A stretch of 64,000 nucleotides of DNA, from NCBI GenBank assembly GCA_946902875.1, contig OX336343.1:17841596-17905595 (forward strand). The letters run 5' to 3'. The DNA is from Nematopogon swammerdamellus (lineage: Eukaryota > Arthropoda > Insecta > Lepidoptera > Adelidae). The position numbers and the translations under genes were made by a program. Position 1 is the stretch's first letter. Every line of letters starts with the position of its first letter. Shown here in pieces: positions 1 through 64,000 of the stretch. The notes beneath the pieces are model-generated. The model made no database searches. It was not told the origin of the DNA and saw only the letters and a list, made by a program, of their open reading frames with translations.

Positions 1-398
1 AGGAAATTAGTTATTAAAAACAAAGCTAAACTATGAAATAGCCAATTTTATTAGCTTCGCAAATATTAAGCTCATCCACAAATACTCATGCTGCTATGAT
101 CGGAACTAACGAAACAATCCGAAAATAGACGCCAATGTCCTCATTTCATGCAAATTATTCTTGGTGAACCACTAATTTAGTGGTACTGTTGTTTGGAGAC
201 TTGGTATAGAAGCTAGTAGTTCTCTACTACTTGGCAAGCAAGTTTAGACACCTTTCTATGATATATGATAGGTCATAAACTATGAGTCAAGTATTATAAA
301 ACTGTATTAAAAATATGTTAAATACTTCGATGATAAATAAAAAATTTATGGTATACAAATATTATTAGACAGCACTGCAGCTTATGGCATATTTCTAT
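1..398. other. AT-rich stretch, no gene seen
   Basis: No coding exon, RNA gene or clear repeat was recognised on either strand. The stretch ends at the AAAT target duplication of the next element. SMURF exons could in principle lie here on the minus strand, but none were found. Confidence 0.5.
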
Positions 399-1544
399 AA
401 ATGGGTGATTCTACGTTAAGACTTCCTAGCGACGGCCACAACAAAAAACCCAACATTTTTCGAAAAATTTACACCAGGAACATAATATTTCTTTAAAATA
501 CAGCGTCTACTTTTATGGCAGTTAATTTCATCATTTCAATTTGCTTAGTTTGACTACAATCGCAAATTAACCTCGAAAAATATCTCTCCCCTGGTCTGTC
601 CCTCAACAGTATTTTCAGTAAATCAGTAACTTTTAAGTACTTCTCAAATGATAAAATAGGTTAATATTATTAATTTTATAAACTAGAATAACTGATTAAT
701 GTTGTATATTAGTAAAACTACAAAAACATTACCTTTTTCATTAAAAAAATTCAAGACTAAACTTGTCCCCTGCATTTTGTGTCTCCTCCCCTGACTTTTT
801 TAATACCTTCAATATTGGGTAAAATAATTTCGTAGTTGCGAACCCAAAGCTGTCAACACTCAGTGTTTCACGTGAAGTTAGCAGCAAACATCACGAAAGC
901 CATCCGCACGTTTTCATTGGCGGCCATTCTGGACACACCTGTCGTGTTGTGAGGATGTGAACAGTGAACACGGTCTCTCCACTGGAGAGCATTAAATTGT
1001 AATTATTTATGTAAATAGATGATTTTATACGTTAATTAACTGTAATGTATGCACAGATTATCATGTTTGTTTGTGGTTTCTTAATGATAAATACTTTAAA
1101 GGTAATTTGCGTTTTATCGCAAAAATTTCTCTCCCCTGTCATATTTCCCCTGCCTCGAAAGACGCCAGGGTAGAGACAAAGCGTCCAGGGGAGATATTAT
1201 ATATGTGAGCTCAGTAATATGTAGTAGGTATCAACATGTACTAGAACCGTTATGAGACAGTGTATTCATTTTTAATCTTCTGTGTTAGTTATTATTGTTA
1301 TTATATTCGCCTTTGGTAGGCAGGCAAAGGTTACGGACCATACAGTCTGTTTCTGGCTGTATATACTAGGGTAGATCCACAAGTTCGTGGCCTAACATAG
1401 AAAGAGCCATGACATTTTTTTAAATCTACCCTCATTTGTTAGTACAATTCTTCAGTATTAAATGTGCGAAGTTTGGTTCCGATACTGCAAGCTATATTTT
1501 TTCCGCGATTAATTGTTTAACGCTATCTGACAAGATTTTCAATA

Positions 1545-2550
1545 ATGGAGAAAATTGAACACCGAGCAGTGATGAAGTACCTCCATAAAAAATGCATGTC
1601 ACCGAAAGATATCCATCAAGATATCGTGAACACATTGGGGGAGTCTGCTCCATCGTATTCCAGTGTCAAAAAGTGGGTAGCTGAGTTTAAGCAGGGTCGG
1701 GAGAGCATTCAAGATGACGCTAGGAGCGGAAGGCCTTCGATGTCTACCACGAAGGAAAGCATCAATAAAATATGTGTTCTGATACTGAGTCACCGAAGAT
1801 TGACCATAAATAAGATAGCTGAGATCACAGGGATTAGTTATGGCCGGGTACAAAACATTATATCTGAAGAATTGGGGTTCCATAAGGTTTCTGCTCGTTG
1901 GGTCCCAAGATTGCTTTCAGCTGAACAAAAACGAGTTCGCTTCACAATTTCCCGCGATTGTTTGGAACTTTTTGAGGCAGATCCCGAGGATTTTTTGTGC
2001 CCTTTTTTGGATGAAAGCTGGGTTCACCACCATACTCCTGAATCAAAACAACAATCGAAGCAGTGGAAAAGATCTGGCTCATCCACTCCGAAGAAGGCTA
2101 AGGTCGTTTTGTCGACCAACAAAGACATGGTTTCAGTTTTCTGGGATGCGACGGGGATTATTTTCGTGAATTATTTACCAAAATGCCAAATTATCAATTC
2201 AAAATATTATTGCAACCTTTTGCGAAGACTTCGGGAAGAAATAAAAGAAAAAAGGCTGGGGTTGCTGCGGAAGAAAGTGTTGTTTCATCAAGATAATGCC
2301 GGGTTCACACTTCGGCTGAATCAATGTCTGAAATCCATAATTGTGGCTATGAAATATTGCCTTAAAAATAAATTTCCGAGCCACCTAGTGTTTTTTTTAT
2401 TTTGAAAAAGGTGGTAATCCGAGGGGGCTAAATCCGGCGAATAAGGTGCGTGGGCACCTTATTCGTCGGATTTAGCCCCCTCGGATTACCACCTTTTTCA
2501 AAATAAAAAAAACACTAGGTGGCTCGGAAATTTATTTTTAAGGCAATATT
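1545..2550 (+). pseudogene. Broken mariner-family transposase
   Basis: The reading frame from ATG 1545 stays open to 2405 (286 codons). Residues 1-110 match the paired helix-turn-helix DNA-binding part of mariner transposases. The DDE catalytic domain follows, with Asp156 in the context LDESWVHHH and Asp250 in HQDNA. Family members are about 340-350 residues and use a D,D34D triad. Here the frame leaves the family pattern just after residue 250 and then enters a 97-bp palindrome. The third Asp (context APSDYHLF) survives, but in another frame inside the right palindrome arm (about 2483-2485). The C-terminus beyond 2550 was not recognised. The copy cannot encode an active enzyme. It lies inside the 403-3005 element. 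Confidence 0.9.
2353..2550. repeat. Near-perfect 97-bp palindrome inside the mariner copy
   Basis: Arms 2353-2449 and 2454-2550 are inverted copies separated by 4 bp, with one mismatch noticed (around 2438/2465). The right arm is the mariner C-terminal coding sequence in sense orientation. The left arm is its reverse complement, placed between the second and third catalytic Asp. The outer 9 bases (aatattgcc) are also the expected sense codons, giving microhomology at the junction. Confidence 0.9.
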
Positions 2551-3055
2551 CTGCCAATTGTTTTTAAAAGCCAATAAGTTATTAAAATGTGTTTTTTTTT
2601 TATTTTTTTTTTGTGGCAAGAAAGAATTTACGTTTAAGGCGCTACTTATTTTATTAATATGGAAAAACTGTTTGGAATGTAAGCCTGATTAATGATTAAT
2701 ACAAACAACTTTAATTTAAAGTTGATTCCAATAAAATTTATCAGTGCTTCATTTACAAATCTACACACGAAGTCCCGCCCCTGTTCATATTGTACCCTAC
2801 CCTGTCACCATGTCCCTCCCCTGTATAATATATCTCCCCTGGTCTCTTCTAAAACGAGAAAAAATTAAAAAAATGACTGGCCATCTTACAGAAATGCAAA
2901 AAGTAGCTGTTTAAATAAAATTATACTATTATAACTTAGAATTTAAAAGAAAATTGTCGTGCCGCCATCCCATACAACCAAGGAAGTCTTAACGTAGAAT
3001 CACCCAAATATCTGTTTCGGATTACAAGGAGTTCCGAAATAGAGGGACAGGCTGG

Positions 3056-3108
3056 ATTGTATGTGTTTAACTCGTGTAGCCAGGCTACACGACTTAAACA
3101 CATACAAT
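3056..3108. repeat. 26-bp palindrome with one-base loop
   Basis: Arms 3056-3081 and 3083-3108 are inverted copies with one mismatch (attgtatgtgtttaa...). It lies 50 bp outside the AAAT-flanked element and would extrude as a hairpin. No function is evident. Confidence 0.8.
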
Positions 3109-3271
3109 ACATAATGTGAAGCCTGTTTCCCAGTGGGGTAAGCAGAGACAACAGTATTTATTCTATACAGAGTTTCCGCAGTAATGCATATATATAGAAT
3201 ACTGAATTCTTTGTGTATATGAAACTGAATAATTTTTTTTTTGAGGTTTTTTTTATTTTGAAGACATATTT

Positions 3272-3491
3272 TTAGGGTTCCGTATCCGGTACGGGACGCT
3301 ATTCACGCTTAGTCAACGCAGACTAGCTGACGAGGGCTTGATGCGAGCCGAAACGGGAAGTATGCACGGGAAATTTAGAGTTGCCACTCACTAGTCCCGA
3401 CCTCGATTAATACCCTCCTCTACTGCCGATGGGCCCGGATATGTTCGGTGAAGCCATCGCAAGCTTAGATCCACACCTTCAAGCCTACGCC

Positions 3492-3522
<31 letters not shown>

Positions 3523-3660
3523 CGTTCGTCCGTCTGTCCGAGGGCTGTATCTCTTGAACCGTAATTTGGTTGCATTCTCCGCACTGAGAAGGCTTGCCAG
3601 ATCTGATGTTAGCCTTCCCGGAACATATCTACTACTGCAGTCCTTCATAAATATGATGGA
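3272..3660. repeat. Dispersed repeat with (CTGT)n core, containing an inserted repeat
   Basis: The ends match other copies in this window (41690-41830 plus, 55262-55468 minus). They start tttagggttccgtatcc, run through a CTGT/CCGT-rich microsatellite (about 3488-3538) and end agggctgtatctcttgaacc. In this copy about 183 bp (3297-3479) separates the two halves. That insert contains the sequence gatgggcccggatatg, which recurs alone at 3727-3807 and 13768-13925, so it is a second repeat family inserted in the first. Confidence 0.6.
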
Positions 3661-3726
3661 GAAAGAAAAGATCAATATTTTTCTGCTATAATTTTTACGG
3701 TGAACTTTTAGCGTTTGTTTTGTGTT

Positions 3727-3807
3727 GATTAATACCCTCCTCTACTGCCGATGGGCCCGGATATGTTCGGTGAAGCCATCGTAAGCTTAGATCCACACCT
3801 TCAAAGC
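3727..3807. repeat. Partial copy of the gatgggcccgg repeat
   Basis: Nearly identical to 3405-3480 and 13850-13925; it shares the block from taataccctcctctactgcc to atccacaccttca. Family unknown. It has no coding potential and is probably a transposon tail fragment. Confidence 0.6.
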
Positions 3808-4069
3808 GAACAACTTTAGTAAGCAACACTACACTAAAATGAAAAAAGGAAATTGCTAATTTGAGCACTTCATCGGCATCTGGACTCTTCCCGGGATAAA
3901 TTGCACTCTCCGGGACAAAATTACCCTTCGCCCGGGACACGGGACATTGGAGCCTAGCCCGGAACTATCCCGGAAATCCCGGGCACCTGGCAAGCCTAGC
4001 ACTGAGTCATCGAAACAGTCCCGTTGTACGTTGGCGGACATCCGGTATAACACGTTCATTCATACAGAC

Positions 4070-4510
4070 AATAACACACACACACACACATAAACACCTT
4101 TCCACAAATAAAACTACACAATACAAGAATAACAAACACATTTACACCCACACACATAAACACCCTTGCACACAAAACTACACAATACAAAACCTAATGG
4201 TGAAAGACCCTGCCTCTCACAACACAGGGTATCCTAGCGTGAGAGACAGGACTATAAGTAAAATTTCTAGTTTACAAGCTGTGCCCGCGGCTCCGCCCGC
4301 TCTCATATTTTACTTCACTGCTAACCTCATAAGCCATTTAGCGTGATAGTAAGTACCCTATAGTTGATGGGAAGAATCAAGCTATCCGTAGATTTTTTTT
4401 TTATTAAAATCGGTTCAGTGGTTGTCGAGTTATAAGCGGACAGACAGACATACACTCAGACACTCAGACAGAAAGCCCAGAGTGCAATTATTATAGTTTG
4501 TAAGAAAAAA
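4070..4510. repeat. CA-rich low complexity and transposon-tail fragment
   Basis: 4074-4190 holds (AC)n-type runs and two copies of a cacataaacaccyttxcaca motif. 4258-4500 holds a block with a GC-rich hairpin-like stretch (gcccgcggctccgcccgc) and a tail of the type aaaatcggttcagtggtt followed by gacagacagacata, typical of degenerate mobile-element 3' tails in insects. No gene was seen. Confidence 0.45.
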
Positions 4511-4556
4511 AAATGTAAACTAGGTTAAGTTATAGAGAAAATAAATCTTATTCTTA

Positions 4557-5423
4557 GGGCCTATTTTACCACCTATCCATAAACTCCTCCATAAACTTAG
4601 CATGCCATAACTGGTCAAATCGGTTACTACCACCGCTCCGTAAGGCTATGCTACACATAAAGTGATGCCTAATTTGCGGACAGCTTCATCTTCTCCATAA
4701 GCCTAAAGATCAGATTAAGCACCACTTTGTTTGACATTTTCTGAATTTATTTTCAATCTTTAGCCGTTCTAAACCTGTTGAAATGGACTTTGTGGACCTT
4801 CTCGACGATTATTTGGTTTTGATAAGTTGGAGCATCACTGACGTTTTTGTTCTGCCATTTCATTTTTTCAACTCAAAAAACCGCAAAACGACCAAATATG
4901 TAAGAAGTAGAACTCCAACGAAACCAGACAGACAAAACGCTGTTATATTCTTTGGACAGAACGGAAGGTTATTTTGTCGAAGAACAAACCGCAGACTATC
5001 TATGGACGATAGAATATCGCTTTTGTTCGTGGCATGTTGCCTAGAGGATCAGCGACGTTTTAGATTTTTATTATATCATCAAAATTAATTGTTTTTCAAT
5101 TAAAACTATGAACAACATTTTCTAGAAATTATTTATTATTTTAATAACATTATAATTAAACAAATGGGCTATCAATTTCATCATAACAAAGTATGTAAAA
5201 ATGCAAAAAGATTTCTATTTCTATTTCTATTTCTATTTGTTCTTACCGTATTTGGAGCCAATCGTCTAGGCAGAAAAACAACACTTTGTGGACGACATAG
5301 TAAGATGTTCCGTAAATTTGCGTGGTAAAAGCGAATATTTTTAGGGAATACATTTAAGTTGTAGTTTGCGTTATGCAGTACTTTGATATGGAAGGGTTTA
5401 TGCACTCATGGTAAAATAGGCCC
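4557..5423 (+). mobile_element. PIF/Harbinger-like DNA transposon, deletion derivative
   Basis: Both ends read gggcctattttacca inwards. Similarity between the two ends continues imperfectly for about 55-60 bp. The flanks are TTA on both sides (4554-4556 and 5424-5426), the 3-bp target duplication typical of PIF/Harbinger elements. The element is 867 bp, too short for a complete transposase plus Myb-like partner. It lies upstream in map order of the SMURF exons, probably in a later SMURF intron. Confidence 0.75.
4783..5088 (+). CDS. Short ORF inside the PIF/Harbinger-like element
   Basis: A 101-codon frame begins with an acidic, hydrophobic N-terminus (MDFVDLLDDYLVL) followed by a basic, Arg-rich half. 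The position, just inside the left end, fits the N-terminal part of an element-encoded protein that has lost its catalytic portion by deletion. No DDE motif or zinc finger is visible. I do not recognise it with certainty; it may be only a remnant and need not be expressed. Confidence 0.35.
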   Translation: MDFVDLLDDYLVLISWSITDVFVLPFHFFNSKNRKTTKYVRSRTPTKPDRQNAVIFFGQNGRLFCRRTNRRLSMDDRISLLFVACCLEDQRRFRFLLYHQN

Positions 5424-5474
5424 TTATTCTCTTATTCTTATTCATGCTGTTGTAAGACAGAGAGAGAGCCTTAC

Positions 5475-6998
5475 CTGATGGTGATGCCATCTCCCTTGCA
5501 CATATACAGGTCGTAATGTGTGTTCCATTTAGGCTCGAGTGTCGCCTTCACAGCGTTGGTTGAGTGAACCTGGCCGCTACCTTCCACCTCGATCTTGGCA
5601 AATGGATCTGGCAACCCTAAGAATATTACAAGTGAATTTTATTGAATATTTAACGTGACATACTATCCACATACATTTTTCTAGTGCACTTTCATTAGTT
5701 GCGGCCTTTTAGAGGCAGCTTTCTTTTACCTATACACATTTATATATAATTTGTATGGGGGAATTGTCAATTTTAGGTTAGAGAATTTTTTTTAAGAATG
5801 TCATGCATATTTTTTTTAAACCTGTGCTTCTATATAAGTGAATCCTCACTTGTTTCATACCGTTTTGTGGGGAACCTCATTGGTTTTTTTTCATTACTTT
5901 ACGAAATATTTGGACATTATGTCGAAGTAGACGCTCAAATCCTCTGGCACGGCAAAACGTCTGGAAGTCAGTGTCTATCAGCATTTTTATAGCTTTGGAA
6001 TGCAACAGGTTAAAAATAAAAACAAAATTATTAACTACTGCAGGCAGCAGGATAAGATTAAAATTACTCCTGCTTGTCTGCTAATTCCTCACAAGGTCCT
6101 ACTATTTAGGTACATATATATATTTATATATTTACTAACTCTGAACACGGGAGACATATTTTGAAACAGAAAAGTTATGTGGATAAGAAGTGTTTTTTCA
6201 GAAGAATCTAATATACATAGGTAGTCTATCTATAATATGTTACCTATGTGTTTTTTCTTCATTCAATAAAAAATCAAAAAAATTACCGAAAAAAAATCTA
6301 TAGTATAGTTTAGTACTCAGTTATAGTATGTTTTAATTGCAAAATATAAAAATAAATAAGTATAGTAAATAAAATATACCTACGGATGGGAATGTGACAT
6401 TTTCAGGTCAGAAGTTGCACTTTCGCTGATAACATATTTTAGCTAAGCAACGAGGCGCCACTCTGTATCTACAATCACATTTAATTGCGCCAATTTGCTG
6501 CAAGTAGACCTTGAACCAATTTACTTTTATGTCTTCGTAAATGTAAGTAACGTGGAGATTTAGAAATGTAGTCACTTACTGAAGAGATCTCTGCGTGCCA
6601 GGTTTCTTGCGCAGAGAACTGAAAAACACCAAATTACTTCTCAATATTACTCAATTATTGCTACACCATTCCAGCTCTCACGCGGCCTGTGAGCAATTAT
6701 TCACTTACAAAAATATCTAGTAAATTCGCAACAAATTCACAAACAATGTTGGACAAATTTGATGCTGAACATTCAAGCTGTGCGGAATGGAAGTATTAAT
6801 AGAAAACGGAAAACAAATTCGAAGTAAATTCACAACATTTGTGAAAACGTGACTGCCCAAAATATAATGTTTTGGTAGTAATTATTGACATAATTTGTAC
6901 AAGAATTTTTCGGAAGGGCGTGCGTAGCGACAAGCAATATACTGACTGGTGAGACGGATCTTCTGCGCGCCATACTTGCGGCCGTTGGGCGAGGACAT
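5475..6998 (-). CDS. Smurf: SMURF-type HECT E3 ubiquitin ligase, N-terminal exons (partial)
   Basis: Three minus-strand exons join in frame: 6947-6998 (ATG at 6998), 6580-6618 and 5475-5616, each with GT donor and AG acceptor. They encode 77 complete residues. These begin MSSPNGRKYGAQKIRLT, then give the C2-domain signature ILCARNLARRDLFRLPDPFAK, then a KWNTHYDLY motif, all diagnostic of SMURF1/2 and Drosophila Smurf (lack). SMURF proteins use the C2 domain for membrane targeting, WW domains to bind PPxY substrates such as SMADs, and a HECT domain to transfer ubiquitin, limiting BMP/TGF-beta signalling. The WW and HECT exons should lie left of 5475 but were not found, so the gene probably runs out of the window. 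The second exon is only 39 bp. An out-of-frame upstream ATG at 7038 overlaps the start. Confidence 0.9.
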
Positions 6999-7180
6999 CC
7001 TGCACTCTATTCTCAACACATATCGTGATCGTGCTCATCGGTCGCCATTTACAAAACTTCGCTCATTCACTCCACTCACTTCACTTTCAAATCATAGACA
7101 AACGCCTTGAAATGAAAGAAAGAGCAGAAAGTGTTGCTAGCACTGAAAAAGAGGGGCTATTTATAGGAGTAGTCAGCCAC
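6999..7180 (-). promoter_or_regulatory. Probable 5' leader and promoter side of Smurf, with an upstream ATG
   Basis: Sequence just upstream of the Smurf start codon has no repeat similarity. It contains an upstream ATG (complement of 7036-7038), 40 bp before the main start and out of frame; its frame runs past the main start. Transcription start and promoter elements cannot be fixed by eye. Confidence 0.3.
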
Positions 7181-7444
7181 GTATGATACGAAATCTTTTT
7201 TCAAACGATTGATTTAGTACATAAATTGAACCTTTTTTTGACAATATTTATTACTGAACACGCTTCCTATTTCTTCGACCGAGTGCTTTATTATTATGCT
7301 AGTTTCTATATTATGCACGAGTTTGAAAGTGTGACTGGAACTTAATCGAGCACTCGCTACGTGTTAACCAGGTATTGTTGGGAAATCTATGGAACAACAA
7401 CAAGGAGGGAGAGACAGCCAGCCCAGCCGGGTCTGGCACAGGAG

Positions 7445-8460
7445 AGAACAAAGGAATGATGGCGCTGTAGATCAGCTGTGATTTTTTGGAGATTAAAAAA
7501 AAATAACGCGACGCATCTTCTCTATATTAACCCTAACCTAATGTTGAGGCGATGCATGTCGTTTTTGTTACGTTTCGCTTCTGCCACTTCGCATTTACAA
7601 TCAGCTGATCTACAGCACAAGCGTTCCTTTGTTCTATCATCTGCCGCTTGCCAACCAGGCAGCCAACAGACAAACAATATTATATTATGAAGTCAGATGT
7701 CAGCTGTGATATTCTTTGGCTGTGGAAATGAAATTTTTCAAATAGGTAATTCCAAAGAGGTTATACTGAGAATGAAATATAAATAATTTTCAAAGAGTGA
7801 ACCACTACGATAATTTTATAAATTTAGTTGTGCGGAAAGTTGCCTTGATTTTGGTGTAGTTGTAGGTATTTTTTTATTTTTTGTTATGGTATTTATCGAA
7901 CTTATAATGTAGGTAAGGAGTTTATTTTACCGTAATGTGAATTATGTGTGGTCGCTTTATCTCATGTTTGTGGCGTTTGTTGGAATTACTGGCACTGATA
8001 ACTCTGTGTCATAACGTCCTCTCGGAGGTAAGTAAATAATTCTAATTCTATCGTTGAAAATTGTTGTTTATATAATATCTATCTACCTATCTAAAACATG
8101 TAATAGGTACCTAATGAAAAAATCTGCGAGAAACCTAACTGACCTGTGACTGGATGAAGGAACCAACGGGTGAGTATTAGATTAGCGACGGTAAGATCGA
8201 ATATTGCTGGTATGCTTATTGTGCAGGCCTAGATAAAAGATGAATTATAGTGAAAGAATTGTTTGCCGGAAATGCGTAGTTTCGGAGAAAAAAAAATTTG
8301 AAAAAAATATTTTTCATACAAAATAAATTATCCATTTTTATTTTAATTTTTTTTTTAATGCACCAAAACATTTATTTTGAATAGGAATTTATGCAAAAAC
8401 GACATGCGCCGCCTCAACATTAGATTAGGGTTAATTTATAGAAGATGCGTCGCTTCTATA
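7445..8460. repeat. Two interleaved inverted-repeat pairs
   Basis: The segment near 7448-7482 (aacaaaggaa...ctgtagatcagctg) is repeated inverted at 7600-7638. Separately, about 57 bp at 7505-7562 (gcgacgcatcttct...) is repeated inverted at 8400-8455. They look like pieces of fold-back elements. No coding sequence is evident apart from the candidate exon at 7944. Confidence 0.55.
7944..8027 (+). CDS. Candidate first exon encoding a signal peptide or membrane anchor
   Basis: ATG at 7944 opens 28 codons that end exactly at a strong donor (ctcggag|gtaagta). The peptide has a short polar start (MCGRF) followed by a leucine-rich hydrophobic core (CLWRLLELLALITLC), as in a signal peptide or first membrane segment. 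The base composition is less AT-rich than its surroundings. No matching downstream exon was identified before the asparaginase gene. The call rests on splice-site and hydrophobicity features only and could be chance. Confidence 0.3.
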
Positions 8461-8688
8461 AATTGACCTGGTTATTTTTTTTAAACCACCAAACATACAT
8501 TTATATTTTAAATCAATGTTTTGGTGCTATAAAAAAATATATTTTTTTTTGTTATGAAAAATTAATTTTGTATGGGGGAAAAAAATTTTTCTCCGAAAGT
8601 ACGCATTTCCGGCAAATAATTCTGTCACTATAGTTCATCTTTTATCTAGGCCTACACAATAAGCATACCAGCAATATTCGATCTTACC
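8190..8688. mobile_element. Fold-back MITE with about 110-bp inverted termini, followed by a C23 run
   Basis: The left end (ggtaagatcgaatattgctgg...) is the inverted copy of the right end, which terminates at gatcttacc (8688). Similarity extends inward about 110 bp, including the block tagataaaagatgaa and a ccggaaatgcgta motif. A run of 23 cytosines (8687-8709) abuts the right end. The interior is AT-rich and non-coding. The superfamily is unknown. Confidence 0.65.
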
Positions 8689-8709
8689 CCCCCCCCCCCC
8701 CCCCCCCCC

Positions 8710-9354
8710 GAACCAACATTTTTACTTTTGTTTATATACTTTGTGCCTTTGACTTCCAACACGTTAAATATAAGAGGGGTCACACAGTTCCAATACCATT
8801 TTCGCCTCCCGAAAATTCACGAAAATTGGGCGCGCTCACATAAACTCAAATATTTCGTAAAATAATGAAGTCAGATCAATAAACTCTATTGGCACTTATA
8901 GCCAATAAAATTACCCACAAAACAAATGAGAACTCAAATTTTTTTTTTACTTTGGGAAAAACAAAACACACTAAAAATTTTAGATTTGAATTTATTCTTA
9001 GGAGGAATCGGTATATAATGAATGTCTTCCACTTCATTGCCTCCTTAATCTGTCCCTTAGATCAACATCAACACCTGCAGATCTACCAATAACTCACCTA
9101 AAAACTGGCAGGATTACAACCAATTGCCGTGTCGTGTGCATTACTTACCGCTTCTGATTGGTTGAAATTGAGCGAGTTTTTACGGTAGATGAACCGGTCT
9201 TATATTTTACAACTTCTGTATTTAGTCTGTATAAACCATTAAATGTATGAACCATTTCACTCTCCTTATACTCCTTTCTCTTTTCATTTTCTTGGGATAA
9301 TAATTCCGGATATACAGACTATAAGCTTGAGTTCATCCTTAAAATATTGAATTT
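8710..9354. other. AT-rich intergenic stretch, no gene seen
   Basis: No convincing exon or RNA gene. It ends at the T-rich (poly-A complement) border of the following LINE fragment. Confidence 0.5.
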
Positions 9355-11090
9355 TTTTTGTTTTTATCTTTATTTTGTTTAAGGCTTTAGCCATTCCTGG
9401 CTATGCCAGCCCCATAGTAACTATATTGATTTTTTATTGTACTTCAGCACGATTCAACGCCTGTGACTTTACAAAAAAACTTAGTATGAATTCAAACTCC
9501 TCCCCCTGAGCTCGCCCCAAGGCTTCATGTAGGTACTTTAAAAAACAGGTTGAGTCGGTCTGTTCTTAAGTCTCTCAATAGCTTCTGCCTCAGTTCTCGG
9601 TTCCGGGCACATTCCAACAGTATATGGAGTAGGTCCTCTTCTATCCCACATATGCTACAGTTGGGTGATTGTGCTATCTTCATAAGGTACATTGTCTTAT
9701 TTGTTGGAATGTGTCCAGATCGTAGTCTCAGGCCCATTACAATTTCTGTTCTCGGTCTGTCGCTCTTGGCAAACCAGGGAATTTTTAACGGTTCACAATG
9801 CATTGTTCTGTACCATATACCTTTCTGCACTGATCTCTCATCGAAATATTGCTTCCACATATTATAAACAGTTCTTTTTTATTTCGGGTAGGTGGTCAGT
9901 GCAGAAAGTTTTACATTGACTAATTATTGCATCAGATCTACAAGCTTTACTAGCCAGGCAGTCAGCCTCCTCGTTGCCCGCAATACCAACGTGCGATGGA
10001 ATCCATTGTAGAGTTATGTTCTTATCTTCGGTGCTCATTTTATATATATCTTTTAATATTTCGTATGAAACCGATCTTCCAAGGTTGCCCTTCGTACAGG
10101 ACACGAGGTGTTGAAGTGCACTTTTTGAATCTGTGAGTATGACTGTCTTATTAGAACCGGTCGATGTGCTATACGAAAGGGCCTCTGAAATCGCAATTAG
10201 TTCAGCAGTCATGATAGGAACTTTTGCGGGTATGTTGATCTCCATCCCATCGTTGGTTTGCGGGTCCCAAAAGGCTGCCCCTGTCCCATTATTATTTTTT
10301 GAGCCATCTGTATAGATTTTGTAGTGTTCACTGTACATTTCCCTAATCATAAAGTCGGCTTTTTGTTTTATTTCAATTTTTGACTCATCTTTTTTCGGTT
10401 TATCTATACCTGGTACATGAGTATGAACGTCTAGTTGAATTTTAGAGGGCCAAACCTCTAATGTTTTGAATAGAACAATTTTCAATTTCCCAATCACTGA
10501 TGCAGCTATGACACTTGAGTAGAATGGGAGTATTCCTCCGTCGCCAGTAGGCATAGGTACATTTATCTAAAAGCTCTTGTAACAGCTTTATCAGTGGGTT
10601 TTCTGTGCGTGACTTCGTCTTCAAATAGTATTTACTGCCTAGGTATTGTCTTCGCACATGCAATGGTTGTATACATAAGTCACTCTGCATCACATGTATT
10701 GGTGTACTTTTGATGTATCCTCCACAAATTCTCATCGCTCTATTTTGTAGAGTGTTCATCTTATTGAAGTGACTTTGCGCACAGTGACCATACAAAAAAC
10801 TGCCATAATCCATTCTGCTTCTTATTAATGTTATGTATAATCGTCTTAATTGGATAGGATGAACACCCCACGACGACCCTGCCAGAACTTTAAGAACATT
10901 CATGTATTTCATTATTTTATTGCAGCTTTCATTTATGTGTTCACGCCATTTGAGTGATTGATCTAGCCAGACACCCAGAAATTTAACAGTTTGAGCTCTA
11001 ACAATGGGAATACTGTTCACCTTGACATTTATATTGGCTCTATTTCTACCTCGTGCATATATACATATTTTGGACTTTTCTGGAATATTT
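9355..11090 (-). mobile_element. I-clade-like LINE, 5'-truncated (RT thumb, RNase H, C-terminal zinc motif)
   Basis: The minus strand reads from about 11090 down. A reverse-transcriptase C-terminal part (PEKSKICIYARGR near the truncated end, then FLGVWLDQSLKW) is followed by an RNase H domain with the expected acidic and His landmarks (YTDGSK, LTDSKSALQHL, WIPSHVGIAGNEEAD). The C-terminal motif CSICGIEEDLLHILLEC closes the protein. RNase H plus this tail fits non-LTR elements of the I group. Three overlapping frames (10442-11020, 9862-10554, 9525-9860) show at least two frameshifts. A T-rich tract near 9352-9375 marks the 3' end. The truncated 5' end stops about 25 bp before the asparaginase start codon. 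Confidence 0.85.
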
Positions 11091-11115
11091 TATTGTCATC
11101 CAGAACTGTGGAAGG

Positions 11116-14100
11116 ATGGAACCGCTGATCATAGTGCACGGTGGAGCGGGAGACATTCCGACAAGTCGGATCGAAGGAAAGATCCGCGGTGTGAAGTTAG
11201 CTGCGGGTCTGGGCATTCAGGCGATGCTCGACGGAGGATCCTCACTGGATGCTGTGGAGGCCGCCGTTGTGTCTATGGAGAAGGATGAAGCTTTTAATGC
11301 TGGTACGGTTAAACTTTACAACTTTACAAGCTTGCTCTTTTTCATGTAATCCTTGATGACTAGCGATGCACATGGATATTTGACGATGTACACCTACGGG
11401 AATTGAAAAGACTTGCTACAATTAAAGGCGATTGGTTCATCAGTCGGCGTCAGTCGACGCTCGTCGCCTATTGGGCGGGCACGCGTCGTTCGACTACTAT
11501 ACACTTGCGTGCAATGTTAGTCCACTATCCATCTGTGCTCATGACTCGTGAAAACAACTGTACCTTCCTATTGCCCACCTTTCCACATATGAAATGTATA
11601 GGGAAGAACCGGGCAAGAAACCATAACAAGCTGTTTTACAATATAACTTACATACTAAACTTTAATTACCTAAAGTAACAACAAAGGCATCGTCCATTTA
11701 ATACGTCACGCTATTTTCGCCCATTTTTAACCCACCCGTCCCCCCTTGTCACGTTTCGTCACAAGTCAGTTGACCCCCCCTTGAAAAATACGTGACACCT
11801 AGTCTGACCCCCCCCCCCCCCCCCCCCTTGTTTAATAAAAAAACTTTTTATTCAGTACCTTAAAACTAAATAATTAGTCACACACGAATGGGTTGTTCGT
11901 CACTGCATCTTCAACCGTTATGATAGGAGTTTCGTTGAGTTTCGTTTGACATTGCGCGACGTCACTATAGCACTCCCCCCACCCCCCTCCGGCATCGTCA
12001 CGCGTCGTCATGTACGGGTGACCCCCCGCGCCCATACCTGCGTGACGTATTAAATGGACGATGCCAAAGTGTGAAATTTCCTCAAGGCTACGGCTCCGTA
12101 CTGAACCTGCGAGGCGAGGTGGAGATGGAAGCCAGCATCATGTTGGGTGGGAAACTAGACGTGGGGGCTGTCACCCTGATCAGAGACTTCGCTCATCCCA
12201 TCAGCATCGCGAGGCGAGTGCTTAGCGATTCTCCGCACTCGTTGCTCGGCGGTGAAGGAGCTAAAATGTTTGCTTTGGAGAAGGTGTGTGGCTGGAGATT
12301 TAATTATGAACATTATATTAATAAAAAATTTTTTTTTTTCTGAATTAATTGGATTAAGTGAGTTTTGGATGAGGTACATAAAGCTTTATTTCAAATTTAC
12401 TGTCCATATATCTATATTTTCGAAATGTCGATTTACCGTTGCTTCCATGTGTGTGGCTTTAAACTCTAGACACAGCTTTAGGATATGTAGAACACGTGAA
12501 TTAAAAACTAATTAAAAGTCAATTCTAAATCACATTTTCTCTGACTTTTAGTCTGCCACGGATATTAACATTATTGGTATTTGGCTTGACATGTTGGTAA
12601 TCGCGGTCATTTTGGCCGACATTTCGGACTGGCGCATGCAGTCCATCATCAGGGCGAGTGCCTGGCTGCGGTGACAGTCTGACTTATCAATTATAACGCC
12701 ACTGCTCAGCCTGTATGCATTATATTATATTTAGTTAGCCTTTAAGCTACCTATTTCAGATTTCATTAGTGAACGCCGGAAGCAAATGTGTTATATTGTT
12801 CTCAAATTGTAGGTTAATAGACAAATAGACGATGTTTGTTGCATATTATAATATAAGTCAGTTTTTCTGAATTACTCTACAAGTTCACTATTGCTTGTTG
12901 AAGATAAGTCTCCGGTTTGATTCACATCTTAATGTCTTGCAGGGCTTCCAGACAGTGCCACCAGAATCTTTGATATCGCCGTTTGCACTGCAAGCTCTCG
13001 AAGACTTTAAGAAACACGGGGTGTTCGGCCTGACAGAAATTGGCAATCGCACTGATGAGGTGATACGTTTTCGTTTTTGTTGTAATTTAGATTTAAAAAA
13101 AAATATTATCTGATTCACAATTAAAGGTGCTTTCTGATAAAGGGCCCCCTATTCCACAGTCCTTCATATATATAACAGACATATATGATGAGATGACAGA
13201 CCTCCCTCGTTCTATGCCTATAAAATAAACACAGTTGTATCTACGATGGGTTATGTTCCAAATTCTACAGCATGTCGCTAAAATATAGCAAAAGTTATTA
13301 GTTATTGACACCTACTCGTATACTATTCTACAGGGTCATTATCAATCTAACTTTTTTCGCCAAACTTAATTGCCACTCATACAATGTTCACTTCAAAAGC
13401 TTTGTGCATGTAAGTGTAAGGGCAAATCGTGTTCCTTTTGATGATTGTTCCTCTGGACGAGAGCGTTTCACGCCAAACTACGATATAAATTTGTTTGGCA
13501 ACACCGTTCTGGGTTCTGTCATTCAGTCTGTTGTGTTGATGAAGCGCTTCCAGTGAATAGTGATCGAAAAAGTAAGATTTTTGTCCATTTCACATGTGTA
13601 GTATAAAGATTCAGACGCCGTCGTGTACCTGTTTATAGTGTAATTATTTGGAAATCCAATCTAAAATTTGAGTTACAGCAGAGTGAATATTGTATGAGAG
13701 GAAATCAAGTTTAGCGAACACTCTACTTCTTTAGTTTTGTTTATTTACAGATACAATTAGGGTTTGTTTGAGCTGACGAGGGCTTGATGCGAGCCGAAAC
13801 TTGTAGCATGCGCGTGAAATTTAGAGTGGCCACTCGCTAGTCCCGACCTCGATTAACACCCTCCTCTACTGCCGATGGGCCCGGATATGTTCGGTGAAGC
13901 CATCGCAAGCTTAGTTCCACACCTTCCTTTTATGGGAATTGACACGGGCATCACCTACAACATCCGTGATGTCAGCCCATAACACCGGGTGAGCTAGGTG
14001 CCATGTCAGTGCTTCCCCCTTTGGTCGGACTTTTGACTTGATGCAAGCTGAAACATCTAGGGTGCTGTAAAAGAGCAAGATTGAACAAACACTGGTTTCC

Positions 14101-15170
14101 TCGCTGGACAATCGATTGAAATCTTCTACTAGTAATGAGTCCAGAGTCCAGATGTGTTCCATCTGAAGCCATTGTGTGCAGAGTTCGTTCACCTGCCTGC
14201 TTGGAAGAATTCATCATAATTTCATGTACCGCTCATTCGGTATCTTCGCATAATAGCTCGGCAAGAAAGCGGAAAACTAAACTGACACTTAATTCTGTGA
14301 CATAAAAAACTTGATTCATAAAAACAAGAAATTGTCATACAGGTGGGTACGGTGGGTGCGGTGGCCATTGACTCGTGCGGCCACATAGCGGTGGCTACCA
14401 GCACAGGGGGAATGAGTGGCAAAGCGGTCGGCCGCATTGGTGACACCCCACAAATTGGAAGCGGGACTTACGCTGATGACTCAATCGGAGGTGTTTCTAC
14501 TACCGGTATATTTTAATTTAATTTTAACAATGTAATTCGGCAATGAGCGATTAGACAGTTTTTTTTCTCTCAAAGCAGTTTTTTTTTATTGAAACTGACA
14601 CAGTTGGCTGCGTCACCTACAACATCCGTGATGTCAGCCCATAACACCGGGTCAACTTGGTGCCACGTCAGTGCCGGCTACACTGAACTGGACGGAAAAC
14701 ACAAACTATTTACATAGCGTTTCGACCGACCTTTCATTCAGTGCGGTGGTACCATCCCGGGCGGGTTAAACCCTACCACCTAGTAATAAAGAAGGGAGTC
14801 ATATCCCTTAGTCGCCTTAATATAATGTCATAATATAATATTACTGCAATTCATGTATTATCTACAATAATAACTTAATAACTTTGCAGGTCATGGCGAA
14901 TCTATTCTCAAATACTGCTTAGCTCATGAAATTGTAAGACTAATGGATGGTGGAAATATTGACGCTAATTCGGCAACAGCTCGTGCAGTCGAGGGAATGA
15001 CATGCAGGCTGCGAAACACTGCAGGAGCCATCACTATAGCACGAAACGGGGAAATAGGAGTGCATTTTTCGAGCCGTCGCATGGCTTGGGCATCGGTAAA
15101 ATCAGGAAAAATGCAGTATGGCATTGAAAAAGGAGAAAAACATGAAGAAGAATACGGAAGTCACAAATAA
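11116..15170 (+). CDS. Isoaspartyl peptidase / L-asparaginase (Ntn-hydrolase)
   Basis: Five exons join in frame: 11116-11302, 12087-12283, 12943-13059, 14343-14505 and 14890-15170. They total 945 bp including the stop, giving 314 residues, the usual length for ASRGL1-type enzymes. All junctions are GT/AG. The N-terminus has the family HGGAGD motif. Exon 4 begins [10 protein letters not shown], placing the autocleavage nucleophile at Thr170, followed by ATSTGG and GRIGDTP; exon 5 starts HGESI. Family members cleave themselves before this Thr and then hydrolyse isoaspartyl dipeptides and asparagine in the cytosol. Introns carry a MITE, SINE tails and other repeats. The start is chosen because it directly precedes the HGGAGD strand. 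An I-type LINE ends about 25 bp upstream. Confidence 0.95.
11303..11685 (+). other. Asparaginase intron 1, first part
   Basis: Intron sequence from donor gtacgg onward. No gene or clear repeat before the MITE at 11686. Confidence 0.6.
11686..12065. mobile_element. MITE with 26-bp TIRs and a C20 run, next to a splice acceptor
   Basis: Perfect inverted termini beginning ggcatcgtccatttaatacg mark a 380-bp non-coding element. It contains a run of 20 cytosines (about 11808-11827) and several ccccccc blocks. The target duplication is not clear. Its right end lies 21 bp before asparaginase exon 2, so the branch-point region of intron 1 probably falls within or at the edge of the element. Confidence 0.8.
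12284..12942 (+). other. Asparaginase intron 2
   Basis: No coding sequence or confidently named repeat. A 19-bp imperfect palindrome (ggactggcgcatgcagtcc) lies near 12628. Confidence 0.5.
13768..14033 (-). repeat. Dispersed gatgggcccgg repeat joined to a SINE tail fragment
   Basis: 13768-13925 matches 3318-3480 closely. It is followed by about 100 bp (13933-14033) matching, in minus orientation, the common SINE tail (gtgatgtcagcccataacacc). Both lie in asparaginase intron 3. Confidence 0.7.
14581..14830 (-). mobile_element. SINE copy (common tail), in asparaginase intron 4
   Basis: Reading on the minus strand, it matches the repeated tail: ggtttaacccgcccggg, cggaaaacacaaactattt in complement, cacggatgttgtaggtga, and a terminal A-run (T-run at 14581-14589). 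The sequence immediately beyond the A-run (14524-14580) is also shared with another copy at 52625-52680. The 5' head is missing or diverged. Confidence 0.8.
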
Positions 15171-15235
15171 TTACCAAAGATTATAAAAAGTGTTATATGT
15201 ATCTACCGACTGCAAAATTTGGATATTTTAAGCCG

Positions 15236-15932
15236 CAACAGAAAAAAGTACAGTTCGGTAGCACACCGACGAAGGTCGTATTTTCGGTGGAGACGGAGGG
15301 GGGCATGGTCCGGACTCCGGAGGCAAAGTGGTATATCAAGGCATAGGCGCCGACTACGTGGGTGCTCAGGGGCTCCAGCACCCAAGAGGGGTGAGTAGTG
15401 GGTGCGGAGCACCCACGACGATAGATATAAAAACTGATCAGTAATAGGATTTGAGCGATAAAAGTGCCTTATTTACTTACAAGCCTTTGAGCGGCCCCTA
15501 GCACTCCTATATTATTCTATACCATGCAATAGAATATAGGAGCACTACAAGCGTAGGTGTACATCGTTCGAATGTGTAAATGCGGCAAATGCAAAAAATT
15601 GTGCATTCGCACGTTTTGCGAATCCATGCTGCCGGATGCCGGGAGAATTAGTGAAAAATTGGAGAAGCAGCATGAATGAAAATGGATGTCCAGCAGTGGA
15701 CGGCAACACGTTGATGATAATGATGACAGTTCAATAAAGAAAAAATTGCATGAGCACCCACGAGGATTTCTAAAAGTCGGCACCCCTGTATCAAGGACCT
15801 GTGCGCTGCTTCAGAGAACGATTGCTCGAGTTCCTGAGGCAGTGTATCGGTATGGTCATACATCGTGGCAACGTCTTCGGAATGGTGCCCACATTTCTCA
15901 CCTGCAGGGGGTTAGGCCCTTTCGTGTTTTTT
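15236..15932 (+). pseudogene. Possible coding stretch interrupted by a hAT element
   Basis: If the hAT at 15342-15788 and one target duplication are ignored, the flanks 15236-15341 and 15797-15932 are GC-richer than their surroundings and open in more than one frame. One frame reads ...GGKVVYQGPVRCFRERLLEFL... across the joint. I do not recognise the product, and because several frames are open the coding frame is uncertain. It may be a relic gene or part of another mobile element; it is not part of the asparaginase, whose stop is at 15170. Confidence 0.25.
15342..15788. mobile_element. hAT-type non-autonomous element with 8-bp target duplication
   Basis: Left end cataggcgccgac and right end (complement) caggggtgccgac form the inverted termini. 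Subterminal cgtgggtgctcag is also shared by both ends. Identical 8-bp flanks tatcaagg (15334-15341 and 15789-15796) are the target duplication expected for hAT elements. The 447-bp interior has no transposase. Confidence 0.85.
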
Positions 15933-17300
15933 TTTTTTAGTTTTGTACAATTTCAACAGATAGTTTATTTTTAAGATATTTAAGCCGCTAAGATGTATAC
16001 CCATAGATCTATGGTTTAACTGAAAAATTTTCTTTTGTTTTGTATTGTTGCTCTGGGGTTCGGTCGTAGATCAGACCCATCGGAACTCAACACTTTATTT
16101 ATATGAAATAAAATTGTAGATATATTTACTTTATAATGACTTTTATGATTGTTTACTATAGCACATAAATGACTGAATAAAAATATATCTTTCACTTTGA
16201 AAGTAGGTTAACGAGACAGAGTTTTACCAGTGTGGCAGCGGGCCGGCGCTAGCTAAGCTTGTTCGCGGATTGTACCCGGCTTGTAACCAGTTGCTACAAG
16301 CCAAGAGGTGTGGCCTCATTTGTGTGTTTATGGTTATTTTGTGCATCGTCAAGATCGTGCTCAGTGCTAAGCAGAAAAAAATATTATCGCTTGGTATATA
16401 CCTAATATGTAGGTATAGAAAAATTTAAATACAAAAATATAATGAAATAGTATGGAGACAATACTTATTGGGTTCATCCGATGTCACATAAAAGACAAGA
16501 ATTTGGCGAGCGCCACGCCGAAACGTACCTCTACCGTCTTTCATACGTAACTGACGACCGGACCGGACGTAAGCTCGCTTTGCATCTGTTTAGCCCTGGC
16601 AAAAAACCGTCTCGATAAAAACGGCCTAATTATTCTAGACAATCCTGTAAACCCTATAAACCTGTTTGGTGTGGTGGTTAGTTTTTTGATTGAAATAAAT
16701 AGTGTAGTAGGTACCATTGATTTTATAGGGGGAGTCAGATGTACCGTCAGCGATGTTTTAAAGGTAACATGAAATTAGTCTTCAATTATGTCCTAAGATG
16801 GCGCCAGGAGTATCGAATTTGAATTAAATAATTATTATATTTTTAAATCTGCTAATTATAGAACGATGCTAAGTGGGAACAGCATAGTTAAATTTAAAGA
16901 TTATTTTATATTAAGTAGAAATTTCAAAATAGTGTATTTTAAGGTTTTCATAATTTTTCCAATAAATATTTTCATGTTTTGTCAGTCCGTGAGCTTGGCG
17001 GATAAAATGTATAATTTCGCCGCTTCTGCATCATAGATGTCAGACCAAAGTTAAGTTGTCCTATTTGTCTATAGATGGCATGCCTATTTCTTATTATATT
17101 TTTAGTTGCCAATACCCACCAACCAAACCTGCGTGCAATTCAAATACGCGTGTGCGGTTAGGATAAAGTGGAGATACCTTCTTTAAAATTATATTTTTTT
17201 ACCTCACGACCTTTGAAAACGGAAACAAACACGATGGATTAAATATAATAATAATAATAAAAATCGTTAGCCATTTATAAGAAAATCGACCTCATCGAAA
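15933..17300. other. Gene-free stretch
   Basis: AT-rich sequence without a recognisable exon, RNA gene or complete repeat. A GC-richer patch at 16220-16310 and another at 16500-16600 have no assignable frame. Confidence 0.45.
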
Positions 17301-17301
17301 T

Positions 17302-17640
17302 AATTTGCATGACAGCTACCCTTATTTTTTTGAATTAAAAAAAACTAAAAAAGGTACCCCTAGATAATCGTTTCAAACTACTAAATATGAATTTTCAACG
17401 AAATCGGTTGAGCGGTTGAGGCGCAACGTCGCTGGACACATTGCCATAGACAAATTTGTATGACGGCTACCCTTATTTTTTCGAATTTTGAAAAACTAAA
17501 AAAAGGTGCCCCTAGATTATCATTTCAAACTACTAAATACGAATTTTGAACGAAATCGGTTGAGCAGTTTAGGCACAAGGTCGCTGGACGGTAACACACA
17601 CGCACACATACACACACACACACACATACATGTTTCTCAA
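17302..17640. repeat. Two tandem copies of a ~150-bp unit, then an (AC)n microsatellite
   Basis: 17302-17445 and 17447-17590 share gacagctaccctta / gacggctaccctta, a conserved aactactaaata block and an aacgaaatcggttgag motif in the same order. The second copy runs into acacacacgcacacataca at 17595-17630. This is the usual form of a transposon tail ending in a microsatellite. Confidence 0.7.
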
Positions 17641-17687
17641 AACCACTTTTTTGGGATCGTTGACAGATATATAGCCCAAATCTGTAC

Positions 17688-18017
17688 TGTGTGGGGCCGC
17701 CGGTACTTTAAAAGAATAGCCCCACTGCATCTCTCCCCGTGTATGTCGTAAAAGGCGACTAAGGGATATGACCCCCTTCTTATATTACTAGGTGGTAGGG
17801 TTTAACCCGCCCGGGTTGGTGCCACCGCACTGAATGAAAGGTCGGTCCAAACGGCTATGTAAATAGTTTGTGTTTTCCGTCCAGTTCAGTGTAGCCGGCA
17901 CGACCGAAGGGAAGCACTGACGTGGCACCAATTTCACCCGGTGTTATGGGCTGACATCACGGATGTTGTAGGTGATGTAGCCAACCGTGTCAGTTTCAAT
18001 AAAAAAAAAAAAAAAAT
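17688..18017 (+). mobile_element. SINE copy, type-2 head
   Basis: Starts with ggccgccggtactttaaaag and gccccactgcatctctcccc, then the common body and tail found across this window, ending in a pure A-run (18001-18016). A second copy with the same head lies at 58796-59112. No protein is encoded. The head shows no clear 5S or tRNA boxes, unlike the type-1 copies at 39459 and 40478. Confidence 0.8.
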
Positions 18018-18329
18018 CAGTCGCATTCTCAACTTCGAAATTTTGGACGATCACAATATTTCCTTTCTCCTTACAGTCGCTCGAAAGTAAAAAGCCACCT
18101 CCATAGTTTTTAGCCGTTGCGGCAATTTATCAATCGACGCGCGACGTTCGCTTAAAAATAATAAAAAAATAAAATAATAAAATAATAAGAAAATATTCGT
18201 CTAAATAAAAATGAACATAAAATTTTCTTCATTACCAAATAAGAAGACATTATTTATTACGAAAATAATTTATGAAATTGAACAAAAGAAAATATTTATG
18301 AAATTGAACAATCACAACATTATGACACT

Positions 18330-18790
18330 TCATTATTTAAAATAATCAATCATCTTAACCCTTTGGCTCTTAACCATAAAATATAAAGAATTATCCGTGA
18401 GTCTTGTTAAACAAGGCAAACAAAGGAATGGTTTAGTTGGGCTGCTTTGGCAATAAGTGGATACTTTTTTCGACTTGGTTTTAGCCTGTTTGCTACCCAT
18501 TATTGATACGTTCTTTGCATAACATTGGTGACATGTTCTTCTCACTTTTCTGGCCAATCCCTCTTTCCTTTCCAGAGTGTGTTTCATTCTCTTCCGTCTT
18601 TCTATACGCATTTCATCGTCGCTATCCTCACTCTCCGACAAAAGAATTCGACAGCATCTTCTTTTCGTTGGTTGAACTACGTCTTCATAGATTCTATTCC
18701 AAAACTACGGTTCAGAAGATCTATCTCGATGTTTTCTAACTGCGTTAGCGCTTCTTGTGTTAACTCGAAATCTTCAAAATAATCCATTTT
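18330..18790 (-). pseudogene. piggyBac-like transposase, internally deleted
   Basis: From 18788 down the minus strand begins MDYFEDFELTQEALTQLE and, after a frameshift, continues to KRRCCRILLSESEDSDDE, an acidic N-terminus usual for piggyBac-like transposases. The frame 18641-18333 then runs straight into a Cys-rich C-terminal domain (CHQCYAKN ... KVSTYC ... PFLCLPC), the DNA-binding tail of the same family. The catalytic DDD core between them is missing. A likely element end, reading cacgttgaacgccatacg inward from a TTAA at 19147-19150, lies upstream; the other end was not found and may have been lost near the SINE at 17688-18017. Confidence 0.7.
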
Positions 18791-19150
18791 TGGCGAGAAA
18801 AGCGTAAAACATCCTCAATTGTCGACGCAGCCGGACCGGGATTGATCGCTGCGTCCGCGGCGCGCGAGCAACGGGTGGGCCGCGGCGTGACCCCGCGGCC
18901 CCAGCCAACAGAAAAATACAAATCCTTCATAGGGGGCCACACGATCCACCCGTGAGCCTTTTGCTATATCTCGAAAATTAGACGGTAAAAGTTGCAAATT
19001 TTTTAGTTTCCTTACAAATTACTGCATTTTATAAACTATGTGATGAAAATCTCAAGTTGATGAAAATTACGGATATAATGAGTTTGGCTTGGCCCGAACG
19101 GAAAAGTACGCTAGGCCCACCGGTGGGTCGTATGGCGTTCAACGTGTTAA

Positions 19151-19340
19151 TTGTGGGCTGATTGTGAAAATTCTTTTTTTGTTTGGTAGGTCATACTTCA
19201 GAGGTGCTCCCATTGAAATTTTATCGAAATTGATTCAGCGGTTTATGAAAAATCAACAAAATACTATTGGTGTGTGGTTACCTTCAGCAAAACTTTTGTG
19301 ATGTGGACTTTTTCAGCTATTTGCAGTTTGACACACGGCG
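19151..19340. repeat. Copy of the hairpin-repeat family, 5' part
   Basis: Starts ttgtgggctgattgtgaaaattcttttttt and resembles 19843-19930 and 32035-32100. It begins right after the TTAA that ends the piggyBac remnant. Confidence 0.5.
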
Positions 19341-19840
19341 AATAATTCTGTACCACTTCAACCGATTTCGATTATTCGATTTCGATTATTGTTTTTTATG
19401 TAATATTACTAAAAAGAATGAAATAAAAACTGTTTTAAAAATATAAAACCGGCTTAAAAAAAAAAAAATAAACTAGAACTAAAAAGTATTAAATAGGTAG
19501 GTACCTAATATTTTGAAATTTTCTCTGTCATTGTATTGAAATACATGAATCGATATTGTCATTCATATTCGGACCCTTGTTTCATGAATATTCTAAATTT
19601 GAAATCTTTTCCGACCGGCCAGATGAGCTTAATATATTATAATACGAGTACGAGTACCATCGATCTGGTCTGATGATGGAGACGGAAGGTGGCCATAGGA
19701 ACTCCTAAACTACACATGATAAACCCATCGTGTTTGGGCTCGTTGAATTTGTCTTCACGAGCAATTTACTTTAGACCTAGGAGATTCTCAATTCGACGGT
19801 ATGTTTTCTTTTTTTTGATGTTTGGTACGCGATTACTCCG
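19341..19840. other. AT-rich intergenic stretch
   Basis: No gene or repeat could be assigned. Confidence 0.4.
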
Positions 19841-19842
19841 TC

Positions 19843-20290
19843 AATTATTGTGGGCCGATTTTGAAAATTCTTTTTTTTGTTTGAAAGGGGATAACCATGA
19901 GGTGGTTCCATTTTAATTTGATCGAGATCAGATTGGAAAGCGAGGCGGAATCGCGAGGCCGAAGGTCGAGCGATTGCGCCGAGTACATTAACAGCAAAAA
20001 ATTCAAAAAAAAAAATGTGAAATAAAAAACTATTTAAAAAAATATATAAAAAAGGCCTTCAAAAATGTATGAAATAAAGAAAAATCGAACCCTAGAGTTG
20101 AAGGCGGTGCTAAAGCAAGCAAAAATGATACATGAAAGAAAACATGCGTGGATGATATCCTTTGTGATTTGTGTAGCCTTCTTTAGCACCGCCTTCAACT
20201 CTAGGGTTTTTTTCCATTTTTTTAATTTCATAAATTTTTTAAGGCAGTTTTCATATTTTTTTTTACATAAAATGCTGACATTATTAGAAT
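19843..20290. repeat. Hairpin-bearing repeat, copy 1
   Basis: Contains a hairpin motif (gaggcggaatcgcgaggcc...gcgattgcgccgag, about 19942-19985). Further on are two inverted copies of ccctagagttgaaggcggtg (20087-20120 and 20180-20205) able to form a long stem. A second copy with the same order of parts is at 32035-32400. It is probably a fold-back element; no protein was recognised. Confidence 0.65.
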
Positions 20291-20339
20291 GAAGAGTGAC
20301 GAGTATTTGTTTAACTGTTCAACTAAATAAATACGTTCT

Positions 20340-20394
20340 ATCCACAGAGCACGGAATACCGCGCGCGCGCGGGGGTATTCCGTGCTCTGTGGAT
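20340..20394. repeat. Perfect 21-bp hairpin with a GC-alternating loop
   Basis: Arms 20340-20360 and 20374-20394 (atccacagagcacggaatac...) are exact inverted copies around a 13-nt loop of mostly alternating GC. Confidence 0.9.
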
Positions 20395-20419
20395 CTATCT
20401 ATTAAAAGCGCACAAACAG

Positions 20420-21030
20420 GAAATTACAAATAGTCCAGGAAACGAGGAAATTCCTTGTATGGGCTCTTCGGACTAATTCCTCTGTCGCTGAAACTTTGCA
20501 GTGTGATAGAGTAGGGTTTAAAATATACGTTTGACAAATTATCTAGGATATTTGATGTTTGGAAGTTAGGTATTAAAATGAATGAATGCCTAAAAATGAA
20601 AATCGCTTATAACTGCTGATGAAAAATTGCTCCGTCCGAAATTCCTTCGGTATATGATATTATATATTAATAAGAGTATATATTAACATTATCTAGGAAA
20701 ATTTCGATTTCGAATAGGCAGAAATTTAAAAATATCTATTTTGTATCACAACTTCTTCAGAAAAATTGCTCTGTCAATTTTAATTTTTTTATATGTCTTA
20801 ATTTATTTAAATATATCGGTTTTGACAATTATCTAGGAAATTTTCCATATCGATCACACCTTTACAGATTTTCGGCAATAATTCGCTGTGAAAAATTGCT
20901 CCGTCCGAAATTCTTTCGGAATATGATATTATATATTAATAAGAGTATACATACAACATTATCTAGGAAAATTTCGATTTCGAATAGGCAGAAATTGAAA
21001 ATACCTATTTTGTATCACAAATTCTTCAGA
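20420..21030 (+). repeat. Tandem array, ~269-bp period (forward copy)
   Basis: The block gaaaaattgctccgtccgaa recurs at 20621 and 20890 with intervening conserved motifs (attatctaggaaaatttcga, aggcagaaatt, tcttcagaaaaattg). The array begins at aattcctctgtcgctgaaac. An inverted copy is at 32890-33560. It is related in plan to the arrays at 54.4 and 60 kb. Confidence 0.75.
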
Positions 21031-21359
21031 AAAATTGACCATATAAATGCCAAAAGGCACCAACCCACAAATTGGTTAAAAATGAGTTAAATATACCAAT
21101 CGAGAGCTAATCACCCCTCTATTTTTTGCAGAAAAGACCCAGGCAGGCTACTTGGTATGATACTAATAGGTTTCTACACATTCGTCTAAGAACCATCCTC
21201 CAAATTGAGGTATATCGCAACACCAGAAAAGACTCATGCTACTTGATACTAGCTAACTGGTCAGATTTTTTTTGCGTAAAAGATCCAAGCGAGATGGACT
21301 TTTTTGTTTTTAATGAAGTACGCTAAAAGTATTTATCAAAACAGAGCCAAGATATCTGG

Positions 21360-21500
21360 TTCTTTTTGGCATTATATAATAAAAACAAACTGTATATCGC
21401 AAAGTGGAACCAATTTATGTGGTTCTTTTTGGCATTTATAATAAAAACAAACGGTATATTGCAAAAATGGAATCAATTTATGTGGTTGGTTTGCCTTTGG
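21360..21500. repeat. Tandem duplication of about 62 bp
   Basis: Two consecutive copies share aataaaaacaaac, gtatatygcaaa and ccaatttatgtggtt. AT-rich and non-coding. Confidence 0.6.
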
Positions 21501-22724
21501 GGACCTATAGTGAGTCTTATTTCATTGGAAATAAGAGTTCTTTTTCTAAAAATAAAATCAAACATGTCTACGTTCTATGAAACAGAACGCCTAATAATAA
21601 ATAAGTTCAGTTCAGTTCACTACCGCGACGAATGTGTCAGTTCACGACCGCGAAGTAAAGTAAATTGCTGTTTTCGACGTGGTTCAATGTACCTACTACG
21701 TAGTGATCGCGACATATCGTCAGAGTGTAGTTCGACGTCGTCGTCCAAGCAGGTGCCTACGCCGCGCCGCCTAACGTAACCATTGAAGATAGAATAGAAT
21801 AGAATAGAATATTTATTTGTATAACATATACAAGTCACAAACTAACATTCACACATTTTAAAATGTTTCTATTTAGAATAGAAAATAATATGAAACATAA
21901 TAAATGAATTCTATTAAAATTAAAATTATTAATAATAGAAATCCAATATAAAAGTCACACGTGCCTCCTCGGTGGTGCCAAATGAACAGCAATCAGCGTG
22001 TGGGAGATCTTCGGATCGGCTGGGTTCGCCACCACACCCCGGGAGAAACAATTACACCGGCATAACAGTTCGCTGTGTTCCGGTGTACTTCCCGGGGACC
22101 CAGTAGCAGGTGGGGTTGGCTGTGGTGAGGAGTAGGCCAGTGATCCCGACGCGGATTCGCTGTTCAGAGGTGACGCATCGACACGGTTGACAGGGAGACC
22201 CGGTTAAACGGTTATTCCGCTGGCCGCCCGCCGGGTAGTACAGGAGCCCAATCGCGTCTAACCAACGCGAGAGGCTGCCCCGGTCAACCGGCGCATAATC
22301 CCGGAGTGGTCCGTCGTGCCGGTTGGTGACCGGAGTAGGGGTTCCGGCGGCCACTTCCGGGGGGGACCGGGAGCCTTTCCGTCTTCCGTGTCGGCGCAAC
22401 ACTAACCTGAGTAGTAAGCGATGAAGCTAGGGTCCACGCTTTGCCCGTGAATCACCACAGCCACCCTTTCATGCTCTTTCCCTCCCTCTTACAAAAATCA
22501 TGGCAGCGAAAAAAAGGTTCAATCAGCGGTGCACACCCTTACACCACTATTTAGCGTTGACTCGACCAACGTGCGGGGGTTGCATACCAATTTGAATGCC
22601 GTCCATCACCACCTGGAGACGAAGAAGCCGGCCTTGCTTTTCCTGACGGAATCACAAATATATCGACCTGCACTACCCCGACTATACCCTGGAAGAAGCC
22701 TTCCGGTCGCGAGCCGGGGTTTGC

Positions 22725-23537
22725 TTGTTTGTCAGGGCAGATATTTGCTGTCGTCGCCTGCGCTGCCTTGAGGACTCCGAGCTATCAGTACTTTGGGTCC
22801 ACGAGGATCTGGGAACGGTCTCGCGGGTGTACGCCTGTCTGTACAGGTCGCACTCTGGTGATGCAGAGACAGCTCGGTTATTTGAGTACCTGAGTGGAGC
22901 GGCAGACAAAGTCCAAGAGCGGTTCCCTACCGCGGATTTGGTTCTTCTTGGAGACTTCAATGCCCATCACGAGGCATGGCTGGGTGTACTGAACAAGGTG
23001 CGACGGTACTTCACGCCGCCGGGCCAAAAACTGACGTTGTACAAAACACAGGTTAGGTCCTGCTTGGAGTACTGCTCGCACTTGTGGGATGGCTCAGCTA
23101 AATACCAGCTTGCGCCGCTAGACTCAATCCAGCGTCGTGCCGTGCGACTGGTGGGTGACCCCGTGGTGTCCCGCGACTTAGAACCACTGCAACTCCGTAG
23201 GGACGTCGGCTCCCTGAGTGTGTTCTATCGTTTATTTCATGGGGAGTGTTCGGAGGAGCTGTTTAACGCGATTCCGTCGTCCCCATTCCACCTCCGCACT
23301 ACGCGTACTGGGCAGGGGATGCACCCCTATTCAATCGACCTACCACGCATGCGCACCAACAGGTTCTGTAGGTCTTTTATTCACAGAACCGGGAAAATGT
23401 GGAACGCACTCCCTGCCCATCTATTTCCTCCCAAGTACAGCCTAGGGTTTTTCAAAAGGGGCGTGAAAAGGCTCCTGTCAGGCCGGCATGACATTCGCAA
23501 TCCCCGTGCATCACAGAATGTCCATGGGCATAGTTAG
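22725..23537 (+). pseudogene. Chimeric ORF: LINE endonuclease N-half fused to RT C-terminus
   Basis: The 270-codon frame starts in the endonuclease of copy A and, after LGDFNAHHEAWLG (about 22984), switches to VLNKVRRYFTP, the region just after the reverse-transcriptase domain of the same family, running to its normal stop. It arises because a 5'-truncated copy (22985-23595) inserted into the endonuclease in the same orientation and reading frame. The missing half of the endonuclease resumes at 23596 (SRRTDFAGRAAYDF). The product would lack all RT catalytic residues. Confidence 0.85.
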
Positions 23538-23595
23538 ACACCTACTTGTAGGTGTAACGATGCCACAAGTCGCGCTATCGATAATAAAAAAATGT
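22985..23595 (+). mobile_element. 5'-truncated CR1/Daphne-like LINE nested in copy A
   Basis: The 611-bp segment holds only the C-terminal part of the protein and a 3' tail ending aataaaaaaa. It is flanked by ctggg (22980-22984) and ctagg (23596-23600), a possible 5-bp duplication with one mismatch. The outer endonuclease codons are contiguous when it is removed. Confidence 0.8.
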
Positions 23596-24395
23596 CTAGG
23601 CTCCAGGAGAACTGACTTTGCGGGGAGAGCCGCCTACGACTTCGCTCTGACGCATGACCTGTCTCATCTGGTAGACCAGCCCACCAGGCTGCCAGAGATA
23701 GACGGTCATGAACCCTCTCTGCTGGATCTTCTGCTGACAACGAACCCCACTGGATATAAGGTCGCAGTAAGAGCCCCGCTGGGTTCCTCTGATCATTGTT
23801 TAGTGGGATCCACGGTGCCATCTTCGCCTCCTCAGTCCCGTAATGGAGGAACGCGTCGAATTTTGCACTACGCGTCAGCAGATTGGGATGGGATGCGAGA
23901 ACACTTCGCATCCTACCCTTGGAGAGAGATCTGCTTCAGTTCGGGCGATCTCTCTTTGCGGGGAACTCCAACCTGGACGATGGGGGTGCCACTCCCCCAT
24001 CCATACCTAGGTGCGAGAACTCCATGCCGGAAGTGCAGTTTCGACAACGGACTGTACGGGCGGAGCTTCTTTCCCTAGACGTCAGGAAGGCGAGTGGGCC
24101 GGATAGGATTCCTGCATTAGTGTTGAAAAGGTGTGCTCCCGAGCTGGTCCCAGTGCTGACGCGCCTATTCCGTCTCTCCTACTCCAATGGCCGTGCGCCG
24201 GCGGCCTGGAAATCTGCGTTTGTGCAAGCGATCCCTAAAAAGGGTGACCGCTCAAACCCGTCAAACTACCGACCTATAGCGATTACCTCCCTTCTCTGTA
24301 AGGTGATGGAGCGCATTATCAATACGCAGCTCATGAAGTACCTGGAGACGAATGACCTCATCAGCGATCGGCAATACGGCTTCCGGCCAAAACGA

Positions 24396-24740
24396 TTTTT
24401 TTTTATGGAAACTGACACGATTGGCTACATCACCCACAACGTCCGTGATGTCAGCCCATAACACCGGGTGAACTAGGTGCCATGTCAGTGCTTCCCCATT
24501 TGATCGTGCCGGCTACACTGAACTGGTCGGAAAACACAAACTATTTACATAGCCGTTTTGACCGACGTTTCATTCAGTGCGGTGGTACCAACCCGGGCGG
24601 GTTAAACCTTACCACCAAGTAAGATTAGGAGGAAAGGGACCTACAGTTTTACGAGGAATCCGAACCTCGGTCAGCCTCCTACGGTCAGCGGTCACCCATC
24701 CAAGTACTGACCGCGCCCAGCGTTGCTTAACATTCAATAG
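24396..24740 (-). mobile_element. 5S-derived SINE inserted in LINE copy A
   Basis: The minus-strand reading starts with a 5S-like block (gttaagcaacgct ... cagtacttggatgggtgacc, complement of 24680-24731). It continues through the B-box-like ggttcggattcc and the common tail, and ends in an A-run (T-run 24396-24404). It splits LINE codons for RPKR and SAGD. The tRNA-like leader seen in the copy at 40478 is absent here. Confidence 0.85.
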
Positions 24741-26023
24741 CGAATCTGCTGGTGATCTCCTAGCGTACGTCACTCACCTTTGGGGGGAATCGCTTGAAGG
24801 TCATGGTGAATCCTTGGCAATTGGCCTTGATATTGCCAAGGCATTTGATCGGGTTTGGCACAAGTCGCTCTTGGGCAAATTGCCGGCTTACGGACTTCCT
24901 TCTGGCCTCTGTGACTGGGTCGCCGACTTCCTACATGGGCGTAGCATTCAGGTCCTAGTGGACGGTTGCTCGTCGGACGCCATGTCAGTGAACGCCGGCG
25001 TACCACAAGGATCTGTGTTGTCACCCACGCTGTTTCTTCTACATATCAATGATATGCTGTCTCTGGGCAACATACATTGTTATGCGGATGACAGTACGGC
25101 ACACGGATCCTACACCAGTCACCCTTCAGCCAGTCGGGATATTGTGGATGAGAAGAGGCGAAGACTTGTGTCTGAGCTCGAACACACACTCGGCTCTATT
25201 TCCGAATGGGGCCGTAGTAATTTGGTCGAGTTCAACGCTTCCAAGACACAAGTTTGCGCGTTCAGTGTGAAGAGAGCGGCGTTCACACCGGCTCCTTCAT
25301 TCCAAGGCACGTCGCTTAAATTAAGCGAACACCTCGGGGTCCTCGGAGTCGAACTGTCGCACGACTTGAACTTTCGTCGCCATATCGAGGGGAAGGCCAA
25401 GCTGGCTTCTAAAAAGCTGGGCGTACTCAATAAGGTGCGACGGTACTTCACGCCGGACCAAAGGCTGCTTTTGTATAAATCGTAGATCAGGTCCTGCTTG
25501 GAGTACTGCTCGCACCTGTGGGATGGCTCTGCCAAATACCAGCTTGCGCCTCTGGACTCGATCCAGCGTCGAGCCGTGCGACTAGTGGGTGACCCCGAAG
25601 TGTCCCGCGATCTAGAACCACTGCAACACCGTAGGGATGTCGGCTCCCTAAGTGTGTTCTATCGCTTATTCCATGGGGAGTACTCGGAGGAGCTGTTTAA
25701 CGCAATCCCGCCGTCCCCTTTCCATCTCCGCACCACACGCACTGGGCAGGGATTGCATCCCTATACGCTGGACTTACCGCGAATGCGTACTAATCGATTC
25801 TGCAGATCATTCCTCTACAGAACCGGTAAACTCTGGAAAGCTCTCCCTGCTCATATATTTCCCCCCAAGTACAGTCTCGGGTCCTTCAAGAGGGGCGTGA
25901 ATGGGCACCTGTCAGGCCGGCATGGCATTCGCAACCCCCGCATACGACCGAATGTCCATGGGCGTCGTGAGACACCTTATGGGTGGCTCGGCGCCATATG
26001 TCGCGCTTTCAATAAAAAAAAAA

Positions 26024-27132
26024 CGTGCCTCCATTCTCTTCGCCTCAAGACTCTACCTGCAGCGGTCTTCATGCAAGAAGCATACAGCGCCTCCTGGCGG
26101 AAAGGAGAAGAGTCCGGTTGCCTAGGCGACGGGCTGTTGTGATCTGACACGTCCGAAAATACAAGCGGGAGCGGGCGGTTTTGTTCAAACATTTTGCTCT
26201 GGAAAAGATAAAATCCACCCTGATCGAGCGCGGCGCGGGTTCTGAGGGCTTGTTGCGACCTAATACGGTATAAGTATAGTGAGTGTAGTTCCCGAAGTGT
26301 GTGCGTAGCTGGGCCCAGCAGATCCTCGGACAACGGGACGTTTCCGTGCCGATCGACGACCACCACCTGAAGGACTGAGCTATCGAAGGTGCGGCTGCGG
26401 GCGGTGACATCAACATCCAGGTAGGAGGCACCACACCACCACACACTTTGCGCTACACCTCGAAGCTAGTCCGACGAATCCCGACGCTGCTCAGAAGGAG
26501 TCCGACACTGCCCTGCGTTCTCCCTGACGCCACCCAGACGCAGTCCGACATCTAAGCGAGCTCCGAAACCAGTCCGACGAATCCCGACGCTGCTCAGAAG
26601 GAGTCCGACACTGCCCTGCGTTCACCCGACGCCATCCAGACGCGGTCTGACATCTAAGCGAGCCTCGAAGCCAGTCCGACGAATCCCGACGCAGCTCGGA
26701 AGGAGCCCGACACTGCCCTACGTCCCCCGACGCCATCCTGACAGAGCCCGATACTGCCCTGCGTTCCCCGACGCCATCCAGACGGAGCCCGACACCTAAG
26801 CGAATTTCCGAAGTCAGCCAGACGGATCCAGACGCTACGCCAAACTAATCCTATCACGAAGCGCAAAATAAGAACTGAACTGACTGATAGATAACAGTAG
26901 AGAACACCCGTCGCCGCCGCGTAAATCAGCCTCGGGGAAACTTGTAAAAGTCCCAATCGTCTCTTATTTACCCTATTTCACCCCTTATGAAACTATCAAA
27001 CCCAGAATATAAGTACCGCTGCGGTGACGGCGTGATATTGCACATGCACAGTCGCACCCCCACCCAACTACAGTCCACCCACTAACACCACGGGGTGAGA
27101 ACGACTGTCGCGTACAGCGGCCGCATTTTGAG
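26024..27132. repeat. GC-rich region with a 102-103-bp tandem array
   Basis: The motif agtccgacgaatcccgacgc starts at 26468, 26571 and 26673, giving three units plus a degenerate fourth running to about 26830. The surrounding GC-rich sequence has no recognisable protein in either orientation. It sits between LINE copies A and B and may be a mobile-element leader or a satellite fragment. Confidence 0.7.
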
Positions 27133-28944
27133 TTTGTTTGAGATCAGACACAAGTCTTCGCCTCTTCATCCACAACATCCCGTCTGACTGAAGGGTCACT
27201 GGTATAGGATCCATGTGCTGTACTGTCATCCGTATAACAATTTAAGTTGCCGAGTGGCAGCATGTCATTGATATGCAGAAGAAACAGTGTTGGTGACAAG
27301 ACAACACAGATCCTTGCGGTACGCCGGCATTCACTGACATGGCGTCCGACGAGCAACCGTCCACTAGGACCTGAATGCTACGCCCATGTAGGAAGTCGGC
27401 GACCCAGTCGCAGAGGCCAGAAGGAAGTCCGTACGACGGAAGCTTGCCCAGAAACGATTTGTGCCAAACCCTGTCGAATGCCTTGGCAATATCGAGACCA
27501 ATTACCAAGAATTCACCATGTCCTTCAAGCGATTCCTCCCAAAGGTGAGTGACGTACGCTAGGAGATCACCTGCGGATCATTTTGGCCGGAAGCCATATT
27601 GCCGATCGCTGATGTTATTTGTCTCTAGGGTACGCCATGAGCTGGGCATTGATAATGCGCTCCATCACCTTGCAGAGTACGGAGGTAATCGCTATAGGTC
27701 GGTAGTTCGAACGGTTTGAGCGGTCAACCTTTTTGGGGACCGCTTGGACAAATGCAGATTTCCAGGCAGCCGGCAGACGGTAAGTGAAATTAGAGAGGCG
27801 GAAAAGGCGCGTTAGCACTGGAGCTAGCTCGGGAGCACACCGTTTCAGCACCAATGCAGGAATCCTATCCGGCCCATCGCCTTCCTGGTGTCTAGGGAGA
27901 TAAGCTCAGCCCGCACAGTTCGTTGTCGGAACTGTACTTCCGGCATGGAGTTCTCACACCTAGTTATGGATGGGGGGATGGCACCCCCATCGTCTAGGTT
28001 GGAGTTCTCTGCAAAGAGAGACACCAATAAGTCGGCTTTCTCCTTTGCGGAGTGGGCAAGTGAGCCCCCAGGACACTGTAGAGGTGGAAGGGAGGAGCGG
28101 TAGAAATTCGATACGACAGATTTGGCGAGAGACCAAAACTCACGGCTCCCAGTTGGGTGCTGGTTCAGCCTATCACCAACTCTGCCGATATGCTCGAATT
28201 TGGCCCTGGCGATAGCCCTCTTGCAGGATCTGGAGAGGCGGTTGTATTATTTCTTCAGTTCGGATACATTAGGATCGCGTCTGTCACGAGCGCACGACCA
28301 TGCACGATAAGCTGCGCCATTAGCTGCGACAGCTTCAGCACAGTCGCGGCTGTACCAGGCCTGGCTTTTACCACCGAGGCGCACGAGGGCGCTGGGAATG
28401 AACATCTCCATTCCCCCCCAGAACCACCTCGGCTACGGCATTGGCGCATTCCGGCGGATCATCCGAACTGAAGCATAGCTCTCTCCATGGGTAGGATGTG
28501 ATGTATTCTCGCATCCCGTCCCAATCCGCTGACACGTAGTGCCAAATTGGACGCATTCCTCCAGTACGAGACTGAGGAGGCAAAAATGGCACCGTGGACC
28601 CCACTAAACAGTGGTCAGAAAAGCCAAGAGGAGTGCTCATTGTGACTTTGTATCCAGCAGGGTTCGTTGTCAGCAGAAGATCCAGCACAGAGGGTGCATG
28701 ACCGTCCATGTCTGGCACTTTGGTAGGTTGGTCTACCAGTTGAGGCAGTTCATTCGTCAGGGCGAAGTCGTAGGCGGCTCTACCCTCGAAGTCAGTTCTC
28801 CCGGAGCCCAGCCACTTCTCGTGATGGGCATTAAAATCCCCAAGCAGAACCATATCCGCGGATATATATATATATAGGGAAACTACATGCACTTCATCTG
28901 CCGCTCTACTCAAGTGCTCGAATAATCGAGCTGTCCCCGCGTCG
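27133..28944 (-). mobile_element. CR1/Daphne-like LINE, copy B (main part)
   Basis: The minus strand carries the same family as copy A. Endonuclease (LLGDFNAHHEKWLG, FSDHCLVGS) is followed by a middle region and reverse transcriptase (KAFDRVWHKSFLGKL, GVPQGSVLS). The catalytic box here reads YTDD instead of YADD. A frameshift follows GSVLS, and the copy stops around 27133 before its C-terminus. A short (TA)n run interrupts it at about 28862-28876. Its 5' continuation lies beyond the Transib insertion at 31968-32030, with coordinates matching once one CGTCG is removed. Confidence 0.85.
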
Positions 28945-29633
28945 CACAGTGGTCTGGGAATCGAGCTCCATAGACATAGAACCTTAATGTCAGGAATAAA
29001 AATGAAAACAAATTTAATGTCTCTGGTATACCTCCCTTTATTTCATATTATAGTATGAAGGGTATAAGTAGCTCCACGAGTGAGAAAAAAAAAGTTTTGT
29101 TTTTTTTGTATGGATGAAAACACTTAAAGTAATTTTTTTTTTAACTGAATGAAACTGAAGGGTTGGTGCTCACATCTTCTATTGCACCTTACACGGCGAT
29201 CAAGATGACATACAATTCCTTCACCTTTGGGTGCCTATTTGCGCGTAGCAAACGTTTGAAATTTGGAATTTTCGATAAATTATTTTTCAAACCTTAGTCG
29301 TAATTTAATGAAGTTGCCTATCGCTTTGAATATGAAAATACTTTCATGTTCTTATTGTACTGAGTAGTACTGACAGTACAGTAATTAACCATATTTTATA
29401 GTAAACACAGCGTAGCACTGTTAAAATAATAACAATAACATACAACACACACAAGCGAGCGACAACTAATTAACGAGTTAGCGAAAACCGGTTTTTTCCA
29501 CTCGCAGCGCGTACTAATCCTCAACACATAACCAGTCCCATGCCTTCTTAGTTTCAGCGATATTCTTTCAGTAGCTTTTAGCACTTGTGCGCGCTAACAA
29601 CTATACTTATTACGTTCTATTTGTTTTCGTGCT

Positions 29634-30274
29634 ATGATGGAAGGTTTTGATACCAATTTGGACATTTTCGTGTTTGTGGCAAACAACAGTTGTTTCCCAC
29701 AGCCCAGTGCGTTGTTTGAAGTTTTTAGGAGTGCCCCTGATCTGTCAGAAAGTGAAAAGAAAGAACTGAAACAATTCTGTCAGACTTATGTGTGTTCGTT
29801 GAGGAACAAATGGATCTCGTGTAATCGCACGAGACATGCATTCACGAAGAAGTACGAGACGTGGCTACAAGAAAACATAAAATGGCCTGAGTTCATGAGG
29901 GAAAAGATGACACCTTCTTTAGTGTCAGTAGAGCGGCAACCATGTTCCAGTGACTTCGATGTAAATGAGGGTGCATCAACGTCCTCAAAACCAGAGACGT
30001 GCACTGTTGGAATATCACCAAGAGTTGTGAGTGAAAGGAAACCGTTCTCGGAACTAAGCCCTAAACAGAAGAGAAGGAGAGTGGAAGAGCTCCTAACACA
30101 TAGCACTGAAAGCCTCGCTCATGCAACTGTTTTAAGTGTGAACAACAAGGATGTGGCAGAAATAATAAAATTGGTCACAGAGCATCCCGAAGAGGCTACA
30201 AAGATAAAACAATTGTTGAAGCCCAAGAAAGCTGTGCCCGTATATTCCGTTGATAAAGCTTTAGGTATTTTGAC
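29634..30274 (+). pseudogene. Transib transposase N-terminus, left arm
   Basis: The frame opens at MMEGFDTNLDIFVFVANN and stays intact through SERKPFSELSPKQKRRR to VDKALGILT at the arm end. It then runs into antisense sequence of the opposite copy, so translated residues after about 214 are meaningless (the frame nominally ends at 30473). This part is the N-terminal region upstream of the catalytic core and carries no DDE residues. Membership of Transib is inferred from the element's ends and from the downstream motif seen in the other copy. Confidence 0.7.
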
Positions 30275-30275
30275 G

Positions 30276-31275
30276 CAGAGACGTAGAGGCACAAAGGAGC
30301 ACATAAAAATACTGGAATCATCTTTGTCCGCCATACTTTGCTTGTACAAACTTTGCCCTGAAGCACCATCAAAGCCCCACTTGGATATTAGTTTTAGTTC
30401 TTTGCCATCCAGCGAACATCCCAAACGTAGGAACTTTCCTAGCCTAGCAACAGTTTTGTCCAAAATTGCTTGAAGCTTTACTCTTACCGATCTTTCCGTG
30501 ATTTCTATTGTATCTTTTGGTGGGTAACACTCCTTCTTTGCCTCTAAGATGGCAGTATACGAAGGATAGAGTTGTACTCCTTCTTGTTTTGCACAAGCTC
30601 TTAATGTTGTATACTGCCACTTCGAAAGCTTCAACGACGTCAAAATACCTAAAGCTTTATCAACGGAATATACGGACACAGCTTTCTTGGGCTTCAACAA
30701 TTGTTTTATCTTTGTAGCCTCTTCGGGATGCTCTGTGACCAATTTTATAATTTCTGCCACATCCTTGTTGTTCACACTTAAAACAGTTGCATGAGCGAGG
30801 CTTTCAGTGCTATGCGTTAGGAGCTCTTCCACTCCCCTTATCTTCTGTTTAGGGCTTAGTTCCGAGAACGGTTTCCTTTCACTCACAACTCTTGGTGATA
30901 TTCCAACAGTGCACGTCTCTGGTTTTGAGGACGTTGAGGCTCATTTACACCGAAGTCACTGGAACATGGTTGCCGCTCTACTGACACTAAAGAAGGTGTC
31001 ATCTTTTCCCTCATGAACTCAGGCCATTTTATGTTTTCTTGCAGCCACGTCTCGTACTTCTTCGTGAATGCATGTCTCGTGCGATTACACGAGATCCATT
31101 TGTTCCTCAAGGAACACACATAAGTCTGACAGAATTGTTTCAGTTCTTTCTTTCCACTTTCTGACAGATCAAGGGCACTTCTAAAAACTTCAAACAACGC
31201 CCTGGGCTGTGAGAAACAACTATTATTTGCCACAAACACGAAAATTTCCAAATTAGTACCAAAACCTTCCATCAT
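30276..31275 (-). pseudogene. Transib transposase N-terminal half, right arm plus spacer
   Basis: Starts at 31275 (MMEGFGTNLEIF), with a small deletion and frameshift near 30930. It resumes at SERKPFSELSPKQK and, past the arm end, continues into the unique spacer with KLSKWQYTTLRACAKQEG and then KWGFDGASGQSLYKQ and SFVPLRL. The DG-containing block is in the expected place for the first catalytic Asp region of RAG1/Transib-like enzymes; this is family inference. The second Asp and the Glu are missing because the gene ends at the junction with the left arm at 30275. Confidence 0.7.
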
Positions 31276-31967
31276 AGCACGAAAACAAATAGAACGTAAT
31301 AAGTATAGTTGTTAGCGCACAAGTGCTAAAAGCTACTGAAAGAATTTCGCTGAAACTAAGAAGGCATGGGACTGGTTATTTGTTGGGGATTAGTACGCGA
31401 TGCGAGTGGAAAAAACCGGTTTTCACTAACTCGTTAATTAGTTGTCGCTCGCTTGTGTGTGTTGTATGTTATTCTTACAATTTTAACAGTGCTACGCTGT
31501 GTTTACTATAAAATATGGTTAGTTACTGTACTGTCAGTACTACTCAGTACAAAAACAACATGAGAAAAGTATTTTCATATTCAAAGCGATAGGCAACTTC
31601 ATTAAATTACGATTAAGGTTTAAAAAATAATTTATCGAAAATTCCAAATTTCAAACGTTTGCTACGCGCAAATAGGCACCCAAAGGTGAAGGAATTGTAT
31701 GTCATCTTGATCGCTGTGTAAGGTGCAATAGAAGATGTGAGCACCAGCCCTTCAGTTTCATTCAGTTAAAAAAAAAATTACTTTAAGTGTTTTCTTCCAT
31801 ACAAAAAAAAACTAAACTTTTTTTTTCTCACTCGTGGAGCTACTTATACCCTTCACACTATAATATGAAATAAAGGGAGGTATACCAGAGACATTAAATT
31901 TGTTTTCATTTTTATTCCTGACATTAAGGTTCTATGTCTATGGAGCTCGATTCCCAGACCACTGTGC

Positions 31968-32030
31968 GTCGCCTGAGTGCGACCTGTAGATACTTACAGG
32001 CGGACACACGCGACTCCGTCCCCAAGTGAA
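31968..32030 (-). mobile_element. LINE copy B, 5' remainder
   Basis: After the second CGTCG, the sequence cctgagtgcgacctgta continues the complement of the copy A endonuclease region near 22830-22855. It is lost after about 32030. Confidence 0.7.
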
Positions 32031-32034
32031 CCGA

Positions 32035-32400
32035 TTTTGATGATTCTTTTTTTATTTGAAAGCTGGTGCTTCCCGTGTGGTCCCATTTCAATTTCGTCAA
32101 GATCGGATTGAAAAGCGAGGCGGAATCGCGAGGCCAAAGGCCGAGCGATTCCGCCGAGTACATTAATAGCAAAAAATTACTAAAAAAACTGAAATAAAAA
32201 AATATTAAAAAAAATATAAAAACCGCCTTCAAAAATGTATGAAATAAAAAAAATCGAACCCTAGAGTTGAAGGCGGTGCTAAAGCAAGCAAAAATAACCG
32301 ACCGCCTTCAACTCTAGGGCTCGATTTTTTTTATTTCATACATTTTTGAAGGCGGTTTTTAATTTTTAAATAGTTTTTTTACAAAAATGTATACACTTTA
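32035..32400. repeat. Hairpin-bearing repeat, copy 2
   Basis: Same plan as 19843-20290: a gattttgatgattcttttttt start, then a palindrome gaggcggaatcgcgaggcc / ggccgagcgattccgccga (32119-32160). Inverted ccctagagttgaaggcggtg copies follow at 32258-32285 and 32300-32322. Confidence 0.7.
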
Positions 32401-32499
32401 TTTACATACAGACTGTACGTGTATGAAATATGTTTAATAAGTTGTTTCGACATACTGTCATACAAATTAAATTACAGAACGAAAGTTAAATTTTAAAAG

Positions 32500-32760
32500 T
32501 TCCTAATACTATATATATAGGCCCTACATTTTCGTTCCATAGGCGGCAGGACGGCGCGGCGGAACGGCGTTGTAGTGGGACGACAGAGGTGGCGGGCGGA
32601 ATAGCGAGCCGCGAGCATCGACGACGCTCGCGTGTCGTCTCGTCGGTCGCGGTGCGGGACGATGAGCTGCTGGCGCGCGGGCGGGCGCGCTTATTCTTCC
32701 CCACTCCCCGCAGCCCCCCGCACCTTGCGTTCAGTGTAATGCGAGCGCGCGCTTTTTAAA
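32500..32760. other. GC-rich patch of unknown nature
   Basis: About 250 bp far richer in CpG than its AT-rich flanks, bounded by a TA-rich stretch. A minus-strand frame is open, but its Ser/Arg-rich peptide looks like composition bias. It could be a first exon or promoter, or a transposon part; nothing recognisable. Confidence 0.3.
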
Positions 32761-32889
32761 CGTTGTTTTATTATATTGCGATACTCGAAACTACTCGAAA
32801 GTTTATGTTTAAGGGAGAAATTTTATTGGATAATATACAATTATATTATATTTTGATGTTCTGTGTCTAATAAGTTAATAAAAACAGAC

Positions 32890-33560
32890 GAAGCAATTTT
32901 TCACAGTGCTTGGTTTATTGCCAAAAATATGTAAAGGTGTGATCGATAAGGAAAATTTCCTAGATAATTGTGAAAAGCGATATATTTAAAGAAATTAGGA
33001 GATACAAAAAAAAAAAATATTGACAGAGTAATTTTTATAGGTATTTTCAAATTTCTGCCTGTTCGAAATCGAAATTTTCCTAGATAATGTTATATATATA
33101 CTCTTATTAATACATAATATCATATTCCGAAGGAATTTTGGACGGAGCAATTTTTCACAGCGAATTATTGCCGAAAATCTGTAAAGGTGTGATCGATAAG
33201 GAAAATTTCCTAGATAATTGTCAAAAGCGATATATTTAAATAAATTAAGACATATAATAAAATAAAAATTGACAGAGCAATTTTTCTGAAGAAGTTGTGA
33301 TACAAAATAGGTATTTTCAAATTTCTGCCTATTCTAAATCGAAATTTTCATAGATAATGTTATATATATAATCTTATTAATATATAATATCATATACCGA
33401 AGAAATTTCGGGCGGAGCAATTTTTCACCAGCAGTTATAAGCGATTTTCATGTTTAGGTATAAATACCTAACTTCCAAATATAAAAAATCCTAGATAATT
33501 TGTCAAACGTGTATTTTAAACCCTACGTTATCACACTGCAAAGTTTCAGCGACAGAGGAA
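32890..33560 (-). repeat. Tandem array, ~260-bp period (inverted copy)
   Basis: Complement of the array at 20420-21030: blocks gcaatttttcacagyg occur at about 32892 and 33147, and a third related block at 33416. It ends at cagcgacagaggaatta, the mirror of the start of the forward array. Confidence 0.75.
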
Positions 33561-34676
33561 TTACGTCGAGTGGAAATGCTTCATTGATTGGAGTAAAAGA
33601 GATAGGGTGGGTTTAATGTCTTTGGGAAATTACAATCATAATAATATTTTGTTCCGTATACCAAATTATTTTCAAAACATTTTTTTATTTTATTTAATTT
33701 GATAAGAAGTTTTAGTTTAATTGTAAATTGTCATAATTTTATTATTCAAATATAATTAAAAATTTTGGAATTTACATAAATAATGTTCTTTATAAATATA
33801 AATGAAAGCGCCATCTTTTGTCTAGTAGCAGTAATTCTACAGCCTAGTGACAATTAAAGGTACCTACATACATGTTGTATTTCAACTAGATAGCGCCCTT
33901 AGTATAGAAGTATTAACAAACATTAACGCCACCTGTTTGTTTTACGACAACATCAAGAAAAATTATTAACGCCCTCTGTTGGTTTTACGATTTACAACGT
34001 TACCAAATTTTTTATATGGAGTGGTCTATCTGTCCCGACAGGGTTATAAAATCAATGGTAGGTACGCATTTATTGGTTGCCTAAAATATATGCTGTCATA
34101 CCCAATAGTCAGGTGTGGTCAGGTCATGAATATTTGAAGTTTTATTCTATCATACTTATGCTGCTGGCACATCCATATGGTTGAGACCTTAGCCTCCCAT
34201 AGGTCGACAATGAAAAAATAAAACAACTTGTCTATGACTACACAACAAACCAAAGTTATAGAATTAGCCGGCCTAGATAGATCGCATTTAGTTAAATACA
34301 TAACAAATCCTCGTCACTCTTCATTCTAATGTCAGCATAGCCTGTAAAAAAGAGAGATAGCTATTGCCGCTCGGCACGTCTTGTACCGGCGCGCGCGCGC
34401 CACTAACCAGCGGTTGAAGCCATACTTCTTGTTATCCAGCTGGTTAACTAGCAGTACGATGTGTCATACATAATATCATACCACGATCTCGTGGTCATAC
34501 AATCAACAGTCAGCGTTGCAGATCGTGGTTGCAGGCAAACTGGAGACATTCAATGTCCTAAGACCCACAAGAGTGACTATCTTTGTCTCGTTCTGTTTTA
34601 TGTAAATCTTTTGATGATACAAAGGATGGATACAGCTCCTAAGTTCTTGCTAAGTTGCAATCCATCTTCCTTTAAG
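33561..34676. other. AT-rich intergenic stretch
   Basis: No gene seen. At 34308-34335 there is a short inverted match to 20266-20302 (cgtcactcttcattctaat). An alternating GC run lies at 34389-34402. Confidence 0.45.
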
Positions 34677-35015
34677 TTTGCATTGCAACAAACAACACCT
34701 AATGCCGGCACTTCACTTGGCTTAGCGTATTCGTGTTTGCTGCAAACATTTTAGTTTAATCTCGCTCTAAACAAGCCAACGGAGATGAAACGGAAATTTT
34801 TGCCAAATACACGAATACGCTAAGCCAAGTGAAGTGCCGGCATAAGAGGCTCTTATGCCGGCACTTCACTTGGCTTAGCGTATTCGTGATTGTTGCAAAA
34901 AATTTAGTTTTATCGCTCTAAACAAGCCATTAAAGGGAGACGAAACAGAATTTTTTGCCAAATAAGCCAAGTGAAGTGTCGGCATTAGGTGTTGTTTGTT
35001 GCATTGCAATGCAAA
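34677..35015. mobile_element. Two head-to-tail MITE copies forming a complex palindrome
   Basis: Each unit is bounded by inverted atgccggcacttcacttggc. The first runs about 34700-34842 and the second 34852-34990. Outer arms (caacaaacaacacctaatgcc at 34686, complement at 34984-35005) are also inverted. Both units share the internal block ctctaaacaagcca. Non-coding. Confidence 0.75.
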
Positions 35016-35555
35016 GATTGTCTTATCAATGCCGTTTGGAAGAGGGTGATCAACTGATCATATTTTTTTACATGCGCCTTACCCGCCACTGTACTCATTA
35101 CCATCACTTAAAGTTCCCCTTCACAATTTAAAAATACTTATTCAAAAATTATTACAGAATTTATATTATACAATTTAATATTGTCTAATTTTATAGTTCG
35201 CTAATATAAATGCTTTGGTCAGAATCCGGCCGGATCCTATCTTGAAGGTTTCGGGTATAGATAAGCCATTTAAAAAAAAAATTAAGTCTGTCAAAGTGAC
35301 AGTACTGACAGTTAAGACTTCTTGTCTTGAAACAGCTGATCAAATTTATACCGTGCAACTCCGTCACTGGATACTGGCAGTAATAAACGAATTTCCTATT
35401 CGTTTGGTTGCCACTATTTAAAAAAAGAAGAAGAAGAGAAATAGGTACGTAAAAAGTATTTTTCTTGCATTTTATAAAATGAATAACAACTAATCACCCG
35501 GCGGCGGCAGCCGTATATTATACCAGTAATCTGTGGCGGCAGCCAAGCCCGTGCG

Positions 35556-38500
35556 ATGTTAACGAGCAAGCTGAAGTTCGCGTCGGCCGAATTGCAGAAC
35601 TTCAACTGGATCTTCAGCTCGGCGCCGTGCTTCCCGCTCGACGCCAGCCGAATTCGGATCATCAGCGAGCCCGCGCACTTCTATGAAGCGCTACTGCATC
35701 AGTTTCGTACGGCGAAGCGCCGAATTTCCGTCGCGAGCTTATACGTCGGGACCAGCGCACTCGAGAAGAGGTTACTTGAGGTTGTGAAAGAGAATGTGAA
35801 AAATAATAAAGACCTTCAGGTTTCCGTGTTAGTGGATTACCAGCGTGGGACGCGCGGGGAAATAAACTCCCGGACTTTGTTGGAAGATTTCGTGCGCGAG
35901 GACTCATCGCGATGCTCTGTGGCATTGTACCGGACGCCGAAGTTGAACGGTCTGCTCGGTTCGGTGCTTCCGGCTCGCTACAACGAGCTGGTGGGGCTCC
36001 AGCACATGAAGCTGTACATCTCGGACGACTCGGTGCTGCTGAGTGGTGCCAACTGCTCAAACGATTACTTCACGCAACGCCAGGACCGATACGTGCAGAT
36101 CCAGGACCGAGACCTCGCAGACTTCTACGCAGAGCTGATAGGTACGGACGCGTAAGTTTTTTGTTTTCTGTGTGATAGATAACTAATAAAATTATGTAAT
36201 ATGTTGAATGTTGAATGGAGCATAGTGTCACAGGATCTACTCAACATCATAAAAATTCTACTACAATATTTTTTTATCGAATACTAAGTAAGTATTTGTT
36301 ATAAATGTGTGGCGACATCTAGTGACAGTGCATGAAAGATCGATGACCTCTCACGACACTACGCGCAGTGAGATGGCACTGACGACCAAATCGTCAGATG
36401 CAATAAGTTTCCACAACACATTCTCGATCCAAAAAGTTACAATTGTTTTGTTTAAATAAAATGTGACGAACTCAAGTGTACCGATGTTACCTAAGACTGA
36501 AAAGAATAATTGAAATTAAATATCACATAATAGAAGTACAGCGGACATAAACAACATGCATGTGTGTGTGTGTGAGAATGTTTGTGCTACAGGTAAGGGA
36601 GCGTTCATAAACCATGTGACGGTTTTGGGGGGGGGGGGGGGGGGGGGGGTCCGGTTTTTGTCACCTAGGGGGGGGGGGGGGTCCAAAATTAGCCTAAAAT
36701 CCGTCACGTGGTTTATGAACGCTCCCTAATAGAGATCATGTGTGTGTGCGCAGGGGGGACACCCCAGCACATCGCACCGCCCGCGGAGTCCACTCACACA
36801 TACGCTCGAAAGTGTTGTCGCTTACACAATACATTCACCCGTGTCGCAGGTCAGACCTGGCACTCGGGATACAAGAGTGGGTCTCCTAAGGGTCTTGCCA
36901 TTCGCACCTCCCCTCGCTCCAAATGCGAATAATTCTGTCAGTGGAATTTATTAATAGATAAGGTAGCAGAAGTTGTGGTCAGAATCTGTGTGGAGGTCCG
37001 AGGTTCGAATCCGGTCGACATGAACCAATGAGTTTTTTGTGATGGAAAAATTTACATGGATACCTGCTACTTCACCGTTCGAAACCGGTGTAAATCTGCA
37101 GGACCCTTACCTTGCTCCTTATAGTGCATAATTCATCAAAGTCACAAGTACTTCAAAGTGAAATAATTGCAGAGACAGCGGATGCTATGCACTTCACTGC
37201 CAAGAAAACCGTTTCTTTTGAGAAATGGTTTATTTGGTTGTTTAATAATGTTTTGACATTTCCTCCGAATTGCAGAAGAGGTGAGCAGTTTCAGTCGACT
37301 GGTGGTGGCGGGTGAAGACGCCCGGGGTGCTCCAGCGAACACCCACACGCTCGCAGCGCACGCCACACAACGTGTCAATGATCTCATCGCTCGCTGGACC
37401 AGGAGACAGGAGGAAAAAATGCAGGCTGAAGGAGCGGGCCAAAGTTAGTGAATTTTTGTTTAAAGGAAAGCCCAAAATGCCGCTGTTGTCACCCATGTAA
37501 ATGTAGGTATCTAATATATCCATAGCAATTTATTAAGTAGGGTGTCACGAAAATTATTGTTTTATTATTAAATTTATTTTCATTATTGTTGTTCATTTTG
37601 AGGAACAAGCAGCCAAAGCTGGTGTGTTCATTATGTTCACTAGTGGTTTTTTTTATTTATTATTTTATTTCAATGGTGCTGCTTCAAATTGGAGTGTATT
37701 ATAATTTATTTTAAAAAATTGAGTGCAAGAATTTTATTTAGTCAATTTCAGTCGAAGAGACGGGAGGGGAAGCCCTAGGCGCCCGTACCTGGACCAGATC
37801 GGGCATGTGGTCAAAAAGGGTCAAGTGCATAGTACCCATAATCGATGAAAATAATTATATGAATAATTATATGAAGAACAGAGTGAAAATTAGAAGTGTG
37901 TCAGGAACGTGGTTAGTGGAAATTTGTTGTCTCTGACTACCATTTGAAACAGGCGTAACGCCATATGTATATTTTTATGGGTAAAGTAATGTACAGTAAA
38001 ACTTAGCATATTTAAGTGTGTGCCTTGATGACCTTGCTGAAACCAGCAAAATAAAAATTACCAGGAAGCGCCATACGAAGCACTGACTTAGGACAAGTAG
38101 AAGAACTCCTATCGCACTATCCCCCATTTGCATTTATGGCGTTTTGGTCTGCACTTCTTATTCTAGAATTTTACGTGTGTGTGTAAAATTTTAGCTTAAT
38201 GTGCATATGTGACAGAAAGACCATTTTGACACAGGGAAATGTAGAATGCAGGATCCTCCATGTAGGCTACGTAATGTCCTTGGAAAAACATGTAGCTTGT
38301 TTTGTTGTCTCTTCCAAAAAAATCCTTGATCCTTGTTTTCTGCTTCAAAAGGACCAGACACCTGGGTCTTCCCACTGATACAAATGGGGCAACTGGGCGT
38401 GCGTCAGGACGAGCTCGCAACGCTGAGGTTCCTGGCGACGACGCCGCGGGACGCCCGCTTACACCTCGCCACCGGGTACTTCAACCTGACGAGGGACTAC

Positions 38501-41500
38501 GCAGACACGATACTAGACAAATGCAAGGCGGACGTCAGTTTGCTCATGGCACACCCTAATGTGAGCTACGTCCACTTCATATACCTTTCATATGACATAG
38601 ACCAGCGGTTCCCAAATAATGGTACGCGTACCCCCAGGGGTACGCAGGCTCAAGGGAAGGGGTACGCGTGGGCACACTTAATGGCCACGTTTACCTCTAC
38701 AAATAAAGATTTTATCCCTTGAAGAGATTTCTTCCAGCCAACTTTTGAAAATTGGCAATTCTAATTTGAAAAATGTCTCGTCAGAAAGTTGCAATAAGTG
38801 TAATGTTTGTAATCAATAAAATTATTCTGGTTGCAGGCAAACGGTTTCCTGAACGCCGCAGGGGTCGCTGGAGGCATCCCTCATGCCTATTCTCTAATAG
38901 CCAGAAAGTAAGGCTTATCTACTTTTACTCTAAGTGTGTTCTATCCCTTATTCCATGGGGAGTACTCGGAGGAGCTGTTTGACGTGATCCCGCCGTCCCC
39001 TTTTCACCTCCGCACAACGCGCACTGGGTAGGGATTGCATCCATATATGCTGAAATTATCACGGATGCGTTCCAATCGGTTCGGCAGATCTTTCCTCCAC
39101 AGAACTGGTAAACTCTGGAACGCTCTCCCTGCCCATATATTTCCCCCAAAGTACAGATTCAGGTCCTTCAAGAGAGTCGTGAATAGGCACCCGTCAGGCC
39201 GGCATGGCATTTGCAACCCCCACATGCGGCCGCATGTCCATGGGCGTCGTTAGACACCTTATGGGTGGCTCCGCGCCACATATAACACTTCTAATAAAAA
39301 AATGAATAAGTAAAGCTTTGAATTTTGGGAACACTATTTTATCTAACAAAAAGGTATGTCATTTCACCAGTGTGAAATGATTAAAGTAAATTATATATAA
39401 CTTCACCGAGACAGTATAATGGTATGAAATATACTAAATAAAAATTCTGTGAAATGTCAGCTTCGGTAGCTCAGTGGTGCGGTCGGTCGACTGTCGGTCA
39501 GATCATAAGCACACCTGGGCACGGTCAGTGGATGGATGGGTGACCGCTCGACCGTTGGAGGCTGACCGTGGTTCGGATTCCACGTAAAGCTGTAGGTCCT
39601 TTCCGTTTTTACCTCACTAGCTAGTAGGGTTTAACCGCGCGGTGGTACCAGCCCGGGTGTACCACCGCGCTGAAGATTTTTAATTGTAAGATATCTCTAG
39701 AGTATAATATTTTCTCATAGTAAGTGTAAAAAAGGTTGTAAAAATGTAGTTGACTTGTTAAAAAGAGTAATTGTATCACATATAGGATTAATGAATGAAC
39801 AAAAAACAGAACTAAAGTGTTATTGCACAGGTTCTGGGAGCGAGTACTCCAGACGAAACAGGATCACAGAGTGCGACTGTTGGAGTACGACAGAACCGGC
39901 TGGACTTTCCACGCCAAGGGACTGTGGTATGTCAAATTGGTTTACCTTAATCCTTACTTTTTGTTGCAGCCACGTGTGTACAAATACGCATTTTGAGACT
40001 AAAAGTGCATAATACATACATATCACACACGCTGAATCCCGAAAATCGGGGTAAGCAGAGTAATCGGCGTTGTGCTGCAAGAACTCTGGTAAATTACAGC
40101 ACAACACCGACCGCCACGTTTCGCAAAGTATTCGAACAAGATTCAATCGATCAAGCAGCAAGTAAGGCACGAAGACCCACCTGCTGCATGACTCGGTGGA
40201 AGCACCGTGCCAAGGTGAGAGGTGGCGAACCTGTCGCCCTTTAGCACGGCATCTTGTCCTTATCCCTTAGTCGCCTTTTACGACATGCATGGGGAGAGAT
40301 GCAGTGGGGCTATTCTTTTTAAGTATCGGCCCCACACTAAAGGTGCATTTGATAAAATTAAATAATCTCTCTTTCTAAAGCTTGATACGCATTATTTTCT
40401 GCCGGGAACTGTACTTTCGAGTGGGAGAAAGACAGACAACCAAAATTACTACATAAGAATGACGATTGTTAATACATCGATCGACAGCCTCGGTAACTCA
40501 GCGGTGCGGTCGGTCGAGTGTTGTTAAGCAACCCTGAGCGCGGTCAGTACTTGGATGGGTGACCACTCGACCGTTGGAGGCTGACCGACAGTGGTTCGGA
40601 TTCCACTTAAAACTGTAGGTCCCTTCCCTTCTTACCTTACTAGGTGCTATCCGGGTGTATCCCACCCGGGTTGATACCACCGCGCTGAATTAAACATCGG
40701 CCGAAACGGCTATCGTCGCCTAAGTATCAACACCGCGGAAGTCATTTTTGGCCATTTTACAGGAACAACAAAAAACCTATTATTTCGCAAGTTTTTCAAG
40801 CATCTTTATTTTAAATTATTACAGGGTATTAAAGTAATTTTCGAAATCCTACAAATTGACAAATTCACCTTTATTCAGTATGTTTGGTGACATACGTGGT
40901 GTTATCATTTTGAACGCTGTGTTTGCCAAAACAATCCGAAGCGGGTGACTTCCGCGCTGTACATTCTTAGCCCTCTACGGCATCAGATTGGTCGTTAGGC
41001 ATTTGAGCAACCAATTAGAAGACGCGTCTTTTAATCCTCTATCCAATGGCATTAAAATGTTTTTTCCGTTTAAAAATGACTTCCGCGGTGTTGATACCTA
41101 GGCGACGCTATGTAAATAGTTCGTGTTTTCCGTCCAGTTCAGTGTAGCCGACATGTAATGAAGGGAAGCACTGACATGGCACCTAGTTCAGCCGGTGTTA
41201 TGGGCTGACATCACGGATGTTGTAGGTGATGTAGATAACCGTGTCAGTTTCCATAAAAAAAAATGATTGTTAATACATAATAATGGCACAGGTACTACCC
41301 AGCGAGTAGCAGCGTGCCGTGGATGACCCTCGTGGGGTCGGCCAACCTCGGCGAGCGTTCCGTGCGGCGAGATCTGGAGGCGCAGGCGGCCATCTTTACC
41401 ACTTCACCTGACCTACAGGTATAGATGCCGTCCGTCTTTTTTAATTTAATGGATCTGGTTGTGTTGAGGTCATGGAAAATAAGGCTTCCTTCAGCAAAGT

Positions 41501-42378
41501 CCCTCCGACTCAGCCACCCATACCGGATTACATAAGAAAACAAAAAGGAAATGAAAGGAAGACCTTATCTGCCAAAACCTAATTTGACAGCTGCTGTCAT
41601 GTGTTACCATGCCCTGTTTGTACAAAACTAACTGCCACTATGCCTTCCACCGCCACCTTCAACCCTCTCAATCTATGGAACAAATTGTTTTTAGGTTTCC
41701 GTATCCCGCACGGAAGCCCATACTAAGCCTCCGCCGTCTGTCGGTCCGTCCGTCTGTCCGAGGGCTGTATCTCTTGAACCGTAATCGGTAGCCCGTTGAA
41801 ATTTTCACAGAATATGTGTTACTACGGCGGATATAATAACAAATAATAAAAAAAAGAAAATGTAAAAAATTAAGGGGGCTTCCATACAACAAACGTGCGA
41901 AAAATCGATTAGTCACACTACTGATTAATAGATGGCGCCACAGACTTTTATACATTGCATTGTTGAAAGACAAAAGATAGCCGCTCAATTGCCAACGACC
42001 TCATTGAGGTGCTGTCATTTTCCCACCGTCAATTGCCATGGATATTATTGATAGCGGATAGATACGGAAACCTCCAACTCGCACTTAACAGATTTTAAAT
42101 TTTTTTTTGTAGTAGGTATTTTATTTATTTATTTATTTTTTAATGAACAAGCAGCTCCAGCTGAAGTGTATATTAGGTATCACAGATGTAGCCAACCATG
42201 AATAGAAAATCAGGTTCCTAATTATGAAAGGCAAATTGACAATTTGTTTCAGGAGCAGCTACATGAGGAGAGCGCGCGACTACACGCGCACGCGGCCGAA
42301 TGTTCGCACGCGCTCACGCACAGGCACGTTCCCATGTGGGTGCGCGCGGTCGTCGGACTGTTCCGTTACTACTTCTAG
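35556..42378 (+). CDS. PGS1: Mitochondrial CDP-diacylglycerol-glycerol-3-phosphate 3-phosphatidyltransferase
   Basis: Seven exons join in frame: 35556-36141, 37276-37443, 38352-38560, 38837-38907, 39831-39926, 41292-41418 and 42253-42378. Total 1383 bp, 460 residues. The protein is a two-HKD phospholipase-D-type transferase. The first motif is H150-M-K152 with Asp157 in GLQHMKLYISDD, followed by RQDRYVQIQD. The second is H372-A-K374 in GWTFHAKGLW, followed by GSANLGERSVRRDLEAQ. PGS1 makes phosphatidylglycerol-phosphate from CDP-diacylglycerol in mitochondria, the committed step to cardiolipin. The chosen start gives a short N-terminus; a longer targeting peptide upstream is possible. Introns contain a poly-G MITE, a LINE 3' end and SINEs, all outside coding sequence. 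Confidence 0.95.
36597..36726. mobile_element. MITE with long G runs, in PGS1 intron 1
   Basis: Inverted ends gggagcgttcataaaccatg and its complement (cgtggtttatgaacgctccc) enclose two G runs of about 25 and 14. Flanking TAA on both sides (36594-36596, 36727-36729) suggests a 3-bp duplication of the PIF/Harbinger type. Confidence 0.75.
36955..37130 (+). mobile_element. Possible tRNA-derived SINE remnant
   Basis: A good B-box match (ggttcgaatcc at about 37009) follows a weak A-box-like ggtagcagaagttg (36961) at a plausible distance. The acceptor arm cannot be folded convincingly, so a functional tRNA is unlikely. Confidence 0.35.
37444..38351 (+). other. PGS1 intron 2
   Basis: About 900 bp of AT-rich intron. 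No exon or named repeat was found. Confidence 0.6.
38611..38720. repeat. hAT end-like fragment in PGS1 intron 3
   Basis: cagcggttcccaaat followed by ggtacgcgtacccccaggggtacgc resembles the terminal part of hAT elements. A similar fragment is at 49866-49940. No matching opposite end was found. Confidence 0.4.
38927..39298 (+). mobile_element. CR1/Daphne-like LINE 3' end, in PGS1 intron 4
   Basis: Encodes only the C-terminal residues of the family (FHGEYSEELFDVIPPSPFHL, RTGKLWNALPAHIFPPKY) with an internal stop. Its tail tctaataaaaaaatg is as in other copies. It begins 20 bp after the exon 4 donor. Confidence 0.85.
39459..39680 (+). mobile_element. 5S/tRNA-like SINE, 3'-truncated, in PGS1 intron 4
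   Basis: Starts gcttcggtagctcagtggtg (tRNA A-box-like). It continues with gcacggtcagtggatggatgggtgacc (5S-like) and ggttcggattcc (B-box-like), then enters the common SINE body and breaks off after taccaccgcgctgaa. It is a diverged relative of 40478-41264. Confidence 0.75.
40006..40336 (+). repeat. Dispersed repeat family X, copy 1 (PGS1 intron 5)
   Basis: Nearly identical to 51388-51703, and present inverted and degenerate at 48958-49256. It contains acacgctgaatcccga, caagcagcaagtaaggcac and ctttagcacggcatctt. Its end (gactaagg complement, gccccactgc complement) equals the head of type-2 SINEs in reverse orientation. No protein is encoded. Confidence 0.7.
40478..41264 (+). mobile_element. 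Full-length 5S/tRNA-like SINE with 14-bp target duplication, split by a TIR element
   Basis: Flanks gattgttaatacat at 40464-40477 and 41265-41278 are a perfect target-site duplication. The SINE begins with a tRNA A-box-like cggtaactcagcggtgcggt, then gttaagcaaccctga and cggtcagtacttggatgggtgacc. These match the internal control region of 5S rRNA genes (A box, intermediate element, C box). A B-box-like ggttcggattcc, the common tail and an A-run follow. A 393-bp TIR element interrupts it at 40714-41106. Without it the SINE is about 394 bp. Confidence 0.85.
40714..41106. mobile_element. TIR element inserted in the SINE
   Basis: Inverted ends of about 35 bp (gtcgcctaagtatcaacacc and its complement with one mismatch) enclose a non-coding interior. 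SINE bases gctat occur on both sides, a likely 5-bp duplication (one extra base on the left). Superfamily unknown. Confidence 0.75.
41690..41830 (+). repeat. Dispersed tttccgtatcccg/(CCGTCTGT)n repeat
   Basis: Same family as 3272-3660 and 55262-55468: ttttaggtttccgtatcccg, a CCGTCTGTC-rich core, then agggctgtatctcttgaacc and ttgaaattttcacagaatat. It lies in PGS1 intron 6. Confidence 0.7.
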
Positions 42379-43440
42379 CCGTTTAGCACAGATTACTAAA
42401 TATTTACTTCGTAACAGATAAATCACTCCATAGAAAAAGTTCCTACCTTCGGGCTAGCCTACTGTTTCACGTCGCCAATCGCTGCGTGCGAAAATGTACC
42501 TTAACGATCGAGTGTAAAGTGATTATTGCTTTGCAGCTGCGCAGGCCACGCGTAAGTATGCTCCGCGCGGCTGCTTATTTCTTTGGGCAGCCCATTGAAA
42601 TACGTAGGTAGTTAGCGCGCGCAAGTACATAGTGTGCGTGAGGTCTGCCGTTAGTGTCCGATATATCGACAAGCAACAGTCCGTTGGGTTTTTGGTTGAC
42701 CTGCCTACTTATTATTATCTGTTGTCATTATCGCAAAAATAGCAGTAGCCGCAGCTCTATCTCACCAGGCGCATTGAGAAATCTGTTGGTGCGAGTGAGA
42801 CGGATCATGAGAAATTGCTAGTAGCGATGAATTGCTAATACAGAATAGCCCTACTGGCTGTCAAATCAACACGTTAAACGTTCTTTTTTTTTATGGAAAC
42901 TGACATGTTGGCTACATCACCTTCAACATCCGTGATGTCGGCCCATAACACCGGGTGAACTAGATGCCCTGTCAGTGCTTCCATTAATTTCATGTCGGCT
43001 ACACTGAACTGGACGGAAAACAACATGATAGAGTTAATGTCAATTAGTAAGACTTATAATTCAGCCATCCACCCTCTACGGAAACATACCTATAATGACT
43101 CGTGACCAAGGAGAAACGCCTAGCTAATGAGCAGTATAGGTCGTGGGTTCGATATACATTGGCGTGCACCACTCTCTTTCTTTTCCGTGTTTACAGTAAA
43201 ACAGTGTGTAGGTCCCTCACTTTACCCTTTTAGTTGGTAAGGTTTTAACCCGGCCGGGTTGATATACACTGCATGGGTCGAAATCGCTATTTAAAAAAAG
43301 ACCATAATTTCTGTCCAGTTCAGTGTAGCCGGTACGACCAAAGTGAAGCACTGGCGTGGCGTCTAGTTGCGACGAGAAGAGAGTGTTCAAGGCTGACATC
43401 ACGGGCACACTAGGCCGTGTAGTCAATCCGTGTCAGATTC
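42379..43440. repeat. PGS1 3' flank with two SINE fragments
   Basis: 42888-43020 is a SINE tail in minus orientation (T-run, then cgtgatgtcggcccataacacc). 43096-43440 is an older plus-strand copy with a B-box-like gtgggttcgat and the body gttttaacccggccggg. Between them there is only unique sequence. A possible poly-A signal AATAAA at 43532 lies beyond; its link to PGS1 is uncertain. Confidence 0.6.
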
Positions 43441-45553
43441 CAGGTTGACAATTTAGCAAAGGTTTGTTAGAATAGAATGCCTCGCGGCATTAAGCTCGCC
43501 TATTGTGCCTAAATTGTATAAATTGGTGTTCAATAAAGAATATATACATACGTACATACAGAGTGAGTGCCGTCCGGTGGACTGTACAATAATTGTCAGG
43601 AAACGAGTACCAACGTAGCTACCTACTTTTTATCTCGTCACAAATGTTCATAATTCTGTCTTTATTATATTTTTTGTTATTTGATGCTTTGTGATAGAAA
43701 AAATAGACAGAATAAATATAATATTAATTTATAGTCACATTTGTAGAAGTAAAGTTTACCAAAAACTCGTGTTTTAGATTTTAAATTAAATTTACTGCCA
43801 AAGTGTATGTTGTATTGTATTATGTAGTGCAATATATGTTGTGTGCATGGCAGATTGTTTATTGTATAATTTCGTCCATAGGTAGATAACCTAGGCTTGG
43901 ATATGTCGAAGGAGTCTGTACGTTACCATGGAATAAAATGGAATAAAGACACTTTGGCAGTTAGTGGTAAACAGAGAATGTTTTGTGAGTTCAGTTACTA
44001 GTGTACGTCAAACACAAGTACTTCTATATTTGAACTTTGTGGAAATGGTTATATTTTCAAGGTACAAATATCTATCTGTACCACACGTATGTACATACCT
44101 TTGCGGTAGGTATTATAACTTTGTGATAATCTGTTTTGTTGACGAAAATAATTTTATTGAATGTTGTTGAATAAGAATAAAATAAAATAATTCCATTATT
44201 TAATTGCATTTTTATTCTGTTATTTCTGAAAATAAAAATAACCAAAGTGTTATTGCTTCCAAAGTATTTTTTAATCATTAATTCTCATTTTCATTCTTAT
44301 ACCATCCATTGATTAATCACATAATTATAAAAATTAAAATCACACTTAAAACAAAATTTACAATAAATTAAAACAACACTCTGCAATAATTTATACAAAA
44401 ATTCAGTCAGTTTGAGACAATATTTGATTAGAATTACACATTTATAATAAAAATTTACAATAATAGGAATCAGGCACATATTACTAAAGAAACTAAATGA
44501 GCGAAGATTCACACTTCAAATACAATCGGAATCATTTACTATAGAAAATACCAAACAATATGAAGTTAACGGCAAAAATGGGCGGGTTCTGACACGGAAT
44601 GTTTAAATTTTCTTCCTCGCACAAACAACATTATTATTTATTACTCTTCAATCATCTTCTGGTGAGGTAGTGATACAGTTTCATACAATTCATGAAACTG
44701 CCATCCATTTACATAGAGCATACGAGTACGAGTAGGCCACTGTGATTAGCTTGCACAAGCGAGTGAGATATCATGCATGACAGATCTCGTAACCTATCTG
44801 ATGCCAATATTCAACAATCTGTAATCAACAATATGCTTAAGTAGTGATAATACAACGAAGTATTCTATCAAAGCGCTTTAACAAATACATTATTTCATGA
44901 AGCAGATCATAGGAACAGAGACAGCATAGGTCATCGCCTGTCATACTAAAGTGTAAATTTAAGATTTTCAACTTCGAAAAGGAAGATTTGCAGAGTTTCT
45001 GGTCGTAGCCACACGGAACATTCTCTAATCTAGTCTTTGGTGATGAGCGCACAACCCTCGAGTCGGCAAATCTCGGGTTTCTCGATCGGTAGTCTGTACG
45101 TCTGACAGCTGAGGTTCGTACAAAAATATTTCGCCTATTCGTTAACAATTATAACCTACTTATCGATTAAGTACTTCGTGGAGACCCGGGAGAGGTCTAT
45201 TTGTGATGCTACTTCTAAAACCTATTGTCGAATGAACATGAAAGTTTCACATTGGTCTGTATCTTGGGAGATTTCATTTAAATTACCACTATCTAAACAA
45301 TGTTGACCATAAAATAATGCTCTCGACACCTTTAACTCATTATTGATCTATTGAGCTTCACTGAGATCATCTCGCTATAGAACCTCGGTTAGAACTTTCA
45401 TCGAACCCTACATGATGATCGACATTAGGGTCGTTTGGAAAGACCTTCACTTTCTCTCTAGCTCTCTATGCGGTCACATACAGAGTGTGTAGACGGATGA
45501 CTTGATTATTGTCATTTCTGCAAAGCGAGCGGTTCAGAAGCCAAATATATACC
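43441..45553. other. Intergenic stretch between convergent PGS1 and rhomboid genes
   Basis: AT-rich, with no exon recognised on either strand. Several open frames are Phe/Tyr/Ile/Asn-rich and look like composition artefacts. 3' UTRs of one or both genes may lie here. Confidence 0.45.
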
Positions 45554-45555
45554 TA

Positions 45556-45946
45556 AGGTGCTTCGTTATTCATGTCAATAACTTCGGGACGGTTACATAC
45601 GCACTCAAACAAACACTTTACGTAAGAAAAAAAACATATGTTTATAGGAGCATTTTTTCTCCTAACAAAAAAATTAAATCAAATAAGTAGCTGTAAAAAC
45701 CAATCATAGTGAACTTATGACTTACTTACAACAAACAGCTGTTCTGCGTTTGAACATAGTGCGGTCATTGACCCCGTATAATGCAAGTTACCTACTGTTA
45801 CCACAGGTTAATGTTTAGGTAGCGAACATGTATTGTAAAATTTCTCGAAAAGTAATGCTAAAAACATATAACTTTTTTGCGTAACGTGTTTATTTAAGTG
45901 TGTATGTAACCCTCCCGAAACATTTGACATGAATAACGAAGCACCT
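45556..45946. mobile_element. TA-flanked MITE, copy 1
   Basis: Inverted ends aggtgcttcgttattcatg are flanked by TA (45554-45555, 45947-45948), and terminal similarity extends about 45 bp with mismatches (...ggttacatac). The 391-bp interior is non-coding. A second copy lies at 49259-49650. TA duplication fits a Tc1/mariner-type MITE. Confidence 0.8.
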
Positions 45947-46069
45947 TATATTTTGTCAAAGGTCTTTCCTCGCGTCCCGGCCTCCTGTGAAATAGGTAGC
46001 TACTTAAAGCGAATCACACTTATGGTAAATTGACTAGGTGTGTGTGTGCGGGCTGCGGCCTCGATCGCG

Positions 46070-49000
46070 TCAGAAGCCCGCGTCCGGAGGCGGATCCGGC
46101 GGCAGATAGTGCAGCTCCTCCGTCGGCACGGAGAATATGTTGTAGAGAACCGCGAACAGTGTGCACGCGGCGTACGCGCCCAGCGCCGCCCACCACAGTA
46201 GCCGCTCCCACAGTCTCTGCTGAGCGTGCTTTAGAACTAACAGTCCGATGGTGAGGCCGGCTAGAGCGCCGGCTATATGGGCCGCGTACGACACCGGTGG
46301 CGCTTCTTTGGAGTAACGCGCGTGCACAGCAAAGCCTACATCGCACGATGCGACGGCGAGCGCGGCAACTAGACGAACGGCGCCGTAGCGCATCGCGTGG
46401 TAATTTAGAAGCGCGTTGGCTAGATGAGCGGCTAGCAGCGCATAGACGCCGCCTGACGCGCCGGCTAGACAGACGTCCGGATCTAGCACGGAGGCGGCGA
46501 GCGAGCCGCCGAGAACCCCCGCAAGGTACACGGCGCCGCAGCGGACCGCCCCGTGTACCATCTCGAGCGGAAGGCCGACGGCGAGCTGAACTAGCAGGTT
46601 GAAGGCGAGGTGCAGCCAGCCGGCGTGAACGACGCTGTAGGTGAGGAAGCGCCACGCCTCGCGCCGCTTGTCGGGCCGGTACACGAGCGGCGAGTCGACG
46701 GGCACGGGCCCGGCCGCAGCCGCCACTCCGCCCGCGCCGTGCGCGTACCACGCGAATACGCCCAGCTGCAACAACATTACATTTGATTAAATTATCGAAA
46801 TTACGTTCAGTGCACTCCTGAATCATCCCAGCCCACTTCAGCGTAGATTGAGGCACTTTATTAAGTAACATTTTCATTGATATTATAAACATAAGAATAT
46901 CATGTTTATGTGTTGGACGGGGTGTTTTCAATAAATTTACTGGTAAAAATTTACGGTACTATCGCTCGATACAAGTAGCCACAAATTCACCGATTTTTTT
47001 ATTTTGAAAGATTGTAAATTTTTTTATTAATTTTTTTATTGTAAGCTCGACATATGGCTCCGAAACATCCATGAGGTGTCTAACGGCGCCCATGGACATT
47101 CGGTCGTATGCGGGGGTTACGAATGCCACGCCGGCCTGACAGGTGCCCATTCACGCCCCTCTTGAAGGACCTGAGACTGTACTTGTTCATAAAGTTTTGA
47201 ATTTAAAAGCACCGTTCGGCGGTGGTTCGCCTTTTTTTTATTGAAAGCGCGACATTTTTTTTTTTATGGAAAATGTCACGGTTGGTTGGCTACATCAACT
47301 ACAACATCCGTGATGTTAGCCCATAACACCGGGTGAACTAGGTGCCATGTCAGTGCTTCCCTTCATTTCGCGCCGGCTACACTGAACTGGACGAAAAACA
47401 CGAACTATTTACAAAAGTTCTGCGTATTCTGGCGTCTCAGTCTCATCAAAATCGGTTCAGTAGCTCCGGAGATATTAGCGTGTGACCGACATACGGACAG
47501 ACAGACACCATAGAGTGATCCCTCTAAAACCAATATGCAATATAAAAAAATACTTCAGTACACACGCTATCCGTATTTAAATTCCATGTTAAAAAAAAAC
47601 TAAGTAGTATGTGATTATTGCTTCGCTGCACACATTTCATTATTTAATTTGGTTTGATAAGTATATATAAGGTCTTTCAAAATTAGTCAATAGTACTACG
47701 CTAAGGGGGGATTCTGTATCATGTAGGGAGTAAAACCTATATAAAATGTTTTGAACCTTGGGCTTTTTTTTTATGGAAAATATTTTTTTATGTATTTAAT
47801 AAAAAAATAGGTGGTTGATTTTTATAGCCTAATCCAAGGCCTAATCGATTCAGTTTCATAACAGTGACAAAAAAGTCTTCATTACCATTATGTATGTGTA
47901 AAAAAATCTAATTCTTTCTATTCCATACTAATAAAACTAAAATTATGGTTGTATGTAACCTAAGAAAAAAAGAGATCTATGTGTTGGAAGACTTTTTTGT
48001 TCCTGGCATGAAACTGAAACGATTAAGGAAAAATTTTTTTTTTACATTTTAGATGATTTTTTTTTTTTATAAAAAAAATCTTTGTTCTTCAAAAGTGATC
48101 TATTTCCGATACAGAACCCCCCCTTAGCGTACTATTAACTAATTTTGAAAGACCTTATATATTAATATCAACATCGCGCCTTCAAAACCTGAACCGTGCG
48201 CCGCGCCGCCGCGCCGCCGCGCGCGCCGGTGGTGGTGGTGGCGCGGCAAGCTTCCGGTGCCGACGCGAGACGCCGCGCGCCGAAGGCGACGCGAGCCCGC
48301 TGCCGCCGATACATCCATTGTCTATTTATTTATTGTAATCGACCGAATCCAAAAATACCTGACGGCTTTGTCGGCGCGCACGTCCGACCCGCCACCTTCA
48401 CGCGCCGCGCTCCGGTGGGTGTCGCCTTGTTTCGACAACGAATCGAACACTTGCCCGTTAAACATCAAAGGCAAGTTCACGTTTCAGACGGGGGACGTAG
48501 GTACGTAAATAATCCCTTCAGTTTTTTAGTTCAACAAATTTTAAAGTTCCCCGATGTCTGAGAACTAAGTTTCCGTGTAATTTGTGCGTCGTTGGGATAT
48601 ACGAAAATACCTATTAAATATTTAAACTAACTATTCCGCTTTCTTGTCTCGAACCGAAAACAATAAGTATCGATCCTTCCATTAATTTTAATTGGGGAAA
48701 CTTTTCCTAGATACTTCGCGCCGGTTGTTAAAACGTTTAAAATTGATGAGTTGCTACATACTTCCGCTCGTGCCGTGGGTGGTTTCAGTGGGTGGAATTA
48801 CTAATTCACTGGGCGATGTGAGATATAACAAAAAGGCATTTAAGCATTTACATAAAATATGGATAAAAATAAACGAAATTATAACGAATAATAATTATTC
48901 CTTTGAGGCGACATTTCAGCAGCTATACAGGTTGGACGACTTGAATGAATGAGGCTCGTGTCCAGCAGTCAAACTGTCCAATGAACCGATTAATATCAAA

Positions 49001-51333
49001 ACAAAACAAGACATGGACAAGATGCCGCGCATAAGGACGACAAGGTAGCCACCTCTCACGTTGGCACGGTGTTTCCAACGCGTCATGCAGCAGGTAGGCC
49101 TTCATGCCTTACTTGCTGCTTGATCTGAGTTATCTTATCGGAATACTTTGCTAAACGTGGTGGTCGGTGTTGTGCTGTAATTTTCCAGAATAATTGTAGC
49201 GCAACACCGATTACTCTTGCTTACCCCGATTGTCGGGATATGGCGTGTGGTGTACATAAGGTGTTTCGTTAGTCATGTCATTAACTTCGGGAGGGTTACA
49301 TACACACTCAAATAAACAATTTACGTAAGAAAAAAAACATATGTTTATAGGAGCATTTTTTCTCCTAACAAAAAAATCAAATCAAATAAGTAGCTGTAAA
49401 AACCAATCATAGTGACCTTGTGACTTACTTACAACAAACAGCTGTTCTGCGTTTGAACATAGTACGGCCGTTGACCCCGTACAATGCAAGTTACCTACTG
49501 TTACACACAGGTTAATGTTTAGGTAGCAAACATGTTTTGGTAAATTTCTCGAAAAGTAATGCTATAAACATATAATTTTTTTTTGCGTAACGTGTTTATT
49601 TGAATGTGTATGTAACCCTCCCGAAGTTAATGACATGACTAACGATACATACGAGTATTATATATGTGGTGTATACATAAGACGAGCTCACCTCCAGCAG
49701 GGTGACGAGGATGATGAAGAGAGGCGGCGGGCAGCAGGTGTAGCGGTCCGCGTAGTACTTCCGGTCCCGCTCTTCCGGCAGCACCTCCATCGCCACCAGG
49801 TGGACCATCCTGCAACAACATACATACCTCTCATAAAACCTGCAAACTATCCTCTACATATCCCAGCGGTTCCCAAAAAGGTGTTCCGCGGAACCCCGGG
49901 GTTCCGCGGAAAGGTCACAGGGGTTCCGTGGGTTACAGCCAGAAAAAGCACAAAACCTAATCAAAAACGTGTAATATGTTTTTAATTTCAAACTATAGTC
50001 TTGCTATTTAAATCAAACATGATAATCCGCCAAATATATAATAAACTGTCTTTTAACATAAAACAATTAGATGATAATAATTTCAAACGACGGATTAAAT
50101 TAATGTTAATTGAAAAGAGTTATTACACTATTAAGGATGCATTAACTGACCGTAATTTTATCTAAGGGTTAGACTACTGTTTTTTCCACTAACAAACTTT
50201 GACAATTTGACATTTGGATACACTTTGTATCATTAAATTTTTTTTTTATATGACTTATTACTAGTTATTACATCTCTTTGTAATAAATGTAAACTAATTT
50301 TTATTTATTTTTTGACTTGATATAATATGAAGTATCAAAATTGACGATGGCACTATACACCAGATATAGGTAATTTAAATAGGCAGTGTGGTCAAATTCT
50401 TCAGTATTCATGTTTATGCTGTAAATATTAATGCTCTTGTGAGCGGTAGTATGGGTTAATTATTTGTAAGTTACTATAATATAATACTTATAAGGTACTA
50501 ACAAAACATTGTGACTTGCGAAGTTTGTTTGTCAGTTCTTCTTCGCATTGAATTTAGAACTGGCGGAATTTTCGACATGTCCAAGCGTAGGTTACCGCTA
50601 CCTATGGATGAAATTATACAATAAACAATAAACAATAAACAACAATTTAGTATCAAAAATTAGGTATAGGTCACATAAATTTAGTTTTTATGTTCACAAT
50701 AGCGAATTAACTTTTTTAATTGACTTGGTGTTCCGCCGACAGAAGGACGATCATTTAGGGTTCCGTAGCCGAAAAGTGGAAGTGTTACCCATTTCAATCT
50801 CCAAGCTACCGCAAAAACAGTAGCTACGAGGACCATCCAGGATGATACCGCAAAATGTGTTGGAATACCTACTAATCGAAGTCTAACTACGAAATATAGT
50901 CAGAATCTAGTAAAATTAATATAGGTAAAAGTGATATTGCGAAGGTTGTTTCTTCTAGTCAATTTAAATAAACTCTTCATTTGCGAAATTCTGCATGTTT
51001 TACACACCAAGGGCAAATGTTTAAGCCATTAGATAAATTGTGATTACATCACTGGGGTGTGGTTGACTTCTTTAAATAGTAAAAAAAAATGACTTCATCT
51101 AACTTCACACATTTTAATTAACTACATAAAATTCTACACTACGTTGACAAAATAAACAACTTTTTCCACCGAATGACTGGTATTTAATTGAATGTGAAAA
51201 AAAAAACATAGAAAACCTACCTGGCGAATAAGGTAGGGTCTTCAAGCAGCAGATGGAAGTCGTTCTCTGAGGAAACCTCGCGGTCCCGGTGGTGCACGGC
51301 GCATTTAAAGCTTCGGCTCCGTTTGCCGCTCAT
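46070..51333 (-). CDS. Rhomboid intramembrane serine protease, RHBDL1/3-like (3' exons)
   Basis: Minus-strand exons 51221-51333, 49692-49809 and 46070-46765 join in frame and end at a TGA (46070-46072). They give 308 residues. The first exon (MSGKRSRSFKCAV) corresponds to the linker after the EF-hands in RHBDL3; EVLPEERDRKYYADRYTCCPP then precedes the first membrane helix. The last exon holds the core: WRFLTYSVVHAGWLHLAFN, PLEMVHGA, the nucleophile in LAGASGGVYAL and the catalytic His in SYAAHIAGALAG. Rhomboids cleave membrane proteins within the bilayer; Drosophila relatives release EGF-receptor ligands. The exon 51221-51333 follows a splice acceptor, so its Met is probably internal and upstream exons are missing. 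Drosophila stet or rho-4 are the closest likely equivalents. Confidence 0.9.
46959..47190 (-). mobile_element. CR1/Daphne-like LINE 3' end in a rhomboid intron
   Basis: Complement reads the family C-terminus (gggcgtgaatgggcacctg ... catgtccatgggcg) and tail to a T-run near 47020-47038. Only the last about 230 bp are present. Confidence 0.75.
47252..47415 (-). mobile_element. SINE tail fragment in a rhomboid intron
   Basis: T-run at 47257-47266, then the complement of the common SINE tail (cgtgatgttagcccataacacc, gccggctacactgaactgg). The 5' part is missing. Confidence 0.75.
47655..48167. mobile_element. Fold-back MITE in a rhomboid intron
   Basis: Left tatataaggtctttcaaaatt...gctaaggggggattctgtatc is inverted on the right (gatacagaacccccccttagcg...aatttt gaaagaccttata). 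A second inner inverted pair (taatcgattcagtttcat / atgaaactgaaacgatta) shows that the arms are over 200 bp with diverged parts. Non-coding. Confidence 0.8.
48190..48500. other. CpG-rich patch within a rhomboid intron
   Basis: Strongly GC-rich (cgccgcgccgccgcgcgcgcc, (ggt)n) between AT-rich repeats. Open frames exist on the plus strand but are Arg/Ala-rich and look compositional. It could be an alternative promoter or first exon of the rhomboid gene or of an unrecognised gene. Confidence 0.3.
48958..49256 (-). repeat. Dispersed repeat family X, copy 3 (inverted, diverged)
   Basis: Complement of the family at 40006 and 51388: gccttacttgctgcttgat, ggtggtcggtgttgtgctg and cttgccccgattgtcggga-like blocks in reverse order. 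Confidence 0.65.
49259..49650. mobile_element. TA-flanked MITE, copy 2
   Basis: Same family as 45556-45946 (aggtgtttcgttagtcatg...ggttacatac), with an intact left TA and a mutated right end. It ends about 40 bp before the rhomboid exon 49692-49809. Confidence 0.75.
49866..50780. other. hAT-like end fragment, then unique rhomboid intron sequence
   Basis: 49866-49940 carries cagcggttcccaaaaagg and repeated gttccgcgg motifs, like a hAT terminus. The rest to 50780 is AT-rich, with no exon and a short (acaataa)n run at 50620-50645. Confidence 0.4.
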
Positions 51334-51387
51334 CTGGAACGATAGAAAGGAACACATTATAAAAACAGTTCGTGGTCTTTCATACAT

Positions 51388-51703
51388 ATCACACACGCTG
51401 AATCCCGACAATCGGGGTAAGCAGAGTAATCGGTGTTGTGCTGCAAGAACTCTGGTAAATTACAGCGCCACACCGACCACCACGTTTCGCAAAGCATTCG
51501 AACAAGATTCAATCGATCAAGCAGCAAGTGAGGCACGAAGACCCACCTGCAGCATGACTCGGTGGAAGTACCGTGCCAAGGTGAGAGATGGCGAGGCTGT
51601 CGCCCTTTAGCACGGCATCTTCTCCTTATCCCTTAGTCGCCTTTTACGACATGCATGGGGAGAGATGCAGTGGGGTTATTCTTTTTAAGTACCGGCCCAA
51701 CAC
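51388..51703 (+). repeat. Dispersed repeat family X, copy 2
   Basis: Near-identical to 40006-40336 along its length. It lies just upstream (rhomboid orientation) of the rhomboid exon 51221-51333. Confidence 0.7.
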
Positions 51704-51799
51704 GGTACAATCCCTCAATCCCTTGAATACCCATCGATCGATCGAACTGTGAATCGAAGATACCGCACAGACTTCTGCGAATATCGCACCTGCCTGCCT

Positions 51800-51939
51800 A
51801 AGGCCCACTTGCACCAACACGAGTTTAGAGTTAAGTAGCGAGTTATGGATTTAAACGCGGTTCCCACAGTCAACGGGTGCTAGCTTAACGAGTTAAACTG
51901 GTTTATATCTTAAATTCGTGTTGGTGCAAGTGGGCCTTA
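51800..51939. mobile_element. Short MITE with inverted aggcccacttgcaccaacac ends
   Basis: 140-bp element with inverted ends of about 28 bp. The flanking bases are compatible with a TAA/TTA-type target, but the duplication is not exact. Confidence 0.75.
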
Positions 51940-52124
51940 GCCAGATAGTTCCTCTGATAAGTAATTCAGTTTAACACTGAAAGACAAGTGATGCCCGAAA
52001 GATATTCAGTAAACGACTGGGTGCTGCGGTGTGCGAGTTATAAACGCCGTTACGTGGTCGGCGCCCCCAGCAACCATTAAACAGTAACAGCCCAATGTGA
52101 GGGTAGATTTATATGTAGCGTGCG

Positions 52125-52260
52125 TGTCGCGTCGCGCCGGCCGCCCGCGCCGCGGCCGGGGGCGCCGCTGCTGGCGCGGGGCCAGCCGCCGTATCGACCC
52201 CGTCTGCCTGCCCAGACGTCGCGACCGACTCGCGTGTGGCCGGCCTTGAACGCACTCGCC
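52125..52260. other. GC-rich patch upstream of the known rhomboid exons
   Basis: About 135 bp of GC-rich sequence (ccgcggccgggggcgccg). A minus-strand frame is open from 52330 but is Ala/Arg-rich. It could be part of a 5' exon or promoter of the rhomboid gene; no domain is visible. Confidence 0.3.
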
Positions 52261-52404
52261 GTGCCCAGCCCACCTTACTCCGCCACCCCTTAACTGCTAT
52301 AGCGTGAAATTGAAATAATTGCTCATACATAAACCACTAAAATGTAAGTAGCTGTGCCGGTTTTCCCAATTTAATCGTCCCTCGCTAATAAAGAGCACTG
52401 TACG

Positions 52405-52680
52405 TACATAAGGTTTAACCCGTCCGGGTTGCTACCACCGCACTGAGTGAAAGGTCGGTCGAAACGGCTATGTAAATAGTTTGTGTTTTCCGTCCAGTTC
52501 AGTGTAGCCGGCACGACCGAAGGGAAGCGCTGACGTGGCACCAAGTTCACCCGGTGTTATGGGCTGACATCACGGATGTTGTAGGTGATGTAGCCAACCG
52601 TATCAGTTTTCATAAAAAAAAAACTGCTTTGAGAGAAAAAAAAACTGTCTAATCGCTCATTGCCGAGTTACATTGTCAAA
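52405..52680 (+). mobile_element. SINE tail plus shared 3' flank
   Basis: 52405-52624 is the common SINE body and tail with a terminal A-run. The next 56 bp (aactgctttgagag...gagttacattgt) match the complement of 14524-14580 with about two differences. The unit therefore extends past the A-run at both loci. Confidence 0.75.
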
Positions 52681-52859
52681 AAGCATGTCTACAATCTTGA
52701 TTGCAGCCCACATGCAAGTGTAGCGGAACCTCTGGTTGCAGTAATGGGCGCGCTTCCACGTGATGTAGGTACACAAGCAAATATGCAGCGGTCTGCTGGG
52801 CACGCCACGGTTGCACCTAATACCTCGTGCTTCATATACCTATGCAGTGGCGAGTTTCG

Positions 52860-53950
52860 TGCGGTCAAATAGATTAGCGCTGCGGAGGGAACAATATGGC
52901 CGGCGGAGGCGGTGGTGGGCGGCTGCGAACGACTGCCGCATTGTCTCCGCGGTGTCGTTCAACTCGCGCGTTCCCACGCCGAGTTTCGCAACGACGACGA
53001 CAACGCTGCTCCGAGAGCCGCGGCGACACTTCGCGCTCGGCGGGCGCGGCGCGGCGCGCGCGCGGCAACGGCTCAGAAATAGCCGCAGACGAGCGGCAGA
53101 CGTCTAGTCTCGAATCCTCGTCCATCTAAAATTGTCCGTGAACTTGTCGCTCGAACGGAACTGTGGGGACCGTGAATGCCGCTGTTTGTCTGCTGCATTA
53201 TTCGCAAAGCGCAAGCAGTGAGAGCTTGCAATGCAAGTATAATCAAATCATCCCTGGCGTTTAGTTACCAATTTCACTGTTAGTACTTTTAGTACTTCAC
53301 AGGTTTACTTACTGGTATGACCATATGACGGAAGTGCATGCCCCAAAAGCGGAACAATAATAAAAAAGCTGTAGGTAGATGATGATGTGATGACACTTTT
53401 ACATTTTTAGTAAGAGTGCATATCAATCAAATATTAATCGCAATTCATATCTAACAGCTGCGCCTGTTATAATGCGCGGAGGCGGATCTTGGCGTGTCGC
53501 CGCCGCAGCGGTTCGTCGGTGTTCTCCCTCGCACCCGCACCGTACTTGTATAGTTTATTCGCGTGGCGGGTCGCCCGCTGCGGCGACGACACGCCGAGAT
53601 CCGTCCCGGGCACTATACATGCTAGCTCGACGCGACAGCTCACTAATGTGCGTTTCATGTCAGAGAAAATTACTTTCATCTGTACTAGACCTATAAATTC
53701 CCTTAGGCTCCTTTCGCAAGCGGCAACAAAGGTATCGGATCAGTGCGAGGTGAGGCGAGTCTAGGTGCGGGATGCTCGTCGCAGCCACCCACCAGCAGCG
53801 GCGCGGGCGTGGGCGCCGCGCCGGCCCCTCCGCCGCCGGCGCCGTGACTCATCGTCATCATCCATCCAACACTCCAACACACAGCCGTATCCGGAATCAC
53901 TAACTAGCCGCGGAATCACCGGCACGAGCCTACGCCGCGCATTACCCAAC
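52860..53950. other. GC-rich patches (about 52890-53120, 53465-53600, 53760-53950)
   Basis: Three CpG-rich blocks lie in otherwise AT-rich sequence. All have long Arg/Ala/Pro-rich frames in several phases on both strands, so frame evidence is useless. Their position, 5' of the rhomboid exons in its orientation, makes promoter or 5' exons possible, but nothing confirms this. Confidence 0.3.
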
Positions 53951-54329
53951 CTGTCGCGTTCGGGACTTCACGATAATGTGAGTGAACGAGCTGAATGTAC
54001 AATTGTTTTTTTTTCCATTTTAATGAGACCCATTCTGTTTCCTTCGCATTAGTACCTTCCATATATAAAACAGTTATATAGATAGACGCATTTAGAATAA
54101 TGATTTTCACGCGACTACCTAAAGCGAAGCCAAAAGGAAGGGATGTCTAGCCCCTCTTGGCATCGATGACATTCTGTTGCAAAACCAATAAGGAATACTA
54201 AAACTGTCGAAGAGTTTGTGAATTGAACAACGTTTAAAATCTCGCGCGAATAATGTTTACAAAAATACATTCCAGTTCCGTCTATTTTCTTTTCAAAGAA
54301 AGCGCCGACTAGGTTAATAGCCTAAGAAA

Positions 54330-54900
54330 CGGGGAGATTCGTTGTATGAAGACCCCAACATTAAATCCTCAGTCGATTTTTTCTTTGGTAGGTTGTAGTA
54401 TATTATGAGCCAAAGCTTATATAAAAAAATCCAACAAAAAAACCAAGCCGAAGTTAGGTATTTATACCTAAAAGTACAAATGGCTTAATATATTGGACTG
54501 AGAAATTCCTCGGTTCAAAATTATTTTACAAAATGATTTATTTGCATCAGTATGTGATACATTATGAAAATCTAAAATTTTGTTCAAATGGAAGTGTTAC
54601 TTTTAGAGATATTTCCTTTTTTTGCCCGTCATTTCTATCGGAAAATTACTCAGTCGAGTTTTTATTCTCGCATGTCCTTAGAATGTAATTTGGCGTAACG
54701 GGTAAGAAAATCCAAAAAAAAATCCATACCAAAAGCTAGTTATTGAACATGTATAAAAACTCAGTAGGGAAAATTCCTCAGTCGGATTTCTTTTTTTCAT
54801 TATGTTAAGTAATCACATTTACACTGAAAACCAAAATATCCAAAAAAATAATCAAGCAGAACACCGAATTTTGAAAATCTATCATAAATTTATTCCATGA
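54330..54900. repeat. Tandem array, ~134-bp period (left, inverted partner at 59.9 kb)
   Basis: Blocks aaattcctcagtcg or close variants recur at about 54365, 54505, 54640 and 54772, between AT-rich spacers with aatccaaaaaa. The outer edge reads aagaaacggggagattcgtt. The mirrored array is at 59930-60475. Confidence 0.65.
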
Positions 54901-55261
54901 TTACGCGATAATGCACCGTATTTCCTTACAAGTTGGGTCCGGTTTAGCGTGCGCGAGCTAAGTGAGACGAGATACGATACTCGGATATATGCATATCTAC
55001 CTACTACGTTGCTAGCTTTCGTAGAATACTTACACAGCCAGCACATACAGCACTAGCGTATAATATACCGTATATTATAAATATACCGACGAAATGAAGT
55101 GAGGGTCACGTGCAAGCTAATATAAGTAGAACGACCCGCACATAACGCTCAATTTGCGGTGACAGTATCAGAACAAATCAGTATCTGATTTGTTCATCGG
55201 TGCGTAGGGTTGACAACAATAATTAGAAAAAAACACATTGAAAAAAAACACGGTTCCTGTA
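54901..55261. other. Intergenic stretch
   Basis: No gene. A small palindrome gaacaaatcagtatctgatttgttc is at 55171-55195. Confidence 0.5.
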
Positions 55262-55388
55262 TGGTAACCCCCCTTCATTTTTTACGTTTTCTATGTTTTA
55301 TTATTTGTTGTTATATCCACCGTAATAACACATATTCTGTGAACATTTCAACGGGCTACCTATTACGGTTCTAGAGATACAGCCCTCG

Positions 55389-55419
<31 letters not shown>

Positions 55420-55468
55420 AGACGGTGTAGGCTTAGTAATAGGCTTCCGTACGGGATACGGAAACCTA
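55262..55468 (-). repeat. Dispersed tttccgtatcccg/(CAGA)n repeat, inverted copy
   Basis: Complement of the family at 41690: tgtgaacatttcaacgggct, ggttctagagatacagccct, a (cagacggacgga) core, then cgtacgggatacggaaacct. Confidence 0.7.
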
Positions 55469-55532
55469 AAAAATGGGTATGAAACATAATATCACATTAG
55501 CCCATCACAGACGAAGCTATAATATCTATACA

Positions 55533-57440
55533 TCTATACATATAATAAAATCGTAAAGGTAAGAAAGTCTGTACATTGAATATATTCGGAAAAAAACTAA
55601 CCAAGGCTTAAAATGAGATACTGAACATGTTAGAACAGTTTTTAAAATTTTTGTTTGTTTGTTTGTCTGTACGCGCATCACGCAAAAACCACTGAACGGA
55701 ATTAGACGAAGCTTTGTATAGTGGCAGTTTATATGCCGGAATAACATAATACACAAAAAAAATATCAAAAAATAAAAATAAAATATTATTATCATTAACA
55801 TTTAGAATCACGTCAGCCAAAGTACAGCTTTCTTGACAGTTACATTGGCGACAGCTGGCCGGTGACGAATTATTTGATTCATGAAATGCAAAAAAATTCA
55901 AAATATCAAGTTGACAACGGAGAACTGTCATATCGACGTCTTAGAGCTGGCCGGTGAAAAAATATTTTAATAATGGAAAAAAAAATAATTGAAAGTTCAC
56001 GTTTTGTCGATGTCATTGGTGCAATTTATACTTCTGTTGCCTGCGACTTCGCTCGCGTGAAATTCGAATTTCAGAAGAAGAAAGTAACTGAAGGCCGGGA
56101 CGAAGGCCGGGCTGCTTTCAGAAAGAAGAAAAACATTCTTGAAGAAAGGAAGTAACTAAAGCGAGACCGAAGGCCGAACTTCATTCTGATAAATAATAAA
56201 CCATCTCGAAGAAAGTAAGTAACTAAGGGCGAGGCCGAAGGCCGAGTTGTATCTATCCTGAAAGACGGCAAAGCCGTCCAGGCCGAGCTGCGTTCAGAAA
56301 GAAGTCAAACATTCCTGAAGAAAGTAAGTAATTAAGGCGAGGCCGAAGGCCGAGCTCTGATCACGTGAACGATATTCTTCACGAAGAAATTTACCTAATG
56401 ACGACGCCGATGGAGGAGCTGCGTATAGCTAAACCATATACTTTCTCAAACAAATTAACTAAGAGCGATGTCGAAGGCCGAACTAAGTTAAAGTAAACAA
56501 TAAACCTTCTCGAAAAAATTAAGTGACTAAGAGCGAGGCTAAAGGCCGAGCTTCGTTCGCGTAAATGATATTATATTATATCGAAGAAAGCAGGTCATTA
56601 AGGGCGAGACCCGAGGGGGGAAGAGGATTAATTGTTTACCTGAACGCAGCTCGACCTTGGGCCTCGCCCAAAGTTACTGACTTTCTTCGAGAAGGTTCAT
56701 CGTCTTCCTGAACGCAGCTCGGCCTTTGGCCTCGCACTTAGCTACTTACTTCTTCAAGAAGGTTTATCTTCTTCCGGACCGTAGCTCGGCCTTCGGCCTC
56801 GCCCTTAGTTACTTACATTCATCGAGAAGGTTTATTGTCTTCCAGGATGCAGCTGGGCCTTCGACCTCGCCGTTTGTTACTTACTTTATTTTAGAAAGTT
56901 TGCTAAACTTAAAAAGGTAAATTGAAAAAGGTAAACGACCTGAACGTAGCTCGGTCTTCGACCTCGCCCATAGTTACTGACTTTCTTTGAGAACGTTTAT
57001 CGTCTTACAGAACACAGCTCGGCCTTCGACCTCGCCTTTAGTCACTTACTTCTTCAAGAAGGTTTATCTTCTTCCTGAACGCAGCTCGGCCTTCGGCCTC
57101 GCCCATAGTTACTGACTTTCTTCGAGAAGGTTTATCGTCCTCCTGAACGAAGCTCGGCCTTCGGCCTCGCCCTTAGTTACTTACTTCTTCAAGAAGGTTT
57201 ATCTTCTTCCGGGACGCAGCTCGGCCTTCGGCCTCGCCCTTAGTTACTTACTTTCATCGAGAAGGTTTATTGTCTTCCAGGATGCAACTGGGCCTTCGAC
57301 CTCGCCGTTTGTTACTTACTTTATTTAAGAAAGTTTGTCGTTTATCTGAACGCAGCTCTGCCTTCGGCCTAGCCCTTAGTTATATACATTCTTCTTTGAA
57401 ATACGAATTTCACGCGAGCGAAGTCGCGGGCAACAGCTAG
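55533..57440 (+). mobile_element. Non-autonomous Helitron with rearranged interior
   Basis: Starts TCTATACATATAATAAAATC after an A and ends ...ggcaacagCTAG before a T, the A|TC...CTRR|T pattern of Helitrons. A hairpin (cgcga...tcgcg, 57413-57428) sits 12 bp from the end, as expected for the 3' terminator. The interior has no Rep/helicase. At 56036-56075 an inverted copy of the Helitron 3' end occurs, so 56033-57440 is also bounded by inverted repeats. 56080-57400 is an array of short repeats in two opposed orientations. Confidence 0.8.
56080..57400. repeat. Palindromic array of ~68-bp units inside the Helitron
   Basis: The core gaggccgaaggccgag recurs about every 68 bp (about 56228, 56336 and 56532, with degenerate units between) up to about 56620. 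From 56640 the complement ctcggccttcggcctcgcc recurs on the same strand about every 68 bp (56714, 56782, 56850, 56945, 57015, 57083, 57150, 57218, 57285 and 57352). Spacers carry ttacttactttcttcgagaag. The core is itself palindromic. These are not CRISPR repeats: spacers are as similar as repeats. Confidence 0.85.
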
Positions 57441-57599
57441 TATATTAATATAAATCATAGCAAGGCCATCGACTTATTTATTTATTACTAGCTATCACTG
57501 AGCAAGGCATATTAAGATATATTTTCTATAGTAATCTTCGAGTGGCCACATACGCAGCTATAACATAGGTATATTTTTATTACTTTCATCCTCGTACAG

Positions 57600-57880
57600 C
57601 ACACAGTGACATACTCCGCGGTCGGCATCCTCCCTTCCGTTTCCGCACTTACAAATCTCGATTCAGTTCGTCCCGGAAGTAGCCGTGCCCCGTGAGGAGC
57701 TGGGACGTTATTTGGTATGGGTGTACCCAGTGGCTTCTCAGATAAAGAACCTGCGGAGGTGTCTGCCAGTGGTGGATGTGTCCCACCCCACCGCACCTGC
57801 CAAAGTGACAAGACCTCTCGCCTGATGGCGTGCCTCATCCTATGGAACATCTCTCGATGCGCAAAGTCCAAAGCGCAATA
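57600..57880 (-). pseudogene. C-terminal fragment of an R1/I-type LINE protein
   Basis: Complement encodes RREVLSLWQVRWGG, then (in another frame) QLLTGHGYFRDELNR and KCGNGREDADR, the C-terminal end typical of RNase-H-bearing or R1-like LINEs (WQ..W, LTGHG.F, Cys-rich motif). At least one frameshift is present. It is a different family from the CR1/Daphne-like copies. Confidence 0.6.
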
Positions 57881-58160
57881 TCAAAATGTACTTGAACTAA
57901 AGAAGGAATCGAGGAAGGAATACAACCGCCTCTCCAGATCCAGCAAGAGGTCTATTGCCAGGGCCAAATTTGAATACATCGGCAGAATCGGCGATAGACT
58001 GAACCAGCACCCAACTGGGAGTCGTGAGTTTTGGTCTCTTGCCAAATCTGTCGAGTCGAGTTTCTGCCGCTCCTCCCTTGGCGTAGGCCATATTGGAGTA
58101 GGAGAGACGGGACGGAATAGGCGCGTCAGCACTGGTGTCAGGTCGGGAGCATACCTAGGA
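57860..58160. mobile_element. CR1/Daphne-like LINE piece, sense block joined to antisense block
   Basis: 57860-58085 reads the middle of the LINE protein on the plus strand (KKEYNRLSRSSKRSIARAKFEYIGRIGDRL, REFWSLAKSVES; the first stretch is split across phases). From about 58085 the complement strand carries the family instead (APDLTPVLTRLFR). The two blocks face each other, forming an inverted junction. Confidence 0.7.
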
Positions 58161-59250
58161 GTTCTCACACCTAGGTATGGATGGGGGAGTGGCACCCCCA
58201 TGGTCCAGGTTGGAGTTCCCCGCAAAGAGAGATACCAGTAAGTCGGTTTTCTCCTTTGCGGAGTGGGCAAGTGAGCCTCCAGGACAGGTAGAAGAGAGGA
58301 GCGGCAGAAATCCGACTCGACAGATTTGGCGAGAGACCAGAACTCACGGCTCCTAATTGGGTGCTGGTTCAGTCTATCGCCGATTCTGCCAATGTGGTCA
58401 AATTTGGCCCTGGCAATAACCCTTTTGCAGGACCTGGAGAGGCGATTGTATTCCTTCTTCAGTTCGGATACGTTTGAATCACGTCCGGCACGAGCGCGCG
58501 ACCATGCACGATAAGCTGCGCATTTAGCTGCGACTGCATAAGGCTTCTTCCAGGGTGTAGCCGGGGTAGTGCAGGTAAGAAGTGTCGGCAGGGCGAGATA
58601 TTTGCGTTTCCGTCAGAAAAAGCAAGGTCGACTTCATCGTCTCCAGGTGGTGATGGACGGCATTAAAATTGCTGTGCAACCGCAGCATGTTGGTCGAGTC
58701 GACGCTAAATAGTGGTGTAGGGGTGTGCACCGCTGATTGAACCTTGTTCTTTCTTTGTACTGCCATGATTTTATAAGAGGGGGGAAAGACCGTACCGTGT
58801 GGTGCCGGTACATTAAAAGGATAGCCCCACTGCATCTCTCCCCGTGTATGTGGTAAAAGGCAACTAAGGGATATGACTCCCTTCTTATATTACTAGGTGG
58901 TAGGGTTTAGCCCGCCCGGGTTGGTACTACCGCACTGAATGAAAGGTCGGTCGAAACGGCTATGTAAATAGTTTGTGTTTTCCGTCCAGTTCAGTGTAGC
59001 CGGCACGATAGAAGGGAAGCACTGACGTGGCAACAAGTTCACCCGGTGTTATGGGCTGACATCACGGATGTTGTAGGTGATGTAGCCAACCGTGTCAGCA
59101 TCCATAAAAAAAAAGAGCGTGAAGGGTGGCTGTGGTGATTCACGGGCAAAGGCTGGACCCTAGCTTCATCGCTTGCTGCTCAGGTTAGTGGTGCGCCGAC
59201 CCGGAAGACGGACGGGCCCCGGTACCGGTAAGGTACCGGCAGTCGTCGTC
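58161..59250 (-). mobile_element. CR1/Daphne-like LINE, copy C (deleted, 5' end) with a SINE inside
   Basis: The minus strand holds the LINE leader (59113-59250, matching 22380-22480 in complement). The protein start follows at about 58766 (MAVQRKNKVQSAVHTPTPLF, VDSTNMLRLHSNFNAVHH, LLFLTETQIS). After a deletion the middle region appears (58170-58520, KKEYNRLSRSCKRVIARA). It has no reverse transcriptase. The leader is split by the SINE at 58796-59112. Confidence 0.8.
58796..59112 (+). mobile_element. SINE copy, type-2 head, in the LINE leader
   Basis: gtgccggtacattaaaagga and gccccactgcatctctcccc are followed by the common body and tail, with an A-run at 59105-59113. The LINE leader sequence continues on both sides in minus orientation. 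Confidence 0.8.
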
Positions 59251-59608
59251 TCTATCGCACGAACTCGCACGTCTATGTGCGAGAGGGAGGACGCTCTACA
59301 ACTGGATTGTTTCTTTCTAAAGCTCCATGTTCATTATTTACTGCCGGGTACGGTACCTACTTCTTAAATAGGTGCAACACTACACACGAAATTTACATAG
59401 AAATGTTGTTCATCCATCCATTAAACATTTATCTTACACATTCATTTTAAATACGAGTGCGCTGCGCTGCGATATAGACAACACACCACATTCGTTCGAC
59501 ACACACACAACACAAACTATCAAATTTATTGTGCAGATAGATACACGCGCCGAACGCGAGTTCAGTATCACCACGTGATATCTACAGTTACCTCAGAACT
59601 ATAATGCA

Positions 59609-59778
59609 GCTCGACCTACCTGCGCAGTCAAGTAATTTTAGGTCATAATTTGTAGAACATAGGGTAGACTTTAATGTCGCTCGCTTCTTTGGTTCGCGCA
59701 TGTGCAGTAAAGCAATTATCTACCCTATGATCTACGAGTGATGACCTAAAATTCGTTGACTGCGCAGGTAGGTCGAGC
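59609..59778. mobile_element. 170-bp MITE-like inverted repeat
   Basis: Ends gctcgacctacctgcgcagt and complement. Similarity runs about 60 bp inwards, including atagggtaga / tctaccctat. Non-coding. Confidence 0.75.
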
Positions 59779-59929
59779 GCCATTTCAGTTTTGAGGGAAT
59801 TGTACGACGACGATAGAAAATGCCAGGTGCGGCGGCGCGAGCCCCCCACACCCCCGCAGCCCGCTTGAACCGCGCGCGTTCTGAAATTGCTAAACATTCA
59901 AAATCTTTCTTTGTGAAATGTTTATAACT

Positions 59930-60475
59930 TTTAATGCCCGTGATATTTTTTTGGATTTTTTCGTAGTCGAAAGAATAGACAATTTTGTAATTATTTCAAA
60001 AAAAAAAATGGACTGAGGAATTTTCCACTGCGAATAAAAAGGTAATTTCTGAAAAAAATATAGTTAGATGGTATATTTTTTGGATTTTCATGTTGTAAGT
60101 ATAAAACGACAATAAAACGTCATTCCAGTGAAAAAATTTGACTGAGAAATTTTCCGGTGGAAGTTATATTAAAAAAACATATTTTATCAAAATTTCGTTG
60201 TTTCTACTAGGAATATTTTTTGGATATTTCACATATAGTTTTCATGCTTTACATGAATATTTCTGGTGAAGAAAGTTTAGACTGAGGATTTTTCCGAACA
60301 AAGATATCAACGATATAAGATTTTAGGTAAAAATACCTAACTTCTGTTATGAATATTTTTTGGATTTTTATAAAATAGGTTTAATTCATGATACTTCATC
60401 GTACTGTAAAGTCAAATTTGACTGAGGAATTTATGCGGGGGTCCACCCTCTTGGTTTCCTACACTATAATGGCTA
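59930..60475. repeat. Tandem array, ~135-bp period (right partner of 54.4 kb)
   Basis: gactgaggaattttcc or variants recur at about 60011, 60140, 60281 and 60418, separated by attttttggattttcat blocks. Its edge gggtccaccctcttggtttcc mirrors the outer edge of the array at 54330. Confidence 0.65.
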
Positions 60476-60966
60476 GATATTAACATATTTAAAAGGCGAA
60501 AACGGAACTCTCGAGAATAAAATAGAAATGGCGGCATTACGGGCGCCCCATTTCTTCCCTGGAGTCTAAATGCGGTGTTCATAAATTCAACCAGATTACA
60601 TCAACATTCCGCAAGTCCAGACTTTCGCGGTCGGAGTAATGACTTATTTAAAGCATCTAATGAAACAGGTAAGAGTTCTTAATCTCGTATATTAATCGGT
60701 GATTAAGACGAGTGTCTTCCGGTCCGAGAGCACGCGAGCCGCTGGGAGTGTTCCCACGCCTCCACCTACCTCCATTATTATTCTATTCTAATCTATTTCT
60801 ATTATTACGTGCACCGTGAAAGCATCGCCGCCGCCGCCGCCACAGACTCTTAATTACCGTGCGATTTCGCAGCCAGGGAAGAGTTCGAATCATCGCATTT
60901 TGATCAGGCGTCTCTCGGCTCTCACTAAAGAACTTTTCCCTTGTCTCTCCAAGTATATTTATCAGA

Positions 60967-61011
60967 TTACTAAAGTTAATCATATGAAAATCATATGATT
61001 AACTTTAGTAA
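60967..61011. repeat. Perfect 21-bp hairpin with a 3-base loop
   Basis: Arms 60967-60987 (ttactaaagttaatcatatg...) and 60991-61011 are exact inverted copies around aaa. No repeat context is visible nearby. Confidence 0.9.
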
Positions 61012-64000
61012 GCCTTTATCAAATTCAATACTACCAATCTCTACTAGTATTTCGTTTCCTCTTATTTCTGAATTAACTATTTCATTAATTATTTGAGCGA
61101 TTCGAGTTCAATAAAAGCGCTTTATTTTAACAACTGAACTCAAAGCCACTGTAATAGTAAATTCACAAAAAAAGTAACGATTTAAGTAGCCTCGACAAGT
61201 GAACAACCGTAGACCTTATCGAATCCCCCATAAATCCCTAAATCCGCTCCAACCCGGTGAGCATTATTCCGCTCTAGTTTTGTCTAAATGTCCATTCAAT
61301 TTCACGGTTTATCAAAGTGTCCGTTCCGACCGGACGGTATCGTGTTGTGATCGTGATTTATGAGGACTCCCTTTTTGCAGTCGGAAGTCTTACAATAGTC
61401 AGAGCTTCCTTCCTTGCAGATACCACGCGACAAGTACGTCGCGGCTAACCCCTAAGAAGGGTATAATCTCTTTTATTTTAGGTTTAAAAAAGTTGGGTCG
61501 CCGAAAGCGATCGTGATGTTTCTTTTCCAATGTTATTATGGGGACTGTCCGTAAATACTGCAGATTCCATATCACAAAACAATCTAAAAATTATTAATGT
61601 CTCATTGTTTCTAGGGTCATTCATTACAAAACCCATCAGAATGTTGGAAATTACAACCAAAATTGGCGTTAGTCACTACGATTCAGTTAACCGGAACGGA
61701 CATACACGATCGACCCAATGGACGAAGTGACTGAGATGAGTTTATGAATGAGCATCAGACCGGGGGGGCCGCCGGAGCAGTGTCGCGACATCGAGCCGCC
61801 GATGCGTCTGGCGCGTGTCGAGACACGTCAGCTCCTGTCTCGCGATATTTACCTTGTAGTTGCGGAACTCTCGTTTGCACAAGGTTACATCACACAGAAT
61901 CCATGCCATGAGCCCAGTTTTTTCATCGATACGAAATTCGTTAACGGATCATAATATCTAGTGATTGTTATTACAAGGTTTACTGGAAAAAATTACATTT
62001 CGCAGTAAGTCCGTCTTCTGTAGCGTAGAAAAGTGTACCTATTACAGAAATTCCGTGCGTGCATATTTTATTATAGGCTTTCTAGGAAGGCGATTTCTAA
62101 TTGGATTTGAGCTTCAAGATTTGACTTGCATGCAGGCCTTGCCTTGCACTGCGTGCGCGTTCCGGCCGAGGTGGGTCGGCCCCGGCGCCTCCGGTTGGCG
62201 TGACGTGTTGTGCGGTGGTCATGCGGGGGCGCGGGGAGGCGACGGACGGTAGCGGTAGTGAGTGACGGCGGAGGCGGCTATGCCGGACGGAAGTTGCGGC
62301 CGTGCCTACCTCCGCGCGTGCGGCCGGATATGATTTTCATATTATTTATTGAACAACCGACGAGGACAACGACGGTGCGCCTACTAAGCTGCATGTGCTG
62401 CGGTTCATTGATCTATCAATTTTGGTAACTAGGTAGGAAGTAAGAGTGATCGGTGTGGACGACTAGACAGAATTCTACCTAAAACTGAAGCAGCATTCCA
62501 ATCCCTGATACCATTTTCTGGCATAACGTGCTTAATATCCGGAGCTTTTACATCATCTGCAAGTTCTTTAACTTTATATTGTTCTCCTCCCTCCTTAAGT
62601 GCTTATCTGACTTCTCTCTCCGCTCCGAAACTTTACAAAATACACATTGATATTACATAATCTCGATAAGGATCTACCGCAGGTGGATTTTCCATTGCTT
62701 CTACGAACGTATACACTTATTGCAAATATTCAATTGCCCAACCCGAGTTTAACTATGTGAGTCAGGCGGATGGGGGACAGATACTGTTGGCGCCCGACGT
62801 CTGACTGAGGAGTTACATTAACAAGCCGGCGACGAACCATCCCTGAATATTTATCAGTGACTGTGTCTTTTATTACTTTAGAAGACAATGAGTAATTTAA
62901 TTATTCAAACAGGAAGGCATACGACATGGGCACCTATCTCGTCACGTCTTTCATAGATCCTATTTCTGCTAGGCCTTCAGCATCTGTAATGCCACTGAAA
63001 TCTTCGGTAATCAGAATATATTTTTCGCAATTATCTGCTACGGTAATAGGTATTATTCGAAGAGTTGCGCCATTGTGCGTTGTGTTCATAATAAGCACAA
63101 ATAGATAGGCGCGGCAGGCGGCGGCGGCGGCCGGTTTGTGATGGCCGGTGTGGGAAACACCTCTATTTGGAGCAAGCGTTAGGTAACGTTTGGCGGTTCG
63201 CTAATTCAACTGATGCACTATTAAGCGTGTCACAGACGATGAAGATGCTATAATATTCTATCATAAGATACTCTAAGATGAAATGTTATAGAATCTTCAT
63301 GTATCACACACACGGCTAAGATACGATAATATTTCATACATTCTCATAATAGGCTACCGACCGGGTAATCAGTACCGCAGGATTGAAGTATGGATAATTT
63401 TCTAGGTTTTCAATCTACATGATCATCTCTAGTGAACGCCACAGCTGAAACAGCAATTTTTTTATTTCGCTCAAAGAAATAAAAAAAAATCGTTAAGTTG
63501 ACATTGTTCATACTAATCACATTAACAACTATATTTGCTCGAAATTCGCGTCTTGGTCATTTTGTCATATTAATAAGCACCTTGAGGTGATTCAATCGCG
63601 CTTCATTAAACAGGAAACAGCATCGTGCTCTATTTGTCTCCTGGCTCCCCTGTCTCCGCTGAATTACGGATGAGGATTCCGCTAAGCGCATGACGTCATT
63701 GTGGATGATATAGCCTTAATAGTCTGCTTAGATGCTACACGTATTAATATGAGTACGATATATTTCCATATCGCTTGATATCTTTCTTAATACTGTAAGA
63801 TCAAATATTATATTCGTCGCGTGTGATGGTTCAAAAGAATTCTATGGCGAGCGATATTGTGAAATATGCCTATATTAAGTTAAAATATTATAGTATATTT
63901 ATCGTCTATGACGCGCTTAAATAAAAGTGGCGCAAATAAGCCACAAGTGAGAGAGCACTCGATTTGGGGGACGCCGTCGGTAACACAACCCTGTGCCCAA
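61012..64000. other. Intergenic or intronic sequence, no recognised gene
   Basis: Mostly AT-rich and unique-looking. GC-rich patches lie at 61765-61850, 62140-62330 and 63105-63145; the second could be a CpG promoter or 5' UTR. A short open stretch after a good acceptor (cttccttgcag|ATACCACGCGACAAG, 61420) reads 11 codons and stops, so it is not convincing. An imperfect hairpin (gatgaagatgctataatatt / aatgttatagaatcttcatg) is at 63239-63300. Confidence 0.4.

Follow-up and report, generated by a model that had tools for sequence, protein, structure and literature searches.

The Locus and Its Features

The window, i.e., the whole 64-kb stretch of DNA that was analysed, contains a two-headed Transib unit of 3022 bp at 28945–31966, which interrupts a LINE and is flanked on both sides by the same five bases (Table 1). 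Both ends of the unit read CACAGTG inwards, and the outermost 22 bp from 28945 are the exact reverse complement of 31945–31966. A separate 3′ end is absent, both ends being the 5′ end of the element: read from the right end, the unit consists of a 1691-bp Transib 5′ half, followed head-to-head by a second 5′ half of 1331 bp.

Table 1. Features of the two-headed Transib unit and its target site, with positions in the window.
Feature	Position	Strand	Description
Target LINE, endonuclease region left of the insertion	28368–28939	−	Exo_endo_phos_2, E 2.4e-10; frame resumes at 31972 to about 32020
Left target-site duplication	28940–28944		CGTCG
Left arm, copy A of the Transib 5′ end	28945–30275	+	1331 bp; terminus, leader, and first 214 transposase codons
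Left-arm open frame, transposase N-terminus (P0001)	29634–30275	+	214 codons; open frame extends to 30473 through inverted sequence
Head-to-head junction	30275/30276		Joins the 1331-bp half to the 1691-bp half
Unique centre	30276–30637	−	362 bp; right copy continuing into the catalytic core, with KWGFDGAS; ends after PLRL
Right arm, copy B of this 5′ end	30638–31966	−	1329 bp
Transposase N-terminal frame of the right arm	30883–31275	−	ATG at 31275; frame shifted by a 4-bp deletion near 30940
Right target-site duplication	31967–31971		CGTCG

When the arms were aligned with each other in inverted orientation, BLAST gave 96.5% identity with 37 mismatches and 4 gap openings. Global alignment gave 37 substitutions over the 1331 left-arm positions, 18 of them in the leader (689 bp) and 19 in the coding sequence (642 bp); with one edge position included, the count is 38 (22 transitions and 16 transversions). 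The first difference between the arms is at position 111, and the outer 110 bp of both ends are identical. The first-pass annotation of this DNA had described two inverted copies, each of about 1.33 kb, of one end with leader and transposase start, and a 362-bp centre continuing the right copy only; the former is borne out by the arm alignment and the ATGs at 29634 (+) and 31275 (−), and the latter by P0002 to P0006, which are co-linear through the centre and beyond. Its span of 28945..31967 was correct at the left edge but one base too long at the right, where the right CGTCG begins at 31967.

The 3′ end of the parent element was not found in the window: when the end sequence was compared by BLAST with the masked window, the single match covered 18 bp at 37567–37584 (E 0.022) and was taken as chance. 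After the unit had been masked, tblastn with the 32 relatives as queries detected no further Transib pieces in the window.

Transposase Fragments and Family Assignment

Transib termini follow a CACWRTG-type consensus. The unit has RSS-heptamer-like termini beginning with CAC, namely CACAGTG at both ends, and CAC is reported to be conserved at Transib and RAG ends (PMC8355894). Its target-site duplication, CGTCG, is GC-rich and 5 bp long, and a GC bias of Transib target duplications has been reported (PMC8289069). The transposase is homologous to the Transib/RAG1 core, with only the N-terminal part and the motif of the first catalytic Asp present; the inner right copy together with the centre matches HzTransib (PDB 6pqn) with an E value of 2.8e-38 over query residues 71–203 (133 residues), including KWGFDGAS. 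The RAG1/Transib hallmarks pointed out at first pass are supported by the ends, the duplication, and the match to 6pqn. The catalytic residues of HzTransib are D126, D225, and E436 (PMC6941560), and the Asp of KWGFDGAS is probably the counterpart of the first residue of this triad.

The right copy ends after PLRL, where P0002, P0003, and P0004 continue with VCG, P0005 with ICG, and P0006 with TSG; since the copy is broken off at this point, the later catalytic residues are missing. A complete DDE transposase is not present, as both frames leave the transposase before the second catalytic residue and the right one is also frame-shifted; neither frame is able to encode a whole transposase, and any movement therefore required a helper. 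The right-hand frame has 32 homologues, and all 6 of those with an organism name are from Lepidoptera; the host, too, is a moth or butterfly. Pfam searches with the transposase fragments gave no match above the cut-offs.

Target Site

When the flanks are joined without the unit and one CGTCG is kept, the LINE frame is continuous and reads SRVCPPVSIYRSHSGDAGTARLFEHLSRAADEV, and another LINE copy in the window reads SRVYACLYRSHSGDAETARLFEYLSGAADKV. At the DNA level, the LINE copy at 22810–22984 aligns across the join with no gap there (74% over 192 columns, with 3 gap openings elsewhere). The chance of a 5-bp match is about 1 in 1024 with even base use, and the similarity between the flanks stops about one base past the duplication. 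Because the LINE is continuous and the join is free of gaps, both outer edges are accounted for by one insertion. It had been claimed at first pass that the target duplication is genuine and that removal of the unit restores the LINE target; CGTCG at both outer ends agrees with the first claim, and the continuous frame together with the ungapped join to 22810–22984 agrees with the second. A TA run at 28860–28875, in the target LINE near the insertion, is missing from the LINE copy at 22810–22984. Remnants of LINEs that belong to the same kind as the interrupted one and carry reverse transcriptase are located at 24577–25485 (+) and 22725–26142.

Proposed Origin and Movement of the Unit

It is proposed, from this one locus and with a probability of about 0.68, that the unit derives from a lepidopteran Transib of the RAG1 lineage, is two-headed and non-autonomous, and was cut and pasted whole by transposase made elsewhere. 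The observed structure, with the same terminus facing outward at both ends, would have formed when the 5′ half was inverted head-to-head, or when two 5′ halves were joined, and the 3′ half was lost. Transposase from an intact copy elsewhere would have paired the identical ends and excised the unit, which would then have been pasted into an old LINE to give the 5-bp CGTCG duplication; afterwards, the arms would have decayed independently through point mutations and small indels. Most likely, the gene would have suffered an internal break that was then processed by fold-back repair or by end joining. Fold-back priming at double-strand breaks is described as an established source of inverted duplications (PMC10622511, PMC7467729), and if it took place in a Transib that was broken or had been excised, the product would be a linear molecule bounded on either side by the 5′ terminus and open to direct integration by transposase. 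The junction at 30275/30276 shows no convincing microhomology, one or two of its bases may be filler, and it does not distinguish fold-back repair from end joining.

Movement of the unit as a whole is supported by the CACAGTG ends, the GC-rich 5-bp duplication, the LINE that is continuous after removal, and the presence of the same end in both halves; counting against it are the single copy seen and the lower efficiency of homotypic pairs relative to 5′/3′ pairs for ProtoRAG. The earlier statement that a single event integrated the rearranged palindrome itself holds as an inference from the duplication and the restorable LINE but not as proof, as one locus is also compatible with rebuilding in place. 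Among the other accounts of the whole history, such rebuilding is the strongest competitor, though it is considered unlikely. An ordinary Transib would have made the CGTCG duplication, and a later break followed by templated repair or gene conversion would have swapped its 3′ half for an inverted copy of a 5′ half, with the outer switch inside terminal sequence common to both ends. It has been reported that inverted ends grow within Galileo, where 38 of 170 copies are of the “two recombinant TIR” kind, TIR1-F1-F1-TIR2 (PMC3573991), and HzTransib has been described with long TIRs, which would give room for the switch (PMC1852546). However, two switches would be needed, one of them exactly within the terminal repeat, with the target and the duplication left intact, and no trace of a foreign 3′ terminus is present, the outer 110 bp of both ends being identical. 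Galileo copies that are chimeric from two subfamilies are reported to lack matching duplications (PMC3573991), whereas the duplications of the Transib unit match.

Two insertions in opposite orientation, joined by deletion of both 3′ halves and the intervening DNA, would account for two diverged copies of one end and for the unequal halves, but the flanks form a continuous LINE frame with an identical 5-bp duplication, and insertions at separate sites would need an exact chance meeting at one target; this history is highly improbable and was rejected on the continuous LINE target. Palindromes are a frequent class of assembly artefact, but an assembly fold-back should give near-identical arms and mirrored flanks, whereas 37 substitutions and 4 gap openings separate the arms, the flanks are not mirrored, and each arm departs from the homologues at residues of its own. 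An artefact of this kind is the least probable of the explanations considered, with hardly any weight left to it, and was rejected on the arm divergence and the non-mirrored flanks. In a comparison with nine homologues, made where they cover the site, the 10 amino-acid differences between the arms include 6 that lean to a change in the right arm, 3 that lean to a change in the left arm, and 1 that is undecided; at three of the six right-arm-leaning differences (10, 41, and 149), no homologue shown departs from the residue of the left arm. The two arms have separate histories.

As to how the unit had first been formed, its halves may have come from two different Transib copies placed end to end, not from one copy folded back. 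This origin is compatible with the preferred reading and is a tentative possibility, somewhat doubtful at present. It is weakly favoured by the proportion of nonsynonymous changes (10 of the 19 coding substitutions against 13.7 expected, P 0.051) and by the outermost 110 bp being free of differences (uncorrected P 0.036), a pattern as if the copies had begun to diverge before either lost its use. However, both P values are marginal, the longest run without a difference is of ordinary length (P 0.85), and the distribution of the amino-acid changes (6 right, 3 left, and 1 undecided) fits decay after joining.

Pairing of Identical Ends in the RAG1/Transib Lineage

Most Transib families, HzTransib among them, are reported to have symmetric TIRs (PMC8289069); the TIRs have symmetric spacers of 20–22 bp, with 12/23-like asymmetry in a few families (PMC8355894), and the 5′ and 3′ TIRs of Anopheles Transibs, though imperfect, are described as nearly identical at the population level (PMC3442997). 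For ProtoRAG, pairs of 5′/5′ or 3′/3′ TIRs moderately lowered recombination ex vivo, and 5′/5′ cleavage was lowered too (PMC8289069). The first-pass annotation had presented the use of two same ends as surprising for Transib, which is overstated given the symmetric Transib TIRs and the working 5′/5′ pairs of ProtoRAG (PMC8289069). With the ProtoRAG 5′/5′ substrate, too, an enzyme of the RAG lineage acts on one end that is present twice, but that substrate was an engineered plasmid, used in cells and in vitro, whereas the Transib unit is a natural insertion (PMC8289069).

Since the ends are identical over 110 bp, no end asymmetry was required if the unit moved as such. In that case, a RAG1-lineage transposase would have brought two identical ends into synapsis and integrated them, a natural experiment that would bear on the origin of the 12/23 asymmetry in V(D)J recombination. 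How far same-end pairing is noteworthy here hinges on the 3′ end of the parent Transib.

Comparison with Known Elements

HzTransib from Helicoverpa zea (PDB 6pqn and five further entries), also lepidopteran, has a homologous transposase core and a likewise 5-bp GC-rich duplication, GCTCG, compared with CGTCG in the unit (PMC1852546). It differs in being full-length at 3518 bp (PMC1852546), whereas the unit, at 3022 bp, carries one end twice, with no second kind of end, and is without the later catalytic residues. In the “two recombinant TIR” copies of Galileo from Drosophila mojavensis, the TIRs are likewise extended by inverted inner sequence, up to about 1.2 kb; however, Galileo belongs to the P superfamily, makes 7-bp duplications, has ends that are long anyway, and shows this structure in 38 of 170 copies, whereas the Transib unit is known from one locus (PMC3573991). 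Elements of the Galileo/Foldback type have a P-superfamily transposase and a 7-bp duplication, and the unit, with a Transib transposase and 5 bp, does not belong to them. Mu killer of maize and these Galileo copies are similar to the unit in plan, and inverted-repeat derivatives of DNA transposons are already known.

Within the portions of the literature on Transib, foldback, inverted-duplication, and two-ended transposons that were covered, no two-headed Transib was found, which does not show its absence from print. The exact 22-bp end gave 0 matches in viral_contigs, protein scans of viral_contigs gave 18 and 38 pattern matches with 0 relatives in either set, and there were 0 relatives among 79 pattern matches in genome_contigs and 0 in phages; these collections hold phages, viruses, bacteria, and archaea, and misses in them say little about insects. 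The chimeric 255-aa frame matched 32 proteins, and seven local alignments extend past the junction, where the relatives have ordinary Transib sequence; the junction tail alone gave nothing better than E 0.85 against proteins. A second case of the inverted junction among these proteins was ruled out, the relatives being ordinary past the junction and the E values of the tail at least 0.85.

Possible Hairpin RNA

The outer ends carry the family leader facing inwards, presumably with a promoter, so transcription from either end would give a putative self-complementary RNA, its stem 1.33 kb long and its loop 362 nt. In the predicted fold of a whole-unit transcript, 1292 of 1400 pairs are arm-to-arm and the MFE is −2391.6 kcal/mol, a value that stands by itself with no shuffle control. 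On this model, a hairpin RNA with a 1.33-kb stem from the unit is possible.

The long double-stranded RNA suggested at first pass has a precedent in maize, where Mu killer, an inverted-repeat derivative of MuDR, silences MuDR; its hairpin model has been disputed, with silencing linked to short antisense transcripts from within Mu killer (PMC3440606). In Mu killer, part of the transposase gene is duplicated in inverted orientation and the same terminal region occurs twice (PMC3440606); the Transib unit likewise has an inverted duplication of its transposase gene, with one end present twice. The inversion point lies about 1.3 kb into the gene in Mu killer and 1.33 kb from the left end in the unit (PMC3440606). 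However, Mu killer belongs to the Mutator superfamily, comes from a plant, and has been shown to silence MuDR, whereas the unit is known from sequence alone (PMC3440606). A term search of the text of PMC3440606 found no mention of a target duplication of Mu killer. The unit may be an animal counterpart of Mu killer, that is, a transposon derivative making RNA that silences its own family. A mobile silencer of this kind in an animal, spreading by the transposase of its parent and repressing the parent Transib through siRNAs, is quite improbable; if this reading were true, it would mean that a RAG1-lineage transposase needs no end difference in nature.

Neighbouring Features of the Window

A repeat at 32031–32380 adjoins the target LINE on the right and has a relative at 19855–20263, with 85% identity over 275 bp to 19855–20126. 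It contains an 80-nt inverted repeat (32198–32277 and 32301–32380, 90% complementary, with a 23-nt loop) and may represent a small hairpin-forming repeat family. Another interspersed repeat is located at 32887–33400 and 20615–21037; its part at 33037–33400 is 95% identical to 21008–20647 (minus), and a diverged tandem copy is present at 32887–33158.

Other mobile elements in the window include a Mariner-like transposase at 1545–2405 (+), with a Mos1-type HTH and Transposase_1 in an open frame of 286 aa, and a LINE remnant at 9862–11020 (−), with an RNase H domain in 9862–10554. Host exons at 35556–36155 (+) encode a PLD-domain protein with weak Pfam scores, possibly a phosphatidylglycerophosphate synthase. 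Further host exons at 46070–46777 (−) encode a rhomboid protease that closely resembles lepidopteran Rhomboid-related protein 3; among the best 120 of 884 matches, four lepidopteran proteins show 93–95% identity, the best of them covering 66% of the query, and the other 116 show at most 67% identity.
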